Assembly: GCA_016871675.1 (NCBI GenBank) | Contig: VHCN01000027.1 | Span: 1 to 39,396, forward strand | Length of the DNA stretch: 39,396 nucleotides | Source: Verrucomicrobiota bacterium | Lineage (GTDB): Bacteria; Verrucomicrobiota; Verrucomicrobiia; Limisphaerales; VHCN01 | Direction of reading: 5' to 3' | In this document: positions 1 through 39,396 of the stretch, in pieces | Numbering within the stretch: position 1 is the stretch's first letter | How the letters are laid out: each line of letters starts with the position of its first letter | Notes under the pieces: model-generated | What the model was told of the DNA's origin: nothing | Databases searched by the model: none | Seen by the model: the letters and a program-made list of their open reading frames with translations, nothing else | Program-made: the position numbers and the translations under genes

Positions 1-96
1 GCCGAATCTCTCGAGAGACGCGGCGACGTGCTGCCGCCACAGCGGTTCGTCATCGAGCACAAGGACGGATAGGCCTTCGAGCGGGGACGCAGGCAT
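1..96 (-). CDS. Response regulator receiver protein, N-terminal fragment
   Basis: The reverse strand reads an ATG at 96 followed by 32 uninterrupted codons to the window edge. After a short lead, the translation is a hydrophobic beta strand ending in the acidic pair Asp-Asp-Glu (SVLVLDDEPLWRQHV), the usual first strand and Mg2+-binding acidic pocket of a CheY-like receiver domain. The phosphoacceptor Asp and any output domain lie outside the window. The start codon lies directly beside the stop codon of the upstream ThuA-rhodanese gene (97-99), so the two are probably co-transcribed and translationally coupled. The fragment is short, but strand pattern and acidic pair are characteristic. Confidence 0.6.
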   Translation of the reverse strand, partial: MPASPLEGLSVLVLDDEPLWRQHVAASLERFG

Positions 97-1203
97 TTAC
101 TTATCCACTCGTTTCCCCGCCTTTTCCCAGCCGCGCATCCCTGGCTCGAGGTCGTAGAGGACCTTGAATCCCATCGCAGCCATCTGCGTGCAGGCGGTGG
201 CGCTGCGGCGGCCGGCGGCGCAATGCACGAGATACGTCTTTTCCTTGTCGAGCTTGCCGACCTTGGCGTTGAAGTCGGGCGCGTTCACGTCGAGGTTCAC
301 CGCGCCCGGGATGCGGCCCGCCTTGAACTCGTCCGCCGTGCGCACGTCGAGCACGACGTGGTTCTTGTCAGCCATGAGCTTCTCGAATTCATCCACGCCG
401 ATGCGCTTGACGGTGGCCTTCGCGGGCGCGGTCTTGGGCGCGGGCGTGTCGGCGAGCGCGGCGGGGCCGGGTTTGTCGAGCGCCCAATGGATCGCATTGA
501 CGAGCAGTTGCCGGAAGGCCGGCATCGAGAATTCGTCGGGATGACCGAGCGACGTGTAGAACACGCGCGAGTTTCCGAAGCGGTGCAGCCACGCCACCGG
601 CTCGGCGGGCTGGCCTTCGATGGAGCCCATCAGCAGCGGCTCGGAGCGGGGCGGCAGCGGCGCATTCTTGTAGAGCGACCCGGTCGAGGTGAACTCGCGC
701 GGGACGCCCCTGAGCACTGCGTGGCCCGCGGCCTCGGGCACCACGCGGACCACGGGAAGGAATTTCGCACCATGGTGGTTGTGATAATTGCCGCCGAGCA
801 CCTCGCGGTCCCACTCTTTCCAGTTCTCGAACGCGTGGCTCGCCGTGCGCAGCCCGATGACCGGCCGGCCGGACGCGGCGTATTTCCGGAAGCGCGCGAG
901 TTGATCCTCGGGCAGCGTCATGCGCCGGATGTAAAGAATCGCGAGGTCGGCCTTGTCGAGCGCGTCGAGCCCGGGAATGTCATTCACGTCCTTGCCCGGT
1001 TTGCGTTCGAGGTAGGTGCATGTGAACGGGAAGTTCGCCTCGAGAAACTTGGCGAAAGGCGGCAGCGTCTCGGCGGACTTGTATTCGAACTCGCCGCTGA
1101 TGAGCACGATGCGGGACTTCGCCGCGGGCGCGGCGGCTTCGGCATGCGGCGGGGCGAGCAGCACGGCGAGCACGGTGGCGCCGAGGCGGAACGGGGTTTT
1201 CAT
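97..1203 (-). CDS. Secreted ThuA-like domain fused to a rhodanese domain
   Basis: The protein has 368 residues. Residues 1-24 form a signal peptide (MKTPFRLG, then a hydrophobic stretch ending AEA). Residues about 30-240 match ThuA-like proteins, a class I glutamine-amidotransferase-like fold common in PVC sugar-catabolism loci, with a GLRTASHAF segment near 118-126 and a GHPDEFS segment near 220-226. A Pro/Ala linker follows. Residues about 265-368 form a rhodanese domain with the active-site loop CAAGRRS (Cys328), as in single-domain sulfurtransferases. The ATG at 1203 is preferred because it opens the signal peptide; the open frame runs on upstream to 1440 but with no protein-like sequence. 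The gene abuts the response-regulator start at 96. A periplasmic rhodanese joined to ThuA is an uncommon pairing and its substrate is unknown. Confidence 0.85.
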   Translation of the reverse strand: MKTPFRLGATVLAVLLAPPHAEAAAPAAKSRIVLISGEFEYKSAETLPPFAKFLEANFPFTCTYLERKPGKDVNDIPGLDALDKADLAILYIRRMTLPEDQLARFRKYAASGRPVIGLRTASHAFENWKEWDREVLGGNYHNHHGAKFLPVVRVVPEAAGHAVLRGVPREFTSTGSLYKNAPLPPRSEPLLMGSIEGQPAEPVAWLHRFGNSRVFYTSLGHPDEFSMPAFRQLLVNAIHWALDKPGPAALADTPAPKTAPAKATVKRIGVDEFEKLMADKNHVVLDVRTADEFKAGRIPGAVNLDVNAPDFNAKVGKLDKEKTYLVHCAAGRRSATACTQMAAMGFKVLYDLEPGMRGWEKAGKRVDK

Positions 1204-1288
1204 GGGAGGTGCAGGGAGGGGTCGCGACGCGGTTTGCGTGCGTGAGAAAGCAATCTTCCGTCCCCGCGGCGGGCTGTCGAGCGTGGAA

Positions 1289-1426
1289 TCAACCCTCCGG
1301 CCCGCCGATGATGTCGCGCACCGCGGCGAGGAAGCTCTGCTCCTGAAACCGGCTCTTCGCGAGGCGTAGTCCGCGCCCACGGCGAGCCCGCGGGTCGCAT
1401 GTGAGCGCGCCGCGCGCGCTTTGCAC
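1289..1426 (-). other. Possible small ORF or gene remnant, 45 codons, unrecognised
   Basis: In the 264-base gap between the ThuA-rhodanese gene and cysS, the reverse strand holds a GTG-started frame of 45 codons ending in TGA. Its second half (SRFQEQSFLAAVRDIIGG) has protein-like composition, an amphipathic helix and GC-rich third positions, while the first half is Arg/Ala-rich. No family is recognised. It overlaps the start of the predicted cysS promoter on the other strand. It could be the tail of a decayed gene, a small protein, or a dispersed intergenic repeat that happens to be open. The rest of the gap shows nothing else. Confidence 0.25.
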
Positions 1427-1427
1427 T

Positions 1428-1456
1428 TTGACCTGCTCAAGCGGCAACCTTACCTT
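1428..1456 (+). promoter_or_regulatory. Predicted sigma-70-type promoter of cysS
   Basis: TTGACC (1428-1433), 17-base spacer, TACCTT (1451-1456), then only 11 bases to the cysS ATG at 1468. Initiation about 7 bases after the -10 box would leave a leader of about 4 bases. No Shine-Dalgarno sequence is visible. Confidence 0.5.
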
Positions 1457-1467
1457 CGCGCGCGTCG

Positions 1468-2883
1468 ATGCCGCTGCGATTCTTTAACACCCTCACGCGT
1501 TGCGTGCAGGACTTCACACCGCTCGATCCCGCGGGCCGTCGCGTGGGACTTTACTGCTGCGGGCCGACGGTTCACGACTTCGCGCACATCGGGAACTTCC
1601 GCACGTTTGTCTTCGCCGACCTGCTCCGGCGCTGCCTCGAGTTCCGCGGCTTCGAGGTCACGCACGTGATGAACGTGACCGACGTCGAGGACAAGATCAT
1701 CAAGCGCGTCGCCGATGCCGGCGTGTCGTTGCGTGAATTCACGTCGCGGTTTGAATCGGCGTTCTTCGAGGACCACCGCGCGCTGCGCTGCCTCGCCCCG
1801 CACCACGCGCCGCGCGCGACGGAGCACATCCCCGGTATCATCGCGCTCATCGGACGGCTCCTCACGCGGGGCGTCGCCTACAAGGCCGCCGACGGCTCGG
1901 TCTACTTCAGCATCGAGAAGTATCAGGGCTGCGGCTGCCGCTACGGCCAGTTGCTCAACCTCAACTTCGAGGGCATGCGCGTCGGCGAGCGCGTGGCGTC
2001 CGACGAATACGAGAAGGAATCCATCGGCGACTTCGCGCTCTGGAAATCGCGCGCGCCCGGGGACGGCGCGGTCTTCTGGCCGAGCCCTTGGGGCGAGGGC
2101 CGGCCCGGCTGGCACATCGAGTGTTCCGCGATGAGCATGAAGCTGCTCGGCCCGAGCTTCGACATCCACATGGGCGGCGAAGACCTGGTCTTCCCGCATC
2201 ACGAGGACGAAATCGCGCAGAGCGAAGGCGCCCTCGATTATCCGGCGGGCGCGCGCTTCGTGAAGTATTGGCTCCACGGCGCGCACCTGCTCGTCGAGGG
2301 GAAGAAGATGAGCAAGTCGCTTGGCAACTTCTACACGCTCCGAGACCTGCTGGCCAGGGGCTACACCGGCCGTGAAATCCGGTATCTCCTCCTCACCGCG
2401 CACTTCCGCGACCCGTTCAACTTCACGCTCGAAGGACTCGCGGGCGCCCGCGCGGCGCTTGCGCGCCTCGACGAGTGCCTCGGCAAGCTTCGCGAAGCCG
2501 CGACGGGGGAAACAGCCGCGCCCGATGCCGCGCTGGTCGGGCGATTCACCGCCGCGCTCGACGACAACTTGAACGTCTCCGCCGCGTGGGGCGCGGTCTT
2601 CGAGTGGGTCCGCGACCTCAACCGCCGGCTGGCCGCGAAGGAGCTCGCGCCCGGCGCCGCCGCCGCCGCGCTTGCGGCGTGGGCGCGTCTGGATTCCGTG
2701 TTCGGCATAGGTGACGCCTGCGGCGCGGAAATCCCCGCGGACATCCAGGCGCTCGCCGGCGCGCGCCAGTCCGCGCGCGCCGCCAAAGAATGGAAGAAAT
2801 CCGACGAGCTCCGCGACGAGCTCAAGGCCCGTGGCTGGGTGGTCGAGGACACGGCGAAGGGGCCGAAGTTGAAGCGAGGGTGA
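1468..2883 (+). CDS. cysS: Cysteine--tRNA ligase
   Basis: A class I aminoacyl-tRNA synthetase of 471 residues, the usual length for CysRS, which charges tRNA-Cys with cysteine using ATP in the cytoplasm. The HIGH-type signature appears as HIGN (residues 40-43) and the second signature as KMSKS (280-284). Zinc ligands expected in this family are visible: Cys31 in the CGPT motif, the Cys in GWHIECSAMS, and the His pair in FPHHEDE. The C-terminal part (about 330-471) is the helical DALR-like anticodon region. The ATG at 1468 gives the canonical N-terminus (RFFNTLTR). The stop is one base before the tmk start, so cysS and tmk form an operon. Confidence 0.97.
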   Translation: MPLRFFNTLTRCVQDFTPLDPAGRRVGLYCCGPTVHDFAHIGNFRTFVFADLLRRCLEFRGFEVTHVMNVTDVEDKIIKRVADAGVSLREFTSRFESAFFEDHRALRCLAPHHAPRATEHIPGIIALIGRLLTRGVAYKAADGSVYFSIEKYQGCGCRYGQLLNLNFEGMRVGERVASDEYEKESIGDFALWKSRAPGDGAVFWPSPWGEGRPGWHIECSAMSMKLLGPSFDIHMGGEDLVFPHHEDEIAQSEGALDYPAGARFVKYWLHGAHLLVEGKKMSKSLGNFYTLRDLLARGYTGREIRYLLLTAHFRDPFNFTLEGLAGARAALARLDECLGKLREAATGETAAPDAALVGRFTAALDDNLNVSAAWGAVFEWVRDLNRRLAAKELAPGAAAAALAAWARLDSVFGIGDACGAEIPADIQALAGARQSARAAKEWKKSDELRDELKARGWVVEDTAKGPKLKRG

Positions 2884-2884
2884 A

Positions 2885-3529
2885 ATGCCGGCGGGACTTT
2901 TCATCACGTTCGAGGGCACCGAGGGCTGCGGCAAAAGCACGCAGGCCGCGCGCCTCGCGGACCGGCTGCGCGCGCGCGGCCGCACGGTGCGGTTGCTGCG
3001 CGAGCCGGGCGGCACGCCCATCGGCGAGGAAATCCGCCACACGCTCAAGCATAGCGCGGAGAACGGAGCGATGACCCCCGAGGCCGAGTTGCTCCTGATG
3101 AACGCGAGCCGCGCGCAACTGGTCCGCGAAGTCATCCGCCCCGCGCTCGCCGCGGGCGAAGTCGTCGTGTGTGACCGCTACCACGATTCGACCACGGCCT
3201 ATCAAGGCCACGGCCGGCAGCTTGATCTGGGGCACGTCCAGTCCGTGCTCGATTTTGCCATTGGCGACACGCGGCCCGAGATCACCTTGTGGCTGCGCGT
3301 TCCACTCTCGCTCAGTGAAGCCCGCCGCGCCGCGCGGCTCCAGCGGCAGCCGGGCCTGCGCGACCGGTTTGAGGAAGCCGACCGCGCGTTCTTCGAGCGC
3401 GTCGACCTCGGCTACCTGTCCATCGCCGCGGCCGAGCCCGAGCGCGTCCGGGTGATCGACGCGACGAAGCCGGTTGAAGCTGTCGCCGCGGAAATCTGGG
3501 TGCACATCGAGCCGCTCGTGGGGCGGTGA
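2885..3529 (+). CDS. tmk: Thymidylate kinase
   Basis: A 214-residue dTMP kinase, catalysing dTMP + ATP to dTDP + ADP in dTTP synthesis. The P-loop GTEGCGKST lies at residues 11-19, preceded by FITFE. The DR(Y/F) motif is present as CDRYHDSTTAYQG, where Arg and the following residues bind the dTMP phosphate and base. A lid region rich in Arg follows (LQRQPGLRDRFE). It starts one base after the cysS stop, so translation is very likely coupled. The length and motif order are normal. Confidence 0.96.
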   Translation: MPAGLFITFEGTEGCGKSTQAARLADRLRARGRTVRLLREPGGTPIGEEIRHTLKHSAENGAMTPEAELLLMNASRAQLVREVIRPALAAGEVVVCDRYHDSTTAYQGHGRQLDLGHVQSVLDFAIGDTRPEITLWLRVPLSLSEARRAARLQRQPGLRDRFEEADRAFFERVDLGYLSIAAAEPERVRVIDATKPVEAVAAEIWVHIEPLVGR

Positions 3530-3623
3530 GGACGGGTGACTCGCAGGGCGTGGGCGCTAGGGCCTGGACTTGGCCGGGGCTCGAACACGAGGGCTTCGCA
3601 GGCACTTCCTGGTGTGTCCTTTC

Positions 3624-3658
3624 GGTTCACGGCTCACTGCTCTCAGCCTCTCTGCTTC
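3624..3658 (+). repeat. Degenerate heptamer array in the tmk-methyltransferase gap
   Basis: Five consecutive 7-base units of related pyrimidine-rich composition: GGTTCAC, GGCTCAC, TGCTCTC, AGCCTCT, CTGCTTC. The first two differ at one position. The purine-rich stretch 3530-3568 upstream may be a degraded inverted partner but does not pair convincingly. The rest of the 207-base gap (3530-3736) holds no gene. Confidence 0.4.
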
Positions 3659-3736
3659 TTGCAAAACCGTGCTTACATCACCCGGTGAATTCCATTGCCG
3701 CCCCCGGGCCTTTTTGGTGTCGTCCTCGCGCGCCGC

Positions 3737-4441
3737 ATGATCCTCCACAAGCTGATCGCCCGCCATCTCAAGACCCGCGACGACGCGGAGTTTTACGCGA
3801 TGCAGGCGCTCGACGCCATACGGTGGATCGAGGCGTGCGGCGTGCAGCCCGGCCCCACCGTGTCCGCGCTGGACCTCGGGTGCGGCCACGGCGTCTTCGG
3901 CGCGGAACTTGCCCGGCGCGGCTGCGCGGTCACGTATTCCGACGATCACAACTGGCTCCTGCCCGCGCTCAAGGACGCGCCGTTCCGCGCGTTCAACATC
4001 GACCGCGATGACTTCGCCGCGCTCGGGCAGTTCGACCTGGTCGTCTGCTCCAACGTGCTCGAGCATCTGCCGCGGCCGGCGGACTTCATCGCGCGCATGC
4101 ACACGCTGCTCAAGCCGGGCGGGAAGTTCTACCTGAGCTGGACGCCGTGGCTCTCGCCGTGGGGCGGGCACGAATTCTCGCCGCTGCACTACCTCGGCGC
4201 GACCCGCGGGCACCTGCTGCACGACAGGCTCGGCCGCCCCAAGCGCGTCCACACGCCCTTCGAGAACCTCTTCCCGACCTCCGTTGGGGAGACGCTCCAA
4301 TGGATCCGGGAGCAGCCGCATCTGCGGCTCGATCACGCGGCGCCGCGATACTTCACCGAACTGGCGTTTCTGGTGCGCGTGCCGGTGCTGCGCGAGTTCG
4401 CGTCGTGGAACTGCGCGCTGCTGCTCTCCAGAAAAGACTAG
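3737..4441 (+). CDS. Class I SAM-dependent methyltransferase
   Basis: A 234-residue soluble protein with the Rossmann-type methyltransferase core. The SAM-binding glycine loop LDLGCGHG lies at residues 45-52, an acidic residue at the end of strand 2 (YSDDHN) follows, and the motif IV region reads FDLVVCSNVLEHLPRP, then LLKPGGKFYLSW. This is the Methyltransf_11/23 pattern. The substrate cannot be read from the sequence. The ATG at 3737 is chosen; a TTG at 3695 would add 14 residues (PPPGLFGVVLARR) that look unlike family N-termini. It lies 59 bases before purS on the same strand but is not a known purine-pathway partner. Confidence 0.8.
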   Translation: MILHKLIARHLKTRDDAEFYAMQALDAIRWIEACGVQPGPTVSALDLGCGHGVFGAELARRGCAVTYSDDHNWLLPALKDAPFRAFNIDRDDFAALGQFDLVVCSNVLEHLPRPADFIARMHTLLKPGGKFYLSWTPWLSPWGGHEFSPLHYLGATRGHLLHDRLGRPKRVHTPFENLFPTSVGETLQWIREQPHLRLDHAAPRYFTELAFLVRVPVLREFASWNCALLLSRKD

Positions 4442-4470
4442 CGCCGCGGGACCCCATTCCCCAACATCGC

Positions 4471-4490
4471 CGCGGCTTTTCGGAGCCGCG
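4471..4490 (+). promoter_or_regulatory. Small hairpin just upstream of purS
   Basis: A perfect 7-base stem (CGCGGCT / AGCCGCG) closes a 6-base loop (TTTCGG) and ends 10 bases before the purS ATG. There is no T-tract, so it is a poor intrinsic terminator. It could be an RNA structure in the purS leader or an operator. Confidence 0.3.
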
Positions 4491-4500
4491 CTCCGCCCCC

Positions 4501-4742
4501 ATGAAGGCAAAGATCATCATCACTCCAAAGAAGGCCGTGCTCGACCCGCAGGGCAAAACCGTGCAGACCGCCCTCGGGCACATGGGTTACGCCGGCGTCA
4601 CCGCCGTCCACGTCGGCAAGTATCTAGAGATCGACCTCGCGCCCGGCACCGACAAGGCGGCGGCCGAACTCGCGCTCAACGAGGCCGCGCACAAGTTTCT
4701 CAGCAACCCGGTGATCGAGGACTACCGGTTGGAGATCGAGTG

Positions 4743-4743
<1 letters not shown>
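4501..4743 (+). CDS. purS: Phosphoribosylformylglycinamidine synthase subunit PurS
   Basis: An 80-residue small subunit of the three-part FGAM synthase (PurS-PurQ-PurL), which converts FGAR to FGAM in de novo purine synthesis. The sequence is typical: a charged first strand (KAKIIITPKKAVLDPQG), then the VQTALGHMGY helix and a basic residue near the dimer interface (VGKYLEIDL). Its TGA stop shares one base with the purQ ATG, the classic coupled arrangement. PurL is not in the window. The ATG at 4501 follows the hairpin at 4471-4490, with no Shine-Dalgarno sequence. Confidence 0.95.
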
Positions 4744-5453
<710 letters not shown>

Positions 5454-5519
5454 TCCCGCTGCGCGCAACCGTGCGGCTGAGCGCTGACGCGCCCGCATTC
5501 CCGGGGATCACCTCCGTTC

Positions 5520-6914
5520 CTACCGCCGCGCAAATCGCGCGAGCAACTTCGCGTGGATGTCGCCGAAACCGCCGTTGCTGAAAACGCACACCACGTCGCC
5601 GCCCGCGACGCCCGCGCCGAGGTGCTCGACGATCGCGTTCACGTCGGCAAGATACGCCGCATCCTTGCCCAGCGCGCGGAGGTCGCCCATCAACTTCTCC
5701 GGGTCGAGCCGCAACTCGGGCGCGAGCAGTTCGAGTCGCGCGACCTGCGCGACCACCACGGCGTCCGCCCCCGCAAATGCCGCGGCGAGCTCCTGCTGGA
5801 AAACATTCCGGCGCGTCGTGTTCGAGCGCGGTTCGAAGACGGCCCACAACTTGTGCTGCGGAAATTTGACGCGCAGCGCCTTGAGCGTCTCGCGAATCGC
5901 CGTCGGGTGATGGCCGAAGTCGTCCACCACGGTCACGCCGCCCGCGACGCCGCGCACCTCCAGCCGGCGCTTCACGCCCCGGAACGTGCTGAACGCGTCC
6001 TGAATCTGCCGGTTCGTCAGCCCGCAGTGCCGCGCCGCGGCGACGACCGCGAGCGCGTTGCGAACGTTGAGCTCGCCGATCAAGTCGAGGTGGAACTTCC
6101 CGTTCGGCGTCTCGAATTCGCTCGCCGTCGCGCCGAGGCGCAGGTGGAACGCGTGGAGATGATTGTCCGCGCCGAAGCCAAAGCGCTTCACCGGGCACGG
6201 CGCGTTCACGAGCAGCGGCGCGAGGTTCGCGTCGTCGCCGTTGGCGAGCAGGAGCCCGTTGCGCGGCACGAGCCGGATGAAATGGCTGAACGCGCGCTGG
6301 ATGGCCGCGACGTTGTCGAAGATGTCCGCGTGATCGAACTCGAGGTTGTTGAGGATGCCGACCTCGGGCAGGTAGTGGACGAACTTGCTGCGCTTGTCGA
6401 AAAACGCGGTGTCATACTCGTCGCCCTCGAGGACGAACCACTCGCTGCCGGTGAAGCGCGCGCCCTGTCCGAGATTGTTGGGGATGCCGCCGATGAGGAA
6501 GCTCGGGTTCAACCCGTTGTGCTCGAGCACCCACGTGAGCAGCGAGGTCGTCGTCGTCTTTCCGTGCGTGCCGCAGACGACGAGCGAACGGCGGCCGCGG
6601 ATGAAGTAGTCCTTGAGCAACTCGGGCAGCGAGGCGTAACGGAGACGCTTCGACAGCACGGCCTCGACCTCGGGGTTGCCGCGAGACAGCGCGTTGCCAA
6701 TCACGACGAGGTCGGGCTTGTGCGCGAGGTTGGCCTCCGCGTAGCCGTTCATCGCCTCGATGTGCCGCTCCGCGAGGAAGGTGCTCATGGGCGGATACAC
6801 GTTCTGGTCCGAGCCGGTGACGTGCACGCCCTGCTCCTTCATCGCCGCGGCGACCGCGGCCATCGCGGTGCCGCCGATGCCGGAGAAGTGAACGCTGCGA
6901 ATGGTGCCAAACAT
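5520..6914 (-). CDS. mpl: UDP-N-acetylmuramate:L-alanyl-gamma-D-glutamyl-meso-DAP ligase (Mpl)
   Basis: A 464-residue Mur ligase family enzyme. Mpl reattaches the recycled tripeptide L-Ala-gamma-D-Glu-mDAP to UDP-MurNAc in the cytoplasm. Features: N-terminal Rossmann glycine motif ([11 protein letters not shown]), ATP loop GTHGKTTTT, central [15 protein letters not shown] and [12 protein letters not shown], then [11 protein letters not shown] and [10 protein letters not shown]. The segment with [11 protein letters not shown] and DDFGHHP separates Mpl from MurC. No MurC or other cell-wall ligase is nearby. A -10-like TACACT sits 8 bases before the ATG. The next gene upstream on this strand is gatB, 78 bases away. 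Confidence 0.93.
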
Positions 6915-6922
6915 GCGGGCGA

Positions 6923-6928
6923 AGTGTA
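6923..6928 (-). promoter_or_regulatory. -10-like box upstream of mpl
   Basis: On the reverse strand TACACT lies 8 bases before the mpl ATG, in the same short-leader position as other promoters here. No convincing -35 is seen 16-18 bases further upstream, so the call rests on the -10 alone. Confidence 0.3.
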
Positions 6929-6992
6929 GCAGCCGGCTCCGGGAGGCTCTATCCGAAATGCGCCCGCGCCAAAGTCATCGGCGCGAACCGCC

Positions 6993-8417
6993 TCAGCCCT
7001 TCAGCTTGCGCTCCAGGATCGCCCCGGCGGCGCCGGGGTTGGCCTTGCCTTTGGAGAGCTTCATCACCTGGCCCTTGAGGAAATTCAGCGCGGCAGCCTT
7101 GCCGGACTTGAAGTCCGCCGCGGGGCCCGGATTTGCGGCGATGACTTCGTCGCAGAACTGTTCGAGCGCGCCCGTGTCGCTGACCTGCGCGAGTCCCTTG
7201 CGCTGCACGATGGCTGCGGGCGGTTCGCCGGTGTCAAACATCTCGGCGAACACCTGCTGCGCGATGCTTGAACTGATCGTGCGGCTTTCGACAAGCGCAG
7301 CCAGCTCGGGCAGGCACTCGGGCGCGAACCTGAGCCCGCCGAGTTCCGCGCCGGTCTCGGCGAGTTTCGCCCGGAGGTTGTTGATGACCCAGTTCGCGAC
7401 AGCTTTCGGGTTCTTCGACTTCGGCGCGATCGTCTCGAAGTAGTTCCCGAGCGGCCGGTCCCACACGAATGTCTGCGCGTCGGTCGCGGGCAGCTGGTAG
7501 TCGCGCATGAGGCGCCGCTTGCGCGCAAGCGGCAACTCGACGGCGCGCGCGCGGACTTCCGCGAGCCACGCATCCGTCGGCGCGAGCGGCATCAGGTCGG
7601 GCTCGGGGAAGTAGCGATAATCGTGCGCCTCCTCCTTGGTGCGCATCACCCCGGTGACGCCCGTGTCGTCGTCCCAACGGCGCGTTTCCTGCCGGAGCGC
7701 ACCCCCGCGGGTGACGACGCCGATCTGCCGCGGGATTTCGTATTGCAACGCGCGGCGCACGGCGGAAAAGCTGTTCATGTTCTTGATCTCGACCTTCGCG
7801 CCGAGCGCGTCCGAGCCGCGCGGGCGCACGCTCACGTTCACGTCGCACCGCACCATGCCTTTCTCCATGTCGCAGTCGCTGACGCCGCCGTAAACGAGGA
7901 TGTCCTTGAGCGCGTTGAGATAGTCGTAAGCCATGTCCGCGCTGCGCAGGTCGGGCTCGGAAACGATTTCGAGCAGCGGCACGCCTGCGCGGTTGAAGTC
8001 CACGCCGCTGAAGCGCTCGAAATGGAAGCTTTTGCCCACGTCCTCCTCGAGATGCGCGCGCGTGATGCGCACCGTGGCGATGCCGCCGCCCAACTCGAAC
8101 TCGACGCGGCCGTTCGCCGTCGAGGGGCGGTCGTATTGCGTGAGCTGGTAGTTTTTCGGCATGTCCGGATAGAAGTAACTCTTCCGGTCAAATGTCGCGA
8201 AGCGCGGAATCTCACACTGGAGCAGCAACCCCGTGAGCGCGGTGAGCCGCAGCGCCTCCTCGTTGGGAACGGGCAGCGCGCCGGGCAGCCCGAGGCAGAC
8301 GGGGCAGACATTTGTGTTCGGCGGCGCGCCAAATGCATTTGCGCAGCCGCACCACATCTTCGACTTCGTCCGGAGCTGGACGTGTGTCTCGAGTCCGATG
8401 ACCGCTTCGTAGTCCAT
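6993..8417 (-). CDS. gatB: Aspartyl/glutamyl-tRNA amidotransferase subunit B
   Basis: A 474-residue GatB, the kinase/tRNA-binding subunit of GatCAB that turns Glu-tRNA(Gln) and/or Asp-tRNA(Asn) into the amidated forms. The N-terminus (MDYEAVIGLETHVQL) is canonical and fixes the ATG at 8417; the open frame extends upstream to 8726 without protein-like sequence. Zinc-binding cysteines are visible in CGCANAFG and VCPVCLG. Catalytic-domain motifs include SYFYPDMPKNYQ, RAHLEEDVGKS and EIKNMNSF. The C-terminal YqeY-like tail (about 330-474) is complete. GatA and GatC are not in the window, so the subunits are not clustered here. Confidence 0.97.
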   Translation of the reverse strand: MDYEAVIGLETHVQLRTKSKMWCGCANAFGAPPNTNVCPVCLGLPGALPVPNEEALRLTALTGLLLQCEIPRFATFDRKSYFYPDMPKNYQLTQYDRPSTANGRVEFELGGGIATVRITRAHLEEDVGKSFHFERFSGVDFNRAGVPLLEIVSEPDLRSADMAYDYLNALKDILVYGGVSDCDMEKGMVRCDVNVSVRPRGSDALGAKVEIKNMNSFSAVRRALQYEIPRQIGVVTRGGALRQETRRWDDDTGVTGVMRTKEEAHDYRYFPEPDLMPLAPTDAWLAEVRARAVELPLARKRRLMRDYQLPATDAQTFVWDRPLGNYFETIAPKSKNPKAVANWVINNLRAKLAETGAELGGLRFAPECLPELAALVESRTISSSIAQQVFAEMFDTGEPPAAIVQRKGLAQVSDTGALEQFCDEVIAANPGPAADFKSGKAAALNFLKGQVMKLSKGKANPGAAGAILERKLKG

Positions 8418-8428
8418 CACGCGCCGCG

Positions 8429-8434
8429 AGGGTA
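8429..8434 (-). promoter_or_regulatory. -10-like box upstream of gatB
   Basis: TACCCT on the reverse strand ends 11 bases before the gatB ATG. The expected -35 position falls inside the tandem repeat at 8441-8460 and does not match a -35 consensus. Weak prediction. Confidence 0.25.
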
Positions 8435-8440
8435 ACCACG

Positions 8441-8460
8441 GAAGGACACGGAAGGACACG
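8441..8460 (+). repeat. Tandem 10-base repeat upstream of gatB
   Basis: The unit GAAGGACACG occurs twice without a mismatch and is flanked by a partial unit (ACCACG at 8435-8440) and by GATTTTT. The reverse strand therefore reads CCGTGTCCTT units. This looks like a simple intergenic repeat rather than a binding site for one regulator. Confidence 0.55.
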
Positions 8461-8514
8461 GATTTTTGGCGTGCCCGCGGCGACATTGCCGGCCGTTCAG
8501 GGCCGGCGGTCAGC

Positions 8515-8691
8515 TTGCCAACCCCAACCGGGCGGCGCAGCCTTGCGCCCGTGCGCTGCCCCGCCGGCGATCGCACGCTCCCGGAACTTCGCGCCGGGCC
8601 CATTCTCGTGGACGCCTGCCGTGGGGGCTGCGGCGGCGTGTGGTTCGACAACTTCGAACTGCAGAAGGTCGACGAGCAGCACGAGTCCGCG
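8515..8691 (+). pseudogene. Remnant of a zf-TFIIB-like zinc-ribbon protein
   Basis: The plus strand encodes CPAGDRTL, then LVDACRGGCGGVWFDNFELQKVDEQHES. This is the signature of small bacterial TFIIB-type zinc-ribbon proteins (CPxC, then CxxCGGxWxDxxEL). Three signs of decay are visible. The second zinc Cys is replaced by Gly (CPAG). There is no good start codon nearby, only a TTG at 8515. Recognisable sequence stops near 8691, exactly where the stop codon of the convergent ceramidase-like gene begins, so everything after the ribbon is missing. The region between the gatB start and this remnant (8418-8514) holds only the repeat. Confidence 0.55.
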
Positions 8692-8692
8692 G

Positions 8693-10003
8693 CTACTTCA
8701 GCTTTCCCTGCATCAGCAAAATCCACCGCAGCGCCGTGTTCATCAGATCCTCGCCGGCGCCGACGGCGACCGGCGCGACTTGCGAATCCGCGCCGTAGCC
8801 GCCTTCGGCAGCGCCCTCGATCGTTGGGAAATACTGGTGGTAGCCGTTGCAGTAACCGAAGAAGAACAGCCCTCCGACGCGCGCCCGCTCACGCAGCCTG
8901 TTCGCGTGCTGGCAGAAGAACTCGCCCGACGCGCCGACGAACGCGATGTCGCCGTTGAGCAGGGCGACCGTGAGCCGCGGCCGCACCCCGTCGGCGTATT
9001 CGTCCACGAAGTTCGCGACCAGCTCGGGGAAGAACGCGACAGAATATATGAGGCGCGTCGCGGGGTTGTTGAGGTTGATGCGCGAGTCGAAGCGGAACCG
9101 CTCCTCGCGCGCGGCGAGCGCGGGCCGCTCCGGCGCGGCGGGCTTGAGCGACGACGCGAGCTTCACCACCTCGCGCGCGAGCGCCTGCCCGTAGCCGGTG
9201 TGGTCCGCGTTCGTGCCCTTGTTGATGCTCAAGTCGCCGGACGCGCCCTGCATGAACACCGCCGTGCCGCCGAGCTGCTTCTCGATTTCCGACTTCATCG
9301 CGCCGGGCCAGTCGGCGGAGAACTTCAGCGTCTGCGCGGGAAGCGTCGTCGGGTGGCCGGTAAAGTTCACCACGATGGCGAGCGGCTTGTCCGTCGCGGC
9401 GTCGTCGAGCCGCAGCACGCCGAGGGTGCGGTCCACGGGCTTGGGCTCGAGCTTGGAGTGGCGGTTGCGGTTGAAGCCGTCGAGCTGCGCCGCGCCCGAC
9501 GCGAGCTTCGCGGGCACGAGCCGCTGGTCCGCCTCGACGATGGCGGCGGTGATGGCGTCCTCGAGCTGCTTGTAGTAACGCAGCGCGTTGTCGAACTTCC
9601 CGCGGCCCTTGCCGTCGGCGTCCGTGAGTTCCAGCACCGGCCCGTGATGCGTGTGCGAGCCGGAGATGAAGGAGTGCTCGATGCCGCACTTCGCCTTGAT
9701 CCGCTCGCGGATGACGGCGAGCGACTGCTCCGACGGCGAGCGACCGAGGTCGAGGCCGACGATGGCGAGCTTCGCGCCGCCCGCCTGGATCACGACGGCC
9801 GCGGCGTGCAACGGGTCGAGTGTGCCGTTTGATGGCGCGTCGCGCCGCGCGCCGTAACCCCACATCGGCACCGGGTCTCTCGGCGTCACGTCGTGCCGCG
9901 CCGCGCCCGCCTTGAACGTGGCGCCCGCCGCCGGGCACTTCGCGTTCGCGAAGGCGATGCACATGAAACCGACCAAGCCGATCTGCACGCCACGGGAGTT
10001 CAC
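8693..10003 (-). CDS. Secreted neutral/alkaline ceramidase-like protein
   Basis: A protein of about 436 residues starting at a GTG at 10003 that opens a signal peptide (NSRGVQIGLVGFMCIAFANA). The mature part starts FKAGAARHDVTPRDPVPMWGYG, the N-terminal signature of the neutral/alkaline non-lysosomal ceramidase family (Ceramidase_alk). Likely metal/active-site motifs follow: GSHTHHGP, VVNFTGHPTT and MQGASGDLS. In planctomycetes and verrucomicrobia this family is a large group of secreted hydrolases whose real substrates are mostly unknown, so ceramide cleavage should not be assumed. A GTG at 10066 would add 21 residues and cover the dacB promoter. The gene ends where the zinc-ribbon remnant breaks off. 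Confidence 0.75.
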   Translation of the reverse strand: MNSRGVQIGLVGFMCIAFANAKCPAAGATFKAGAARHDVTPRDPVPMWGYGARRDAPSNGTLDPLHAAAVVIQAGGAKLAIVGLDLGRSPSEQSLAVIRERIKAKCGIEHSFISGSHTHHGPVLELTDADGKGRGKFDNALRYYKQLEDAITAAIVEADQRLVPAKLASGAAQLDGFNRNRHSKLEPKPVDRTLGVLRLDDAATDKPLAIVVNFTGHPTTLPAQTLKFSADWPGAMKSEIEKQLGGTAVFMQGASGDLSINKGTNADHTGYGQALAREVVKLASSLKPAAPERPALAAREERFRFDSRINLNNPATRLIYSVAFFPELVANFVDEYADGVRPRLTVALLNGDIAFVGASGEFFCQHANRLRERARVGGLFFFGYCNGYHQYFPTIEGAAEGGYGADSQVAPVAVGAGEDLMNTALRWILLMQGKLK

Positions 10004-10060
10004 GCCGCATTTAGTTCCGGCACTGGCGACGGAACAAGCGAAAACCGAGGCGACGCGCAG

Positions 10061-10088
10061 TTGCACGGCGGAAGTTGGCCGCTATCCT
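10061..10088 (+). promoter_or_regulatory. Predicted promoter of the DD-carboxypeptidase gene
   Basis: TTGCAC (10061-10066), 16-base spacer, TATCCT (10083-10088), then 8 bases to the ATG at 10097. The predicted transcript is essentially leaderless. Confidence 0.5.
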
Positions 10089-10096
10089 CCACGGCC

Positions 10097-11656
10097 ATGA
10101 AATCCCTTCGCCCGTTCCTTGTCGTCGCGTTGCTTCTCACGGTTTTCACCGGTCGTGGCGCACCCGCCGGGGCCACACTGGCGGCACGCATCGCCGAGGT
10201 CATCCATGCGCCCGAATACAAGCACGCGCACTGGGGCATCCTCGCCGTGGACATGGAGTCGGGCGCGGTGCGCTTCGAGCATCAGGCGGACAAGCTGTTC
10301 GCGCCGGCTTCGGTCACGAAGCTCTATTCCGTCGCCGCCGCGCTTGATGAACTCGGCGCGCAGCACCGGTTTGAGACGCCCGTCTTCCGCCGCGGCGAGT
10401 TGGGCAGGGACCGCGTGTTGCGCGGCGACCTCGTGCTCGTCGCGCGGGGCGACCTCACGCTCGGCGGCCGCACGGACGCCGAGGGCAGGATCGCCTTCAA
10501 GGACAACGACCACACTTACGCGAACGGCGGCACATCCGGCGAACTCACCGCGCCCGATCCGCTCGCAGGCTTGGACGACCTCGCGCGGCAGGTCGCGGCG
10601 TCCGGCATCCGCCACGTGCGCGGCGAGGTGCTCGTGGACGACCGCCTCTTCGACAAGGCCGAGAGCACCGGCAGCGGGCCGACACGCCTCTCGCCCGTGC
10701 TCGTGAACGACAATCTTGTGGACGTGCTCATCACGCCCGCGAAGCCCGGCGCGCCCGCGAAAGTCACGACGCGCCCGATGAGCGAGGCGTTCGTCGTGGA
10801 CGCGCAAGTCGAGACGGTGCCGACAAACGCGCCGCTGCGCATCACGCTCACCGCGCCCGCGCCGGGCCGGCTCGTGGTGCGCGGCCAGATTCCCGAGGGG
10901 CCCAAGCCGCTGCTGCGCGTGCGCGAGGTGGACGACGCCCCGGCGTGGGCGCGCGCGCTGTTCATCGAGGCGCTGCGCCGCGCCGGCGTGACCGTGGACG
11001 CCTCGCCGCACGGTCCAAACCGCCCGGAGTTGCTGCCGGCACGCGGCAGTTACAAGCCGGAGGAACAAGTGGCGAAGCTCGTGTCGCCGCCGTTCGCCGA
11101 GAACGTGAGGCTCATCCTGAAAGTCAGCCACAACCTGCACGCGAGCACGCTGCCGTTGCTGGTCGCGGCGAAGCACGACCGCCGCACGCTCGCGCAGGGG
11201 CTGCGGTTGCAGCACGACTTCCTCGCGCGCGCGGGCGTGGACGTGGAGACGATTTCATTCGGCGGCGGCGCGGGCGGGGCGCGGAGCGATTGCGTGACGC
11301 CGCGGGCGACGGTGCAGTTGTTGCGCGCGATGGCGAACCGGCCGGACTTCGCGGTTTACGAGTCGGCGCTGCCCGTGCTCGGCGTGGATGGCACGCTGGC
11401 GACGCACGCCGATCCTTCAAGCCCTGCGCGCGGCAAGGTGAGGGCGAAGACGGGCACGTTCAGTTGGGACAACACGATGAACGCGCGGCTGCTGCTCAAC
11501 AGCAAGGCGCTCGCGGGCTACATCCAAACATCGCATGGCGGTCGCGTGGCCTTTGCTGTTTTCGTGAACAACGCGCATCTCGCGCGCCTGGCGGACACGC
11601 AGCGCGTCGGGAAGACGCTGGGGAAGATCGCGGAGTTGTTGCACGAGGAGCTGTAG
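10097..11656 (+). CDS. dacB: D-alanyl-D-alanine carboxypeptidase/endopeptidase (PBP4 type)
   Basis: A 519-residue class C low-molecular-mass penicillin-binding protein, peptidase family S13, acting on peptidoglycan in the periplasm. A signal peptide covers about residues 1-26 (MKSLRPFLVVALLLTVFTG). The three catalytic motifs are present: SVTK at 72-75 with the nucleophile Ser72, SHN at 344-346, and KTG at 451-453. The long insertion between motifs 1 and 2, rich in beta strands, is characteristic of PBP4. The ATG at 10097 is favoured by the signal peptide and by the promoter 8 bases upstream. The frame is open back to 9893 only as a shadow. Confidence 0.95.
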   Translation: MKSLRPFLVVALLLTVFTGRGAPAGATLAARIAEVIHAPEYKHAHWGILAVDMESGAVRFEHQADKLFAPASVTKLYSVAAALDELGAQHRFETPVFRRGELGRDRVLRGDLVLVARGDLTLGGRTDAEGRIAFKDNDHTYANGGTSGELTAPDPLAGLDDLARQVAASGIRHVRGEVLVDDRLFDKAESTGSGPTRLSPVLVNDNLVDVLITPAKPGAPAKVTTRPMSEAFVVDAQVETVPTNAPLRITLTAPAPGRLVVRGQIPEGPKPLLRVREVDDAPAWARALFIEALRRAGVTVDASPHGPNRPELLPARGSYKPEEQVAKLVSPPFAENVRLILKVSHNLHASTLPLLVAAKHDRRTLAQGLRLQHDFLARAGVDVETISFGGGAGGARSDCVTPRATVQLLRAMANRPDFAVYESALPVLGVDGTLATHADPSSPARGKVRAKTGTFSWDNTMNARLLLNSKALAGYIQTSHGGRVAFAVFVNNAHLARLADTQRVGKTLGKIAELLHEEL

Positions 11657-11709
11657 CGGCGAATGCAGGAAAGCGCAGGCGGACCGACAGTGGGGGTGTG
11701 GAGGGGCGC

Positions 11710-11743
11710 GAACGTGGGAAGGGCTCTGAATCAGCTCACGTTC
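11710..11743 (+). repeat. Inverted repeat between convergent dacB and the LysR gene
   Basis: GAACGTG (11710-11716) pairs perfectly with CACGTTC (11737-11743) around a 20-base loop, and the flanks extend the match with a bulge (GCG / CGC). It lies in the middle of the 160-base convergent gap 11657-11816, which contains no gene. It may act as a bidirectional terminator, but there is no T-tract; a dispersed palindromic repeat is an alternative. Confidence 0.35.
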
Positions 11744-11816
11744 CCGCTCACTCACATTCAACCTGCGCCCCCCAATGCTGCCAGGAGAGGACGTGCCCCG
11801 AACGAATCAGCCGTGC

Positions 11817-12695
11817 TTACGGGTCCTTGATGGTCGAGAGGAACTGCCGCAGCGCGGGCGAGAGAATCTTGTTCTTCTTGAAGATGGCGCCGAGCGGACG
11901 GTAGAGCTCGCCGTCCTCGATCATGACTTGCGCGAGGGTTTGCTTGGAAACCTCCTGGCCGACGGTGCCGAGCGGGACGATGGAGATGCCCGCGTCGATT
12001 TCGACGGCGCGCTTCACGGTCTCGATGTTGTCGAACTCCATGACGGTTTGGATGGAGACGCCGCGGTCGCGCAGGATCTTGTCGACGGCTTTCCGGGTGG
12101 GGATGTCGGGCTCGAAGCTGATGAATTTCTGCCCGGCGATGGCTTCGAGCTTCACGCCCTTGCTCTTGGCGAAGGGATGCAGCGGGTTGCAGATGAGCAC
12201 GAGGCGGTCGCGTCGCAGCGGGACGACTTCGAGGCGCGGATCCTTGCCCGGATAGGCGACGAGGCCGACATCCACGACGTTGCTGAGGACGTCGTCGAGG
12301 ACCTGATTGGAGCGGCGATACTCGACGTGGACCTTCACGGTCGGGTGGGCCTTCATGAATTTCTTGATGAAGGGGGGCAGGTCGTGGAGGCCGATGCTGT
12401 AGATGGTCGCGATGCGGATGGTGCCCGAGATGATGTCGCGCAGTTCCTGGATGCGGCTGTGCAGCGCGTCGTAGGTGCCGATGATCTGCTTGCTATACTC
12501 ATAGAGCAGCTCGCCCTCGCGGGTGAGGCGGAAGTTCTTCTTGCTCCGCTCGATGAGCAGCGCCTTGAAGGACCGCTCCAGGGCGCTGATCTGCTGGCTC
12601 ACGGCGGATTGCGTCACGCTGTTGATTTGCGCCGCCTTGGTGAAGCTCTCCGTCTCGGCGAGGTCGCAGAAGACTTTGAGGCTCTCGATTTGCAT
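11817..12695 (-). CDS. LysR-family transcriptional regulator
   Basis: A 292-residue LysR regulator. Residues 1-60 are the winged helix-turn-helix (QIESLKVFCDLAETESFTKAA, then VTQSAVSQQISALE for the recognition helix). A linker helix and a periplasmic-binding-protein-like effector domain follow (from SGTIRIATIYSIG). The ATG at 12695 gives the canonical N-terminus and sits 6 bases after a predicted -10; an upstream in-frame start at 12740 adds non-conserved sequence. No target operon is obvious: the gene is followed convergently by dacB, and a hybrid kinase lies upstream on the same strand. The inducer is unknown; CbbR/CysL-like subgroups are the closest in pattern. Confidence 0.92.
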   Translation of the reverse strand: MQIESLKVFCDLAETESFTKAAQINSVTQSAVSQQISALERSFKALLIERSKKNFRLTREGELLYEYSKQIIGTYDALHSRIQELRDIISGTIRIATIYSIGLHDLPPFIKKFMKAHPTVKVHVEYRRSNQVLDDVLSNVVDVGLVAYPGKDPRLEVVPLRRDRLVLICNPLHPFAKSKGVKLEAIAGQKFISFEPDIPTRKAVDKILRDRGVSIQTVMEFDNIETVKRAVEIDAGISIVPLGTVGQEVSKQTLAQVMIEDGELYRPLGAIFKKNKILSPALRQFLSTIKDP

Positions 12696-12701
12696 GGCTG
12701 G

Positions 12702-12730
12702 AGGGAACAGGAAAAGCGCGGAGGCGTCAA
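12702..12730 (-). promoter_or_regulatory. Predicted promoter of the LysR gene
   Basis: On the reverse strand TTGACG (12730-12725), 17-base spacer, TTCCCT (12707-12702), then 6 bases to the ATG at 12695. The -35 is strong (5 of 6), the -10 weak. It lies between the hybrid-kinase stop and the LysR start and implies a separate, leaderless transcript. Confidence 0.45.
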
Positions 12731-12740
12731 CCGCCCGCAC

Positions 12741-14237
12741 TCAGGCCGCGAGCGCCTGCTTGACGATCTTGAGCAGGTCCTGGCTCGTGAAGGGTTTCTG
12801 GAGGTAAATGGAATCGGCCTCGACTTCGGAGGGGCGGAAGTTTCCGCTCGAACGCACGATGCGCACGTCGGGCCGCATGGCGCGGAGGCGGTCCACCAGT
12901 TCGCGGCCGCTCATGTTGGGCATGACGAGGTCGGTGATGACGAGGTCGATCTGCGGTCCCACCTTGGCGAAGATCTCGATCGCCTTGGTCCCGCTGTCGG
13001 CCGTGTGCACGGTGTAGCCGTAGCTCGAGAGGACCATCTGCCCCATGGTGAGCAGCAAGTCCTCGTCGTCCACCATCAGGATCGTCTGCGTGCCGTAGAA
13101 GTCCTCTTCGTTGAATGTCGCGTCGAAAACAACAGCCTTTCTCGCCGGCAAATACAATCGAACCGAGGTTCCGTGGCCGGCCTCACTCGAGATGGCCAGA
13201 TGCCCGCCGTGATTGGTCACCACGCCGTAAGCCCACGCCAGCCCCAAGCCCCGGTGGCCCGGCTTGGTCGTAAAAAACGGCTCGATGACATGCGGCAGCG
13301 CGTCGGCCGGGATTCCCGGACCTGTGTCGGATACCTCTACGCTCACGTAACTGCCGGGGGGAAGCGTGATGTTCGCGTCCTGCACCGGGGCGGCGAGGTC
13401 GCGGTTCAATGAAACGACCCTCACGCGCCCGTGCTGGCCGCCGAGCGCCTCGACGCAGTTCTCGAGGATCTTCGTGAAGGCGTTTTGCAGTTTCGTGTCG
13501 TCGTAGCGTGCGGTGTAGAGGTGGTTCTCGAGGTGCACCTCCCACTCGATGCGGCAGTTGGCCGGCGTGCGAAATGCGCCCGTCGCACGCCGGATGGCGT
13601 CGTTCAGGTTGCCCTCGTGCTGCGGGGACGCGTCCTTCTCCTGACGGCTGAAGTTCGACAAGTCGTGCGAAATGGCGGCTGCCCGCGCTGCGGCCTTCTC
13701 GACCTCCAGCAGCGAGGCACGCCACGGACTGCCCGCCTCCAGCCGGCCCAGCACGTGCGACGTGTGGCCGAGGATGCTCGTGAGCGCGTTGTTGAAATCC
13801 ATCGCGACCGTCCGCGTGAGCTGCATCGCGATCGCGAACTTCTGCTTCAGGCTCGCATCGGCCGCCTCGGTCTTGGTTGCCGGTGCGGGCGCCGCCGGCG
13901 CCTCCACGGCGGGGAGAAGTTGCAGGACGACCGTCGCCCGCGCATCGCGGCCGAGGGGCGCCACGCATACGGTGAACTGCGAGTAGAGCCCGTCCTTGGT
14001 CCGGAACTTGAGCTGGATGAGCCGCGCCGACACGTCGTCGATGTGCGCGAGGAAAACCTCCGCGCGGATGGAGTTCTGCGGAAACCAGACGCTTTGCAGC
14101 ACCGAGTCATTCTGCCGGAGCGAGTCGCCGAACGCCGCGGCCGCCGCGCTGTTGAACTGGCGCACCACCCCGACCGGGTCCACGAGCAGGACCGGCCACG
14201 GGGCGAATTCGAAAGGGGCGAGCGCGTCGGGTTTCAC
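12741..14237 (-). CDS. Hybrid sensor kinase/response regulator lacking the H-box histidine
   Basis: A 498-residue cytoplasmic protein with no membrane segment. Residues about 8-110 are a PAS domain. An Ala/Pro linker follows. Residues about 130-200 are a HisKA-like dimerisation helix whose H-box reads AMDFNNALTSILGH; the position normally held by the phosphorylated His (HDFNN) is Met146. The ATPase domain keeps the N-box (Asn260 in ILENCVEA), the G1 box SDTGPGIP (303-310), the F-box PFFTTKPGHRG and the G2 box GLGLAWAYG. Residues about 384-498 are a receiver domain with acidic pair 390-391, phosphoacceptor Asp436 and Lys481. Start is GTG at 14237. It is either a pseudokinase or uses another residue such as His158 or His161. 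Confidence 0.9.
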   Translation of the reverse strand: MKPDALAPFEFAPWPVLLVDPVGVVRQFNSAAAAAFGDSLRQNDSVLQSVWFPQNSIRAEVFLAHIDDVSARLIQLKFRTKDGLYSQFTVCVAPLGRDARATVVLQLLPAVEAPAAPAPATKTEAADASLKQKFAIAMQLTRTVAMDFNNALTSILGHTSHVLGRLEAGSPWRASLLEVEKAAARAAAISHDLSNFSRQEKDASPQHEGNLNDAIRRATGAFRTPANCRIEWEVHLENHLYTARYDDTKLQNAFTKILENCVEALGGQHGRVRVVSLNRDLAAPVQDANITLPPGSYVSVEVSDTGPGIPADALPHVIEPFFTTKPGHRGLGLAWAYGVVTNHGGHLAISSEAGHGTSVRLYLPARKAVVFDATFNEEDFYGTQTILMVDDEDLLLTMGQMVLSSYGYTVHTADSGTKAIEIFAKVGPQIDLVITDLVMPNMSGRELVDRLRAMRPDVRIVRSSGNFRPSEVEADSIYLQKPFTSQDLLKIVKQALAA

Positions 14238-14252
14238 GGACGAAACGGGGCG

Positions 14253-14280
14253 AGCTTATTCGCGGCAGGGCGAACCTCAA
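14253..14280 (-). promoter_or_regulatory. Predicted promoter of the hybrid kinase gene
   Basis: Reverse strand TTGAGG (14280-14275), 16-base spacer, TAAGCT (14258-14253), then 15 bases to the GTG at 14237. Divergent from the recG promoter, which starts 56 bases away. Confidence 0.45.
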
Positions 14281-14318
14281 CAGAAAACCCCGCGCAAGTC
14301 CTGCTGCCGGCCGGCCGG

Positions 14319-14337
14319 AAGCGGCCACTAGCCGCTT
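14319..14337 (+). promoter_or_regulatory. Palindrome upstream of recG
   Basis: A perfect 7-base inverted repeat, AAGCGGC / GCCGCTT, around CACTA. Its right end touches the recG -35 box (TTGCTC at 14337-14342), a position suited to an operator in the divergent kinase-recG region. Without a downstream T-run it is less likely to be a terminator. Confidence 0.35.
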
Positions 14338-14365
14338 TGCTCGCGCGCGCGGGTTCCACTACGCT
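14337..14365 (+). promoter_or_regulatory. Predicted promoter of recG
   Basis: TTGCTC (14337-14342), 17-base spacer, TACGCT (14360-14365), then 6 bases to the ATG at 14372. Transcription would start at or next to the A of the start codon. Confidence 0.45.
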
Positions 14366-14371
14366 GGGCCC

Positions 14372-16492
14372 ATGCCCGAGGCGAAGCCGCCCCCGCTCGA
14401 TGCGCCGCTCGCGCGCCTTCCCGGCGTCGGCCCCGGACGCTCGGCGCAACTCGCGCGTCTCGGCCTTCACACGCTTCGCGACCTGCTGTTGCTCGCGCCG
14501 CGCCGGCACGAGGACCGCCGGCAGGGGCTCCCCATATCCAAGCTCGCCGCGGGCGAAGCCGCCGCCGTCTCCGGCAAGGTCGTCGCGATGGGCGTGAAGT
14601 CCTTTCGCAAAGGGACCAAGTCCATCTTCGAGCTCATTCTTGATGACGGCACCGCGCGTCTTCATTGCCGCTGGTGGAACTTGCCGTTCATGGAGAGCTA
14701 CTTCAAGGTTGGCGACCAAGTTGTCGCGCATGGAAGGCCCGTCTCCCTCAAGCCGCGCACGATGGACCATCCCGAGACCGAGGTGATCGAAGCCGGCGAG
14801 GAAGCCTCAATCCACGTCCACCGCATCGTCCCCGTCTATCCGCTAACCGAGGGGCTCGCGCAACGCGTCCTGCGCGGCCTCATGTGGCGCGCGCTCGCGT
14901 CGTGCGGCGGGCAGTTCGCCGACCCGTGGGCGGGCATCACCGGGACGGTCGTGACCACGCCGTTGACGCCCCGCACGCGCGGCGGCGTGCAGCACGAAAT
15001 GCCGCTGCCCGCGAGCGCGGACGCGCTGCTCATGTGGCCCTCGCGCGCTGAGGCCGTGCGCTGTCTCCACTTTCCGGATGAGATGTTCCAGGCCGAACTC
15101 GCGCGGCAGCGGCTGGCGCTTGACGAGCTTGTCGCGCTCCAGCTCGAACTGCGCCGTCGCCGCGGGCGGTTGTTGGCGAATGCGCGCGGACTTCCGTGCG
15201 CCGGCGACAACACGCTCATCAAGCCGTTCCTCGCGCGCCTCGGCTTCACGCTCACCGGCGCGCAGACGGCGGTGCTTCGGGACATCCGGCGCGACCTCGG
15301 CAGCGGGAAGCCGATGCGCCGCCTCCTGCAGGGCGACGTCGGCGCGGGCAAGACCGCCGTGGCCGCGTGCGCGGCGCTGATGGCCATCGAGGGCGGCTTC
15401 AACGTCGCGCTCATGGCGCCGACGGAAATCCTCGCGGACCAGCACTGGCGCAACTTCACCGCGTGGCTTGAGCCGCTCGGCGTGCGCGTGGCGCTGCTCA
15501 CCGGAAGCCGGAAAACGGAGCGCGAGGCATGGTCTGCGGACCGTGACGGGCAGGAAGCCGCGCCGCCCGCGGATCGTCACGCCCCACGCCCCACGCGCCA
15601 CGGCTCGCTCTTCATCGGCACCCATGCGCTGCTCGAACCGGGGTTCGCGCCTCCGAATCTCGGCCTCGTGGTGATCGACGAGCAGCACAAGTTCGGTGTC
15701 ACGCAGCGCGAGGCGCTCGTTCGCAAGGGCCGCTTTCCGCACCTCCTCGTGATGACCGCCACGCCGATTCCGCGCACGCTCGGGCTGACGCTTTACGGCG
15801 ACCTCGATTCGTCGGTCATCCGCGAGCTTCCGCCGGGGCGCGGGCGCATCCGGACCTTTTTGCGCGGGGCGGAGACGCTCGCGAAAGTGTGGGGGTTTGT
15901 GCGAGGGAAACTGGCCGAGGGGCGGCAGGTTTACGTGGTTTATCCGCGTGTCGAGGATGAGGACCTGCGGACCGGCACGAAGGCGGTGAAGGCCGGTTTC
16001 GATTCGCTCCAGCGCGAGTGTGCGCCGCACCGCGTCGCGCTGTTGCACGGCCGGCTCCCGTCTGACGTGAAGGAGCGAGTGATGGCGGACTTCCGCGCCA
16101 ACCGCGTGCAGGCGCTCCTGACGACGAGCGTCATCGAGGTCGGCGTGGACGTGCCGAACGCGACCGTGATGGTGATCGAAAACGCGGAGCAGTTCGGCCT
16201 CGCGCAACTCCACCAGCTCCGCGGCCGCATCGGGCGCGGCGCGCACGAGTCCTTCTGCATCCTCGTGGCGGACCTTCAAGCCGAGGGCGCGAAGCAGCGG
16301 CTCAAGGTCCTCGCGGACACGACCGACGGCTTCCGCATCGCCGAGGCCGACCTCGAATGGCGCGGCCCGGGGGAACTGCTCGGGCAGGCGCAAAGCGGGA
16401 TGCCCTCGTTTCAGTTCGCCGACCTCCGGCGCGATTTGAAACTCGTCGAGTTCGCGCGCGACCTCGCGGCGCGGTTGCCGGTGAATCCTTGA
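14372..16492 (+). CDS. recG: ATP-dependent DNA helicase RecG
   Basis: A 706-residue superfamily 2 helicase that remodels stalled replication forks and Holliday junctions. The N-terminal wedge/OB domain (about 60-150) is followed by helicase domains: Walker A GDVGAGKT (321-328), motif Ia MAPTEILADQH, motif II DEQH (436-439), motif III MTATPIPRTL, then TSVIEVGVDVPNA and QLHQLRGRIGRG. A C-terminal TRG-like element follows (DTTDGFRIAEADLEWRGPGELLGQAQSG). Between LTG and GTHAL, about 14 residues more than in E. coli RecG are present, with sequence APPADRHAPRPTRHGS coded partly by a heptamer array. Reading frame and downstream motifs are intact, so the enzyme is probably functional. Confidence 0.96.
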   Translation: MPEAKPPPLDAPLARLPGVGPGRSAQLARLGLHTLRDLLLLAPRRHEDRRQGLPISKLAAGEAAAVSGKVVAMGVKSFRKGTKSIFELILDDGTARLHCRWWNLPFMESYFKVGDQVVAHGRPVSLKPRTMDHPETEVIEAGEEASIHVHRIVPVYPLTEGLAQRVLRGLMWRALASCGGQFADPWAGITGTVVTTPLTPRTRGGVQHEMPLPASADALLMWPSRAEAVRCLHFPDEMFQAELARQRLALDELVALQLELRRRRGRLLANARGLPCAGDNTLIKPFLARLGFTLTGAQTAVLRDIRRDLGSGKPMRRLLQGDVGAGKTAVAACAALMAIEGGFNVALMAPTEILADQHWRNFTAWLEPLGVRVALLTGSRKTEREAWSADRDGQEAAPPADRHAPRPTRHGSLFIGTHALLEPGFAPPNLGLVVIDEQHKFGVTQREALVRKGRFPHLLVMTATPIPRTLGLTLYGDLDSSVIRELPPGRGRIRTFLRGAETLAKVWGFVRGKLAEGRQVYVVYPRVEDEDLRTGTKAVKAGFDSLQRECAPHRVALLHGRLPSDVKERVMADFRANRVQALLTTSVIEVGVDVPNATVMVIENAEQFGLAQLHQLRGRIGRGAHESFCILVADLQAEGAKQRLKVLADTTDGFRIAEADLEWRGPGELLGQAQSGMPSFQFADLRRDLKLVEFARDLAARLPVNP
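15578..15605 (+). repeat. Heptamer array inside recG
   Basis: Four 7-base units in tandem: CACGCCC, CACGCCC, CACGCGC, CACGGCT. They lie in the coding region between helicase motifs Ib and II and contribute the RHAPRPTRHG-type insertion. The array resembles the intergenic heptamer arrays elsewhere in the window in period and unit structure. Confidence 0.5.
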
Positions 16493-16493
16493 T

Positions 16494-16513
16494 CCGCGCC
16501 GTCCGGGGCGCGG
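16494..16513 (+). terminator. GC hairpin immediately after recG
   Basis: A perfect 7-base stem CCGCGCC / GGCGCGG with a 6-base loop begins 2 bases after the recG stop codon. There is no T-tract, so it would be an imperfect intrinsic terminator. A second, shorter inverted repeat (TTCAAC / GTTGAA, 16526-16546) lies between it and the next gene. Confidence 0.35.
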
Positions 16514-16570
16514 CGACCGAAACCATTCAACCGTCGCGTTGTTGAACAGCCAACTCATCCCATCGACACC

Positions 16571-17980
16571 ATGAAAGCCACCCTCGCCCTCGCACTCCTG
16601 ACTTCCGCGGTCGCGCTTCCCGCCGCGCAGCCGACCAAGGCGCAGCTCGACAACTGGGCGCAGTGGCGCGGGCCGCTCGGCAACGGTGTCGCGCCGAACG
16701 CCACGCCGCCCGCGGAGTTCGGCGAATCGCAAAACCTCAAATGGAAGGTTGCCATTCCCGGCGAGGGCATCTCCACGCCCGTCGTCTGGGGCAACAGGGT
16801 TTTCCTCACCACGGCCGTGAACACGGGAAGGAAACCCGAGGCCAAGGCCGGCGGGCCCGCGCCCGCGGCGAAGGTCGAGACGCCGGCGCCGAAGGCCGGC
16901 GCGCAGCCGTCGCCGCAGGGCGGGCGCAAGGGCAAGGGCGGTTTCGGCGGCGGTTTCGGCGGCGGCGCGGCACCGACGGAACTTTATCAATTCACCGTGC
17001 TTTGCCTTGACCGCGCGACGGGCAGGACGCTGTGGCAAACGACCGCTCGCGAGGAAGTCCCGCACGAACCGCGCCACGGCACGAGCGCGTTCGCCGCGGC
17101 GTCGCCGGTCACGGATGGCGAGCGGCTTTACGCGTTCTTCGGGTCGCGCGGGCTGCACTGCTACGACCTCGACGGCAACCTCAAATGGAAACAGGAGTTC
17201 GGCACGATGCGCTTCCAGCCGCAGTGGGGCGAGGGCGCCTCGCCCGCGCTGCACGGCGACGCGTTGCTCGTGAACTGGGACCACGCGGGCTCGGACTTCG
17301 TCGCCGCGCTCGACAAACGCACCGGTTCGCAACTCTGGCGCACCGAGCGCAACGAACCGACATCGTGGACGACGCCGTTCGTCGTCGAGCATCAGGGCAA
17401 GCCGCAGGTGGTCGTGAGCGGCTCGGGCATCATCCGCAGCTACGACCTTGCGAATGGCAAGGAACTCTGGGAGTGCGGTGGCATGGGGGCGAACACGATC
17501 CCGACGCCGGTGACGCTCGATGGCGTGTTGTATTGCATGACGGGCTACACGACGACCGCACTCCGGGCGATCCGGCTCGGCCACTCCGGCAACCTGACGG
17601 AAAAGGCCGACGCCATCGTGTGGACGCTTTCGCGCAACACGCCTTACGTGGCGTCGCCGCTGCTTTATGGGGACCGGCTGTATTTCTTCTCGCGGCTCAG
17701 CGGCGCGTTTTCGTGCTACGACGCGCGCTCCGGCAGGCCGCACTTCGACGCCGAGCGCTTGCAGGGCATGGGGAACATCTACGCCTCGCCGCTCGGCGCG
17801 GCCGGCCGTGTTTACACCGCGGACCTCGGCGGAAACGTGCTCGTGCTCAAGGACGGCCCGGTCGTGGACGTTGTCCACGCCACGAAGCTCGACGGCGCGA
17901 TCGCGGCGTCGCCCGTGGCGGTGGGGAAGGAACTGCTGCTGCGGACAAAGGGGAGTCTCTACAACTTCGCGGCCAAGTAG
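16571..17980 (+). CDS. Secreted PQQ-like beta-propeller protein
   Basis: A 469-residue protein with a signal peptide (MKATLALALLTSAVALPAAQ) and repeated blades of the PQQ/BamB type: QWRGPLGNG at the start, then YAFFGSRGLHCYDLDGNLKWK, VAALDKRTGSQLWR and RSYDLANGKELWE. The D-G-x-L-W/K pattern recurs across the length. A low-complexity Pro/Ala/Gly loop (residues about 88-136, including GGFGGGFGGG) interrupts an early blade, as often seen in verrucomicrobial and planctomycete homologues. There is no dehydrogenase active site that can be recognised, so the protein is probably a periplasmic binding or scaffold propeller, not a quinoprotein enzyme. It converges on the REC-MBL gene, 16 bases away. 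Confidence 0.85.
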   Translation: MKATLALALLTSAVALPAAQPTKAQLDNWAQWRGPLGNGVAPNATPPAEFGESQNLKWKVAIPGEGISTPVVWGNRVFLTTAVNTGRKPEAKAGGPAPAAKVETPAPKAGAQPSPQGGRKGKGGFGGGFGGGAAPTELYQFTVLCLDRATGRTLWQTTAREEVPHEPRHGTSAFAAASPVTDGERLYAFFGSRGLHCYDLDGNLKWKQEFGTMRFQPQWGEGASPALHGDALLVNWDHAGSDFVAALDKRTGSQLWRTERNEPTSWTTPFVVEHQGKPQVVVSGSGIIRSYDLANGKELWECGGMGANTIPTPVTLDGVLYCMTGYTTTALRAIRLGHSGNLTEKADAIVWTLSRNTPYVASPLLYGDRLYFFSRLSGAFSCYDARSGRPHFDAERLQGMGNIYASPLGAAGRVYTADLGGNVLVLKDGPVVDVVHATKLDGAIAASPVAVGKELLLRTKGSLYNFAAK

Positions 17981-17996
17981 CGGAACTGCGGGGCGA

Positions 17997-19406
17997 TCAA
18001 CCGACCGCGTCGGCGACGACTTGCGCGGGCCGGGAGGCGGGCTTGGGCTTGAGAACCACCTCGATGCCCTCGCGTGCGGCTTCGACCTTGAGCTTGCTGC
18101 CGGAACTCACGGCGAGTTGCCGGCCGTGCGCGGCCATTTGGGCGACCTTCGTGTCGTCGTGGCCGGGGTCGTGGTGGAAGAGGAACAATTGCTTCACGCC
18201 GGCGCTGTTCGCGATGGTCACCGCGTCGTCCACGCACGAGTGCCCCCAGCCAACGTGCTTGAGGTATTCCTGCTCGTCGTACTGGGCGTCGATGATGAGG
18301 ATGTCCACGTCGCGCAGGAATTCGATGAGTTTCTGGTCCTGCCGGCGCGCGTAGTCGATCTGCGTCTCGGCTTCCTTCTCGGTCATGATGCCCGTCTGGC
18401 TCTTTTGGCGCACGAAGAGCTCATTGTCCGGAATGAACGCGATGGAACCCGCGCTGGTGAACAGCCGGTAGCCGACGCAGATGCCCGGGTGGTTCATGAA
18501 CTGTGCCTGCACGCGGACGTTGCCGACCGCGAACTCGAGGTCCTTCAATTCCTGGATGCTGATGTTGCCCGGCATTTCCGGCATCGTGATGGGGAAGTAA
18601 GGGCTTTCCATCTGGCTGGCGAGCGTCTGCTCGAGGCCCTTGCGGGCGCCGGTCGGGCCGAGGATGCGGATGCGGTTGCGCGGATTGTAGGCCGGGATGA
18701 AGAACGGAAAGCCCTGGATGTGGTCCCAATGCGTGTGCGTGATGAGCACCGTGGCGGCGATTGGTTCGTCGGGATACTTCGCCACCCACTCCTGCCCGAG
18801 CGGGCGGATGCCGGTGCCCGCATCGAGTATGATGCGCTCGCCGTCGGCCTGCACTTCGACGCACGCGGTATTGCCGCCGTAATAGGCGGTTGCGGGACCG
18901 GGAGTCGGCAGCGAACCGCGCACGCCCCAGAACTTCACGCGAATCGGCTGGTTCGTCGAAGGCGTCGGCGAGGCCGCGTGCTCGAAACTCGAGCGCGGCG
19001 TCTGCTGGCTGCGGAGCTGGAAGGTCGTGCCGCTCGGCCCGCCGCTGGTGAGCCCCTCGACGAGGCGCAGCATTTCCTCGGGGTCGATGGGCTTGGTCAG
19101 GTAGTCATCCGCGCCGGCCTCGAAGGCATTCTGCCGGTCCGTGGCGTAGGTGCTCGCCGTGCTGATGACGATCTTGGTCTGGCGGACCTGGTCGTTTCGG
19201 GCGCGGATAGCCCGGCAGACTTGGAAGCCGTTGCAGCGCGGCATCATCAGGTCGCACACCACCACCTCGGGCTTGTGCTCGGCGATCATGGCGAGGCCGA
19301 CTTCGCCATCTTCCGCCTGGAGCACTCGCCAGCCGGCTTTCTTGAAAGCCCATTGAACGACTAGGCGGGCACCACGGTCGTCGTCGATGACCAGAACGGT
19401 TTTCAT
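17997..19406 (-). CDS. Receiver domain fused to a metallo-beta-lactamase-fold hydrolase
   Basis: A 469-residue cytoplasmic protein. Residues 1-120 form a complete receiver domain: acidic residues IDDD (7-10), phosphoacceptor Asp52 in VVCDLMMP, Thr/Ser at 83-85 and Lys105 in LTKP. A Ser/Pro/Gln linker (120-153) follows. Residues about 155-469 form a metallo-beta-lactamase domain: VKFWGVRGSLPTPG, YYGGNTACVEV, LDAGTGIRPLG, and the metal motif HTHWDH (224-229); further ligand candidates lie in FMNHPG, IIDAQYDEQEY and GWGHSCVDDA. This is the phosphodiesterase-like MBL subgroup often annotated as class II cAMP phosphodiesterase-like. The fusion suggests a hydrolase switched by phosphorylation. Substrate unknown. 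Confidence 0.9.
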   Translation of the reverse strand: MKTVLVIDDDRGARLVVQWAFKKAGWRVLQAEDGEVGLAMIAEHKPEVVVCDLMMPRCNGFQVCRAIRARNDQVRQTKIVISTASTYATDRQNAFEAGADDYLTKPIDPEEMLRLVEGLTSGGPSGTTFQLRSQQTPRSSFEHAASPTPSTNQPIRVKFWGVRGSLPTPGPATAYYGGNTACVEVQADGERIILDAGTGIRPLGQEWVAKYPDEPIAATVLITHTHWDHIQGFPFFIPAYNPRNRIRILGPTGARKGLEQTLASQMESPYFPITMPEMPGNISIQELKDLEFAVGNVRVQAQFMNHPGICVGYRLFTSAGSIAFIPDNELFVRQKSQTGIMTEKEAETQIDYARRQDQKLIEFLRDVDILIIDAQYDEQEYLKHVGWGHSCVDDAVTIANSAGVKQLFLFHHDPGHDDTKVAQMAAHGRQLAVSSGSKLKVEAAREGIEVVLKPKPASRPAQVVADAVG

Positions 19407-19421
19407 TCAGGCTTCGGTGGC

Positions 19422-19450
19422 ATCCTGTGCTGCGTCGTGCCGGATGACAA
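19422..19450 (-). promoter_or_regulatory. Predicted promoter of the REC-MBL gene
   Basis: Reverse strand TTGTCA (19450-19445), 17-base spacer, CAGGAT (19427-19422), then 15 bases to the ATG at 19406. The -35 matches 5 of 6; the -10 is weak. Confidence 0.35.
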
Positions 19451-19514
19451 GCCGGGAAAACTCAGCAAATCTCCGCAGGTGCCCGCCCGGAACCGGGAAA
19501 GAGGGTCTTTCTGG

Positions 19515-19545
19515 TTGCGACCCGCCGCCACCCCGGCCATATCAT
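19515..19545 (+). promoter_or_regulatory. Possible promoter of the YifB/ComM gene
   Basis: TATCAT (19540-19545) lies 7 bases before the GTG at 19553. The best -35, TTGCGA (19515-19520), is 19 bases away, which is longer than ideal. The -10 box supports GTG as the true start. Confidence 0.35.
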
Positions 19546-19552
19546 CCCGCCC

Positions 19553-21079
19553 GTGCTTTCAAAGGTTTACTCCGCCGCCGTCCAAGGCATCGAGGCATTT
19601 CCGGTCGAAGTCGAGGTCAACGCAGGCTGGGGCGAGACCGTCATCGTCATCGTCGGCTTGCCGGACGTGGCAGTGAAGGAGTCCCGCGACCGCGTCACCA
19701 CGGCGCTCACCAACTCCGGTTTCAAGTTCCCGATGGGCCGCACGACCATCAACCTCGCGCCCGCCGACGTGAAGAAAGAGGGTCCGAGCTTCGACCTGCC
19801 CATCGCCATCGGCATGCTCGCCGCCAGCGAGCAAATCGAGACCGATCAGCTCGACAACTTCGTCCTTGTCGGCGAGCTCGCCCTCACGGGCGCCGTCCGT
19901 CGCGTCAAGGGCGTCCTGCCCATCGCACTCCGCGCGAAGGCCGACGGCAGGGCTGGCATCATCGTCCACAAGGACAACGCCGCCGAAGCCGCCGTCGTCG
20001 AGGGCTTGCAAGTCATCGCCGTCGAGAACCTGCGCGAAGCCACCGGATTCCTCGAAGGCTCCGTCAAGCTCGCGCCCACCCGCGTGGACCTCGCGCGATT
20101 GTTCGACCAGCCGGCCGAGGACGACCTGGACTTCGCCGAGGTGAAGGGGCAGGAATCCGTCAAGCGCGCGCTCGAGATCGCCGCGGCCGGTGGCCACAAC
20201 GCCCTGCTCATCGGCCCGCCCGGCACGGGCAAATCCATGCTCGCGAAACGGCTGCCGACCATCCTCCCGCCGCTCACCCTCGCCGAGGCACTCGAGACCA
20301 CGAAGATCCACTCCATCGTCGGCGCGCTCGCGCCGGGCCGGGCGCTCGTCACGCGCCGGCCGTTCCGGGCGCCGCACCACACCGCCAGCGACGCCGGCTT
20401 GCTCGGCGGCAGCATCAACCCGACGCCCGGCGAAATCTCGCTCGCGCACAACGGCGTGCTCTTCCTCGACGAACTGCCCGAGTTCAAGCGAACCGTGCTC
20501 GAGACGATGCGCCAGCCGCTCGAGGACGGCAAAGTCACCATCTCCCGCGCCGCGGGCACGATGACATTCCCGTCGCAGTTCATGCTCCTCGCGGCGATGA
20601 ATCCCACGCCCGACGGCAAGATGCCGCACGAGTCGAAGAGTTCGCCGCGCGAAATCCAAAACTACCTCGGGCGCATCAGCGGGCCGTTGCTCGACCGCGT
20701 GGACCTTCACGTCGAGGTGCCGCAGGTGAAGTTCCGCGAGATGCAGGCCGCGCGCCCCGGCGAGCATTCGGCGGCCATCCGCGAGCGGGTCATCGCCGCG
20801 CGGCGGATCCAGCAGGAGCGCTTCACCGACAAGCCGAGCATCACGTGCAACGCCCGGATGGGCACGCGGGAGCTGAAGGCCTTTTGCGCGCTCGACGACG
20901 CCGCGAACGAGCTGCTCAAGTTCGCGATGGCCGACATGAACCTGAGCGCGCGCGCCTACGACCGCATCCTCAAGGTCGGCCGCAGCATCGCCGACCTCGC
21001 AGGCTCCGGGCGCATCACCAGCGAGCACGTGAGCGAGGCCATCCAATACCGGACGCTCGACCGGCAGTTGTGGGGATGA
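19553..21079 (+). CDS. comM: YifB/ComM-family Mg-chelatase-like AAA+ ATPase
   Basis: A 508-residue protein. The N-terminal Lon-protease-like fold (ChlI) covers about 20-140 (VNAGWGETVIVIVGLPDVAVKESRDRV is the family hallmark). The AAA+ core follows, with Walker A GPPGTGKS (221-228), Walker B VLFLDELPEF, and sensor regions LLAAMNPTP and SGPLLDRVDLHVEV. A C-terminal Mg-chelatase domain ends the protein (SARAYDRILKVGRSIADL). ComM is known in Haemophilus and other naturally competent bacteria as a branch-migration helicase in transformation; in this lineage the role is inferred. Start is GTG at 19553. The stop overlaps the next ATG by four bases (ATGA). Confidence 0.94.
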   Translation: MLSKVYSAAVQGIEAFPVEVEVNAGWGETVIVIVGLPDVAVKESRDRVTTALTNSGFKFPMGRTTINLAPADVKKEGPSFDLPIAIGMLAASEQIETDQLDNFVLVGELALTGAVRRVKGVLPIALRAKADGRAGIIVHKDNAAEAAVVEGLQVIAVENLREATGFLEGSVKLAPTRVDLARLFDQPAEDDLDFAEVKGQESVKRALEIAAAGGHNALLIGPPGTGKSMLAKRLPTILPPLTLAEALETTKIHSIVGALAPGRALVTRRPFRAPHHTASDAGLLGGSINPTPGEISLAHNGVLFLDELPEFKRTVLETMRQPLEDGKVTISRAAGTMTFPSQFMLLAAMNPTPDGKMPHESKSSPREIQNYLGRISGPLLDRVDLHVEVPQVKFREMQAARPGEHSAAIRERVIAARRIQQERFTDKPSITCNARMGTRELKAFCALDDAANELLKFAMADMNLSARAYDRILKVGRSIADLAGSGRITSEHVSEAIQYRTLDRQLWG

Positions 21080-21852
21080 ACCCGGGACCGACGGCCGGAA
21101 TCGAGGCGTTCCCGCGTGCCCACCCCGGCGCGGCGCGAGCGCCCGGCGGCCTGCCGCATTCGTCTCCGCCCCGGTTCCGACCGCGCAGGAGCCGGTGGCT
21201 TCTTGCTGCGCTTTGCGCCTGCGTCGCAACGGGATCACGCGCCGAGGAAACACAACTTCGAACCGGCCTCACACTGCGATTCCCGTTGACGGAATCCGTG
21301 AGCCTTTTCAGCTACGCGGAACTCGGGATTTCCGACCGCACGGTGAACCCAAGCCGCTACCTGCTCCGTCAGGGCGTGACATGGCAGGCCCGGACCAATC
21401 TCTCATTGCAACTCAACCATGTGTTCAGCGAGAGCGAATCGTTTTCGGCCGCGGTGGGGCACGACGTGTTCAGGCAGCAGCAGCGCGTGGAAGCAGCGGT
21501 CACCCCGAGTTTCACGCTCGGCGACCGGTTCACACTCAACGCGCGGACCCGCCTCGAACACCGGTGGCTCGAAGGTCAGGCCAACAACCTCCGAACCCGG
21601 CACCGCTTCGAGCTTGAACATCCCGCGGGAGCGTGGCTCCCGGCAGCGGGGTTCTTTCACAGCTACGAGTTCTTCTTCGACTGGTCGGCGAACCGCAACA
21701 GCGCCCATCGGGTCCTGCCCGCGGGCATCTCGTGGGAATTCGGGCCGAGGACGGACGTCCGGGCCTACTACTACATCGAGCGCAGCCGCGGCGGTGGCGA
21801 CTGGGAGAACCGGCACGTGTTCTTCACGCAGTGGTCCTACTCGTTTCGTTGA
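21076..21852 (+). CDS. DUF2490-like outer-membrane beta-barrel protein
   Basis: A 258-residue protein. An Arg-rich stretch leads to a hydrophobic signal segment (WLLAALCACVATGSRAEE, about 41-58). After it come alternating polar/hydrophobic strands rich in aromatic residues: LTLRFPLTESVSLFSYAEL, RYLLRQGVTWQ, LQLNHVFSESES, FTLNARTRLEHRWL. It ends FFTQWSYSFR. Strand pattern, size and terminal aromatic-Arg ending match small outer-membrane barrels of the DUF2490 type. The ATG overlaps the comM stop by four bases, so it is translationally coupled, although no functional link is known. The first 35 residues are unusually Pro/Arg-rich, and the true start could be further downstream. Confidence 0.7.
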   Translation: MNPGPTAGIEAFPRAHPGAARAPGGLPHSSPPRFRPRRSRWLLAALCACVATGSRAEETQLRTGLTLRFPLTESVSLFSYAELGISDRTVNPSRYLLRQGVTWQARTNLSLQLNHVFSESESFSAAVGHDVFRQQQRVEAAVTPSFTLGDRFTLNARTRLEHRWLEGQANNLRTRHRFELEHPAGAWLPAAGFFHSYEFFFDWSANRNSAHRVLPAGISWEFGPRTDVRAYYYIERSRGGGDWENRHVFFTQWSYSFR

Positions 21853-21870
21853 CTCCGCGCCTCGCGCCAG

Positions 21871-22581
21871 TCACTCGACCTGTTCGTCGGCCTTCAGTTC
21901 ACGCAGCCTGATGTTCCTCCATTGCACCGAGAACGGCCCGAGGCCCGCGCGGATGCTGTGGACCTGCAAGCCGATGAACCCGCTCTTGTCGAGCGAGTCG
22001 CGGAAATCCGCGCACGCCACGCCATTGACCCACGAGCGGATGCGGGCGCCCTGCGCGACGATGCGATACGTGTTCCATTCGTTGTCCTTGAACGCCTTCT
22101 TCGCCGCGTCGGATTTCTTCTCCTGTTCATCGAGGAAGCGCCCGCGCCGCGCCTCGTCGTAGAAACTGCCCGACGTGCCCCTTTCCGACTCGGCGATTTC
22201 GCACTGGTAGCCAAACACCGTGCCCGCCGGCCGTCCCTTCTTGTTCTTCGCGCCCTCGGGGACGGTCTCCTTGTCGTAGGTGTGGCTGCGAATCTGAATG
22301 CCGCTGTTCAACGCCTTGTCGCACTTCACGTCGAGCACGAGCTCGAAGTCGCCGTAATCCTTCCTCGTGCAAAGAAACGTGTTCGGGCTGCCCTCGACCG
22401 TCGTGCCGACGATCGCGCCGTCCCGCGCCTCATACTTCGCCTTGCCGCCCTTGACCTCCCAGCCCTCGAGCGATTTGCCGTCGAAGAGCGGCGTGAATCT
22501 CGTCGCGTCAGCGCCCAGGACGAGCGAGACGATGGAGGCAAACAACCCGACAGCGAGCGGTGAGGTGAGGCGTGGATTCAT
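21871..22581 (-). CDS. Secreted DUF1080 (3-keto-disaccharide hydrolase) domain protein
   Basis: A 236-residue protein with a signal peptide (residues 1-23). The DUF1080 concanavalin-like fold begins FTPLFDGKSLEGWEVKGG, the defining motif, and continues with GDFELVLDVKCDKALNSGIQIRS, GYQCEIAES, EWNTYRIVAQG and IGLQVHS. Members of this family in Bacteroides and Planctomycetes-Verrucomicrobia cleave 3-keto-glycosides or are found in large numbers as uncharacterised secreted proteins. A periplasmic or surface role in glycoside breakdown is the best guess. A strong promoter lies 6 bases before its ATG. The next gene is divergent (MIP channel). Confidence 0.92.
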   Translation of the reverse strand: MNPRLTSPLAVGLFASIVSLVLGADATRFTPLFDGKSLEGWEVKGGKAKYEARDGAIVGTTVEGSPNTFLCTRKDYGDFELVLDVKCDKALNSGIQIRSHTYDKETVPEGAKNKKGRPAGTVFGYQCEIAESERGTSGSFYDEARRGRFLDEQEKKSDAAKKAFKDNEWNTYRIVAQGARIRSWVNGVACADFRDSLDKSGFIGLQVHSIRAGLGPFSVQWRNIRLRELKADEQVE

Positions 22582-22587
22582 GTCCGC

Positions 22588-22615
22588 ATCATCGCGAAGC
22601 CGCTTGAAGAGTCAA
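22588..22615 (-). promoter_or_regulatory. Predicted promoter of the DUF1080 gene
   Basis: Reverse strand TTGACT (22615-22610), 16-base spacer, GATGAT (22593-22588), then 6 bases to the ATG at 22581. One of the clearest cases of a promoter abutting the start codon. Confidence 0.5.
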
Positions 22616-22661
22616 CCGCGCGAACTTCACGTGCCGAGGCCCGCCATGCGCCGCTTTCGCG

Positions 22662-22690
22662 TGGACGCCTCCGCACCGGATTGGTAGCGT
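22662..22690 (+). promoter_or_regulatory. Possible promoter of the MIP channel gene
   Basis: TGGACG (22662-22667), 17-base spacer, TAGCGT (22685-22690), then 14 bases to the ATG at 22705. Both boxes match at only 4 and 3 of 6 positions. Confidence 0.25.
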
Positions 22691-22704
22691 CAGCCCACTC
22701 GCCC

Positions 22705-23478
22705 ATGAATCCTCCCTCTGCCTACCTCGCCGAGTTCGCCGGCACGATGCTGCTCATCCTGTTCGGCGACGGCGTGGTCGCGAACGTCGTCCTCGCGCGG
22801 TCCAAGGGCAATGGCGGCGGCTGGATCGTCATCACGGCGGGCTGGGCGCTCGGCGTCACCGTGGCGGTGTATGCCGTCGGCGCGTTCAGCGGCGCGCACT
22901 TGAATCCCGCCGTCACCCTGGGTCTCGCCGCCATCGACAAGTTCGACTCTTCGCTCGTGGCCGGCTACATCCTTGCGCAACTCGCGGGCGCGTTCGCGGG
23001 CGCCGTGCTCGTGTGGCTCGCGTATCATCCGCACTGGGCGGCGACCGACGACAAGGGCGCCAAGCTCGCCGTCTTCTGCACCGGCCCGGCCATCCGCAAC
23101 CTGCCCCTCAACCTGCTCACCGAGGTCATCGGCACATTCGCGCTCGTGCTCGGCGTGCTCGCCATCGGCACGAAGGCCAACCTCAGCCCCGAGTTCGGCT
23201 GGGACAAGGGCTTCGGCCCCGCGCTCGTCGGCGTGCTCGTGTGGGCCATCGGACTTTCGCTCGGCGGCCCGACGGGCTACGCCATCAATCCCGCGCGCGA
23301 CCTTGGCCCGCGGCTAGCCCACGCCGCGCTGCCCATTGCCGGCAAGGGCGGCTCCGATTGGGCCTACGCCTGGGTGCCGGTCGTCGGTCCCGTCATCGGC
23401 GGCGTGCTGGGAGCGGCCGTCTTCAAGCACGTGTGGCCGCTGATGGAGGGCGGCTTCCTCACGGGTTCCGGCCGCTAG
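22705..23478 (+). CDS. MIP-family channel, aquaglyceroporin type
   Basis: A 257-residue inner-membrane channel with six predicted helices and two half-helices carrying the NPA motifs: HLNPAVTLG (Asn67) and AINPARDLGPR (Asn195). The Asp after the second NPA-Arg (Asp199) and the Gly-rich approach (LGGPTGYAINPARD) are features of glycerol facilitators (GlpF), whereas water-only aquaporins usually carry other residues. Glycerol or small polyol uptake is therefore more likely than pure water flow. No glycerol kinase or dehydrogenase is beside it. The ATG at 22705 gives the standard N-terminus (AYLAEFAGTMLLILFGDG). The following dehydrogenase begins 15 bases after its stop, so an operon is likely. 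Confidence 0.93.
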   Translation: MNPPSAYLAEFAGTMLLILFGDGVVANVVLARSKGNGGGWIVITAGWALGVTVAVYAVGAFSGAHLNPAVTLGLAAIDKFDSSLVAGYILAQLAGAFAGAVLVWLAYHPHWAATDDKGAKLAVFCTGPAIRNLPLNLLTEVIGTFALVLGVLAIGTKANLSPEFGWDKGFGPALVGVLVWAIGLSLGGPTGYAINPARDLGPRLAHAALPIAGKGGSDWAYAWVPVVGPVIGGVLGAAVFKHVWPLMEGGFLTGSGR

Positions 23479-23492
23479 CGCGCGAACGCTCC

Positions 23493-24497
23493 ATGCCCGC
23501 GCGCCCCCAAGTCGTCGTCACCGACTTCCTCGAAGAACCGCTCGACCACGAGCGCCGCATCCTCGGCGACCTTGCGGACGTGACCGCGCTTTGCAGCCGC
23601 CACGAGGACGAACTCGCCGGCCGCATCGAGGACGCCGACGCGGTGATGGTCTATCACTTCCTTGGGCTTTCGCAGAAAACCCTCTCCCGGCTCCGCCGCT
23701 GCAAGCTCATCGTCCGCTGTGGCGCGGGCGTGGACAACGTGGACCACGCGTTTGCCGCCACGCGCGGCATCGCCGTCGCGAACGTGCCCGACTACGGCAC
23801 CGAGGAAGTCGCCGACTCCGCCATCGGCCTCGCGCTCGCGCTCGCGCGCGGCTTCCACCGGCTCAACAGCCGGCTGCGCGCCGGGCGCGGCGAGTGGTCC
23901 TACACGCAAGCCGCTCCGGCGTGGCGGCTCCGCGGGCGCGTCTTCGGCATCGTGGGCATCGGCCGCATCGGCACGGCGTCAGCCCTGCGCGCGAAGGCGC
24001 TCGGCATGGACGTCGCCTTCTACGATCCCTTTGCGCCCGAGGGCCGTGACAAGTCGCTCGGCGTCCGGCGCGTCGAGTCGCTCGACGACCTGCTCGCACA
24101 GGCGCACGTGCTGAGCTTCCACTGCCCGCTCACACCCGACACGCGCCACATGCTGAACCGAGACAACATCGGAACGATGCGCAAGGGCGCGTTCGTGGTG
24201 AACACCGCGCGCGGAGCCGTCGTGGATGGGCTCGCCGTGCTCGACGCGCTCGGCAACGGCCATCTCGGCGGCGCGGCCATTGATGTGCTCGAATCCGAGC
24301 CGCCGCCGGGCGACGACCCGCTCGTGATGGCATGGCGCAACCCGGGGCATCCCGCACACGACAGGCTCATCCTCAACCCGCACGCGGCGTTCTACTGCGA
24401 GGAAGGCCTGCTCGATATGCGCCTCAAGGGCAGCGAAAACGTCCGCCGCGTCCTCCTCGGCCAACCGCCGCGCAATGTCGTCAACGGCGTCGCCTGA
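23493..24497 (+). CDS. D-2-hydroxyacid dehydrogenase, CtBP-like
   Basis: A 334-residue NAD(P)-dependent dehydrogenase of the 2-hydroxyacid family. The nucleotide-binding loop reads GIVGIGRIGTASALRAKALG. The catalytic Arg is in VNTARGAVVDG, the Glu in AIDVLESEPP, and the His in LNPHAAFYCEEG. An RCGAGVDNVDHAFAATRGIAVANVPDYGTEEVAD-type N-terminal segment and a C-terminal helix typical of C-terminal-binding-protein-like members are present. It is soluble. The physiological substrate is unclear; the family acts on 2-keto acids such as hydroxypyruvate, glyoxylate or sugar-derived acids. It sits 15 bases after the MIP channel, which would fit polyol-derived substrates, but this is inference. Confidence 0.9.
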   Translation: MPARPQVVVTDFLEEPLDHERRILGDLADVTALCSRHEDELAGRIEDADAVMVYHFLGLSQKTLSRLRRCKLIVRCGAGVDNVDHAFAATRGIAVANVPDYGTEEVADSAIGLALALARGFHRLNSRLRAGRGEWSYTQAAPAWRLRGRVFGIVGIGRIGTASALRAKALGMDVAFYDPFAPEGRDKSLGVRRVESLDDLLAQAHVLSFHCPLTPDTRHMLNRDNIGTMRKGAFVVNTARGAVVDGLAVLDALGNGHLGGAAIDVLESEPPPGDDPLVMAWRNPGHPAHDRLILNPHAAFYCEEGLLDMRLKGSENVRRVLLGQPPRNVVNGVA

Positions 24498-24518
24498 ATT
24501 CGCAGCGCGCGGCACTGC

Positions 24519-26513
24519 TCACGACTGCTTCAACATCCGCTTGTCCCCGTCGCGCCGCGTCACGCCGTCGCGGTCGAGCCGTTCGAGCAGCGGAATCAGG
24601 ATGCGCCGGCTTGTGCCGAGAGACTGGCGGATGTCGCTCGCCGTCGCCGGCCCCTTCGCGCGAAGGTGCGCCTTCACCGCCTCGGTCGCGCGGTGGAAAC
24701 TCTCCGCGAGCAGCACCACGTCGTCGCCCAATTCCACCGCCTCGCCCGTGTTGAGCAGGTAGCGCAGCGCCTGTTGCGTGAGTGCGTCGGGCGCGAGTTC
24801 CTTGCGCGACGGCGGTTCGAGCGGCTTCGCGGCGAGCGCGCCGCGGACCTTCGCGCCCGCGGACCGCAACTGCGGCGGCAACGCGAGCTTGTGCGAGCCG
24901 CGCCGGATCGAAGTGCCGCTCTGGGCGAAACCGCCCGCGCACAATGCCGCGACGAGCGGGTCGAACAGCTCCGGCGCGGGCAGCGACTTGAGCATGCCGG
25001 TGCGCAGTTCGCCGAGCGGAAGCCCCGGCCGGTCGGGATGCGCCTTGTGCGCCGCCTCAATCAGGCTGCCCGCGCGCTGCTGCAACGCCTGCCACCAGGC
25101 CGCGTCCACGAGCCACTCGCCGACCATCAGCGCGTGCTTCTCCGCGACGGCGCGGTGCACGGCATCCGTGATTTCCGCCGCGCCAAATCGGCTCTTCGCG
25201 AGCGACCCGGCGCGCTTGCGCGCGGCGTCGCGCGTGAGTTGCGAGCGCACGAGCGCGTCCAGCGAATCCGGCGCGGACGCGCGCGCCTGCAGAAACTTCA
25301 GCCGCGCCGCGCTGCGCGCCTGCCGCCGGCTCGCGTCGGGGTCGAGCAGGATGCCGCCCGCGAGCGTGGCCTGCTCCGACCAGTCCCGGATGATGAAACG
25401 GTCGCCAATGAACGCGAACACGGGCGACTCGAAACGCAATTGCGCCAGCGCCCGGGCGCCGGGCGCGAGCGACTTCGTGTCCAGCAACTGTGCGCGCGCC
25501 GGCGTGTTCCCGCTGCCGTGATGGACGCGCACCAGTGTGTCGTCCTTGAGCGGTCGCGCCGCGGCGACCTTGAAGGCGGGCCGCTCTCTGCTGCGCGCGC
25601 CGGATTCATCGGCCGCCTGCACGCTGACAAGGCGCGCGGACTTCTCGATGACGACGTCCCACGTGTCCGTCGCCGCGCCGAATTCGGCGAGCGTGATGAC
25701 TTCGCCGCGCGCGATGGCGTCCACGCCGGCGGTCGCGCCCTGCACGTCGGGCACGTTCACCGCGGTGCGCGTGCCGGGCACGCTCGCCTCGACGTCGCTG
25801 CTGTGGTTTTGGAGGCTGCGGATTTTTGCCGCGCGCGAACCGGGTTGCACCACGACGGCCTGCCCGCGCCTGAGCGCGCCGCCGATGAGCGTGCCGGTGA
25901 CGACGGTGCCGATGCCGCGCAGCGTGAACACACGGTCCACGGGCAGCCGCGGCTTGCCGATGTCGCGCGAGCCCGGCGCGTCCGCGAGCGCGCGGGCGAG
26001 GGCGGACTTGAGTTCCTCGATGCCGCGACCGGTGACGACCGAGGTCGGGACAATCGGCGCCCCGGCGAACGGCGTGCCCGCGAGCTGCGCGCGGAGCGCG
26101 GCGATGCTCGCGGCTTCGTCCTGCGCGAGGTCGGCCTTGGTGAGCGCGACGACCGCGCGCCCCACGCCGAGGTAGGTGAGGATTTGGAGGTGCTCCTCGG
26201 TTTGCGGCATCCAGCCGTCGTCCGCGGCCACGATGAACAGCGCCAGGTCAATCGAGCCGACGCCCGCGACCATGTTCTTCACGAAATCCTCGTGACCGGG
26301 CACGTCCACGATGCCGACGTCGAAGGTGGGCTGTGCGGCGCCGGCGTTGGGAGGTGCAAGCCGGAGGTGCGCGAAGCCGAGATCGATCGTGATGCCGCGC
26401 GCCTTCTCCTCGGGCAGGCGGTCCGGGTCCGTGCCGGTGAGCGCCTTGACGAGCGAACTCTTGCCGTGGTCCACGTGCCCGGCGGTCGCGACGATGAAGT
26501 GCTTGCTGGCCAC
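24519..26513 (-). CDS. selB: Selenocysteine-specific elongation factor SelB
   Basis: A 664-residue translational GTPase that delivers Sec-tRNA(Sec) to UGA codons with a SECIS element. GTPase motifs: AGHVDHGKS (11-19), [23 protein letters not shown] and LTKAD. EF-Tu-like domains 2 and 3 follow ([19 protein letters not shown] is diagnostic for SelB). The C-terminus (about 380-664) carries winged-helix domains that bind SECIS RNA, ending with a helix-turn-helix like segment ([38 protein letters not shown]). The GTG at 26513 is chosen because conserved sequence begins there and a promoter lies 8 bases upstream. No selA, selD or tRNA-Sec gene is visible nearby. Confidence 0.95.
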
Positions 26514-26521
26514 GGCGCGGG

Positions 26522-26549
26522 ATTGTCGGGGAGGCGCGCGGGAATTCAA
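26522..26549 (-). promoter_or_regulatory. Predicted promoter of selB
   Basis: Reverse strand TTGAAT (26549-26544), 16-base spacer, GACAAT (26527-26522), then 8 bases to the GTG at 26513. It supports selB being a separate transcript from the cytochrome-porin gene that ends at 26589. Confidence 0.45.
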
Positions 26550-26588
26550 CTGCAATGCGGCGCGCGAGCCCGCCCCGCGTGGCGGCAC

Positions 26589-29003
26589 CTACGGCCACGC
26601 CAGGGTGAGTGTCGCGAACACGCCGTGCGCGGTGTAGTCGTAGGCGGCGCCGGCGGCGGGCTCTGCGTATTGGAAGAAGCCGTATTGGAGGTTGCCGGTC
26701 GCGCGCTTGCCGAGGCGGCGGGTCACCCCGGCGAGAACGCCGTGGCGCTCGAACTCCGCGCCCGCCGGCAAGCCCGTCGCGACGTTGTTCTGCCCGTAGT
26801 CCGCGCGTGAAAACGTGTGGCTTGCGCGCAAGTCGGTCGACTCGTTCAACGTCCACGTCACGCCCGCGATGGTGCTCAGCACGCCGCCGCGAAATGGCAC
26901 CACGTAGCTCGCACCGTTTTGTGCGGTCGCCAGCCGGCTTTCGGCGTAGGAGCCGCTGACGTGGAACAACCAACCGTTCCACGGTGCGAACTGGTGTCCG
27001 GCGCTCCATACGTGCGCGTCGTAATTCCCCGCGGCGATCGCGCCGCCGGGCGTCAGCGCCGGGTAGCCATCGGTCGCGGTCGTGTAATCCGAGGCCGTGA
27101 GGCGATACGCAAGCGTCGTGCGCCACCAGCTCGCGGCCCGAAGGGCGAGGCGCGCCTCGAGTTCGTCGGTGTCGGTGTCGCGCAGCCGCAGGAATCCCGG
27201 ATACGGATGCCCGGCAGCCGGGACGACCGGGTCGATGTGGGTGTAGTCGGTCCGCTTGCTCCGGTGCCGGGCCGTCACGCTCAGCGTCACGCGTTCCCAC
27301 GGCGCGGCGTGGATTCCCGCGCGCCATTCGCGCCAGTCTCCGAGCGCGTCCGTGCGCCGGAGAAAGGGCTCGTTGCCCGCGGGTTGCTGCTCGAAGATGC
27401 CGTGATCCTCCTGCTCAAAGCGGCCTTCGGCGAAGACGACCGTGTGCGGCAAACCCGTCCAGCGGAGCGCGACATGCTCGCTCACGCGGCGCACGTCCAG
27501 GTCGCTGCGCTGCGGCGAGGCATCCGGAAACGGAACGCCGAAGAACACGACCTGCCGGTCGGCATCGCCCAACCCGCGCTGGCGCGTGAACTCGCCCTGC
27601 GCCGCGGCGGACACGGTCAAGCCGCGCCACGGCCCGGCGAGGATGCTCGCGCTCATGAGATGAGATTCCCGCTCAAGCAAGAGCTGGTTCGCGAACCACC
27701 GCTCGCCATCCACCGTGGCGCCGGCGAGGTCGGTCGTCACCTGCGACAACGCTGCGTCCGCCGAAACGCGCGAGTAGAAATACGCCGCGGAGCCCGTGAG
27801 CCATTCCTTGAACTCGCGTTCGACGCGCAGCGTGTCCGTGCCCTGGAAGCCGCGATGCGCCTCGCGCGTGGACACGAACCGGTCCGGCACCGCGCCCGGC
27901 GTCGTCACGAGGCTGACCGTGCTCTTGCGCGTCGCAAGGCCGGTGAATTCCGCGCGGAAGTAGTTTTCCACGCGCGTCCCGTCGCGTTCGGCGTCGAGGT
28001 CGAACCGGATCACGTGCGTGTGCTCGGCGATTTCCTTGAACGCCGGGAAGATCGCCTTGTTCACGCCGCCCTGCGTGGAGTCGCCCCACTCGAGCGTCGA
28101 CATCGCGCCGTCGCGGAACAGGTATTCGTAACCGACCACCATCCGGGGCAACTCCGGCCGGGTGAGGCCGAATTCGATCCACGCCCGGCCCGTGTCCAGC
28201 GAAAGATCGCGCCCGAGTCTGAAGGACGGCGTGCCGAACGGCGCGTAGTCGCCGCCCGTGTCGTGGTAGTAGCGGCGGAACTGCTCGATGCCGCCGCGGA
28301 CGAATCCGGCGTCGCCGCGCTCCCACGCGAGCCTCATGCGGTAGTCGTCGTCGAGTGGCAGCGCGCGCGCGTGGAGCGTGAGGCGCGTGTCGGGGTCGGG
28401 TTGCTGCGAGAGTTCGAGGCGCTCGAGTCCCGCGCCGAGCCCTTCGCGGAAGCCCCAGTGCTCGCGGAACACACGCTCGTTTCCGCTCACGCCCACGCCG
28501 CGGATGAACATCGCGATGCCGTGGCTGAAGCTGGACGTGGCCGATGCGGCCGGCCATGCGGCGCCTGCATCGATCCACGCGCGCAGCGTTCCAATCTCCT
28601 CCCGCGTGAGCGGCTCGCCCTTTCCCTTCGGAGGCATCTGCATGTCTTCGACGAGTCCCGCGACGTAGTGGATGAGCGGACTCCTTGCGCTGTGGCCGGG
28701 AATCAGCGCCACGCCGCCCGCGCCGCCCTTGAGCGCGGACGCCGCGTTGTCGAGGCGGAAGCGGCCCTTCGGCCGCGCGGCGCCGTGGCAGCGGAGGCAG
28801 GATTTCTCGAAGATCGGCTGGATGTCGCGCGCGAACTCCACCGGCGCTTCGGACGCGGGCGGAAGTTTTGAGAAATCGGGCGGGGCGGAGAACAGACGAA
28901 GGGACGTGAGACAAAGAGCGATGGCCAGATGCGGGATGCGCGATGCGGAATGCGGAACGCTGGAAACCGGATCCTTCCCCGTGATGTCACCCCGCGCGCT
29001 CAT
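26589..29003 (-). CDS. Outer-membrane beta-barrel with N-terminal monoheme cytochrome c domain
   Basis: An 804-residue protein. A signal segment lies at about residues 24-40. Residues about 54-151 are a planctomycete-type cytochrome c (PSCyt1-like) domain: heme site CLRCH (Cys69, Cys72, His73), then [14 protein letters not shown] and the likely axial Met123 in [13 protein letters not shown], closing with [12 protein letters not shown]. From about 160 to the end the sequence is a long series of amphipathic strands with aromatic girdles ([42 protein letters not shown]) ending in [10 protein letters not shown]. Barrel size (about 640 residues) is like MtrB/DmsF porins. Its ATG lies directly after the TGA of the octaheme gene, so the pair is co-translated. 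Probable outer-membrane electron conduit component. Confidence 0.78.
28928..28962 (+). repeat. Heptamer array in the signal-peptide region of the cytochrome-porin gene
   Basis: Five 7-base units in tandem: GATGCGG, GATGCGC, GATGCGG, AATGCGG, AACGCTG. Read on the coding (reverse) strand it gives residues about 14-25 (AFRIPH-like codons: HSASRIPHL). Neighbouring sequence 28895-28927 continues a degraded 7-base rhythm. Confidence 0.55.
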
Positions 29004-29792
29004 TCAGTATCGCAGCTTGTGGTCCGCGTTGGACCCGTGGATTGAAGTGTGGCACCCCGCGGACCAGCAGGTGCCGCGGCGCATGAAATCGGTGTGGCGC
29101 GTGGAGCCGATGTAAATCTCACCCGCCGGAAAACCCGCGCCCTGCACCTGCGCGTGACAGCGGAGGCAGAGGTTCGCGTCGCGTTGCGTGAGCAGCTTGG
29201 CGTTGATGGACCCGTGCGGGTTGTGGCAGGTGGTGCAGCCTTCGCGAAGCGCCTGATGCTCGAAGACAAACCGCCGCGACTGCTCGCGGTGACATTCGGC
29301 GCACGATTCGTTGAGCCGCGCGAGCGCGAGGCCGCGCGACGGCTTGCGGATGTCCGCGCCGTGCGGGTCGTGGCAGTGCGCGCAGTTCAGCCGGCCCCCG
29401 CCGAGCGGGTGATGATGCGGGAGGTTGAACTCCGCGTGCGTTTGCAGGTGGCAGTCGAGGCAAACCTTGGCGTCATCGCGCGGGTTGACGATCCAACGCC
29501 GGTCGCCACCTGATGCGATGTGGCGGCTGCCGGGCCCGTGGCAGGACTCACAACCGGTCATGCCCGCGCTGCGCCCGGATTCGCGATGGAACTTCCCGTG
29601 CGCGCTCGCGGCAAACACGCGCGTGTAGTTGGTGTGGCACTCGGAGCAGGACCGGTTGCCGGTGAAGTGCGCGCCCTCGACTTGCGGCGGGATCGCAACC
29701 GTGCGCCGGACGCTCGAGCACGAGAGCAGGAGCGCCGACGAGATCGCCGCGGCGAACCCGGCCGCGAGTGGCCATGCAAGGCGTGCCTTCAT
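29004..29792 (-). CDS. Octaheme c-type cytochrome lipoprotein, DmsE/MtrA-like
   Basis: A 262-residue exported protein. The signal peptide ends in the lipobox LLSC with Cys25 as acylation site; Ser26 favours outer-membrane sorting. Seven CXXCH heme sites are seen, at Cys49, Cys81, Cys111, Cys137, Cys164, Cys186 and Cys209, plus a CX4CH site (CWSAGCH, Cys242). CX4CH hemes are known from cytochromes c3. Many additional His residues (NLPHHHPLGGG, FEHQALREG, NPHGS) could be axial ligands. Motifs such as CHDPHGAD and CHNPHGS are typical of DmsE/MtrA-family periplasmic multiheme cytochromes, which normally carry ten hemes. ATG 29792 gives a normal signal peptide; 29810 is an alternative. It is directly followed by the cytochrome-porin. 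Confidence 0.88.
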   Translation of the reverse strand: MKARLAWPLAAGFAAAISSALLLSCSSVRRTVAIPPQVEGAHFTGNRSCSECHTNYTRVFAASAHGKFHRESGRSAGMTGCESCHGPGSRHIASGGDRRWIVNPRDDAKVCLDCHLQTHAEFNLPHHHPLGGGRLNCAHCHDPHGADIRKPSRGLALARLNESCAECHREQSRRFVFEHQALREGCTTCHNPHGSINAKLLTQRDANLCLRCHAQVQGAGFPAGEIYIGSTRHTDFMRRGTCWSAGCHTSIHGSNADHKLRY

Positions 29793-29908
29793 GCGTCGGC
29801 ACCGAAGCATCGGGAATCAAAGGCCGGCACGGGGAAAAGCACGCCGGGAGTGTGGGGAAGGCGTCCGGTGAATTCAAGCCGCGGGGCGTCGGTTGGCCGA
29901 GTTGGGGA

Positions 29909-29937
29909 TTGAGCCGGACACGTCGCGCCCGTATCCT
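29909..29937 (+). promoter_or_regulatory. Predicted promoter of the FG-GAP gene
   Basis: TTGAGC (29909-29914), 17-base spacer, TATCCT (29932-29937), then 13 bases to the ATG at 29951. The -10 is identical to that of dacB. It lies in the 158-base divergent gap with the octaheme cytochrome gene. Confidence 0.5.
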
Positions 29938-29950
29938 GCCGCGCACCCGA

Positions 29951-32257
29951 ATGAAACTTCTCCCCGTCCTGTTGCTTGCGGCCACGGTCGGTCCGACAAC
30001 AACGACTCGCGCCGCGGACGCCGCGACGAACCGCTTCAGCTTCGCCGGTCCGGAAATCTTCCCGTTGTCGCCGCAGATTGTCGGCCTCGCCGCTGCCGAC
30101 CTCGATGGCGACGGCAGGCTCGACTTGATCACCGCAAACAACACGCAGTCGAAGATCGCGCTGCTCTACAACCAAACCGGCCGCACCAACCCCGCGCCGC
30201 GTGCCCGCGCCGCGAAGCGCGAACTCAACGAGCTTCCCGCCGACGCGCGTTTCCGCATCGAGTCGATCGCCTCGGAGAAGCGCATCACGAGCCTCGCCGT
30301 CACCGATCTCAACGGCGACGGCCGGCCCGACATCGCCTACTACGGTGAGCCGCGCGAGTTGATCGTGCTCACCAACCGCGGCACCAACGGCTGGAGCCAG
30401 CCGCGGCGCATCCCGCTCGACGACGGGCAGACCACCGCGGGCGCGCTCACGCACGGCGACCTCAACGGCGACCGGCGCACGGACCTGCTGCTGCTGGCTG
30501 AAACGCACCTGTGGTTCATCGCGCAGAAGGCCGACCACGGGCTGGCCGAGCCGGTGAAGATCCCGTTCACCGGCGGCATCAAGGCCGCGCAGGTGCTCGA
30601 CATCAACGGCGACGGGCGGGACGACTTGTTGCTCGTGAACTGGGACAACGCCGTGCCGTTCCGGTTCCGGCTCCAGCTTTCCGATGGACAACTCGGGCCC
30701 GAGGTGCACTTCCAGCACCCGCCCGTGCGCGCCTACTGGGCCGATGATCTCGACGCCGACCGCCGCGCCGAGATCATCACGATCGCGCAAAACTCGGGCC
30801 GCGCATCGGTGGCCAACTTCATCCAGAAGCCCGCCGGGCCGCTGCTGGCGACATTCAAGCTCGGCCAGTTCGCCGTCACGCCGCTCGGCAAGTCCGAGAA
30901 ATCCCGCCGTGGCGTCGCGTGGGCCGACGTGAACGGTGACAAGCTCACCGACCTTGTCGTGGCCGAGCCGGAGAGCGGCCAGCTTGCGATCACGCTGCAG
31001 AATGCCGACGGCAGCTTCGGCGCCACACGGCGGTCCCCGACTTTCACGGGCGTGAGCGACGTCGCGATCGCGGATTGGGACGGCGACGGCCGGCCGGAGA
31101 TTTTTCTGCTCAGCGCGGATGAGCGGCAGGCCGGCGTGACGCGGCTCGAGCCGAACGGCCGCGTCGGCTTCCCGCGAATCCTCCCGACCGATGGCAAGCC
31201 GCTCGCGTTCGCCGCGGGCGCGCTCAAGCCCGGCGCCCGTCCCGTGCTTGCGCTCATCGTGGACCACGACGGCCGCCGCGCGCTGCAGGTCCACTCCGCG
31301 GACGGCGCGCGCCGCGAGCAGAAGCTCGCCGAGTCATTCAAGTCGAACCCGGCCGCGCTCGCCGTTCACGACGCGAACCAGGACGGCTTGCCCGACCTCG
31401 CCATCCTCACGCCTTATGAAAAGTTGAAGCTCCTGCTGCAAGCCGCGGACAAGGACTTCGAGGAAGTGGACGTGACGCCGCCCGGGGGCGCGACCGAGCA
31501 GCCGTGGTTCAGCGCGGCGGACGTGGACGGCGACGGCAAGCCCGAGTTGCTGCTCGCGCAGAAGAACTTCGTCCGCGCCGTCGTGCTCGCGCGCGAGTCC
31601 AGACCCGCGGGCGGCGACGCGAAGTCCACGTGGACCTTCACGGTGAAGGAGCAGATCAACGGGGCCGCGCCGAATTCGCGGATCGTCGCCGCATTCGCGC
31701 TGCGCACCGGGAGCCAGACCGTCCTTTTCCTGCTGGATGCCGAGCGCAAGTCACTCTCCGCCTGCGAGCGGGATTCCGCGGGCGTGTGGCAGATCGTGAA
31801 AAATGCGCCGCTGCCGGTCACCGATTTCAATGCGCTCGCGCCGATCGCCGGCGCGGGGACGCAACCTGCGAGCCTCGGCTTCATCGGGCTCAACGCCGCG
31901 GCCTCGCTCGCGTTGCACGGCAACGTGTGGGAGTTGAAGGAACTCGACAGCTACGAAACGCCGATCAAGGACGGCCGGCTCATGGACGTGGTGACGGGCG
32001 ACTTGAACAAGGATGGCCGCAAGGACCTCGTTTTCCTCGAGACCGCGAAGAATCACCTCGACCTGGTGACGTTTGACCCGCCGCACAAGCTCACGCCCGC
32101 GAACCGCTGGCAGGTGTTCGAGGAGCGGACCTTTCGCAGCCGCCGCAGCGACCTGCCCGAACCGCGCGAGGCGCTCATCGTGGACGTGACGGGCGACGGG
32201 AAGAACGACCTCGTGGTCGTCGTGCACGACCGGATCCTCGTGTATCCACAGGACTGA
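29951..32257 (+). CDS. Secreted FG-GAP/VCBS repeat protein
   Basis: A 768-residue protein with a signal peptide (MKLLPVLLLAATVGPTTTT...AA). It is built of repeated beta-propeller blades with calcium-binding DxDxDG-type loops: DLDGDGRLDLI, DLNGDGRPDIA, DLNGDRRTDLL, DINGDGRDDLL, DVNGDKLTDLV, DWDGDGRPEIF, DVDGDGKPELL, DLNKDGRKDLVF and DVTGDGKNDLVV. This integrin-alpha-like pattern points to an extracellular or periplasmic binding protein. No enzyme domain is seen. It is divergent from the octaheme cytochrome, but no shared regulatory site is evident, so a functional link is open. ATG 29951 is supported by the signal peptide and promoter. Confidence 0.88.
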   Translation: MKLLPVLLLAATVGPTTTTRAADAATNRFSFAGPEIFPLSPQIVGLAAADLDGDGRLDLITANNTQSKIALLYNQTGRTNPAPRARAAKRELNELPADARFRIESIASEKRITSLAVTDLNGDGRPDIAYYGEPRELIVLTNRGTNGWSQPRRIPLDDGQTTAGALTHGDLNGDRRTDLLLLAETHLWFIAQKADHGLAEPVKIPFTGGIKAAQVLDINGDGRDDLLLVNWDNAVPFRFRLQLSDGQLGPEVHFQHPPVRAYWADDLDADRRAEIITIAQNSGRASVANFIQKPAGPLLATFKLGQFAVTPLGKSEKSRRGVAWADVNGDKLTDLVVAEPESGQLAITLQNADGSFGATRRSPTFTGVSDVAIADWDGDGRPEIFLLSADERQAGVTRLEPNGRVGFPRILPTDGKPLAFAAGALKPGARPVLALIVDHDGRRALQVHSADGARREQKLAESFKSNPAALAVHDANQDGLPDLAILTPYEKLKLLLQAADKDFEEVDVTPPGGATEQPWFSAADVDGDGKPELLLAQKNFVRAVVLARESRPAGGDAKSTWTFTVKEQINGAAPNSRIVAAFALRTGSQTVLFLLDAERKSLSACERDSAGVWQIVKNAPLPVTDFNALAPIAGAGTQPASLGFIGLNAAASLALHGNVWELKELDSYETPIKDGRLMDVVTGDLNKDGRKDLVFLETAKNHLDLVTFDPPHKLTPANRWQVFEERTFRSRRSDLPEPREALIVDVTGDGKNDLVVVVHDRILVYPQD

Positions 32258-32271
32258 CCGCGCGCGGCGGC

Positions 32272-32598
32272 TTATTGCGCGGCCGGCATCGCGTTGGTGG
32301 TGGCGCCCTCGAATCGGATGACCGTCTCGCCCGGCTTGGCGTAGCCGAGCCGTTCGCGCGCGAGGCGTTCAACGGTCCGTGGGTCGTTGCGCGAGGCGTG
32401 GTCCGCGGCCTTCAACTGCCGCTCCTCCGCGGCTTCGGCTTGAAGCTGCTGCTCCTGCTCGTAAGTCACCCGGCGCATGCGCTCCTGCTGGTGAATGAGC
32501 GGCAGATACTTGATCACGACAAACGCAATGCCGGCCACCAGCAGCAGGCAGCAAACGCCCCGGCTCAGCCTGTCCCAGATCGTCACTCCCGGTTTCAC
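32272..32598 (-). CDS. FtsB/DivIC-like septum formation initiator protein
   Basis: A 108-residue bitopic membrane protein. A short cytoplasmic tail (KPGVTIWDRLSR) is followed by one transmembrane helix (about 14-33, GVCCLLLVAGIAFVVIKYLP) and a coiled coil (about 36-75, rich in Gln/Glu/Ala), then the conserved block ERLARERLGYAKPGETVIRFE. This is the PF04977-type architecture of FtsB/DivIC, which joins FtsL and FtsQ in the divisome. The GTG at 32598 is chosen over a longer frame to 32739, which adds low-complexity sequence. A weak -10-like TTTACT sits 8 bases before it. No other cell-division gene is adjacent. Confidence 0.82.
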   Translation of the reverse strand: MKPGVTIWDRLSRGVCCLLLVAGIAFVVIKYLPLIHQQERMRRVTYEQEQQLQAEAAEERQLKAADHASRNDPRTVERLARERLGYAKPGETVIRFEGATTNAMPAAQ

Positions 32599-32692
32599 CG
32601 CGCCTGAGTAAACCAAACCGCAGGCTTGCGCGGAAGGGGAATCTGAATCCCGCCGGCGTCGCCCCTCGTCTCCGCCCTCGCAGTGAAGCCCG

Positions 32693-32712
32693 GCGGGTGA
32701 TAAACCACCCGC
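32693..32712 (+). promoter_or_regulatory. Palindrome in the divergent ftsB-like/rmlB region
   Basis: A perfect 7-base inverted repeat GCGGGTG / CACCCGC around ATAAAC, 38 bases upstream of the rmlB ATG. Could be an operator or an RNA hairpin; no T-tract follows. Nothing else is seen in the 152-base gap 32599-32750. Confidence 0.3.
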
Positions 32713-32750
32713 GGTATGAACGGGACGCTTCACCTCCACGGCCGCGACGC

Positions 32751-33839
32751 ATGAATCTTCTTGTCACGGGCGGCTGCGGATTCATCGGATCGAACGTCAT
32801 CCGCCATGTGATCGACCGGCCCGGGGTGGCGCGCCTCGTCAATCTCGACGCGCTCACTTACGCGGGACACTTGGAGACCGTGGCCGATGTTCAAGCCCAT
32901 CCCAAATACCAGTTCGTGCGCGCGGACTTGCGCGACAAGTCCGCGGTGCGACAGGTCGTCCGCGGCCACGACATCACTCACGTGCTCCACCTTGCCGCAG
33001 AATCGCACGTGGACCGGTCGATCGCGTCGCCCGGGATTTTCATCGAGACGAATGTTCTTGGGACCTTTCATCTGATCGAGGCATGTCGCGAGCATTGGGG
33101 GCCCGCCGCGCCGGGCGGGAGATTCGTGCACGTTTCGACCGACGAGGTGTTCGGCAGCCTTGCCGGCGGCGGCGCGTTCACGGAGGCGTCGGCGTTCGCG
33201 CCCAATTCCCCCTACGCCGCGAGCAAGGCCGCGGGTGACCTGCTTGTGCGCGCCGCGCATCGGACTCACGGTTTCCCCGCAGTGATCACGCGGGCATCGA
33301 ACAATTTCGGCCCGTTTCAGTATCCAGAAAAGCTCGTGCCCGTGGCGATCCGGAATCTTGCGTCGTGCAAGCCGGTCCCGGTTTACGGCGACGGGTTGCA
33401 TGTGCGGGATTGGTTGTTCGTCCGCGACCACGCCGAGGCGCTGTGGCGTGCGGTGGAGCGCGGCGGCGCGGGCGAGTCCTACAATATCGGCGCGCGGAAC
33501 GAACTGACGAACCTCCAACTCGTTGAGCGCGTGTGTGACCTCGTGGACGAACTCCGCCCGAGGCAGGCCGGCTCGTCGCGCCAGCTCATCTCGTTCGTCG
33601 CTGACAGACCCGGACACGACCGCCGATACGCGATGGATCCGGCGAAGATCGAGCGTGAACTCGGTTGGCGCCCCGCGCATCGGTTCGACGATGCCCTGCG
33701 CGAGACCGTCCGTTGGTATCTCGAGAATCCGGAGTGGATCCGCACCGTCACTGCGAAGACCCCGGATACGGGACCGGGAATCGGCCCGGGAAAAACCTTG
33801 CGCGGGTGCAGGGCGGACGGACAGCGTCGCGTCGTTTGA
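32751..33839 (+). CDS. rmlB: dTDP-glucose 4,6-dehydratase
   Basis: A 362-residue extended short-chain dehydrogenase. It converts dTDP-glucose to dTDP-4-keto-6-deoxyglucose, the step toward dTDP-rhamnose and other deoxysugars. NAD-binding GGCGFIG at 7-13; LHLAAESHVDRS; the active-site pair in STDEVFG; the YxxxK catalytic motif at Tyr155-Lys159 (PYAASKA); and the substrate-binding RASNNFGPFQYPEKLVP. These match RmlB rather than related epimerases. The C-terminus has about 20 extra Gly/Arg-rich residues beyond the usual end. RmlA, RmlC and RmlD are not in the window. A methyltransferase starts 10 bases downstream, so this is probably a surface-glycan operon. Confidence 0.92.
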   Translation: MNLLVTGGCGFIGSNVIRHVIDRPGVARLVNLDALTYAGHLETVADVQAHPKYQFVRADLRDKSAVRQVVRGHDITHVLHLAAESHVDRSIASPGIFIETNVLGTFHLIEACREHWGPAAPGGRFVHVSTDEVFGSLAGGGAFTEASAFAPNSPYAASKAAGDLLVRAAHRTHGFPAVITRASNNFGPFQYPEKLVPVAIRNLASCKPVPVYGDGLHVRDWLFVRDHAEALWRAVERGGAGESYNIGARNELTNLQLVERVCDLVDELRPRQAGSSRQLISFVADRPGHDRRYAMDPAKIERELGWRPAHRFDDALRETVRWYLENPEWIRTVTAKTPDTGPGIGPGKTLRGCRADGQRRVV

Positions 33840-33849
33840 ACCAGCCGCC

Positions 33850-34461
33850 ATGCTTCGTGACCTTCTTGCCCGAGCCGGAGTTTACAGGGGCTTCTCCAGC
33901 CTCATCGGGGCGGCGCGCGGCAGGCGGGTCCACATCGAACAGCACATCCGGCCGCGCGCGGGCGACCGCGTGCTCGACATCGGCTGCGGCCCGGCGGACA
34001 TCCTCGAGGCGCTGCCGCCCGTGGAGTATCACGGGTTTGACTTGAGCGCGGATTACATCGAGGCCGCGCGAAAGCGGTTCGGCGGGCGCGGAACATTTCA
34101 CGTCGAGGCGGTGGACGCGGAGCAGGTGAAGCAATACGCGGGCTTCGACCTCGTGCTCGCGACGGGCGTGGTGCATCACTTGACGGACGCGGAGGCGCTC
34201 GACTTGTTTCGTGTCGCCGCCGCCGCGCTCAAACCCGGCGGCCGGCTCGTGACGCTGGATGGCTGCCTCGTCGAGGGGCAATCGCCGGTGGCCCGCTGGC
34301 TTCTCAAACGGGACCGCGGCCAGTTCGTGCGCGGGCAAGCGGCTTATCTCGCACTGGCCCGCGCCGTCTTCAGCAAGGTGCAGCCGACGGTCACAACCGG
34401 ATTGCTGCGCATTCCCTACACGCATCTCGTGATGGAATGCTCCGACCCGGTGGGGGACTGA
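33850..34461 (+). CDS. Class I SAM-dependent methyltransferase, glycan-locus type
   Basis: A 203-residue methyltransferase with motif I VLDIGCGP (41-48), an acidic end of strand 2 (YHGFDLSADYI), and FDLVLATGVVHHLTDAEA, then LKPGGRLVTLDG. The N-terminal 25 residues are Arg-rich (DLLARAGVYRGFSSLIGAARG), as in many methyltransferases in polysaccharide loci. It starts 10 bases after rmlB and is probably co-transcribed, which suggests methylation of a sugar or a lipid-linked intermediate. The exact substrate cannot be read. It converges on the GT2 gene. Confidence 0.82.
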   Translation: MLRDLLARAGVYRGFSSLIGAARGRRVHIEQHIRPRAGDRVLDIGCGPADILEALPPVEYHGFDLSADYIEAARKRFGGRGTFHVEAVDAEQVKQYAGFDLVLATGVVHHLTDAEALDLFRVAAAALKPGGRLVTLDGCLVEGQSPVARWLLKRDRGQFVRGQAAYLALARAVFSKVQPTVTTGLLRIPYTHLVMECSDPVGD

Positions 34462-34497
34462 GTGCGGCAGACCGCGGAGCGGGCGCGCCGGCGCGCG

Positions 34498-35445
34498 TCA
34501 CGCACTCCGCCGGGCCTCGATGCCGTGACTTGACTCGACGATGTAGCGCGGCCGGCCGCGGCTTTCCTCGAGCGTGCGCCAGAGATATTCGCCGAGCATC
34601 CCGATCATGAGCAGCTGCACTCCGGACAGCACGAGCACCACGCAGATGAGCGCGGTCCAGCCTTCCACCGGCGCGCCGAAGAAAATGCGCCGCACGATGA
34701 GGAACGTCGCGTAAACAAATCCGAGCAGGGCGAAAAGCATCCCGCTCGCGCTCATCAGCCGGATCGGCGCGTAGCTGAAGCTCACGAACGAATCCAGCGC
34801 GAGCCGCAGCCGCTTCGAAAAACTCCACTTGCTCGCGCCCGCGCGGCGCGCGGCCTTCGTGTAGGTGATGCTCGCCTGCTCGAACCCCATCCACTGGATC
34901 AGCACGAGCAGCGATGTGTTGCGCTCGGGCGCGTTGCGCAGCGCCTCCATCACGAGCCGGTCCACGAGCAGGAAATCCGCGCCCGTCCTGGGCAGCTCCG
35001 CAACGGCGTATCGGCGCATCAACTCGTAATAAAGCCCCGCGAAGAACTTGTTCAGCGCGCTCTCGCCCTCGCGCTCGCCTCGCACGGCCCACACGACCTT
35101 CGCGCCGGCGCGCCACGTCTCGACGAGCTGCGGCACGGTCTCGGGCGGGTCCTGCAAATCGGCGGCGAGAATCACCGCGGCTTCGCCTGTCGCGTGTTCA
35201 AGCCCGGCGGTGAAGGCCTTGTGCGAGCCGAAATTGCGCGAGAAGCGGAGCCATTTCACCCGCGGGTCCTTCGCGGCAAGCGCGCGCAGCATCTCGGGCG
35301 TGCGGTCGCGCGAGTGGTCGTCCACGAACACGAACTCGACCTCGAGGTCGAGCGCCTTCCAGTCGAGCGCGCTGAGGCGCTCGTGAAGGGCCGGCAGGTT
35401 CTCCTCCTCGTTGTAGGCGGCGATGACGAGTGAGAGCTTGTTCAT
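34498..35445 (-). CDS. Polyisoprenyl-phosphate glycosyltransferase, GT2 family
   Basis: A 315-residue membrane-anchored glycosyltransferase. The GT-A domain has the opening SLVIAAYNEEENLPAL, the nucleotide-binding VDDHSRD (41-47), NFGSHKAF and the metal-binding DLQD (96-99). Two C-terminal transmembrane helices follow (MLFALLGFVYATFLIV and LICVVLVLSGVQLLMIGMLG), with the terminal motif EYLWRTLEESRGRPRYIVE. This is the DPM1/GtrB/ArnC pattern: transfer of a sugar from UDP- or GDP-sugar to undecaprenyl phosphate. The ATG overlaps the stop of the upstream acyltransferase by four bases, so the two work as a unit, probably in surface-glycan or sugar-modification synthesis. Confidence 0.93.
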   Translation of the reverse strand: MNKLSLVIAAYNEEENLPALHERLSALDWKALDLEVEFVFVDDHSRDRTPEMLRALAAKDPRVKWLRFSRNFGSHKAFTAGLEHATGEAAVILAADLQDPPETVPQLVETWRAGAKVVWAVRGEREGESALNKFFAGLYYELMRRYAVAELPRTGADFLLVDRLVMEALRNAPERNTSLLVLIQWMGFEQASITYTKAARRAGASKWSFSKRLRLALDSFVSFSYAPIRLMSASGMLFALLGFVYATFLIVRRIFFGAPVEGWTALICVVLVLSGVQLLMIGMLGEYLWRTLEESRGRPRYIVESSHGIEARRSA

Positions 35446-35900
35446 GCGCGACCCGCCTTTGCCTCGGTCTTCCAACGCTCGACATCGTCCTTCACGGAAC
35501 GCACCACGCGCGCCGGCACGCCCGCGACAAGCGAGTAGGGCGGCACTTCCATTCCCTCGCGCAGCACCGCGCCCGCGGCGATGACGGAGTGATGACCGAC
35601 TTTCGCGCCCATCAGCACCACGGCGTGCGTGCCGATGAAACAGTGGTCGCCAATCTCCGTGGGCTGGCGGTCCACCGCTGCGTGCGCCCGCCCGGTGAGG
35701 CAGCGGCGGACGGTCGAGTGCGTGAGGATTTGCGCGCCGCAACTGATGTCGCATCCGCGGCCGATCCTGAGCCCGCCCTGTCCATCAATCAGCGTGAACG
35801 CGCCGATCCAGGTTCCCTCGCCGATCTCCGGGTTGCCGGTGATCCACGCCAGCGGGTTGTAGGGGTTGGGCGGCAACGGAGCCGCGGCAGCCGGGTTCAT
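35442..35900 (-). CDS. Left-handed beta-helix acyltransferase (hexapeptide type)
   Basis: A 152-residue protein made of hexapeptide repeats of the LbH fold: PEIGEGTWIGAFTLI, LRIGRGCDISCGAQIL, TEIGDHCFIGTHAVVLMGAKVGHHSVIAAGAVL. The probable catalytic His is His61 in THSTV. The ending PPYSLVAGVPARVVR is typical of sugar O- or N-acetyltransferases that form trimers with acetyl-CoA between subunits. Its stop overlaps the GT2 start (ATGA), so it is the first gene of a pair. It most likely acetylates the sugar handled by the GT2 enzyme or its precursor. The ATG at 35900 is preferred to one at 35921. Confidence 0.88.
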   Translation of the reverse strand: MNPAAAAPLPPNPYNPLAWITGNPEIGEGTWIGAFTLIDGQGGLRIGRGCDISCGAQILTHSTVRRCLTGRAHAAVDRQPTEIGDHCFIGTHAVVLMGAKVGHHSVIAAGAVLREGMEVPPYSLVAGVPARVVRSVKDDVERWKTEAKAGRA

Positions 35901-35963
35901 GGTGCGCGCAAGTTGTCCCACAAAGCGCCGGGCCGCGCAATGCTCGCGCCCCGGGTGGGCTCC

Positions 35964-35982
35964 GGCCGCGGTGAGTGCGGCC
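35964..35982 (-). terminator. Hairpin downstream of the ExbD-like gene
   Basis: GGCCGC / GCGGCC form a perfect 6-base stem around a 7-base loop, 37 bases after the ExbD-like stop on the same strand. There is no T-tract, so this is only a possible terminator. It is the only structure seen in the 118-base gap 35901-36018. Confidence 0.25.
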
Positions 35983-36018
35983 AGACGTTCCGGACGCGAC
36001 AGACGGAAGCCAATCCGC

Positions 36019-36456
36019 TCACGGTCCGTTGCGGGGCGCGTGAAGTGAAGGCCGCGTTGCTTGAAGCACCTCGCGAATGCCCGCGGCCCGAGCCACTTCG
36101 GCCAGCCGCACGAGTCGCTCGTGCGGCACCGTCTTGTCCGCCTGCACCACCAGCGTGAGGTCCTGGCGGATGGCGCGATAGCGGGCCGATGCCGCCGTGA
36201 GCTGCGTTTGCAAATCGGCCTCGGTCACGACCTGGTTCGCAAAGTAGAGCTGGCCGGCGTGGTCCACCGCGACGACGAGCGTCGGGTTGAGCGTGCCGGG
36301 AAGCGCGTCCGTCGCCGGGAGTTCGATCCGCACGCCCGTGGTGAACACGAAGTTCGGCTGGAGCAGGGTGAACATGAGCAGCAGCACGAAAACGCACGCG
36401 AACGGCGCGACGTCGAGCTGGGTGCGGAGAATCTTCGCGTTGCGGGTGAATCGCAT
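36019..36456 (-). CDS. ExbD/TolR-like protein with altered membrane helix
   Basis: A 145-residue protein with a short cytoplasmic tail, one membrane helix (about 15-33) and a periplasmic domain (RIELPATDALPGTLNPTLVVAVDHAGQLYFANQ, then VQADKTVPHERLVRLAEVARAAGI), which is the ExbD/TolR fold. In classical ExbD the helix reads like V-T-P-L-V-D, with an essential Asp. Here the aligned sequence is LDVAPFACVFVLLLMF: the essential Asp position is Cys21, and the only acidic residue is Asp15, six residues earlier. It follows the ExbB-like gene by 24 bases. It may form an energising complex for a TonB-like system, but no tonB is nearby. Confidence 0.83.
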   Translation of the reverse strand: MRFTRNAKILRTQLDVAPFACVFVLLLMFTLLQPNFVFTTGVRIELPATDALPGTLNPTLVVAVDHAGQLYFANQVVTEADLQTQLTAASARYRAIRQDLTLVVQADKTVPHERLVRLAEVARAAGIREVLQATRPSLHAPRNGP

Positions 36457-36480
36457 TCGGTTTGCGCCCGGGGCCGCCGG

Positions 36481-37206
36481 CTAGCGGCCGCCGTCTTTCG
36501 GGCCGGGCCTTTCCGTTACGAGGTTGAGGATTTCCGTCGAGCATTTTTCCATGTCGAGGACGATCTTGTTCACGCGGCTCACGAGGTAATTGTATCCCGC
36601 GTGGCACGGGATCGCGATGGCAAGGCCGACGGCGGTGCAGATGAGCGCTTCCCACACCCCGCTCGCGAGTTTGCTGGTGTGCGTGAACTGCCCCTCGCTC
36701 TGGAACACGCTGAACATGCTGATGAAACCCATCACCGAACCCAGCAGGCCCATCAACGGCGCGATCTGTGCGATGGTCGCGAGCAGGTTCAGCTTCTCCT
36801 CCAGCCGCGGCACTTCCACGAGGCCGGCGCCCTCGAGCGCCTCGCGCACGCCCTCGCGCCCGCGGTCGCGCGCGAGAATGGCCGTCTTCACGAGCCGGGC
36901 GACCGGCCCGGGCGTGGCGTCGCAAATCGAGATGGCCTCGACCACGTTGTCGCGCTTGAGGACGGTGCGCACGCCGTTGAGGAACTCCGCCGAGTTGATC
37001 TGCGCGCGGTGATAGTGAAGCAGCCGCTCCACAAACACCGCGATCGCCACCGCGCTGGTGAGCAGCAGCACCCACAGCATCGGCCCGCCTGCGAAGAGCG
37101 GAAACCCCGCCGCGCCCTTCGCGGCCGATGGCACGGCATTCGTCGTCACCGCGGCCATCAGGGCGGGGGCGTTCGCGACGGCGGTAAGGATCATCGTCGG
37201 CAGCAT
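36481..37206 (-). CDS. MotA/TolQ/ExbB proton-channel family protein
   Basis: A 241-residue inner-membrane protein with three helices: one near 42-62 (GGPMLWVLLLTSAVAIAVFVERLL), and two C-terminal ones in LLATIAQIAPLMGLLGSVMGFISMF and WEALICTAVGLAIAIPCHAGYNYLV. The GLLGSVMGF and ALICTAVGLAIAIP motifs are hallmarks of ExbB/TolQ, with the conserved Thr lining the channel. The large cytoplasmic loop is conserved (AILARDRGREGVREAL). It pairs with the ExbD-like gene downstream. The promoter TTGAAC-17-TATAAC lies 6 bases before the ATG at 37206 and is embedded in a heptamer palindrome. Confidence 0.92.
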   Translation of the reverse strand: MLPTMILTAVANAPALMAAVTTNAVPSAAKGAAGFPLFAGGPMLWVLLLTSAVAIAVFVERLLHYHRAQINSAEFLNGVRTVLKRDNVVEAISICDATPGPVARLVKTAILARDRGREGVREALEGAGLVEVPRLEEKLNLLATIAQIAPLMGLLGSVMGFISMFSVFQSEGQFTHTSKLASGVWEALICTAVGLAIAIPCHAGYNYLVSRVNKIVLDMEKCSTEILNLVTERPGPKDGGR

Positions 37207-37212
37207 GGTGAG

Positions 37213-37241
37213 GTTATAGGTGGACACTTCGCGAAGTTCAA
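37213..37241 (-). promoter_or_regulatory. Predicted promoter of the ExbB/ExbD operon
   Basis: Reverse strand TTGAAC (37241-37236), 17-base spacer, TATAAC (37218-37213), then 6 bases to the ATG at 37206. The -35 box falls inside the left arm of the heptamer palindrome. Confidence 0.55.
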
Positions 37242-37330
37242 AGTTCAAAGTTCGAAGTTCCGCGCGATGCGCTCCCGGTGGCGTGGGAAACTCGGCAACT
37301 TGGAACTTGGCACTGGGAGCCTGGAACTCC
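37233..37330 (+). repeat. Inverted pair of heptamer arrays in a divergent promoter
   Basis: Left arm, four 7-base units: GAAGTTC, AAAGTTC, AAAGTTC, GAAGTTC (37233-37260). Right arm, five units: CAACTTG, GAACTTG, GCACTGG, GAGCCTG, GAACTCC (37296-37330). The right-arm units are approximate reverse complements of the left-arm units, in register, with a 35-base spacer, so a long imperfect hairpin or cruciform is possible. The arms supply the -35 boxes of the two divergent genes. Confidence 0.6.
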
Positions 37331-37335
37331 ATCTT
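37307..37335 (+). promoter_or_regulatory. Predicted promoter of the dUTPase-hpt genes
   Basis: TTGGCA (37307-37312), 17-base spacer, CATCTT (37330-37335), then 6 bases to the ATG at 37342. The -35 (5 of 6) lies in the right arm of the heptamer palindrome. The -10 is weak. Confidence 0.45.
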
Positions 37336-37341
37336 TCGCGC

Positions 37342-37722
37342 ATGGAACGACCCGACCAGCTTCGCGAACTGTTCCGCATGCAGCAGTCGCTCAACGAACG
37401 CATCGGCGTCCGCACCGACGGCATGAGCGAGGAGGAGAAGACCAAGTGGGTGCTCAACTACTGCCGCGCGATGTCCCAGGAGATGGCCGAGCTCACCGAC
37501 AGCGTCCCGTGGAAGTGGTGGGCGAAGTATCAGAAGTTCGACGAGCAGAACGCGCGCGTCGAGGTGGTGGACCTGTTCCACTTCCTCATCAGCCTCGCGC
37601 AAGTGCTGGGCATGAGCGCGGACGACGTCTTCGCCGCCTACTGCAAGAAGAACGAGGTGAACTTCAGGCGGCAGGACACCGGCTACGCGGTGAAGGACGA
37701 GCACGACTCGAAGCACATCTGA
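37342..37722 (+). CDS. Dimeric dUTPase-like (dUTPase_2/MazG-fold) protein
   Basis: A 126-residue all-alpha NTP pyrophosphatase-fold protein. The metal-binding acidic motifs are visible: Glu47-x-x-Glu50 in QEMAEL, and Glu74-x-x-Asp77 in ARVEVVDLFHFLISLAQVLG. The conserved aromatic stretch TDSVPWKWWAK and the C-terminal AAYCKKNEVNFRRQDTGY match dimeric dUTPases (PF08761), which hydrolyse dUTP to dUMP and so keep uracil out of DNA. It is followed by hpt after 23 bases, giving a nucleotide-metabolism pair. No trimeric Dut is seen in the window. Confidence 0.85.
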   Translation: MERPDQLRELFRMQQSLNERIGVRTDGMSEEEKTKWVLNYCRAMSQEMAELTDSVPWKWWAKYQKFDEQNARVEVVDLFHFLISLAQVLGMSADDVFAAYCKKNEVNFRRQDTGYAVKDEHDSKHI

Positions 37723-37745
37723 CCCGGACTGGTTGAACGATTCCG

Positions 37746-38330
37746 ATGGTCGCCAAACCCACGCCCCAGCCGACACTCCGCGTGCCGTTGCGTCTGCGCA
37801 AGGAAGTGCAGACCGTGCTCATCACACGCGCGCAGATTGCCCGGCGCGTGCGCGAACTGGCGCGCGGCATCCAGCGGGATTTTGCCGGCAAGGATCTCGT
37901 GGTTGTCTCCCTGCTCAACGGCACGGTGATGTTCCTCGCCGATCTTATCCGTCACCTCAACATGCCTCTGCGGCTCGATTTCATGGGCGTGTCCAGTTAT
38001 CGCGAGGGCACGCAGGCGCGCGAGCTGTTCTTCACCAAGGAACTGCGCCTCGAAGTGCGCGGGCGCGACGTGCTGCTTGTGGACGACATCCTCGACACGG
38101 GCAAGACGCTCTCGTGCGTGCTCGGCAAGCTGGCCGAACTCAAGCCCCGCGAGATCAAGACCTGCGTGCTGCTGGACAAGCCGTCGCGGCGCGAGCAGGA
38201 CGTTCAGGCGGACTACGTGGGCTTCGAGATTCCCGACATGTTCGTCGTCGGCTACGGGCTGGACTACGCGGAGCGGTATCGGAACCTGCCATTCGTCGGC
38301 GTGCTCAGGCCGGAGACGTATCGGACGTGA
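37746..38330 (+). CDS. hpt: Hypoxanthine phosphoribosyltransferase
   Basis: A 194-residue type I phosphoribosyltransferase for purine salvage: hypoxanthine (and often guanine) + PRPP to IMP (GMP) + PPi. The PRPP-binding loop LVDDILDTGKTL lies near residues 111-122. The flexible-loop SSYREGTQ and the purine-binding C-terminal segment (DYVGFEIPDMFVVGYGLDYAERYRNLPFVGVL) are characteristic of HPRT. The first 18 residues (to RLRKEV) are a variable extension. It is 23 bases downstream of the dUTPase gene and probably shares its promoter. Confidence 0.95.
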   Translation: MVAKPTPQPTLRVPLRLRKEVQTVLITRAQIARRVRELARGIQRDFAGKDLVVVSLLNGTVMFLADLIRHLNMPLRLDFMGVSSYREGTQARELFFTKELRLEVRGRDVLLVDDILDTGKTLSCVLGKLAELKPREIKTCVLLDKPSRREQDVQADYVGFEIPDMFVVGYGLDYAERYRNLPFVGVLRPETYRT

Positions 38331-38331
38331 G

Positions 38332-38401
38332 GCGCAGGGCGCAATGCGTAAAACGTAACCTGAGCCGACCGCACTTACGTTTTACGAGTTACGCATTACG
38401 T
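38332..38401 (+). repeat. Inverted pair of heptamer arrays between hpt and moaD
   Basis: Left arm: GCGCAGG, GCGCAAT, GCGTAAA, ACGTAAC (38332-38359). Spacer of 14 bases. Right arm: CTTACGT, TTTACGA, GTTACGC, ATTACGT (38374-38401). The right arm read in reverse complement is ACGTAAT, GCGTAAC, TCGTAAA, ACGTAAG; unit by unit it matches the left arm at about 20 of 28 positions, best near the loop. The strict 7-base period is the same as at 37233-37330. It ends 7 bases before the moaD GTG and may carry its -10 (TACGTT, 38397-38402). Confidence 0.6.
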
Positions 38402-38408
38402 TTCCACT

Positions 38409-38654
38409 GTGACCATCCGGATACAATTCTACTCCTACTTCGCCGACCTGACCGGCTGCGGGCAGGCGGGTGAGGAGTTGCAGGCGGGTGCGACTCTCGG
38501 CGACCTGATGCTTCGCCTGCACGCGCGCTTCCCGAAGCTCGCCGCGATGGACAAGTCCACGCTCATTGCCGTCGGCGTCGAGTATCAGCCGCGCAGTTAC
38601 GAGCTGAAGGACGGCGACGTGGTGAGCCTGTTCCCGCCGGTGCAGGGCGGATGA
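38409..38654 (+). CDS. moaD: Molybdopterin synthase sulfur-carrier subunit MoaD
   Basis: An 81-residue ubiquitin-like protein ending in Gly-Gly (SLFPPVQGG), whose C-terminal Gly is thiocarboxylated and donates sulfur to precursor Z for molybdopterin. The core (RIQFYSYFADLTG, then LKDGDVVSLFPPVQGG) is canonical. Start is GTG at 38409, 7 bases after the heptamer palindrome. MoaE follows after 21 bases; the two make up molybdopterin synthase. No other moa, mog or moe gene is in the window. Confidence 0.94.
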   Translation: MTIRIQFYSYFADLTGCGQAGEELQAGATLGDLMLRLHARFPKLAAMDKSTLIAVGVEYQPRSYELKDGDVVSLFPPVQGG

Positions 38655-38675
38655 GTTTCGGATGTTCAATTCCCA

Positions 38676-39077
38676 ATGGCCGGTTTCATGAAGCGCGAGC
38701 TGAACATCACCAGCGACCCGGTTGATGAGGCGGCACTCGTCGCGCGGCGGCGCCTGGGCGCGGGCCTGGGCGCGGCGGTGTGTTTCACCGGCGTCGTGCG
38801 CGGCGACGAGGAGGGGCAGCGCATCTCCGCCATCGAATACACGGCGTTCCAGCAGATGGCGGAGCACCAGTTCCACAAGCTCTTCGACGAGATGGCCGCG
38901 CGCTGGCCGGTCGAGAGCGTGCGCCTCGTTCACCGGCTCGGCGTGGTGAAGGTCGGCGAACCGTCGCTTTGGGTCGAGGTGGTCGCGCCGCACCGGGGCG
39001 AGGCATTCGCCGCGTGCCAGTGGTTGATCGATGAGATGAAGCGCGTGGTTCCCATCTGGAAGCAGCCGCTGCCGTAG
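38676..39077 (+). CDS. moaE: Molybdopterin synthase catalytic subunit MoaE
   Basis: A 133-residue catalytic subunit that inserts two sulfurs from MoaD into cyclic pyranopterin monophosphate. Family motifs are seen: GAAVCFTGVVRGDEEG, IEYTAFQQMAEHQF, VHRLGVVKVGEPSLWVEVVAPHRGEAFAACQW and the C-terminal KRVVPIWK with active-site Lys residues. The ATG at 38676 gives a 4-residue extension before an alternative ATG at 38688 (MKRELN). Together with SelB elsewhere in the window, a molybdenum cofactor enzyme with selenocysteine (formate dehydrogenase type) is possible in this organism, but none is visible. Confidence 0.95.
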   Translation: MAGFMKRELNITSDPVDEAALVARRRLGAGLGAAVCFTGVVRGDEEGQRISAIEYTAFQQMAEHQFHKLFDEMAARWPVESVRLVHRLGVVKVGEPSLWVEVVAPHRGEAFAACQWLIDEMKRVVPIWKQPLP

Positions 39078-39110
39078 GCGTCGCGGTTCGGTCGGCTTCT
39101 TGGTGGGTTC

Positions 39111-39396
39111 TCACCCAAGCTGTCGCCGATACAGCGCGTCGAGCTTGTCGAGCATCGCGTCGAGGCTGTGATGCTCCTCGACCATGGCGCGGCCGCGGGT
39201 GGACATCGCGGACGATTGCTCGCGTTGCTCGATCACTTCGCGAACCGCCGCCGCCAGCGCCGCCGCATCGCCTGACTTGAAGATCCGGCCCGTCTCGCCG
39301 TGACGGATGATCTCGGGAATGCCGCCGGTGTCGCTGCCGACCACGGGCGTGCCGCACGCGAGCGCCTGCAAGCCTGCTTGCGGCACGCCTTCGTGC
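39111..39396 (-). CDS. Glycosyltransferase family 4 protein, C-terminal fragment
   Basis: The reverse strand is open from the window edge to a stop at 39111. The fragment begins HEGVPQAGLQALACGTPVVGSDTGGIPE, the sugar-nucleotide-binding E-x7-E-like region of GT4 (GT-B fold) enzymes; here the second conserved acidic position is a Gln in this stretch. It ends with the usual C-terminal helix (HHSLDAMLDKLDALYRRQL). Only the last third or quarter of the protein is present. It converges on moaE with 33 bases between. Acceptor and donor cannot be told. Confidence 0.85.
   Translation of the reverse strand, partial: HEGVPQAGLQALACGTPVVGSDTGGIPEIIRHGETGRIFKSGDAAALAAAVREVIEQREQSSAMSTRGRAMVEEHHSLDAMLDKLDALYRRQLG

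Follow-up and report, generated by a model that had tools for sequence, protein, structure and literature searches.

Does a porin that carries a heme of its own belong to an outer-membrane electron conduit, and, if so, which partners does it serve and in which direction would electrons pass? In the accepted view, an MtrAB-type conduit is a multiheme wire inside a sheath that bears no heme, and the locus considered here, lying in a 39,396-nucleotide stretch of Verrucomicrobiota DNA (hereafter the window), was predicted from its letters alone to depart from that plan.

Reading of the open reading frames confirmed the outline of the original prediction. On the reverse strand, an octaheme c-type cytochrome lipoprotein of the MtrA/DmsE superfamily (29004..29810) is separated by nothing but its TGA stop codon from the ATG of an 804-residue fused cytochrome-porin (26589..29003). 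The octaheme frame starts at 29810, position 29792 being the second Met of the same frame, and it holds seven CXXCH motifs and one CX4CH motif, the latter being the last of the series (CWSAGCH). The lipid anchor claimed for this protein is likewise borne out by a lipobox, LLSC followed by SS, whose Cys is predicted to be lipidated (29718..29729 on the reverse strand, approximate codon positions), and a lipobox-like Cys shortly ahead of the first heme is conserved in most octahemes of the family. Within the porin, also on the reverse strand, a PSCyt1 monoheme domain (PF07635; 28623..28799) precedes a predicted 26-strand, MtrB-like outer-membrane barrel (residues 158-804; 26592..28532), assigned by AlphaFold2 and a PDB match. 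Besides the octaheme, no further multiheme frame was found in the 39-kb window. The gene directly downstream of the porin is selB, for the selenocysteine elongation factor (24519-26588, reverse strand), and a divergent gene for an 829-residue FG-GAP repeat protein lies upstream of the octaheme (29768-32257, forward strand). Selenocysteine read-through of the octaheme's TGA was ruled out because relatives with the same in-frame layout stop with TAA or TAG at that place.

Relatives were gathered from 58 genomes of the order and from 39 named loci, Pedosphaera and Limisphaerales being among the named relatives. After deduplication the set comprised 57 fused and 40 unfused records; of the latter, two make up a single split porin (L114), and two others (L029 and L069) are truncated at contig ends. 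The fused porins form one Verrucomicrobiota clade (SH-aLRT 99, by a quick tree method), which includes L029 and L069; these were rejected as unfused members of the clade, the contig ends cutting both genes before the CXXCH. The heme-porin fusion arose once, and it is conserved far beyond chance: all 57 distinct fused homologues have both the CXXCH and an MPP motif, with the heme 86-95 residues ahead of the barrel. Phylum-level relatives of the barrel in other families are unfused. It had been suggested that related genomes be searched for the fusion, and that its absence, together with a lack of linkage between the two genes, would speak against a conduit; many genomes proved to hold it beside an MtrA/DmsE-like cytochrome, the octaheme gene lying directly upstream in 54 of the 57 and the remaining three being at contig ends.

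Several members of the wider family are of interest in their own right. Eight genomes carry fused and unfused conduits at separate loci (G010, G011, G013, G025, G046, G048, G050 and G051), and one locus (L073) has two unfused porin-octaheme pairs in tandem. The split barrel gene of L114, two frames downstream of a 13-heme gene, may be a pseudogene or a frameshift, and the unfused pair of L075, whose contig bears the label Desulfuromonadales, may reflect either inter-phylum transfer or a binning error.

Sequence gives little indication of what kind of barrel this is. A Pfam search of the window's porin assigned the barrel part to no family, and neither PF11854 nor TIGR03509 matched the protein. 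Among 30 relatives, PF11854 matched four (best 3.6e-6) and TIGR03509 two, all below threshold, and a control MtrB from a Photobacterium MtrCAB cluster (L043) matched PF11854 at 9e-153. Profile comparison of the window's barrel with that control gave a probability of 13%, which is not significant, over a partial alignment. The comparison with MtrB/PioB porins that had been proposed as a check gave no match for the window's protein and sub-threshold ones for a few relatives; at this level kinship with MtrB is faint, being barely visible. The predicted structure is more informative. An AlphaFold2 model built on a 30-sequence alignment (mean pLDDT 84.8, pTM 0.76, strands mostly above 90) has 26 strands across residues 158-803. 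In a Foldseek search against the PDB its best match was MtrB (6r2q_B; E = 2.7e-14, TM 0.67 by target length), followed by TonB receptors with TM of about 0.4. In MtrB itself (PMC7198977) the first four of the 26 strands are short, and a small helix parts strand 1 from strand 2; in the model, too, the early strands are short and a helix (176-183) lies between the first two. The model thus supports a wide, MtrB-like barrel, in agreement with the large barrel originally seen in these roughly 640 residues and in answer to the concern that they might not close or might be too narrow for a cytochrome.

For the octaheme the relationship is much clearer. Its best solved relative is MtrA (6r2q_A; E = 3.5e-29), and it is 31% identical to the MtrA of the Photobacterium MtrCAB cluster. 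Its best NCBIfam match is the GSU2203 family, NF041028, at 3.6e-45 and 154.5 bits, under the cut-off of 325 bits. Heme-by-heme alignment found MtrA hemes 3 and 4 missing in all 90 octahemes of the family and hemes 1, 2 and 5-10 kept (heme 1 aligned in 88 of the 90, the other two genes being cut or divergent at the start). By alignment, then, the octaheme is an MtrA homologue minus MtrA hemes 3 and 4; the MtrA side of the DmsE/MtrA likeness first suggested for it held up, and the DmsE side fell below that family's cut-off. We infer that the barrel encloses the octaheme in the way that MtrB encloses MtrA. This placement draws on homology, since an AlphaFold model of the pair, linked as one chain through the TGA and built with 35 paired rows, left the octaheme at pLDDT of about 30-50; the same model reproduced the barrel and the PSCyt1 domain.

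What sets the porin apart is its N-terminus. Pfam places PSCyt1 at residues 69-127 (E = 4.8e-14), as expected from the monoheme domain originally described there; the heme motif, CLRCH, occupies residues 69-73, and the MPP at residues 123-125 contributes the Met predicted to be the sixth heme ligand. A CXXCH followed by MPP is the pattern of His/Met-ligated class I cytochromes c, normally of high potential, and the hemes of MtrA-type cytochromes are bis-His. Because His/Met ligation is predicted, the pair's ninth heme is also predicted to be of high potential, the potentials being read from the ligands only. Three fused porins (L063, L065 and L072) have two PSCyt1 domains in tandem and are thus diheme porins. 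For Cyc2 it has been argued that an even number of strands leaves the N-terminus on the periplasmic side (PMC8406198); a barrel of 26 strands would therefore place PSCyt1 in the periplasm.

We compared the neighbours of fused and unfused pairs at loci with at least 3 kb of sequence upstream and at least 2.5 kb downstream (26 fused, 35 unfused). An extra multiheme gene was present at 28 of the 35 unfused loci and at none of the 26 fused ones (Fisher p = 4e-11, ignoring relatedness), so that the lack of an MtrC-like gene pointed out for the window's pair holds throughout the clade. Multihemes of the NapC type, confirmed by PF03264, occurred at 15/35 unfused and 0/26 fused loci. The reverse was found for the motif of cupredoxins (plastocyanin-like copper proteins), present at 13 of the 26 fused loci, missing beside the other half, and at none of the 35 unfused loci. 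This is a count of the copper-ligand motif, with eight loci matching a strict pattern and 13 a pattern with loosened loop lengths; a profile-based count of 15/26 was dropped as it included non-copper frames. Pfam's Copper-bind family (PF00127) scored above cut-off in several linked cupredoxins and just below it in others. Matches to the MHC_cytb profile in fused loci were ignored as cross-matches to the octaheme. Because the fused porins form one clade, the change of neighbours amounts in effect to one or a few evolutionary changes.

Genes recurring at fused loci are those for the cupredoxin, SCO1/CusF, an ECF sigma factor and its partner, an RdgB-like protein, a pseudopilin and valS, with SCO1-CusF found at 8/26 and the ECF sigma factor at 11/26. 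At several loci (L056, L058, L059, L061, L066 and others) the ECF sigma factor with its partner, SCO1-CusF and the cupredoxin are clustered upstream of the fused pair, an arrangement that suggests a regulon responding to copper or redox state. No cupredoxin gene adjoins the window's own pair, although L142, its nearest relative in the tree, has such a gene 15 bp downstream. The cupredoxins of L049, L142 and L078 contain Ig-like domains, which are unusual in a plain carrier of the periplasm, and because of these domains a surface location is possible for the linked cupredoxins. Unfused conduits (L110, L112, L113, L118 and others) are linked to 11- or 13-heme proteins and to NapC-type multihemes, apparently forming a complete quinone-to-surface route, and one such 11/13-heme protein has a CbcL-like fusion to a membrane domain resembling cytochrome b561.

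Taken as a whole, we consider it probable that the fused pair is a two-protein conduit across the outer membrane, of the MtrAB type but with an additional high-potential heme on the periplasmic side and with copper or cytochrome c partners, working more likely inward. The original prediction of a conduit of different design, with nine hemes in two polypeptides, stands as to architecture; electron transfer itself is what we propose. The 26-strand porin would sheathe the octaheme wire, anchored by its N-terminal lipid at the periplasmic leaflet, and PSCyt1 would hang at the periplasmic mouth of the barrel, supplying the ninth heme and presumably trading electrons with monoheme cytochromes or cupredoxins of the periplasm. 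Three features, the His/Met pattern, the copper genes nearby and the missing NapC and MtrC partners, speak for exchange with a periplasmic pool of high potential and, less surely, for inward flow, to which we give a slight edge over outward flow. Electrons given up outside the cell, for instance by Fe(II) or reduced humics, might then pass through the octaheme and PSCyt1 to the cytochrome c/copper pool and on to an aa3 or cbb3 oxidase. The window's genome has two heme-copper oxidases, whose frames read as aa3-type and cbb3-type, and two other copper-binding proteins elsewhere; it has no second octaheme of this kind.

The main competitor is the same conduit run outward, which we regard as a real if minority prospect. 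Quinol would be oxidized by alternative complex III or another enzyme, and electrons would reach the porin's PSCyt1 by way of a periplasmic cytochrome or PSCyt1 enzymes and leave through the octaheme to humics, Fe(III) or Mn(IV) outside. The 44 matches to the PSCyt1 domain in the genome could supply such electrons, and in their account of related porin-multiheme clusters in Verrucomicrobia of a humic bog hypolimnion, He et al. propose outward transfer (PMC5615132). However, a NapC/NirT quinol dehydrogenase is found neither in the window's genome nor beside the 26 fused loci, in contrast to 15 of the 35 unfused ones, and electrons leaving a His/Met heme of presumed high potential for bis-His hemes would have to move uphill.

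Two further readings fare considerably worse. The copper genes (SCO1-CusF and cupredoxin) beside fused loci, together with the rank of TonB receptors as second-best structural class, would fit a TonB-like or porin barrel that serves as a copper-related importer or receptor, with the hemes as an accessory reductase for metal uptake. We consider this improbable: the model has 26 strands and not 22, and is without a TonB-type plug domain, MtrB leads the structural matches by a clear margin, and every complete locus encodes a wire of the MtrA type. Marginally less credible still is a DmsEF-type respiratory system in the outer membrane, in which the octaheme would serve an extracellular or periplasmic enzyme encoded elsewhere. 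The octaheme does match the DmsE family profile, TIGR03508, at 3.3e-43, but its 148 bits fall short of the cut-off of 192, and no conserved oxidoreductase gene adjoins the fused loci. That two unrelated genes were joined by gene prediction or assembly is a reading that nothing spoke for, and it can be dismissed, given the conservation of 57 distinct fused genes in independent assemblies, with a fixed heme-to-barrel spacing and in a single clade.

The conduit we propose shares features with several known systems. He et al. (2017) described, in Verrucomicrobia, a porin predicted to have 20 or more strands beside a periplasmic octaheme, sometimes with an extracellular multiheme gene (PMC5615132; also PMC6344600). 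Our unfused sister branch, of the same phylum and with the same basic pair, is probably that system, matched by description. The strand number and octaheme given there would fit the window's pair as well; the text of the paper makes no mention of a heme on the porin, which the window's porin carries, and unfused loci usually have further multiheme genes where fused loci have none. With MtrAB, MtoAB, PioAB and DmsEF the pair shares the predicted 26-strand barrel with the same early-strand details, an MtrA-homologous cytochrome with C-terminal hemes 5-10, and adjacency of the genes. It differs in having eight hemes instead of ten, a cytochrome that is a lipoprotein and ends in a CX4CH motif, a heme domain on a porin whose sequence lies below the MtrB_PioB cut-off, and no MtrC. 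Cyc2, described as unique as a fused cytochrome-porin by Keffer et al. (2021; PMC8406198), likewise has one c-heme domain at its N-terminus, presumably facing the periplasm, joined to an outer-membrane barrel (PMC8406198). Yet its barrel is of 16 strands and functions with no multiheme partner, whereas the window's pair has an MtrB-like 26, PSCyt1 and an octaheme encoded alongside.

In Geobacter, the GSU2203/GSU2204 pair, compared here through the NCBIfam profiles NF041028 and NF041027, has a decaheme partner in place of the octaheme. NF041027, an MtrB/PioB-type barrel annotated as CXXCH-containing, matched six of 30 barrels (best 2.6e-5, far below cut-off); since the profile is only 580 positions long, a separate cytochrome domain of 100 residues is not expected in it. 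The GSU2204 porin family includes selenoproteins, and selB adjoins the window's porin. We found no paper on a PSCyt1-porin fusion in the open-access papers searched, most subscription journals and preprints being outside that scope. The Verrucomicrobia porin-octaheme pair having already been published (PMC5615132), what is new is that the porin is fused to a heme domain and that the set of partners has changed.

The fused pair combines two designs, the sheath and wire of MtrAB and the heme-porin of Cyc2, in one clade spread over many Verrucomicrobiota genomes. Tentatively, it may even represent a distinct class of conduit, an MtrB-type sheath with its own high-potential heme gate, in which an extracellular or periplasmic blue-copper protein would stand in for the surface cytochrome of the MtrC type as well as for the quinol dehydrogenase of the NapC type. 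If that were true, many Verrucomicrobiota would be electron-uptake organisms, lithotrophic or mixotrophic. Should the pair work as proposed, it would offer a natural example of a multiheme wire rewired at its periplasmic end, with a direction of flow testable from the potential of one heme, and a phylum not usually counted as electroactive would join the list.

Follow-up and report, generated by a model that had tools for sequence, protein, structure and literature searches.

Heptad repeat arrays at the -35 position of a putative divergent exbB/dut promoter pair in Limisphaerales

Heptameric repeats close to start codons are known from several bacterial phyla, and their function has not been established. 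One such class is the TAACTGA direct repeats of Beggiatoaceae, Cyanobacteria, and Bacteroidetes (PMC4679880), which resemble the arrays reported here in occurring as 2-6 heptameric copies, mostly intergenic and close to and oriented toward start codons, in varying by 7-nt indels between strains, and in being accompanied by few Shine-Dalgarno sites. In contrast, the TAACTGA repeats were proposed as post-transcriptional sites ending beside the start codon (PMC4679880), whereas in the present arrays a -10 box lies between the array and the start and the unit itself holds the predicted -35. With TTTGAAC as its unit, the present repeat is not assigned to the TAACTGA family.

Heptameric SSRs have also been documented, among them GGGAATC from Xanthomonas and, in Nostoc, GGGGA(T/C)T (PMC4692102), together with the cyanobacterial STRR sequences, and all of them share with the present arrays a genome-wide intergenic distribution and a variable unit number. 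The Xanthomonas and Nostoc repeats differ in being G-rich quadruplex candidates, and the accessible part of that report gives no register with promoter boxes; slippage is offered there as a guess for heptamer growth. In the same phylum as the window, Cappable-seq of Akkermansia muciniphila revealed leaderless transcription for about 10% of starts (PMC4782308), likewise with -35 and -10 boxes and transcription beginning at the start codon, although the starts were measured there and are inferred here, and heptad arrays are not reported in the accessible part of that study. Tandem repeats inside bacterial promoters are familiar from phase-variable systems of the nadA type (PMC2791445), in which unit changes shift the spacing of promoter elements; in the heptad arrays, by contrast, the unit carries the -35, so the spacing should be kept. 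The open-access literature searched yielded nothing on Verrucomicrobia heptamers or on a repeat-borne -35 closer than these systems, and no account of a heptad unit holding a -35 in register with a -10 box and a start codon.

The exbB/dut intergenic region

The window, i.e., the whole stretch of 39,396 nucleotides analysed here, corresponds to contig C27 in a draft genome of 3.6 Mb, and the nearest relatives of its dUTPase are found in assemblies of Verrucomicrobia subdivision 3, Limisphaerales, and Pedosphaera. A minus-strand exbB-exbD pair and a plus-strand dUTPase_2 gene with a phosphoribosyltransferase gene are separated by 135 bases (Table 1), and the flanking genes are matched by the Pfam families MotA_ExbB, ExbD, dUTPase_2, and Pribosyltran. 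Alignment of the dUTPase with 80 relatives begins at residue 1 in nearly all of them. An earlier sequence-only reading had described four AAAGTTC-like heptamers opposed to an inverted array of five GAACTTG-like ones, with both -35 boxes inside the arrays, 17-nt spacers, and -10 boxes six bases before the ATGs; the letters and distances of boxes, spacers, and arrays were re-read by script and agree with that description. The gap between the arrays amounts to 29 bases in the register used here and about 35 in the earlier one.

Table 1. Features of the exbB/dut intergenic region, in coordinates of the window
Feature	Position	Strand	Basis and remarks
exbB (MotA/TolQ/ExbB proton channel family)	36484..37206	-	Pfam MotA_ExbB 2.9e-30; ATG 37206-37204, in relatives mostly 6-7 nt downstream of a conserved TATAAN
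Predicted -10 box of exbB, TATAAC	37213..37218	-	6 nt before ATG; script re-read and relatives
Predicted -35 box of exbB, TTGAAC	37236..37241	-	Within last full heptad; spacer 17; relatives
Left heptad array, GCGGAAC-TTCGAAC-TTTGAAC-TTTGAAC	37236..37263	-	Four heptads, toward exbB
Right degenerate heptad array, CGGCAAC-TTGGAAC-TTGGCAC-TGGGAGC-CTGGAAC	37293..37327	+	Five heptads, toward dut
Predicted -35 box of dut, TTGGCA	37307..37312	+	Within third right heptad; spacer 17; dut logo
Predicted -10 box of dut, CATCTT	37330..37335	+	Followed by six bases (TCGCGC) and the ATG; dut logo
dut (dUTPase_2 family)	37342..37722	+	Pfam dUTPase_2 1.7e-25; ATG 37342

The left array clearly exceeds chance expectation; taken alone, the right array is weak. 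The window contains 6 copies of AAGTTCNAAGTTC with at most two mismatches, compared with an expectation of 1.0, a number that 100 shuffles never attained. Tandem Repeats Finder detects both arrays, one with a score of 47 at 95% matches and the other with a score of 36 at 68%. Of 32,843 intergenic windows of the own genome, 19, at five places, reach the left array in lag-7 identity; for the right array the number is 241 of 30,737. The dut -10 box agrees with TATAAT in just 3 of 6 bases, and a naive promoter scan of the site detected neither the exbB nor the dut promoter; the support for both comes from relatives.

Conservation of the promoter boxes

The divergent exbB/dut order is retained in about half of the relatives. 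For exbB, 37 loci including the window were compared, most of them without an array, and 27 exhibited a box resembling a -10 at a distance of 5-7 bases from the ATG, combined with a -35 at a spacer of 16-17; the search took the best-scoring site, and weak boxes may be chance. Within these 27 loci, exactly 6 nt separate the -10 from the ATG in 20, the spacer is 16 in 20 and 17 in 7, and the -35 is an exact TTGAAC in 12 and matches it in at least 5 of 6 positions in 21. Relatives devoid of the array retain TATAAN-N6-ATG. Alignment of 17 exbB promoters on their -10 revealed T, T, and T at frequencies of 0.94, 1.00, and 0.88 at positions -8 to -6 relative to the -35, and C, T, T, T, G, A, and A at 0.82-1.00 at positions -2 to +4, giving a consensus -35 region of TTTGnnC-TTTGAAC with no conservation farther upstream.

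The dut logo, constructed from 79 loci, displays T (78%), T (54%), and G (51%) at -35 to -33, an [AT]AT--T box spanning -12 to -7 (A 63% at -11, T 52% at -10, T 72% at -7), and C at -1 in 87%. In addition, TT occurs at -42/-41 in 71% of these loci, seven bases above the TT of the -35; it parallels the TTTG found at the same distance above the -35 of exbB, and a second in-phase contact is possible at this place.

Since array-free relatives keep the same boxes, both promoters appear to be ancestral: the predicted exbB and dut promoters predate the array, and the array in the window is an elaboration of the putative exbB promoter. The earlier proposal that the heptads carry the -35s of two divergent promoters is supported, and both -10/-35 pairs are conserved in relatives. 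The companion idea that the arrays create or supply promoters needs correction: the boxes persist in array-free relatives, and the array, instead of having created the promoters, is better described as having grown on them.

Single-gene histories point in the same direction. Genome G089, from another family, carries an independent six-unit array at an exbB that is not next to dut, followed by TATAAA and seven bases to the ATG. Its genus sister G147 reads TTTGAAC-TTTGACC-TTTGAAC-TTTAAAC-CCGGAAC-AC-TATAAA at exbB, where an intact TTGAAC is found in the unit at spacer 16 and the two units within the spacer have decayed. At ffh, four TTTGAAC units are present in G099 and G069, and G120 mixes TTTCAAC with TTTGAAC, repeating the G147 pattern in that TTGAAC is retained at spacer 16 and the units within the spacer have decayed. 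Both pairs of genus sisters (G089/G147 at exbB, G099/G120 at ffh) differ in unit number and integrity. A comparison of three genes, which to judge by their proteins are ffh, gatC, and polX, covered about 30 families; TAnnnT stands at -12/-13 in 28/32, 20/30, and 13/29 loci, respectively, against about 1.2 by shuffle, and this -10 is retained with or without arrays. In one polX locus (L295), a run of TTTGGAC occupies the same place as the arrays. Across these loci, arrays are gained and lost and the letters of their units drift, while the predicted core promoter stays constant.

The genome of the window was sampled over about 440 kb of stretches, with genes called by a home-made caller. TAnnnT peaks exactly at -12 from the start, where 10 of the 110 divergent genes have it against 3 at the runner-up offset, and CTTG at -38..-36 was observed 24 times against 8.5 expected among non-array genes; the two together are a predicted leaderless promoter signature that is genome-wide. 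The 110 divergent starts also display C at -1 in 70% and almost no Shine-Dalgarno signal, in agreement with leaderless starts. Orthologs of exbB, dut, ffh, and gatC keep their -10 hexamer at about 6 nt from the start codon, and the -35 falls within a spacer range of 16-18 in exbB relatives and, as CTTG, in the own genome, the arrangement anticipated for leaderless promoters of the sigma-70 type.

Heptad arrays in the genome and across the order

All of the 14 most over-represented intergenic 7-mers of the own genome are rotations of TTTGAAC or its complement, and exact two-unit sites number 18 against 1 for a reversed control. Such tandem 7-nt units, dispersed through intergenic DNA above chance, have the character of heptameric SSRs of the STRR or TAACTGA type. 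Judging from the N-termini, two-unit sites lie upstream of genes that we presume to encode SAICAR synthetase, MutS, MurJ, tryptophanyl-tRNA synthetase, and RNase PH, and a second divergent pair (L007) has the back-to-back layout as well. Several own-genome arrays have no good -10 at -12. The unrestricted distances from TTGAAC to ATG displayed no peak at 35 in the own genome because most TTGAAC lie within genes, and restriction to intergenic DNA resolved the signal. Lag-7 autocorrelation over the whole intergenic own-genome sample gave no excess; in relatives, period 7 appears solely as local runs, two of the nine lag-7 regions being runs of N.

Across the order, three-unit arrays (TTGAACTTTGAACTTTGAAC) were found in 30 of 146 genomes with few control matches, and in 4 of 287 genomes elsewhere in the phylum; the order-wide set comprises about 80 array sites, sampled by an exact three-unit match that favours young arrays. 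Starts outside the exbB/dut set were modelled by a home-made coding-potential caller that is blind to the repeat. With genome G018 set aside, 44 of 56 intergenic, non-redundant arrays face a same-strand start within 120 nt, whereas the 12 that do not face a start have no box within 36 nt. Arrays between divergent genes are nearer to the start they face in 22 of 25 cases, and those in tandem arrangements read with the genes 21 times and against them 8 times.

The 44 start-facing arrays are moreover locked in phase. TAnnnT follows the last TTGAAC mostly at offsets of 1-2 or 9-10, corresponding to a spacer of 15-17 when counted from a unit one or two places higher in the array, and mostly 6-7 bases then lead to the start. 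Three adjacent phases (1-3) accommodate 22 of 23 boxes (shuffle mean 5.1, maximum 14 in 2000), and in 25 of 31 cases the distance from the last unit to the start codon is a multiple of 7, give or take 1 nt (p=2e-5). A strict test for TAnnnT and start together was passed by 15 of 45 start-facing arrays. This order-wide register with -10 box and start codon sustains the earlier view that the element is not passive filler to the extent that arrays are not placed at random; a minority lie inside called genes, read the wrong way, or, in G018, are part of a dispersed repeat.

In G018 (L141, L187-L201), heptad arrays form one edge of this dispersed repeat (AGGGCTCTGCGTGCG...GGCTTGGGCAATTCCCTC) and are unlinked to start codons. 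In G017 (L136, L177), unlike the outward pair of the window, inward-facing arrays (TTGAAC ... GTTCAA) flank a GC-rich centre and are possibly hairpin elements. Period-7 arrays of unrelated units, namely TTGCCGA, CACTCGT, TTTACGA, TACTGAC, TAAATCG, and GGATGAA, occur in relatives (L027, L035, L039, L056, L097, L102), and the favoured tandem period in relatives is seven, whatever the sequence. The window itself contains a further heptad array, TTACGTT-TTACGAG-TTACGCA-TTACGTT at 38375-38402, upstream of a GTG at 38409, the last unit of which includes TACGTT at -12. An inverted copy, GTAAAACGTAA, lies opposite it past the end of the phosphoribosyltransferase gene (38342-38402, DNA fold z -2.9), and a GATGCGG-like period-7 run occupies called intergenic DNA at 28928-28955.

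Proposed mechanism and its alternatives

We consider it likely that the exbB/dut region houses a divergent pair of sigma-70-type promoters, the -35s of which lie inside slip-tolerant heptad arrays and the transcripts of which are probably leaderless. Both promoters would be recognised by the housekeeping sigma factor, and transcription would probably begin with the A of each ATG or a base next to it. The starting point would be a promoter of the leaderless type whose -35 region reads TTTGnnC-TTTGAAC, as present in loci without an array; the exbB -35 would derive from this ancestral two-heptad box, enlarged by slippage in steps of 7 bases. Slippage would be tolerated because every unit carries TTGAAC and the spacing to the -10 is kept: gain or loss of a whole unit would re-present TTGAAC at a spacer of 16-17, which a change of 3-4 bases would not. 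The recurrence of this heptad at a fixed spacing at many genes of the order suggests that an array can expand within a promoter and leave it functional. The inverted arrays that the sequence-only reading had taken for a heptamer palindrome do exist, but a function of the palindrome as such is unnecessary; its look would follow from the divergence of the two genes, each array reading toward its own gene.

Extra units might in addition supply upstream TTTG contacts and alter promoter strength. The broader reading, a slip-tolerant -35 throughout Limisphaerales in which copy number alters the TTTG boxes at -42, -49, and beyond that are seen by RNA polymerase or a partner protein, and thereby tunes housekeeping genes, is put forward tentatively, as somewhat less probable than its negation.

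A neutral history in which the extra units are inert is a strong rival to such tuning, and its chances seem evenly balanced. Heptamers would slip-expand from any near-duplicate seed, -35 regions like TTTGnnC-TTTGAAC acting as one, with the promoters left standing and the register kept by descent. The existence of many different heptads (TTTGGAC, TCACTCG, TTTACGA, TACTGAC), the preference of relatives for period 7, the arrays away from promoters, and the over-representation of heptameric repeats in bacteria, for which slippage is proposed (PMC4692102), are in favour of it. Conservation of the TTTG seven bases above the -35 in array-free exbB promoters, and the two cases in which the intact unit among decayed neighbours is the one at spacer 16, weigh against it and are not decisive.

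That the arrays act in RNA, as the binding site of a translational regulator in the leader, in the manner suggested for the Beggiatoaceae TAACTGA repeats, seems quite improbable. The arrays do lie just upstream of start codons, face them, and are without Shine-Dalgarno sites; however, a conserved -10 sits between array and ATG, 6-7 nt from the start, and the array should consequently stay untranscribed from this promoter.

Known -35 sequences of the ECF type are similar to GAACTT, and LexA sites to GTTC half-sites. Since the unit includes GAAC(TT), it could be read as an operator or as the -35 of an alternative (ECF) sigma factor, which we hold to be similarly doubtful: the -10 is TAnnnT, the orthologous -35 regions share CTTG/TTTG (TTTGCAC, CTTGTCAA, TTTGGAC) and not GAAC, the genes concerned are unrelated housekeeping genes, and GTTC-N4-GAAC or GTTC-N7-GTTC spacing is missing from the array by reading. 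The LexA-like and ECF readings were set aside on these grounds.

That the opposed arrays function as a hairpin in DNA or RNA, be it a cruciform, a terminator, or an element of the REP type, is very unlikely, for although they form 27-nt arms of 74% complementarity with a DNA fold z of -2.2, their RNA fold is of insignificant stability (z -0.75), an intrinsic terminator with a T-tract tail was sought at the site and not found, the two halves differ in consensus, and most arrays elsewhere have one orientation toward one gene; an intrinsic terminator or stable hairpin was rejected accordingly. An insertion or REP-like mobile element was discarded as well, as own-genome matches extend over the heptads only and the flanks are not common to the copies; genome G018 is different in this respect.

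Under the preferred reading of a -35 embedded in slip-tolerant heptads, the arrays described here can be aligned in register with one particular promoter element, so that a merely descriptive curiosity becomes a mechanism open to test, and slip tolerance offers a reason why heptamers can adjoin essential genes. The results also indicate that leaderless transcription may be common in this largely uncultured order, which is relevant to start-codon annotation.

Follow-up and report, generated by a model that had tools for sequence, protein, structure and literature searches.

The window, by which we mean the whole stretch of DNA analyzed (39,396 nucleotides of contig VHCN01000027.1 from a Verrucomicrobiota bacterium), carries towards its end a gene for a hypoxanthine-type phosphoribosyltransferase (hpt), followed by genes for MoaD/ThiS-like and MoaE-like proteins. 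Between hpt and moaD lies an array of 7-base units, which begins at the very next base after the hpt stop codon (38328–38330). A second array, built on another word, occupies about 37233–37330, at the divergent junction between exbB and the gene that starts at 37344 (Table 1). The latter gene (37344–37721), upstream of hpt, is conserved and adjoins exbB in many relatives; its 126-residue product has no match in Pfam.

Table 1. Arrays and genes in the right-hand part of the window.
Feature	Positions	Strand	Basis or remark
Neighboring array, left arm, unit AAAGTTC	37233..37260	+	sequence and array scan
Neighboring array, right arm, AACTTGG units	37297..37328	-	divergent exbB / 37344 gene junction
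Phosphoribosyltransferase (hypoxanthine type) gene, upstream of array	37746..38330	+	Pfam PF00156, E 1.7e-30
Window array, left arm, four units GGCGCAG GGCGCAA TGCGTAA AACGTAA	38331..38358	+	read directly; cores face loop
Window array, loop CCTGAGCCGACCGCAC, 16 bases	38359..38374	.	read directly
Window array, right arm, TTACGTT TTACGAG TTACGCA TTACGTT	38375..38402	-	same units recur in other phyla
MoaD/ThiS-like gene, downstream of array	38409..38654	+	Pfam PF02597, E 5.4e-12
MoaE-like gene	38676..39077	+	Pfam PF02391, E 1.5e-33

The window array has the core CGTAA (unit CGTAANN). Read on the other strand, its right arm is AACGTAA TGCGTAA CTCGTAA AACGTAA, and the outermost two left units (GGCGCA) are decayed from the same core. 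A preliminary description placed four units opposite four across 14 bases; the layout of the units stands, but the loop spans 16. The same description counted about 20 mirror matches in 28 positions. The number is exactly 20 of 28, and 1.18 Mb of simulated first-order Markov sequence held no equal of the array. Period-7 matches amount to 16/21 and 15/21, and 18 of 19 bases agree between the arms if one left unit is allowed to be absent. In a scan for period-7 inverted arrays over 1.24 Mb of the own genome the window array scores 39.4 and the neighboring array, which is also real, 42.5; 12-mers from the loop of the latter occur elsewhere, as expected in G+C-rich DNA. Under a strict pattern, the window array, its left half decayed, is a single copy in its own genome.

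Period 7 prevails in this genome. In the same 1.24 Mb sample, inverted arrays of period 7 at a cut-off of 38 number 15, versus none in the Markov control; period 6 yields 11 (9 of them inside predicted genes), periods 8 and 9 yield 2 and 3, and periods 10, 11, and 13 yield none at that cut-off. Among direct arrays in about 110 kb of own-genome intergenic DNA, whose limits rest on a home-made gene caller and are approximate, 31 are of period 7 versus 1.6 expected, compared with 11 of period 6, 6 of period 8, and 7 of period 5, such that the earlier expectation of a period-7 signal stronger than those of periods 6 and 8 is borne out. Relatives show the same excess (12 versus 0.2 expected). It was also correct that two unrelated words, CGTAA and AAAGTTC, share one architecture here; about ten such unrelated words exist in the genome. 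Unit sequences group into families, each with a core beside positions that vary (AAGTT, GGCAA, ACTGA, GCGTG, CGTAA, GCGGA, and others among 59 arrays), and CGTAA recurs across phyla.

Orientation, counted for several words, is almost always inward. TCAGTNN arrays gave 103 inward and 0 outward matches in 146 genomes of the window's order. For CGTAA the figures were 498 inward versus 28 outward in 10 genomes, a ratio to which a single array may contribute several nested matches and which is biased to some degree, the ten genomes having been picked for holding inward arrays; the TCAGT test is free of such bias. In viral contigs, TCAGT arrays face inward in at least 120 stretches versus 8 outward, and GCGTG arrays in 2 versus 0. 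AAAGTTC is mixed (5 versus 4 loci), which led us to drop the idea of one orientation rule for all words; a simple purine or G-skew rule does not fit all words either. The outer edge of TCAGT arrays is fixed in phase, with 44 of 92 bacterial edges starting exactly at AGT, preceded by purines. An interpretation of the edges GAAGT, AAAGT, and AGAGT as a stop codon plus AGT was discarded by eye, the preceding base being mostly not T.

Within the units, conservation is confined to the core. In interior units not selected by the search pattern (41 bacterial and 119 viral), CAGT is 93–99% conserved while the two free positions are near random, at 1.4–1.9 bits of entropy; the arrays were found by core-containing patterns, so neighboring units are unselected whereas the arrays themselves are selected. 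The same contrast, albeit weaker, is seen in 79 CGTAA units. Between arms, a changed core is matched by the same change in 1 of 39 unit pairs, and agreement of free bases does not exceed permutation: 67 observed versus 72.7 for CGTAA, and 16 versus 18.4 (bacterial) and 64 versus 70.7 (viral) for TCAGT, with units compared by index so that gains and losses of units blur the comparison. Spacer identity between arms is not significantly above permutation in any set, and arm lengths correlate weakly (rho 0.32 and 0.25). The preliminary description had proposed a mechanism generating heptamer hairpins and had made co-variation of the arms its criterion. Taken as arms copied from each other, that mechanism is not supported and fails by the criterion, as spacers are not mirrored unit by unit, core changes are almost never matched, and arm lengths correlate weakly; copying was rejected whether the alignment was fixed at the loop or at the outer edge. 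In the window-order and viral sets, loops have nothing in common but repeat units. With arms that do not mirror each other, core changes hardly ever compensated, and loops for the most part unrelated, neither pairing nor inverted copying is what is maintained. What persists in each unit is its core, together with the inward direction.

Convergent heptamer arrays are a large, little-described class in many bacterial phyla and some phages. Other genomes contribute at least 112 stretches with inward CGTAA arrays, mostly from Anaerolineae (Chloroflexota), and further hosts among the matches listed include Deltaproteobacteria, Planctomycetota, Poribacteria, Calditrichaceae, and Methylomirabilota. 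A 16-mer of the window, AATGCGTAAAACGTAA, has exact copies at no fewer than 23 fetched loci, a figure that includes some overlapping stretches of one genome. In one Chloroflexota genome (G147), dispersed copies measure 36, 43, 50, and 57 bp, exact steps of 7. In JALXCB01 (L152, L153, L164, L172, L177, and L178), a dispersed repeat has conserved flanks round a CGTAA array and length differences of whole 7-base units. A second dispersed Anaerolineae repeat round CGTAA arrays (L134, L141, L201, L150, and L208) has similar loops, of the GGTCTCTCTGG type, and matching flanks.

Among viral arrays with both neighbors called, 113 of 153 lie between co-directional genes, and over all fetched viral loci, with simple longest-ORF gene calls, the median distance from the upstream stop to the start of the array is 2 bp. 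The phage IMGVR_UViG_3300025409_000011 (L457, L416, and L459) encodes a terminase, a portal, a head protease, and a major head protein. Within 14 kb of it, inward TCAGT arrays occupy 8 of some 13 gene junctions, and another 11.6 kb holds 5 more; the free bases and loops of these arrays all differ.

In relatives from other families, arrays also recur at the same gene junction with another word. The hpt-moaD junction of one such relative (G009) holds an array of GGTGCGT, and that of ccsA-hemA in G051 an array of ATTGGCT. The divergent exbB junction carries AAAGTTC in the window, ACGTAAA in G037, and AAAGTTC in G025; the urtD-urtE junction carries TAGTAAT in the own genome, CAGTAAT in G044, and an 8-base word in G053. 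Period-7 arrays were present at 5 of about 85 orthologous junctions versus 5 of 672 genes in random stretches (Fisher p 0.0025), a comparison that took in only period-7 matches above the cut-off, with a denominator counted by eye, own-genome junctions chosen because they bear arrays, and 2 of the 5 background matches sitting at these very junctions.

Because the core and inward orientation are kept, and not the pairing of arms, we infer a sequence-specific factor that recognizes the units. The interpretation we prefer, to which we would give a probability of a little under two in five, is that the arrays are 7-base recognition sites in convergent order, read by such a putative factor in the manner of omega/ParB heptads. 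The gene-junction element would then be two runs of sites, head to head round an arbitrary loop and directly behind a stop codon, each site having a conserved core of 4–5 bases and two free bases, with unit number shifting by whole 7-base steps, as is seen between dispersed copies of one genome. Most simply, the reader may be a small dimeric DNA-binding protein seated on each heptad, as omega/ParB is, and any benefit of its binding would be equally putative. Against a reading factor count the ten or so words per genome, which would require ten factors or one of loose specificity, as well as the mixed orientation of AAAGTTC and the single, half-decayed copy in the window. The phage described above offers a small system where a reader of the repeats, if any, should be findable. 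A broader proposition, somewhat unlikely in our estimate, is that convergent heptad arrays make up one general class of gene-junction element, spanning phyla and also carried by phages. Such elements would draw on a dictionary of cores, sit right behind stop codons, and be read by a putative set of factors, and in the course of evolution one word would replace another at a given junction.

Alternatively, the arrays may be what is left of small mobile elements of the palindromic REP or MITE-like kind, which moved in trans and had the heptamer arms as their ends, with slippage altering arm length. An element with ends would fit the constant orientation and outer edge, arrays occur in phages, and loops and flanks are common to copies in two Chloroflexota genomes; mobile descent does explain some of these copies. 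In genomes of the window's order, however, flanks are unrelated as well as loops, in line with the preliminary view that the arrays are not simple duplicates of a single mobile repeat, and many words coexist. Direct words flanking the arrays show no excess over mismatched pairs (3.6 versus 3.4 and 3.1 versus 3.1 for related CGTAA and TCAGT arrays, with fuzzy boundaries), hence no sign of target duplication. Nor does the own genome (G000) have a match to the Y1 transposase (PF01797; RAYT), present in 49 of 58 searched genomes. Neither of the REP/BIME tags, GTAG and CGTC, is found on either strand of 38331–38402. Taken as a general account, mobile descent is unlikely.

Still less probable is a neutral by-product of replication, in which slipped-strand mispairing favors 7-base steps and template switching yields inverted partners. 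In favor of this view, no other long simple repeat is as common as the heptanucleotide in most bacterial genomes, and a 7-nt polymerase footprint has been proposed (both Mrazek 2007, as cited in PMC4679880); array length indeed changes by whole units, and slippage explains these changes. Template switching, however, would carry variants into the other arm, which is not seen, and would give both orientations, which the TCAGT ratio of 103:0 belies; slippage would not free two positions while keeping a core. Neither mobile descent nor slippage accounts at once for orientation, free positions, and unrelated loops. Least probable of all is an RNA hairpin serving transcription attenuation, 3' end protection, or processing in operons: the arms can pair, arrays lie right behind stop codons between co-directional genes, and they recur at the same junctions, but pairing is not preserved at free positions or changed cores, single-strand DNA folding of the window array is only mildly better than that of shuffles (z -2.1 and -2.0), the stem, unlike that of an intrinsic terminator, has no T-run behind it (the 3' end reads TTACGTTTCCACTGTG), Rfam has no match above gathering score for the array, and the own-genome intergenic count shows no enrichment between convergent genes.

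Several precedents exist. While the preliminary description held that heptanucleotide repeats were known as direct arrays only, convergent pairs in Xanthomonas (PMC4692102) and a hairpin in trnL introns (PMC3488679) show otherwise. Xanthomonas genomes each hold 70–75 convergent pairs of GGGAATC heptamers (Rehm et al. 2015, PMC4692102). As there, the window array consists of two intergenic runs of 7-base units in tandem, both pointing inward; fixed and free positions and a location nearer the upstream gene are further likenesses (PMC4692102). The Xanthomonas word, however, is single, G-rich, and quadruplex-forming, whereas the present arrays use some ten words per genome, none of which needs G-runs, and extend to other phyla and phages with a fixed outer edge; quadruplex-capable G-runs (GGGANTN) are absent from the units GGCGCAG, GGCGCAA, TGCGTAA, AACGTAA, and CTCGTAA. 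Omega/ParB of pSM19035 is a small RHH dimer that reads WATCACW heptads arranged either directly or convergently (PMC9499535). These too are contiguous, non-palindromic 7-bp sites with a conserved core (5-base in pSM19035), a likeness of layout alone (PMC9499535); the core here is CGTAA, not WATCACW, and the sites are spread over gene junctions. TAACTGA arrays, known from Beggiatoaceae, cyanobacteria, and Bacteroidetes (PMC4679880), are likewise intergenic 7-base repeats common to distant phyla, but are almost all direct (169 sets versus one 'indirect') and lie before start codons (PMC4679880). In cyanobacterial trnL introns, degenerate heptanucleotide repeats in the P6b stem fold into a hairpin; their arms face each other and length varies by repeat copies, as here, although they form one site in a self-splicing intron, paired in the transcript (PMC3488679). 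Convergent heptamer pairs, heptamers across phyla, and a heptanucleotide hairpin are therefore already known. The literature searched did not contain a multi-word dictionary, a counted orientation rule, a lack of compensation, recurrence at junctions, or the phage.

The counts reported here bring scattered reports of heptamers in cyanobacteria, Xanthomonas, and Beggiatoaceae under testable rules: units point inward and keep a core beside two free bases, and the array has a fixed outer edge and lies right behind a stop codon. They also bear on the old question of why 7-base repeats prevail in bacteria, as pure slippage explains neither orientation nor core. Other periods and words deserve mention. 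Inverted arrays of period 8 and 9, of the types GACGCGGG, ACACGAAGG, and CTCTGTGC, occur in the same genomes with what is seemingly the same architecture (L005:19875, L026:17490, L005:1536, L129:10620, L093:11619, and L320). Reversed control patterns (for instance, CTTGAAACTTGAAA) match G084 and other genomes, a hint at more words such as TTGAAAC.
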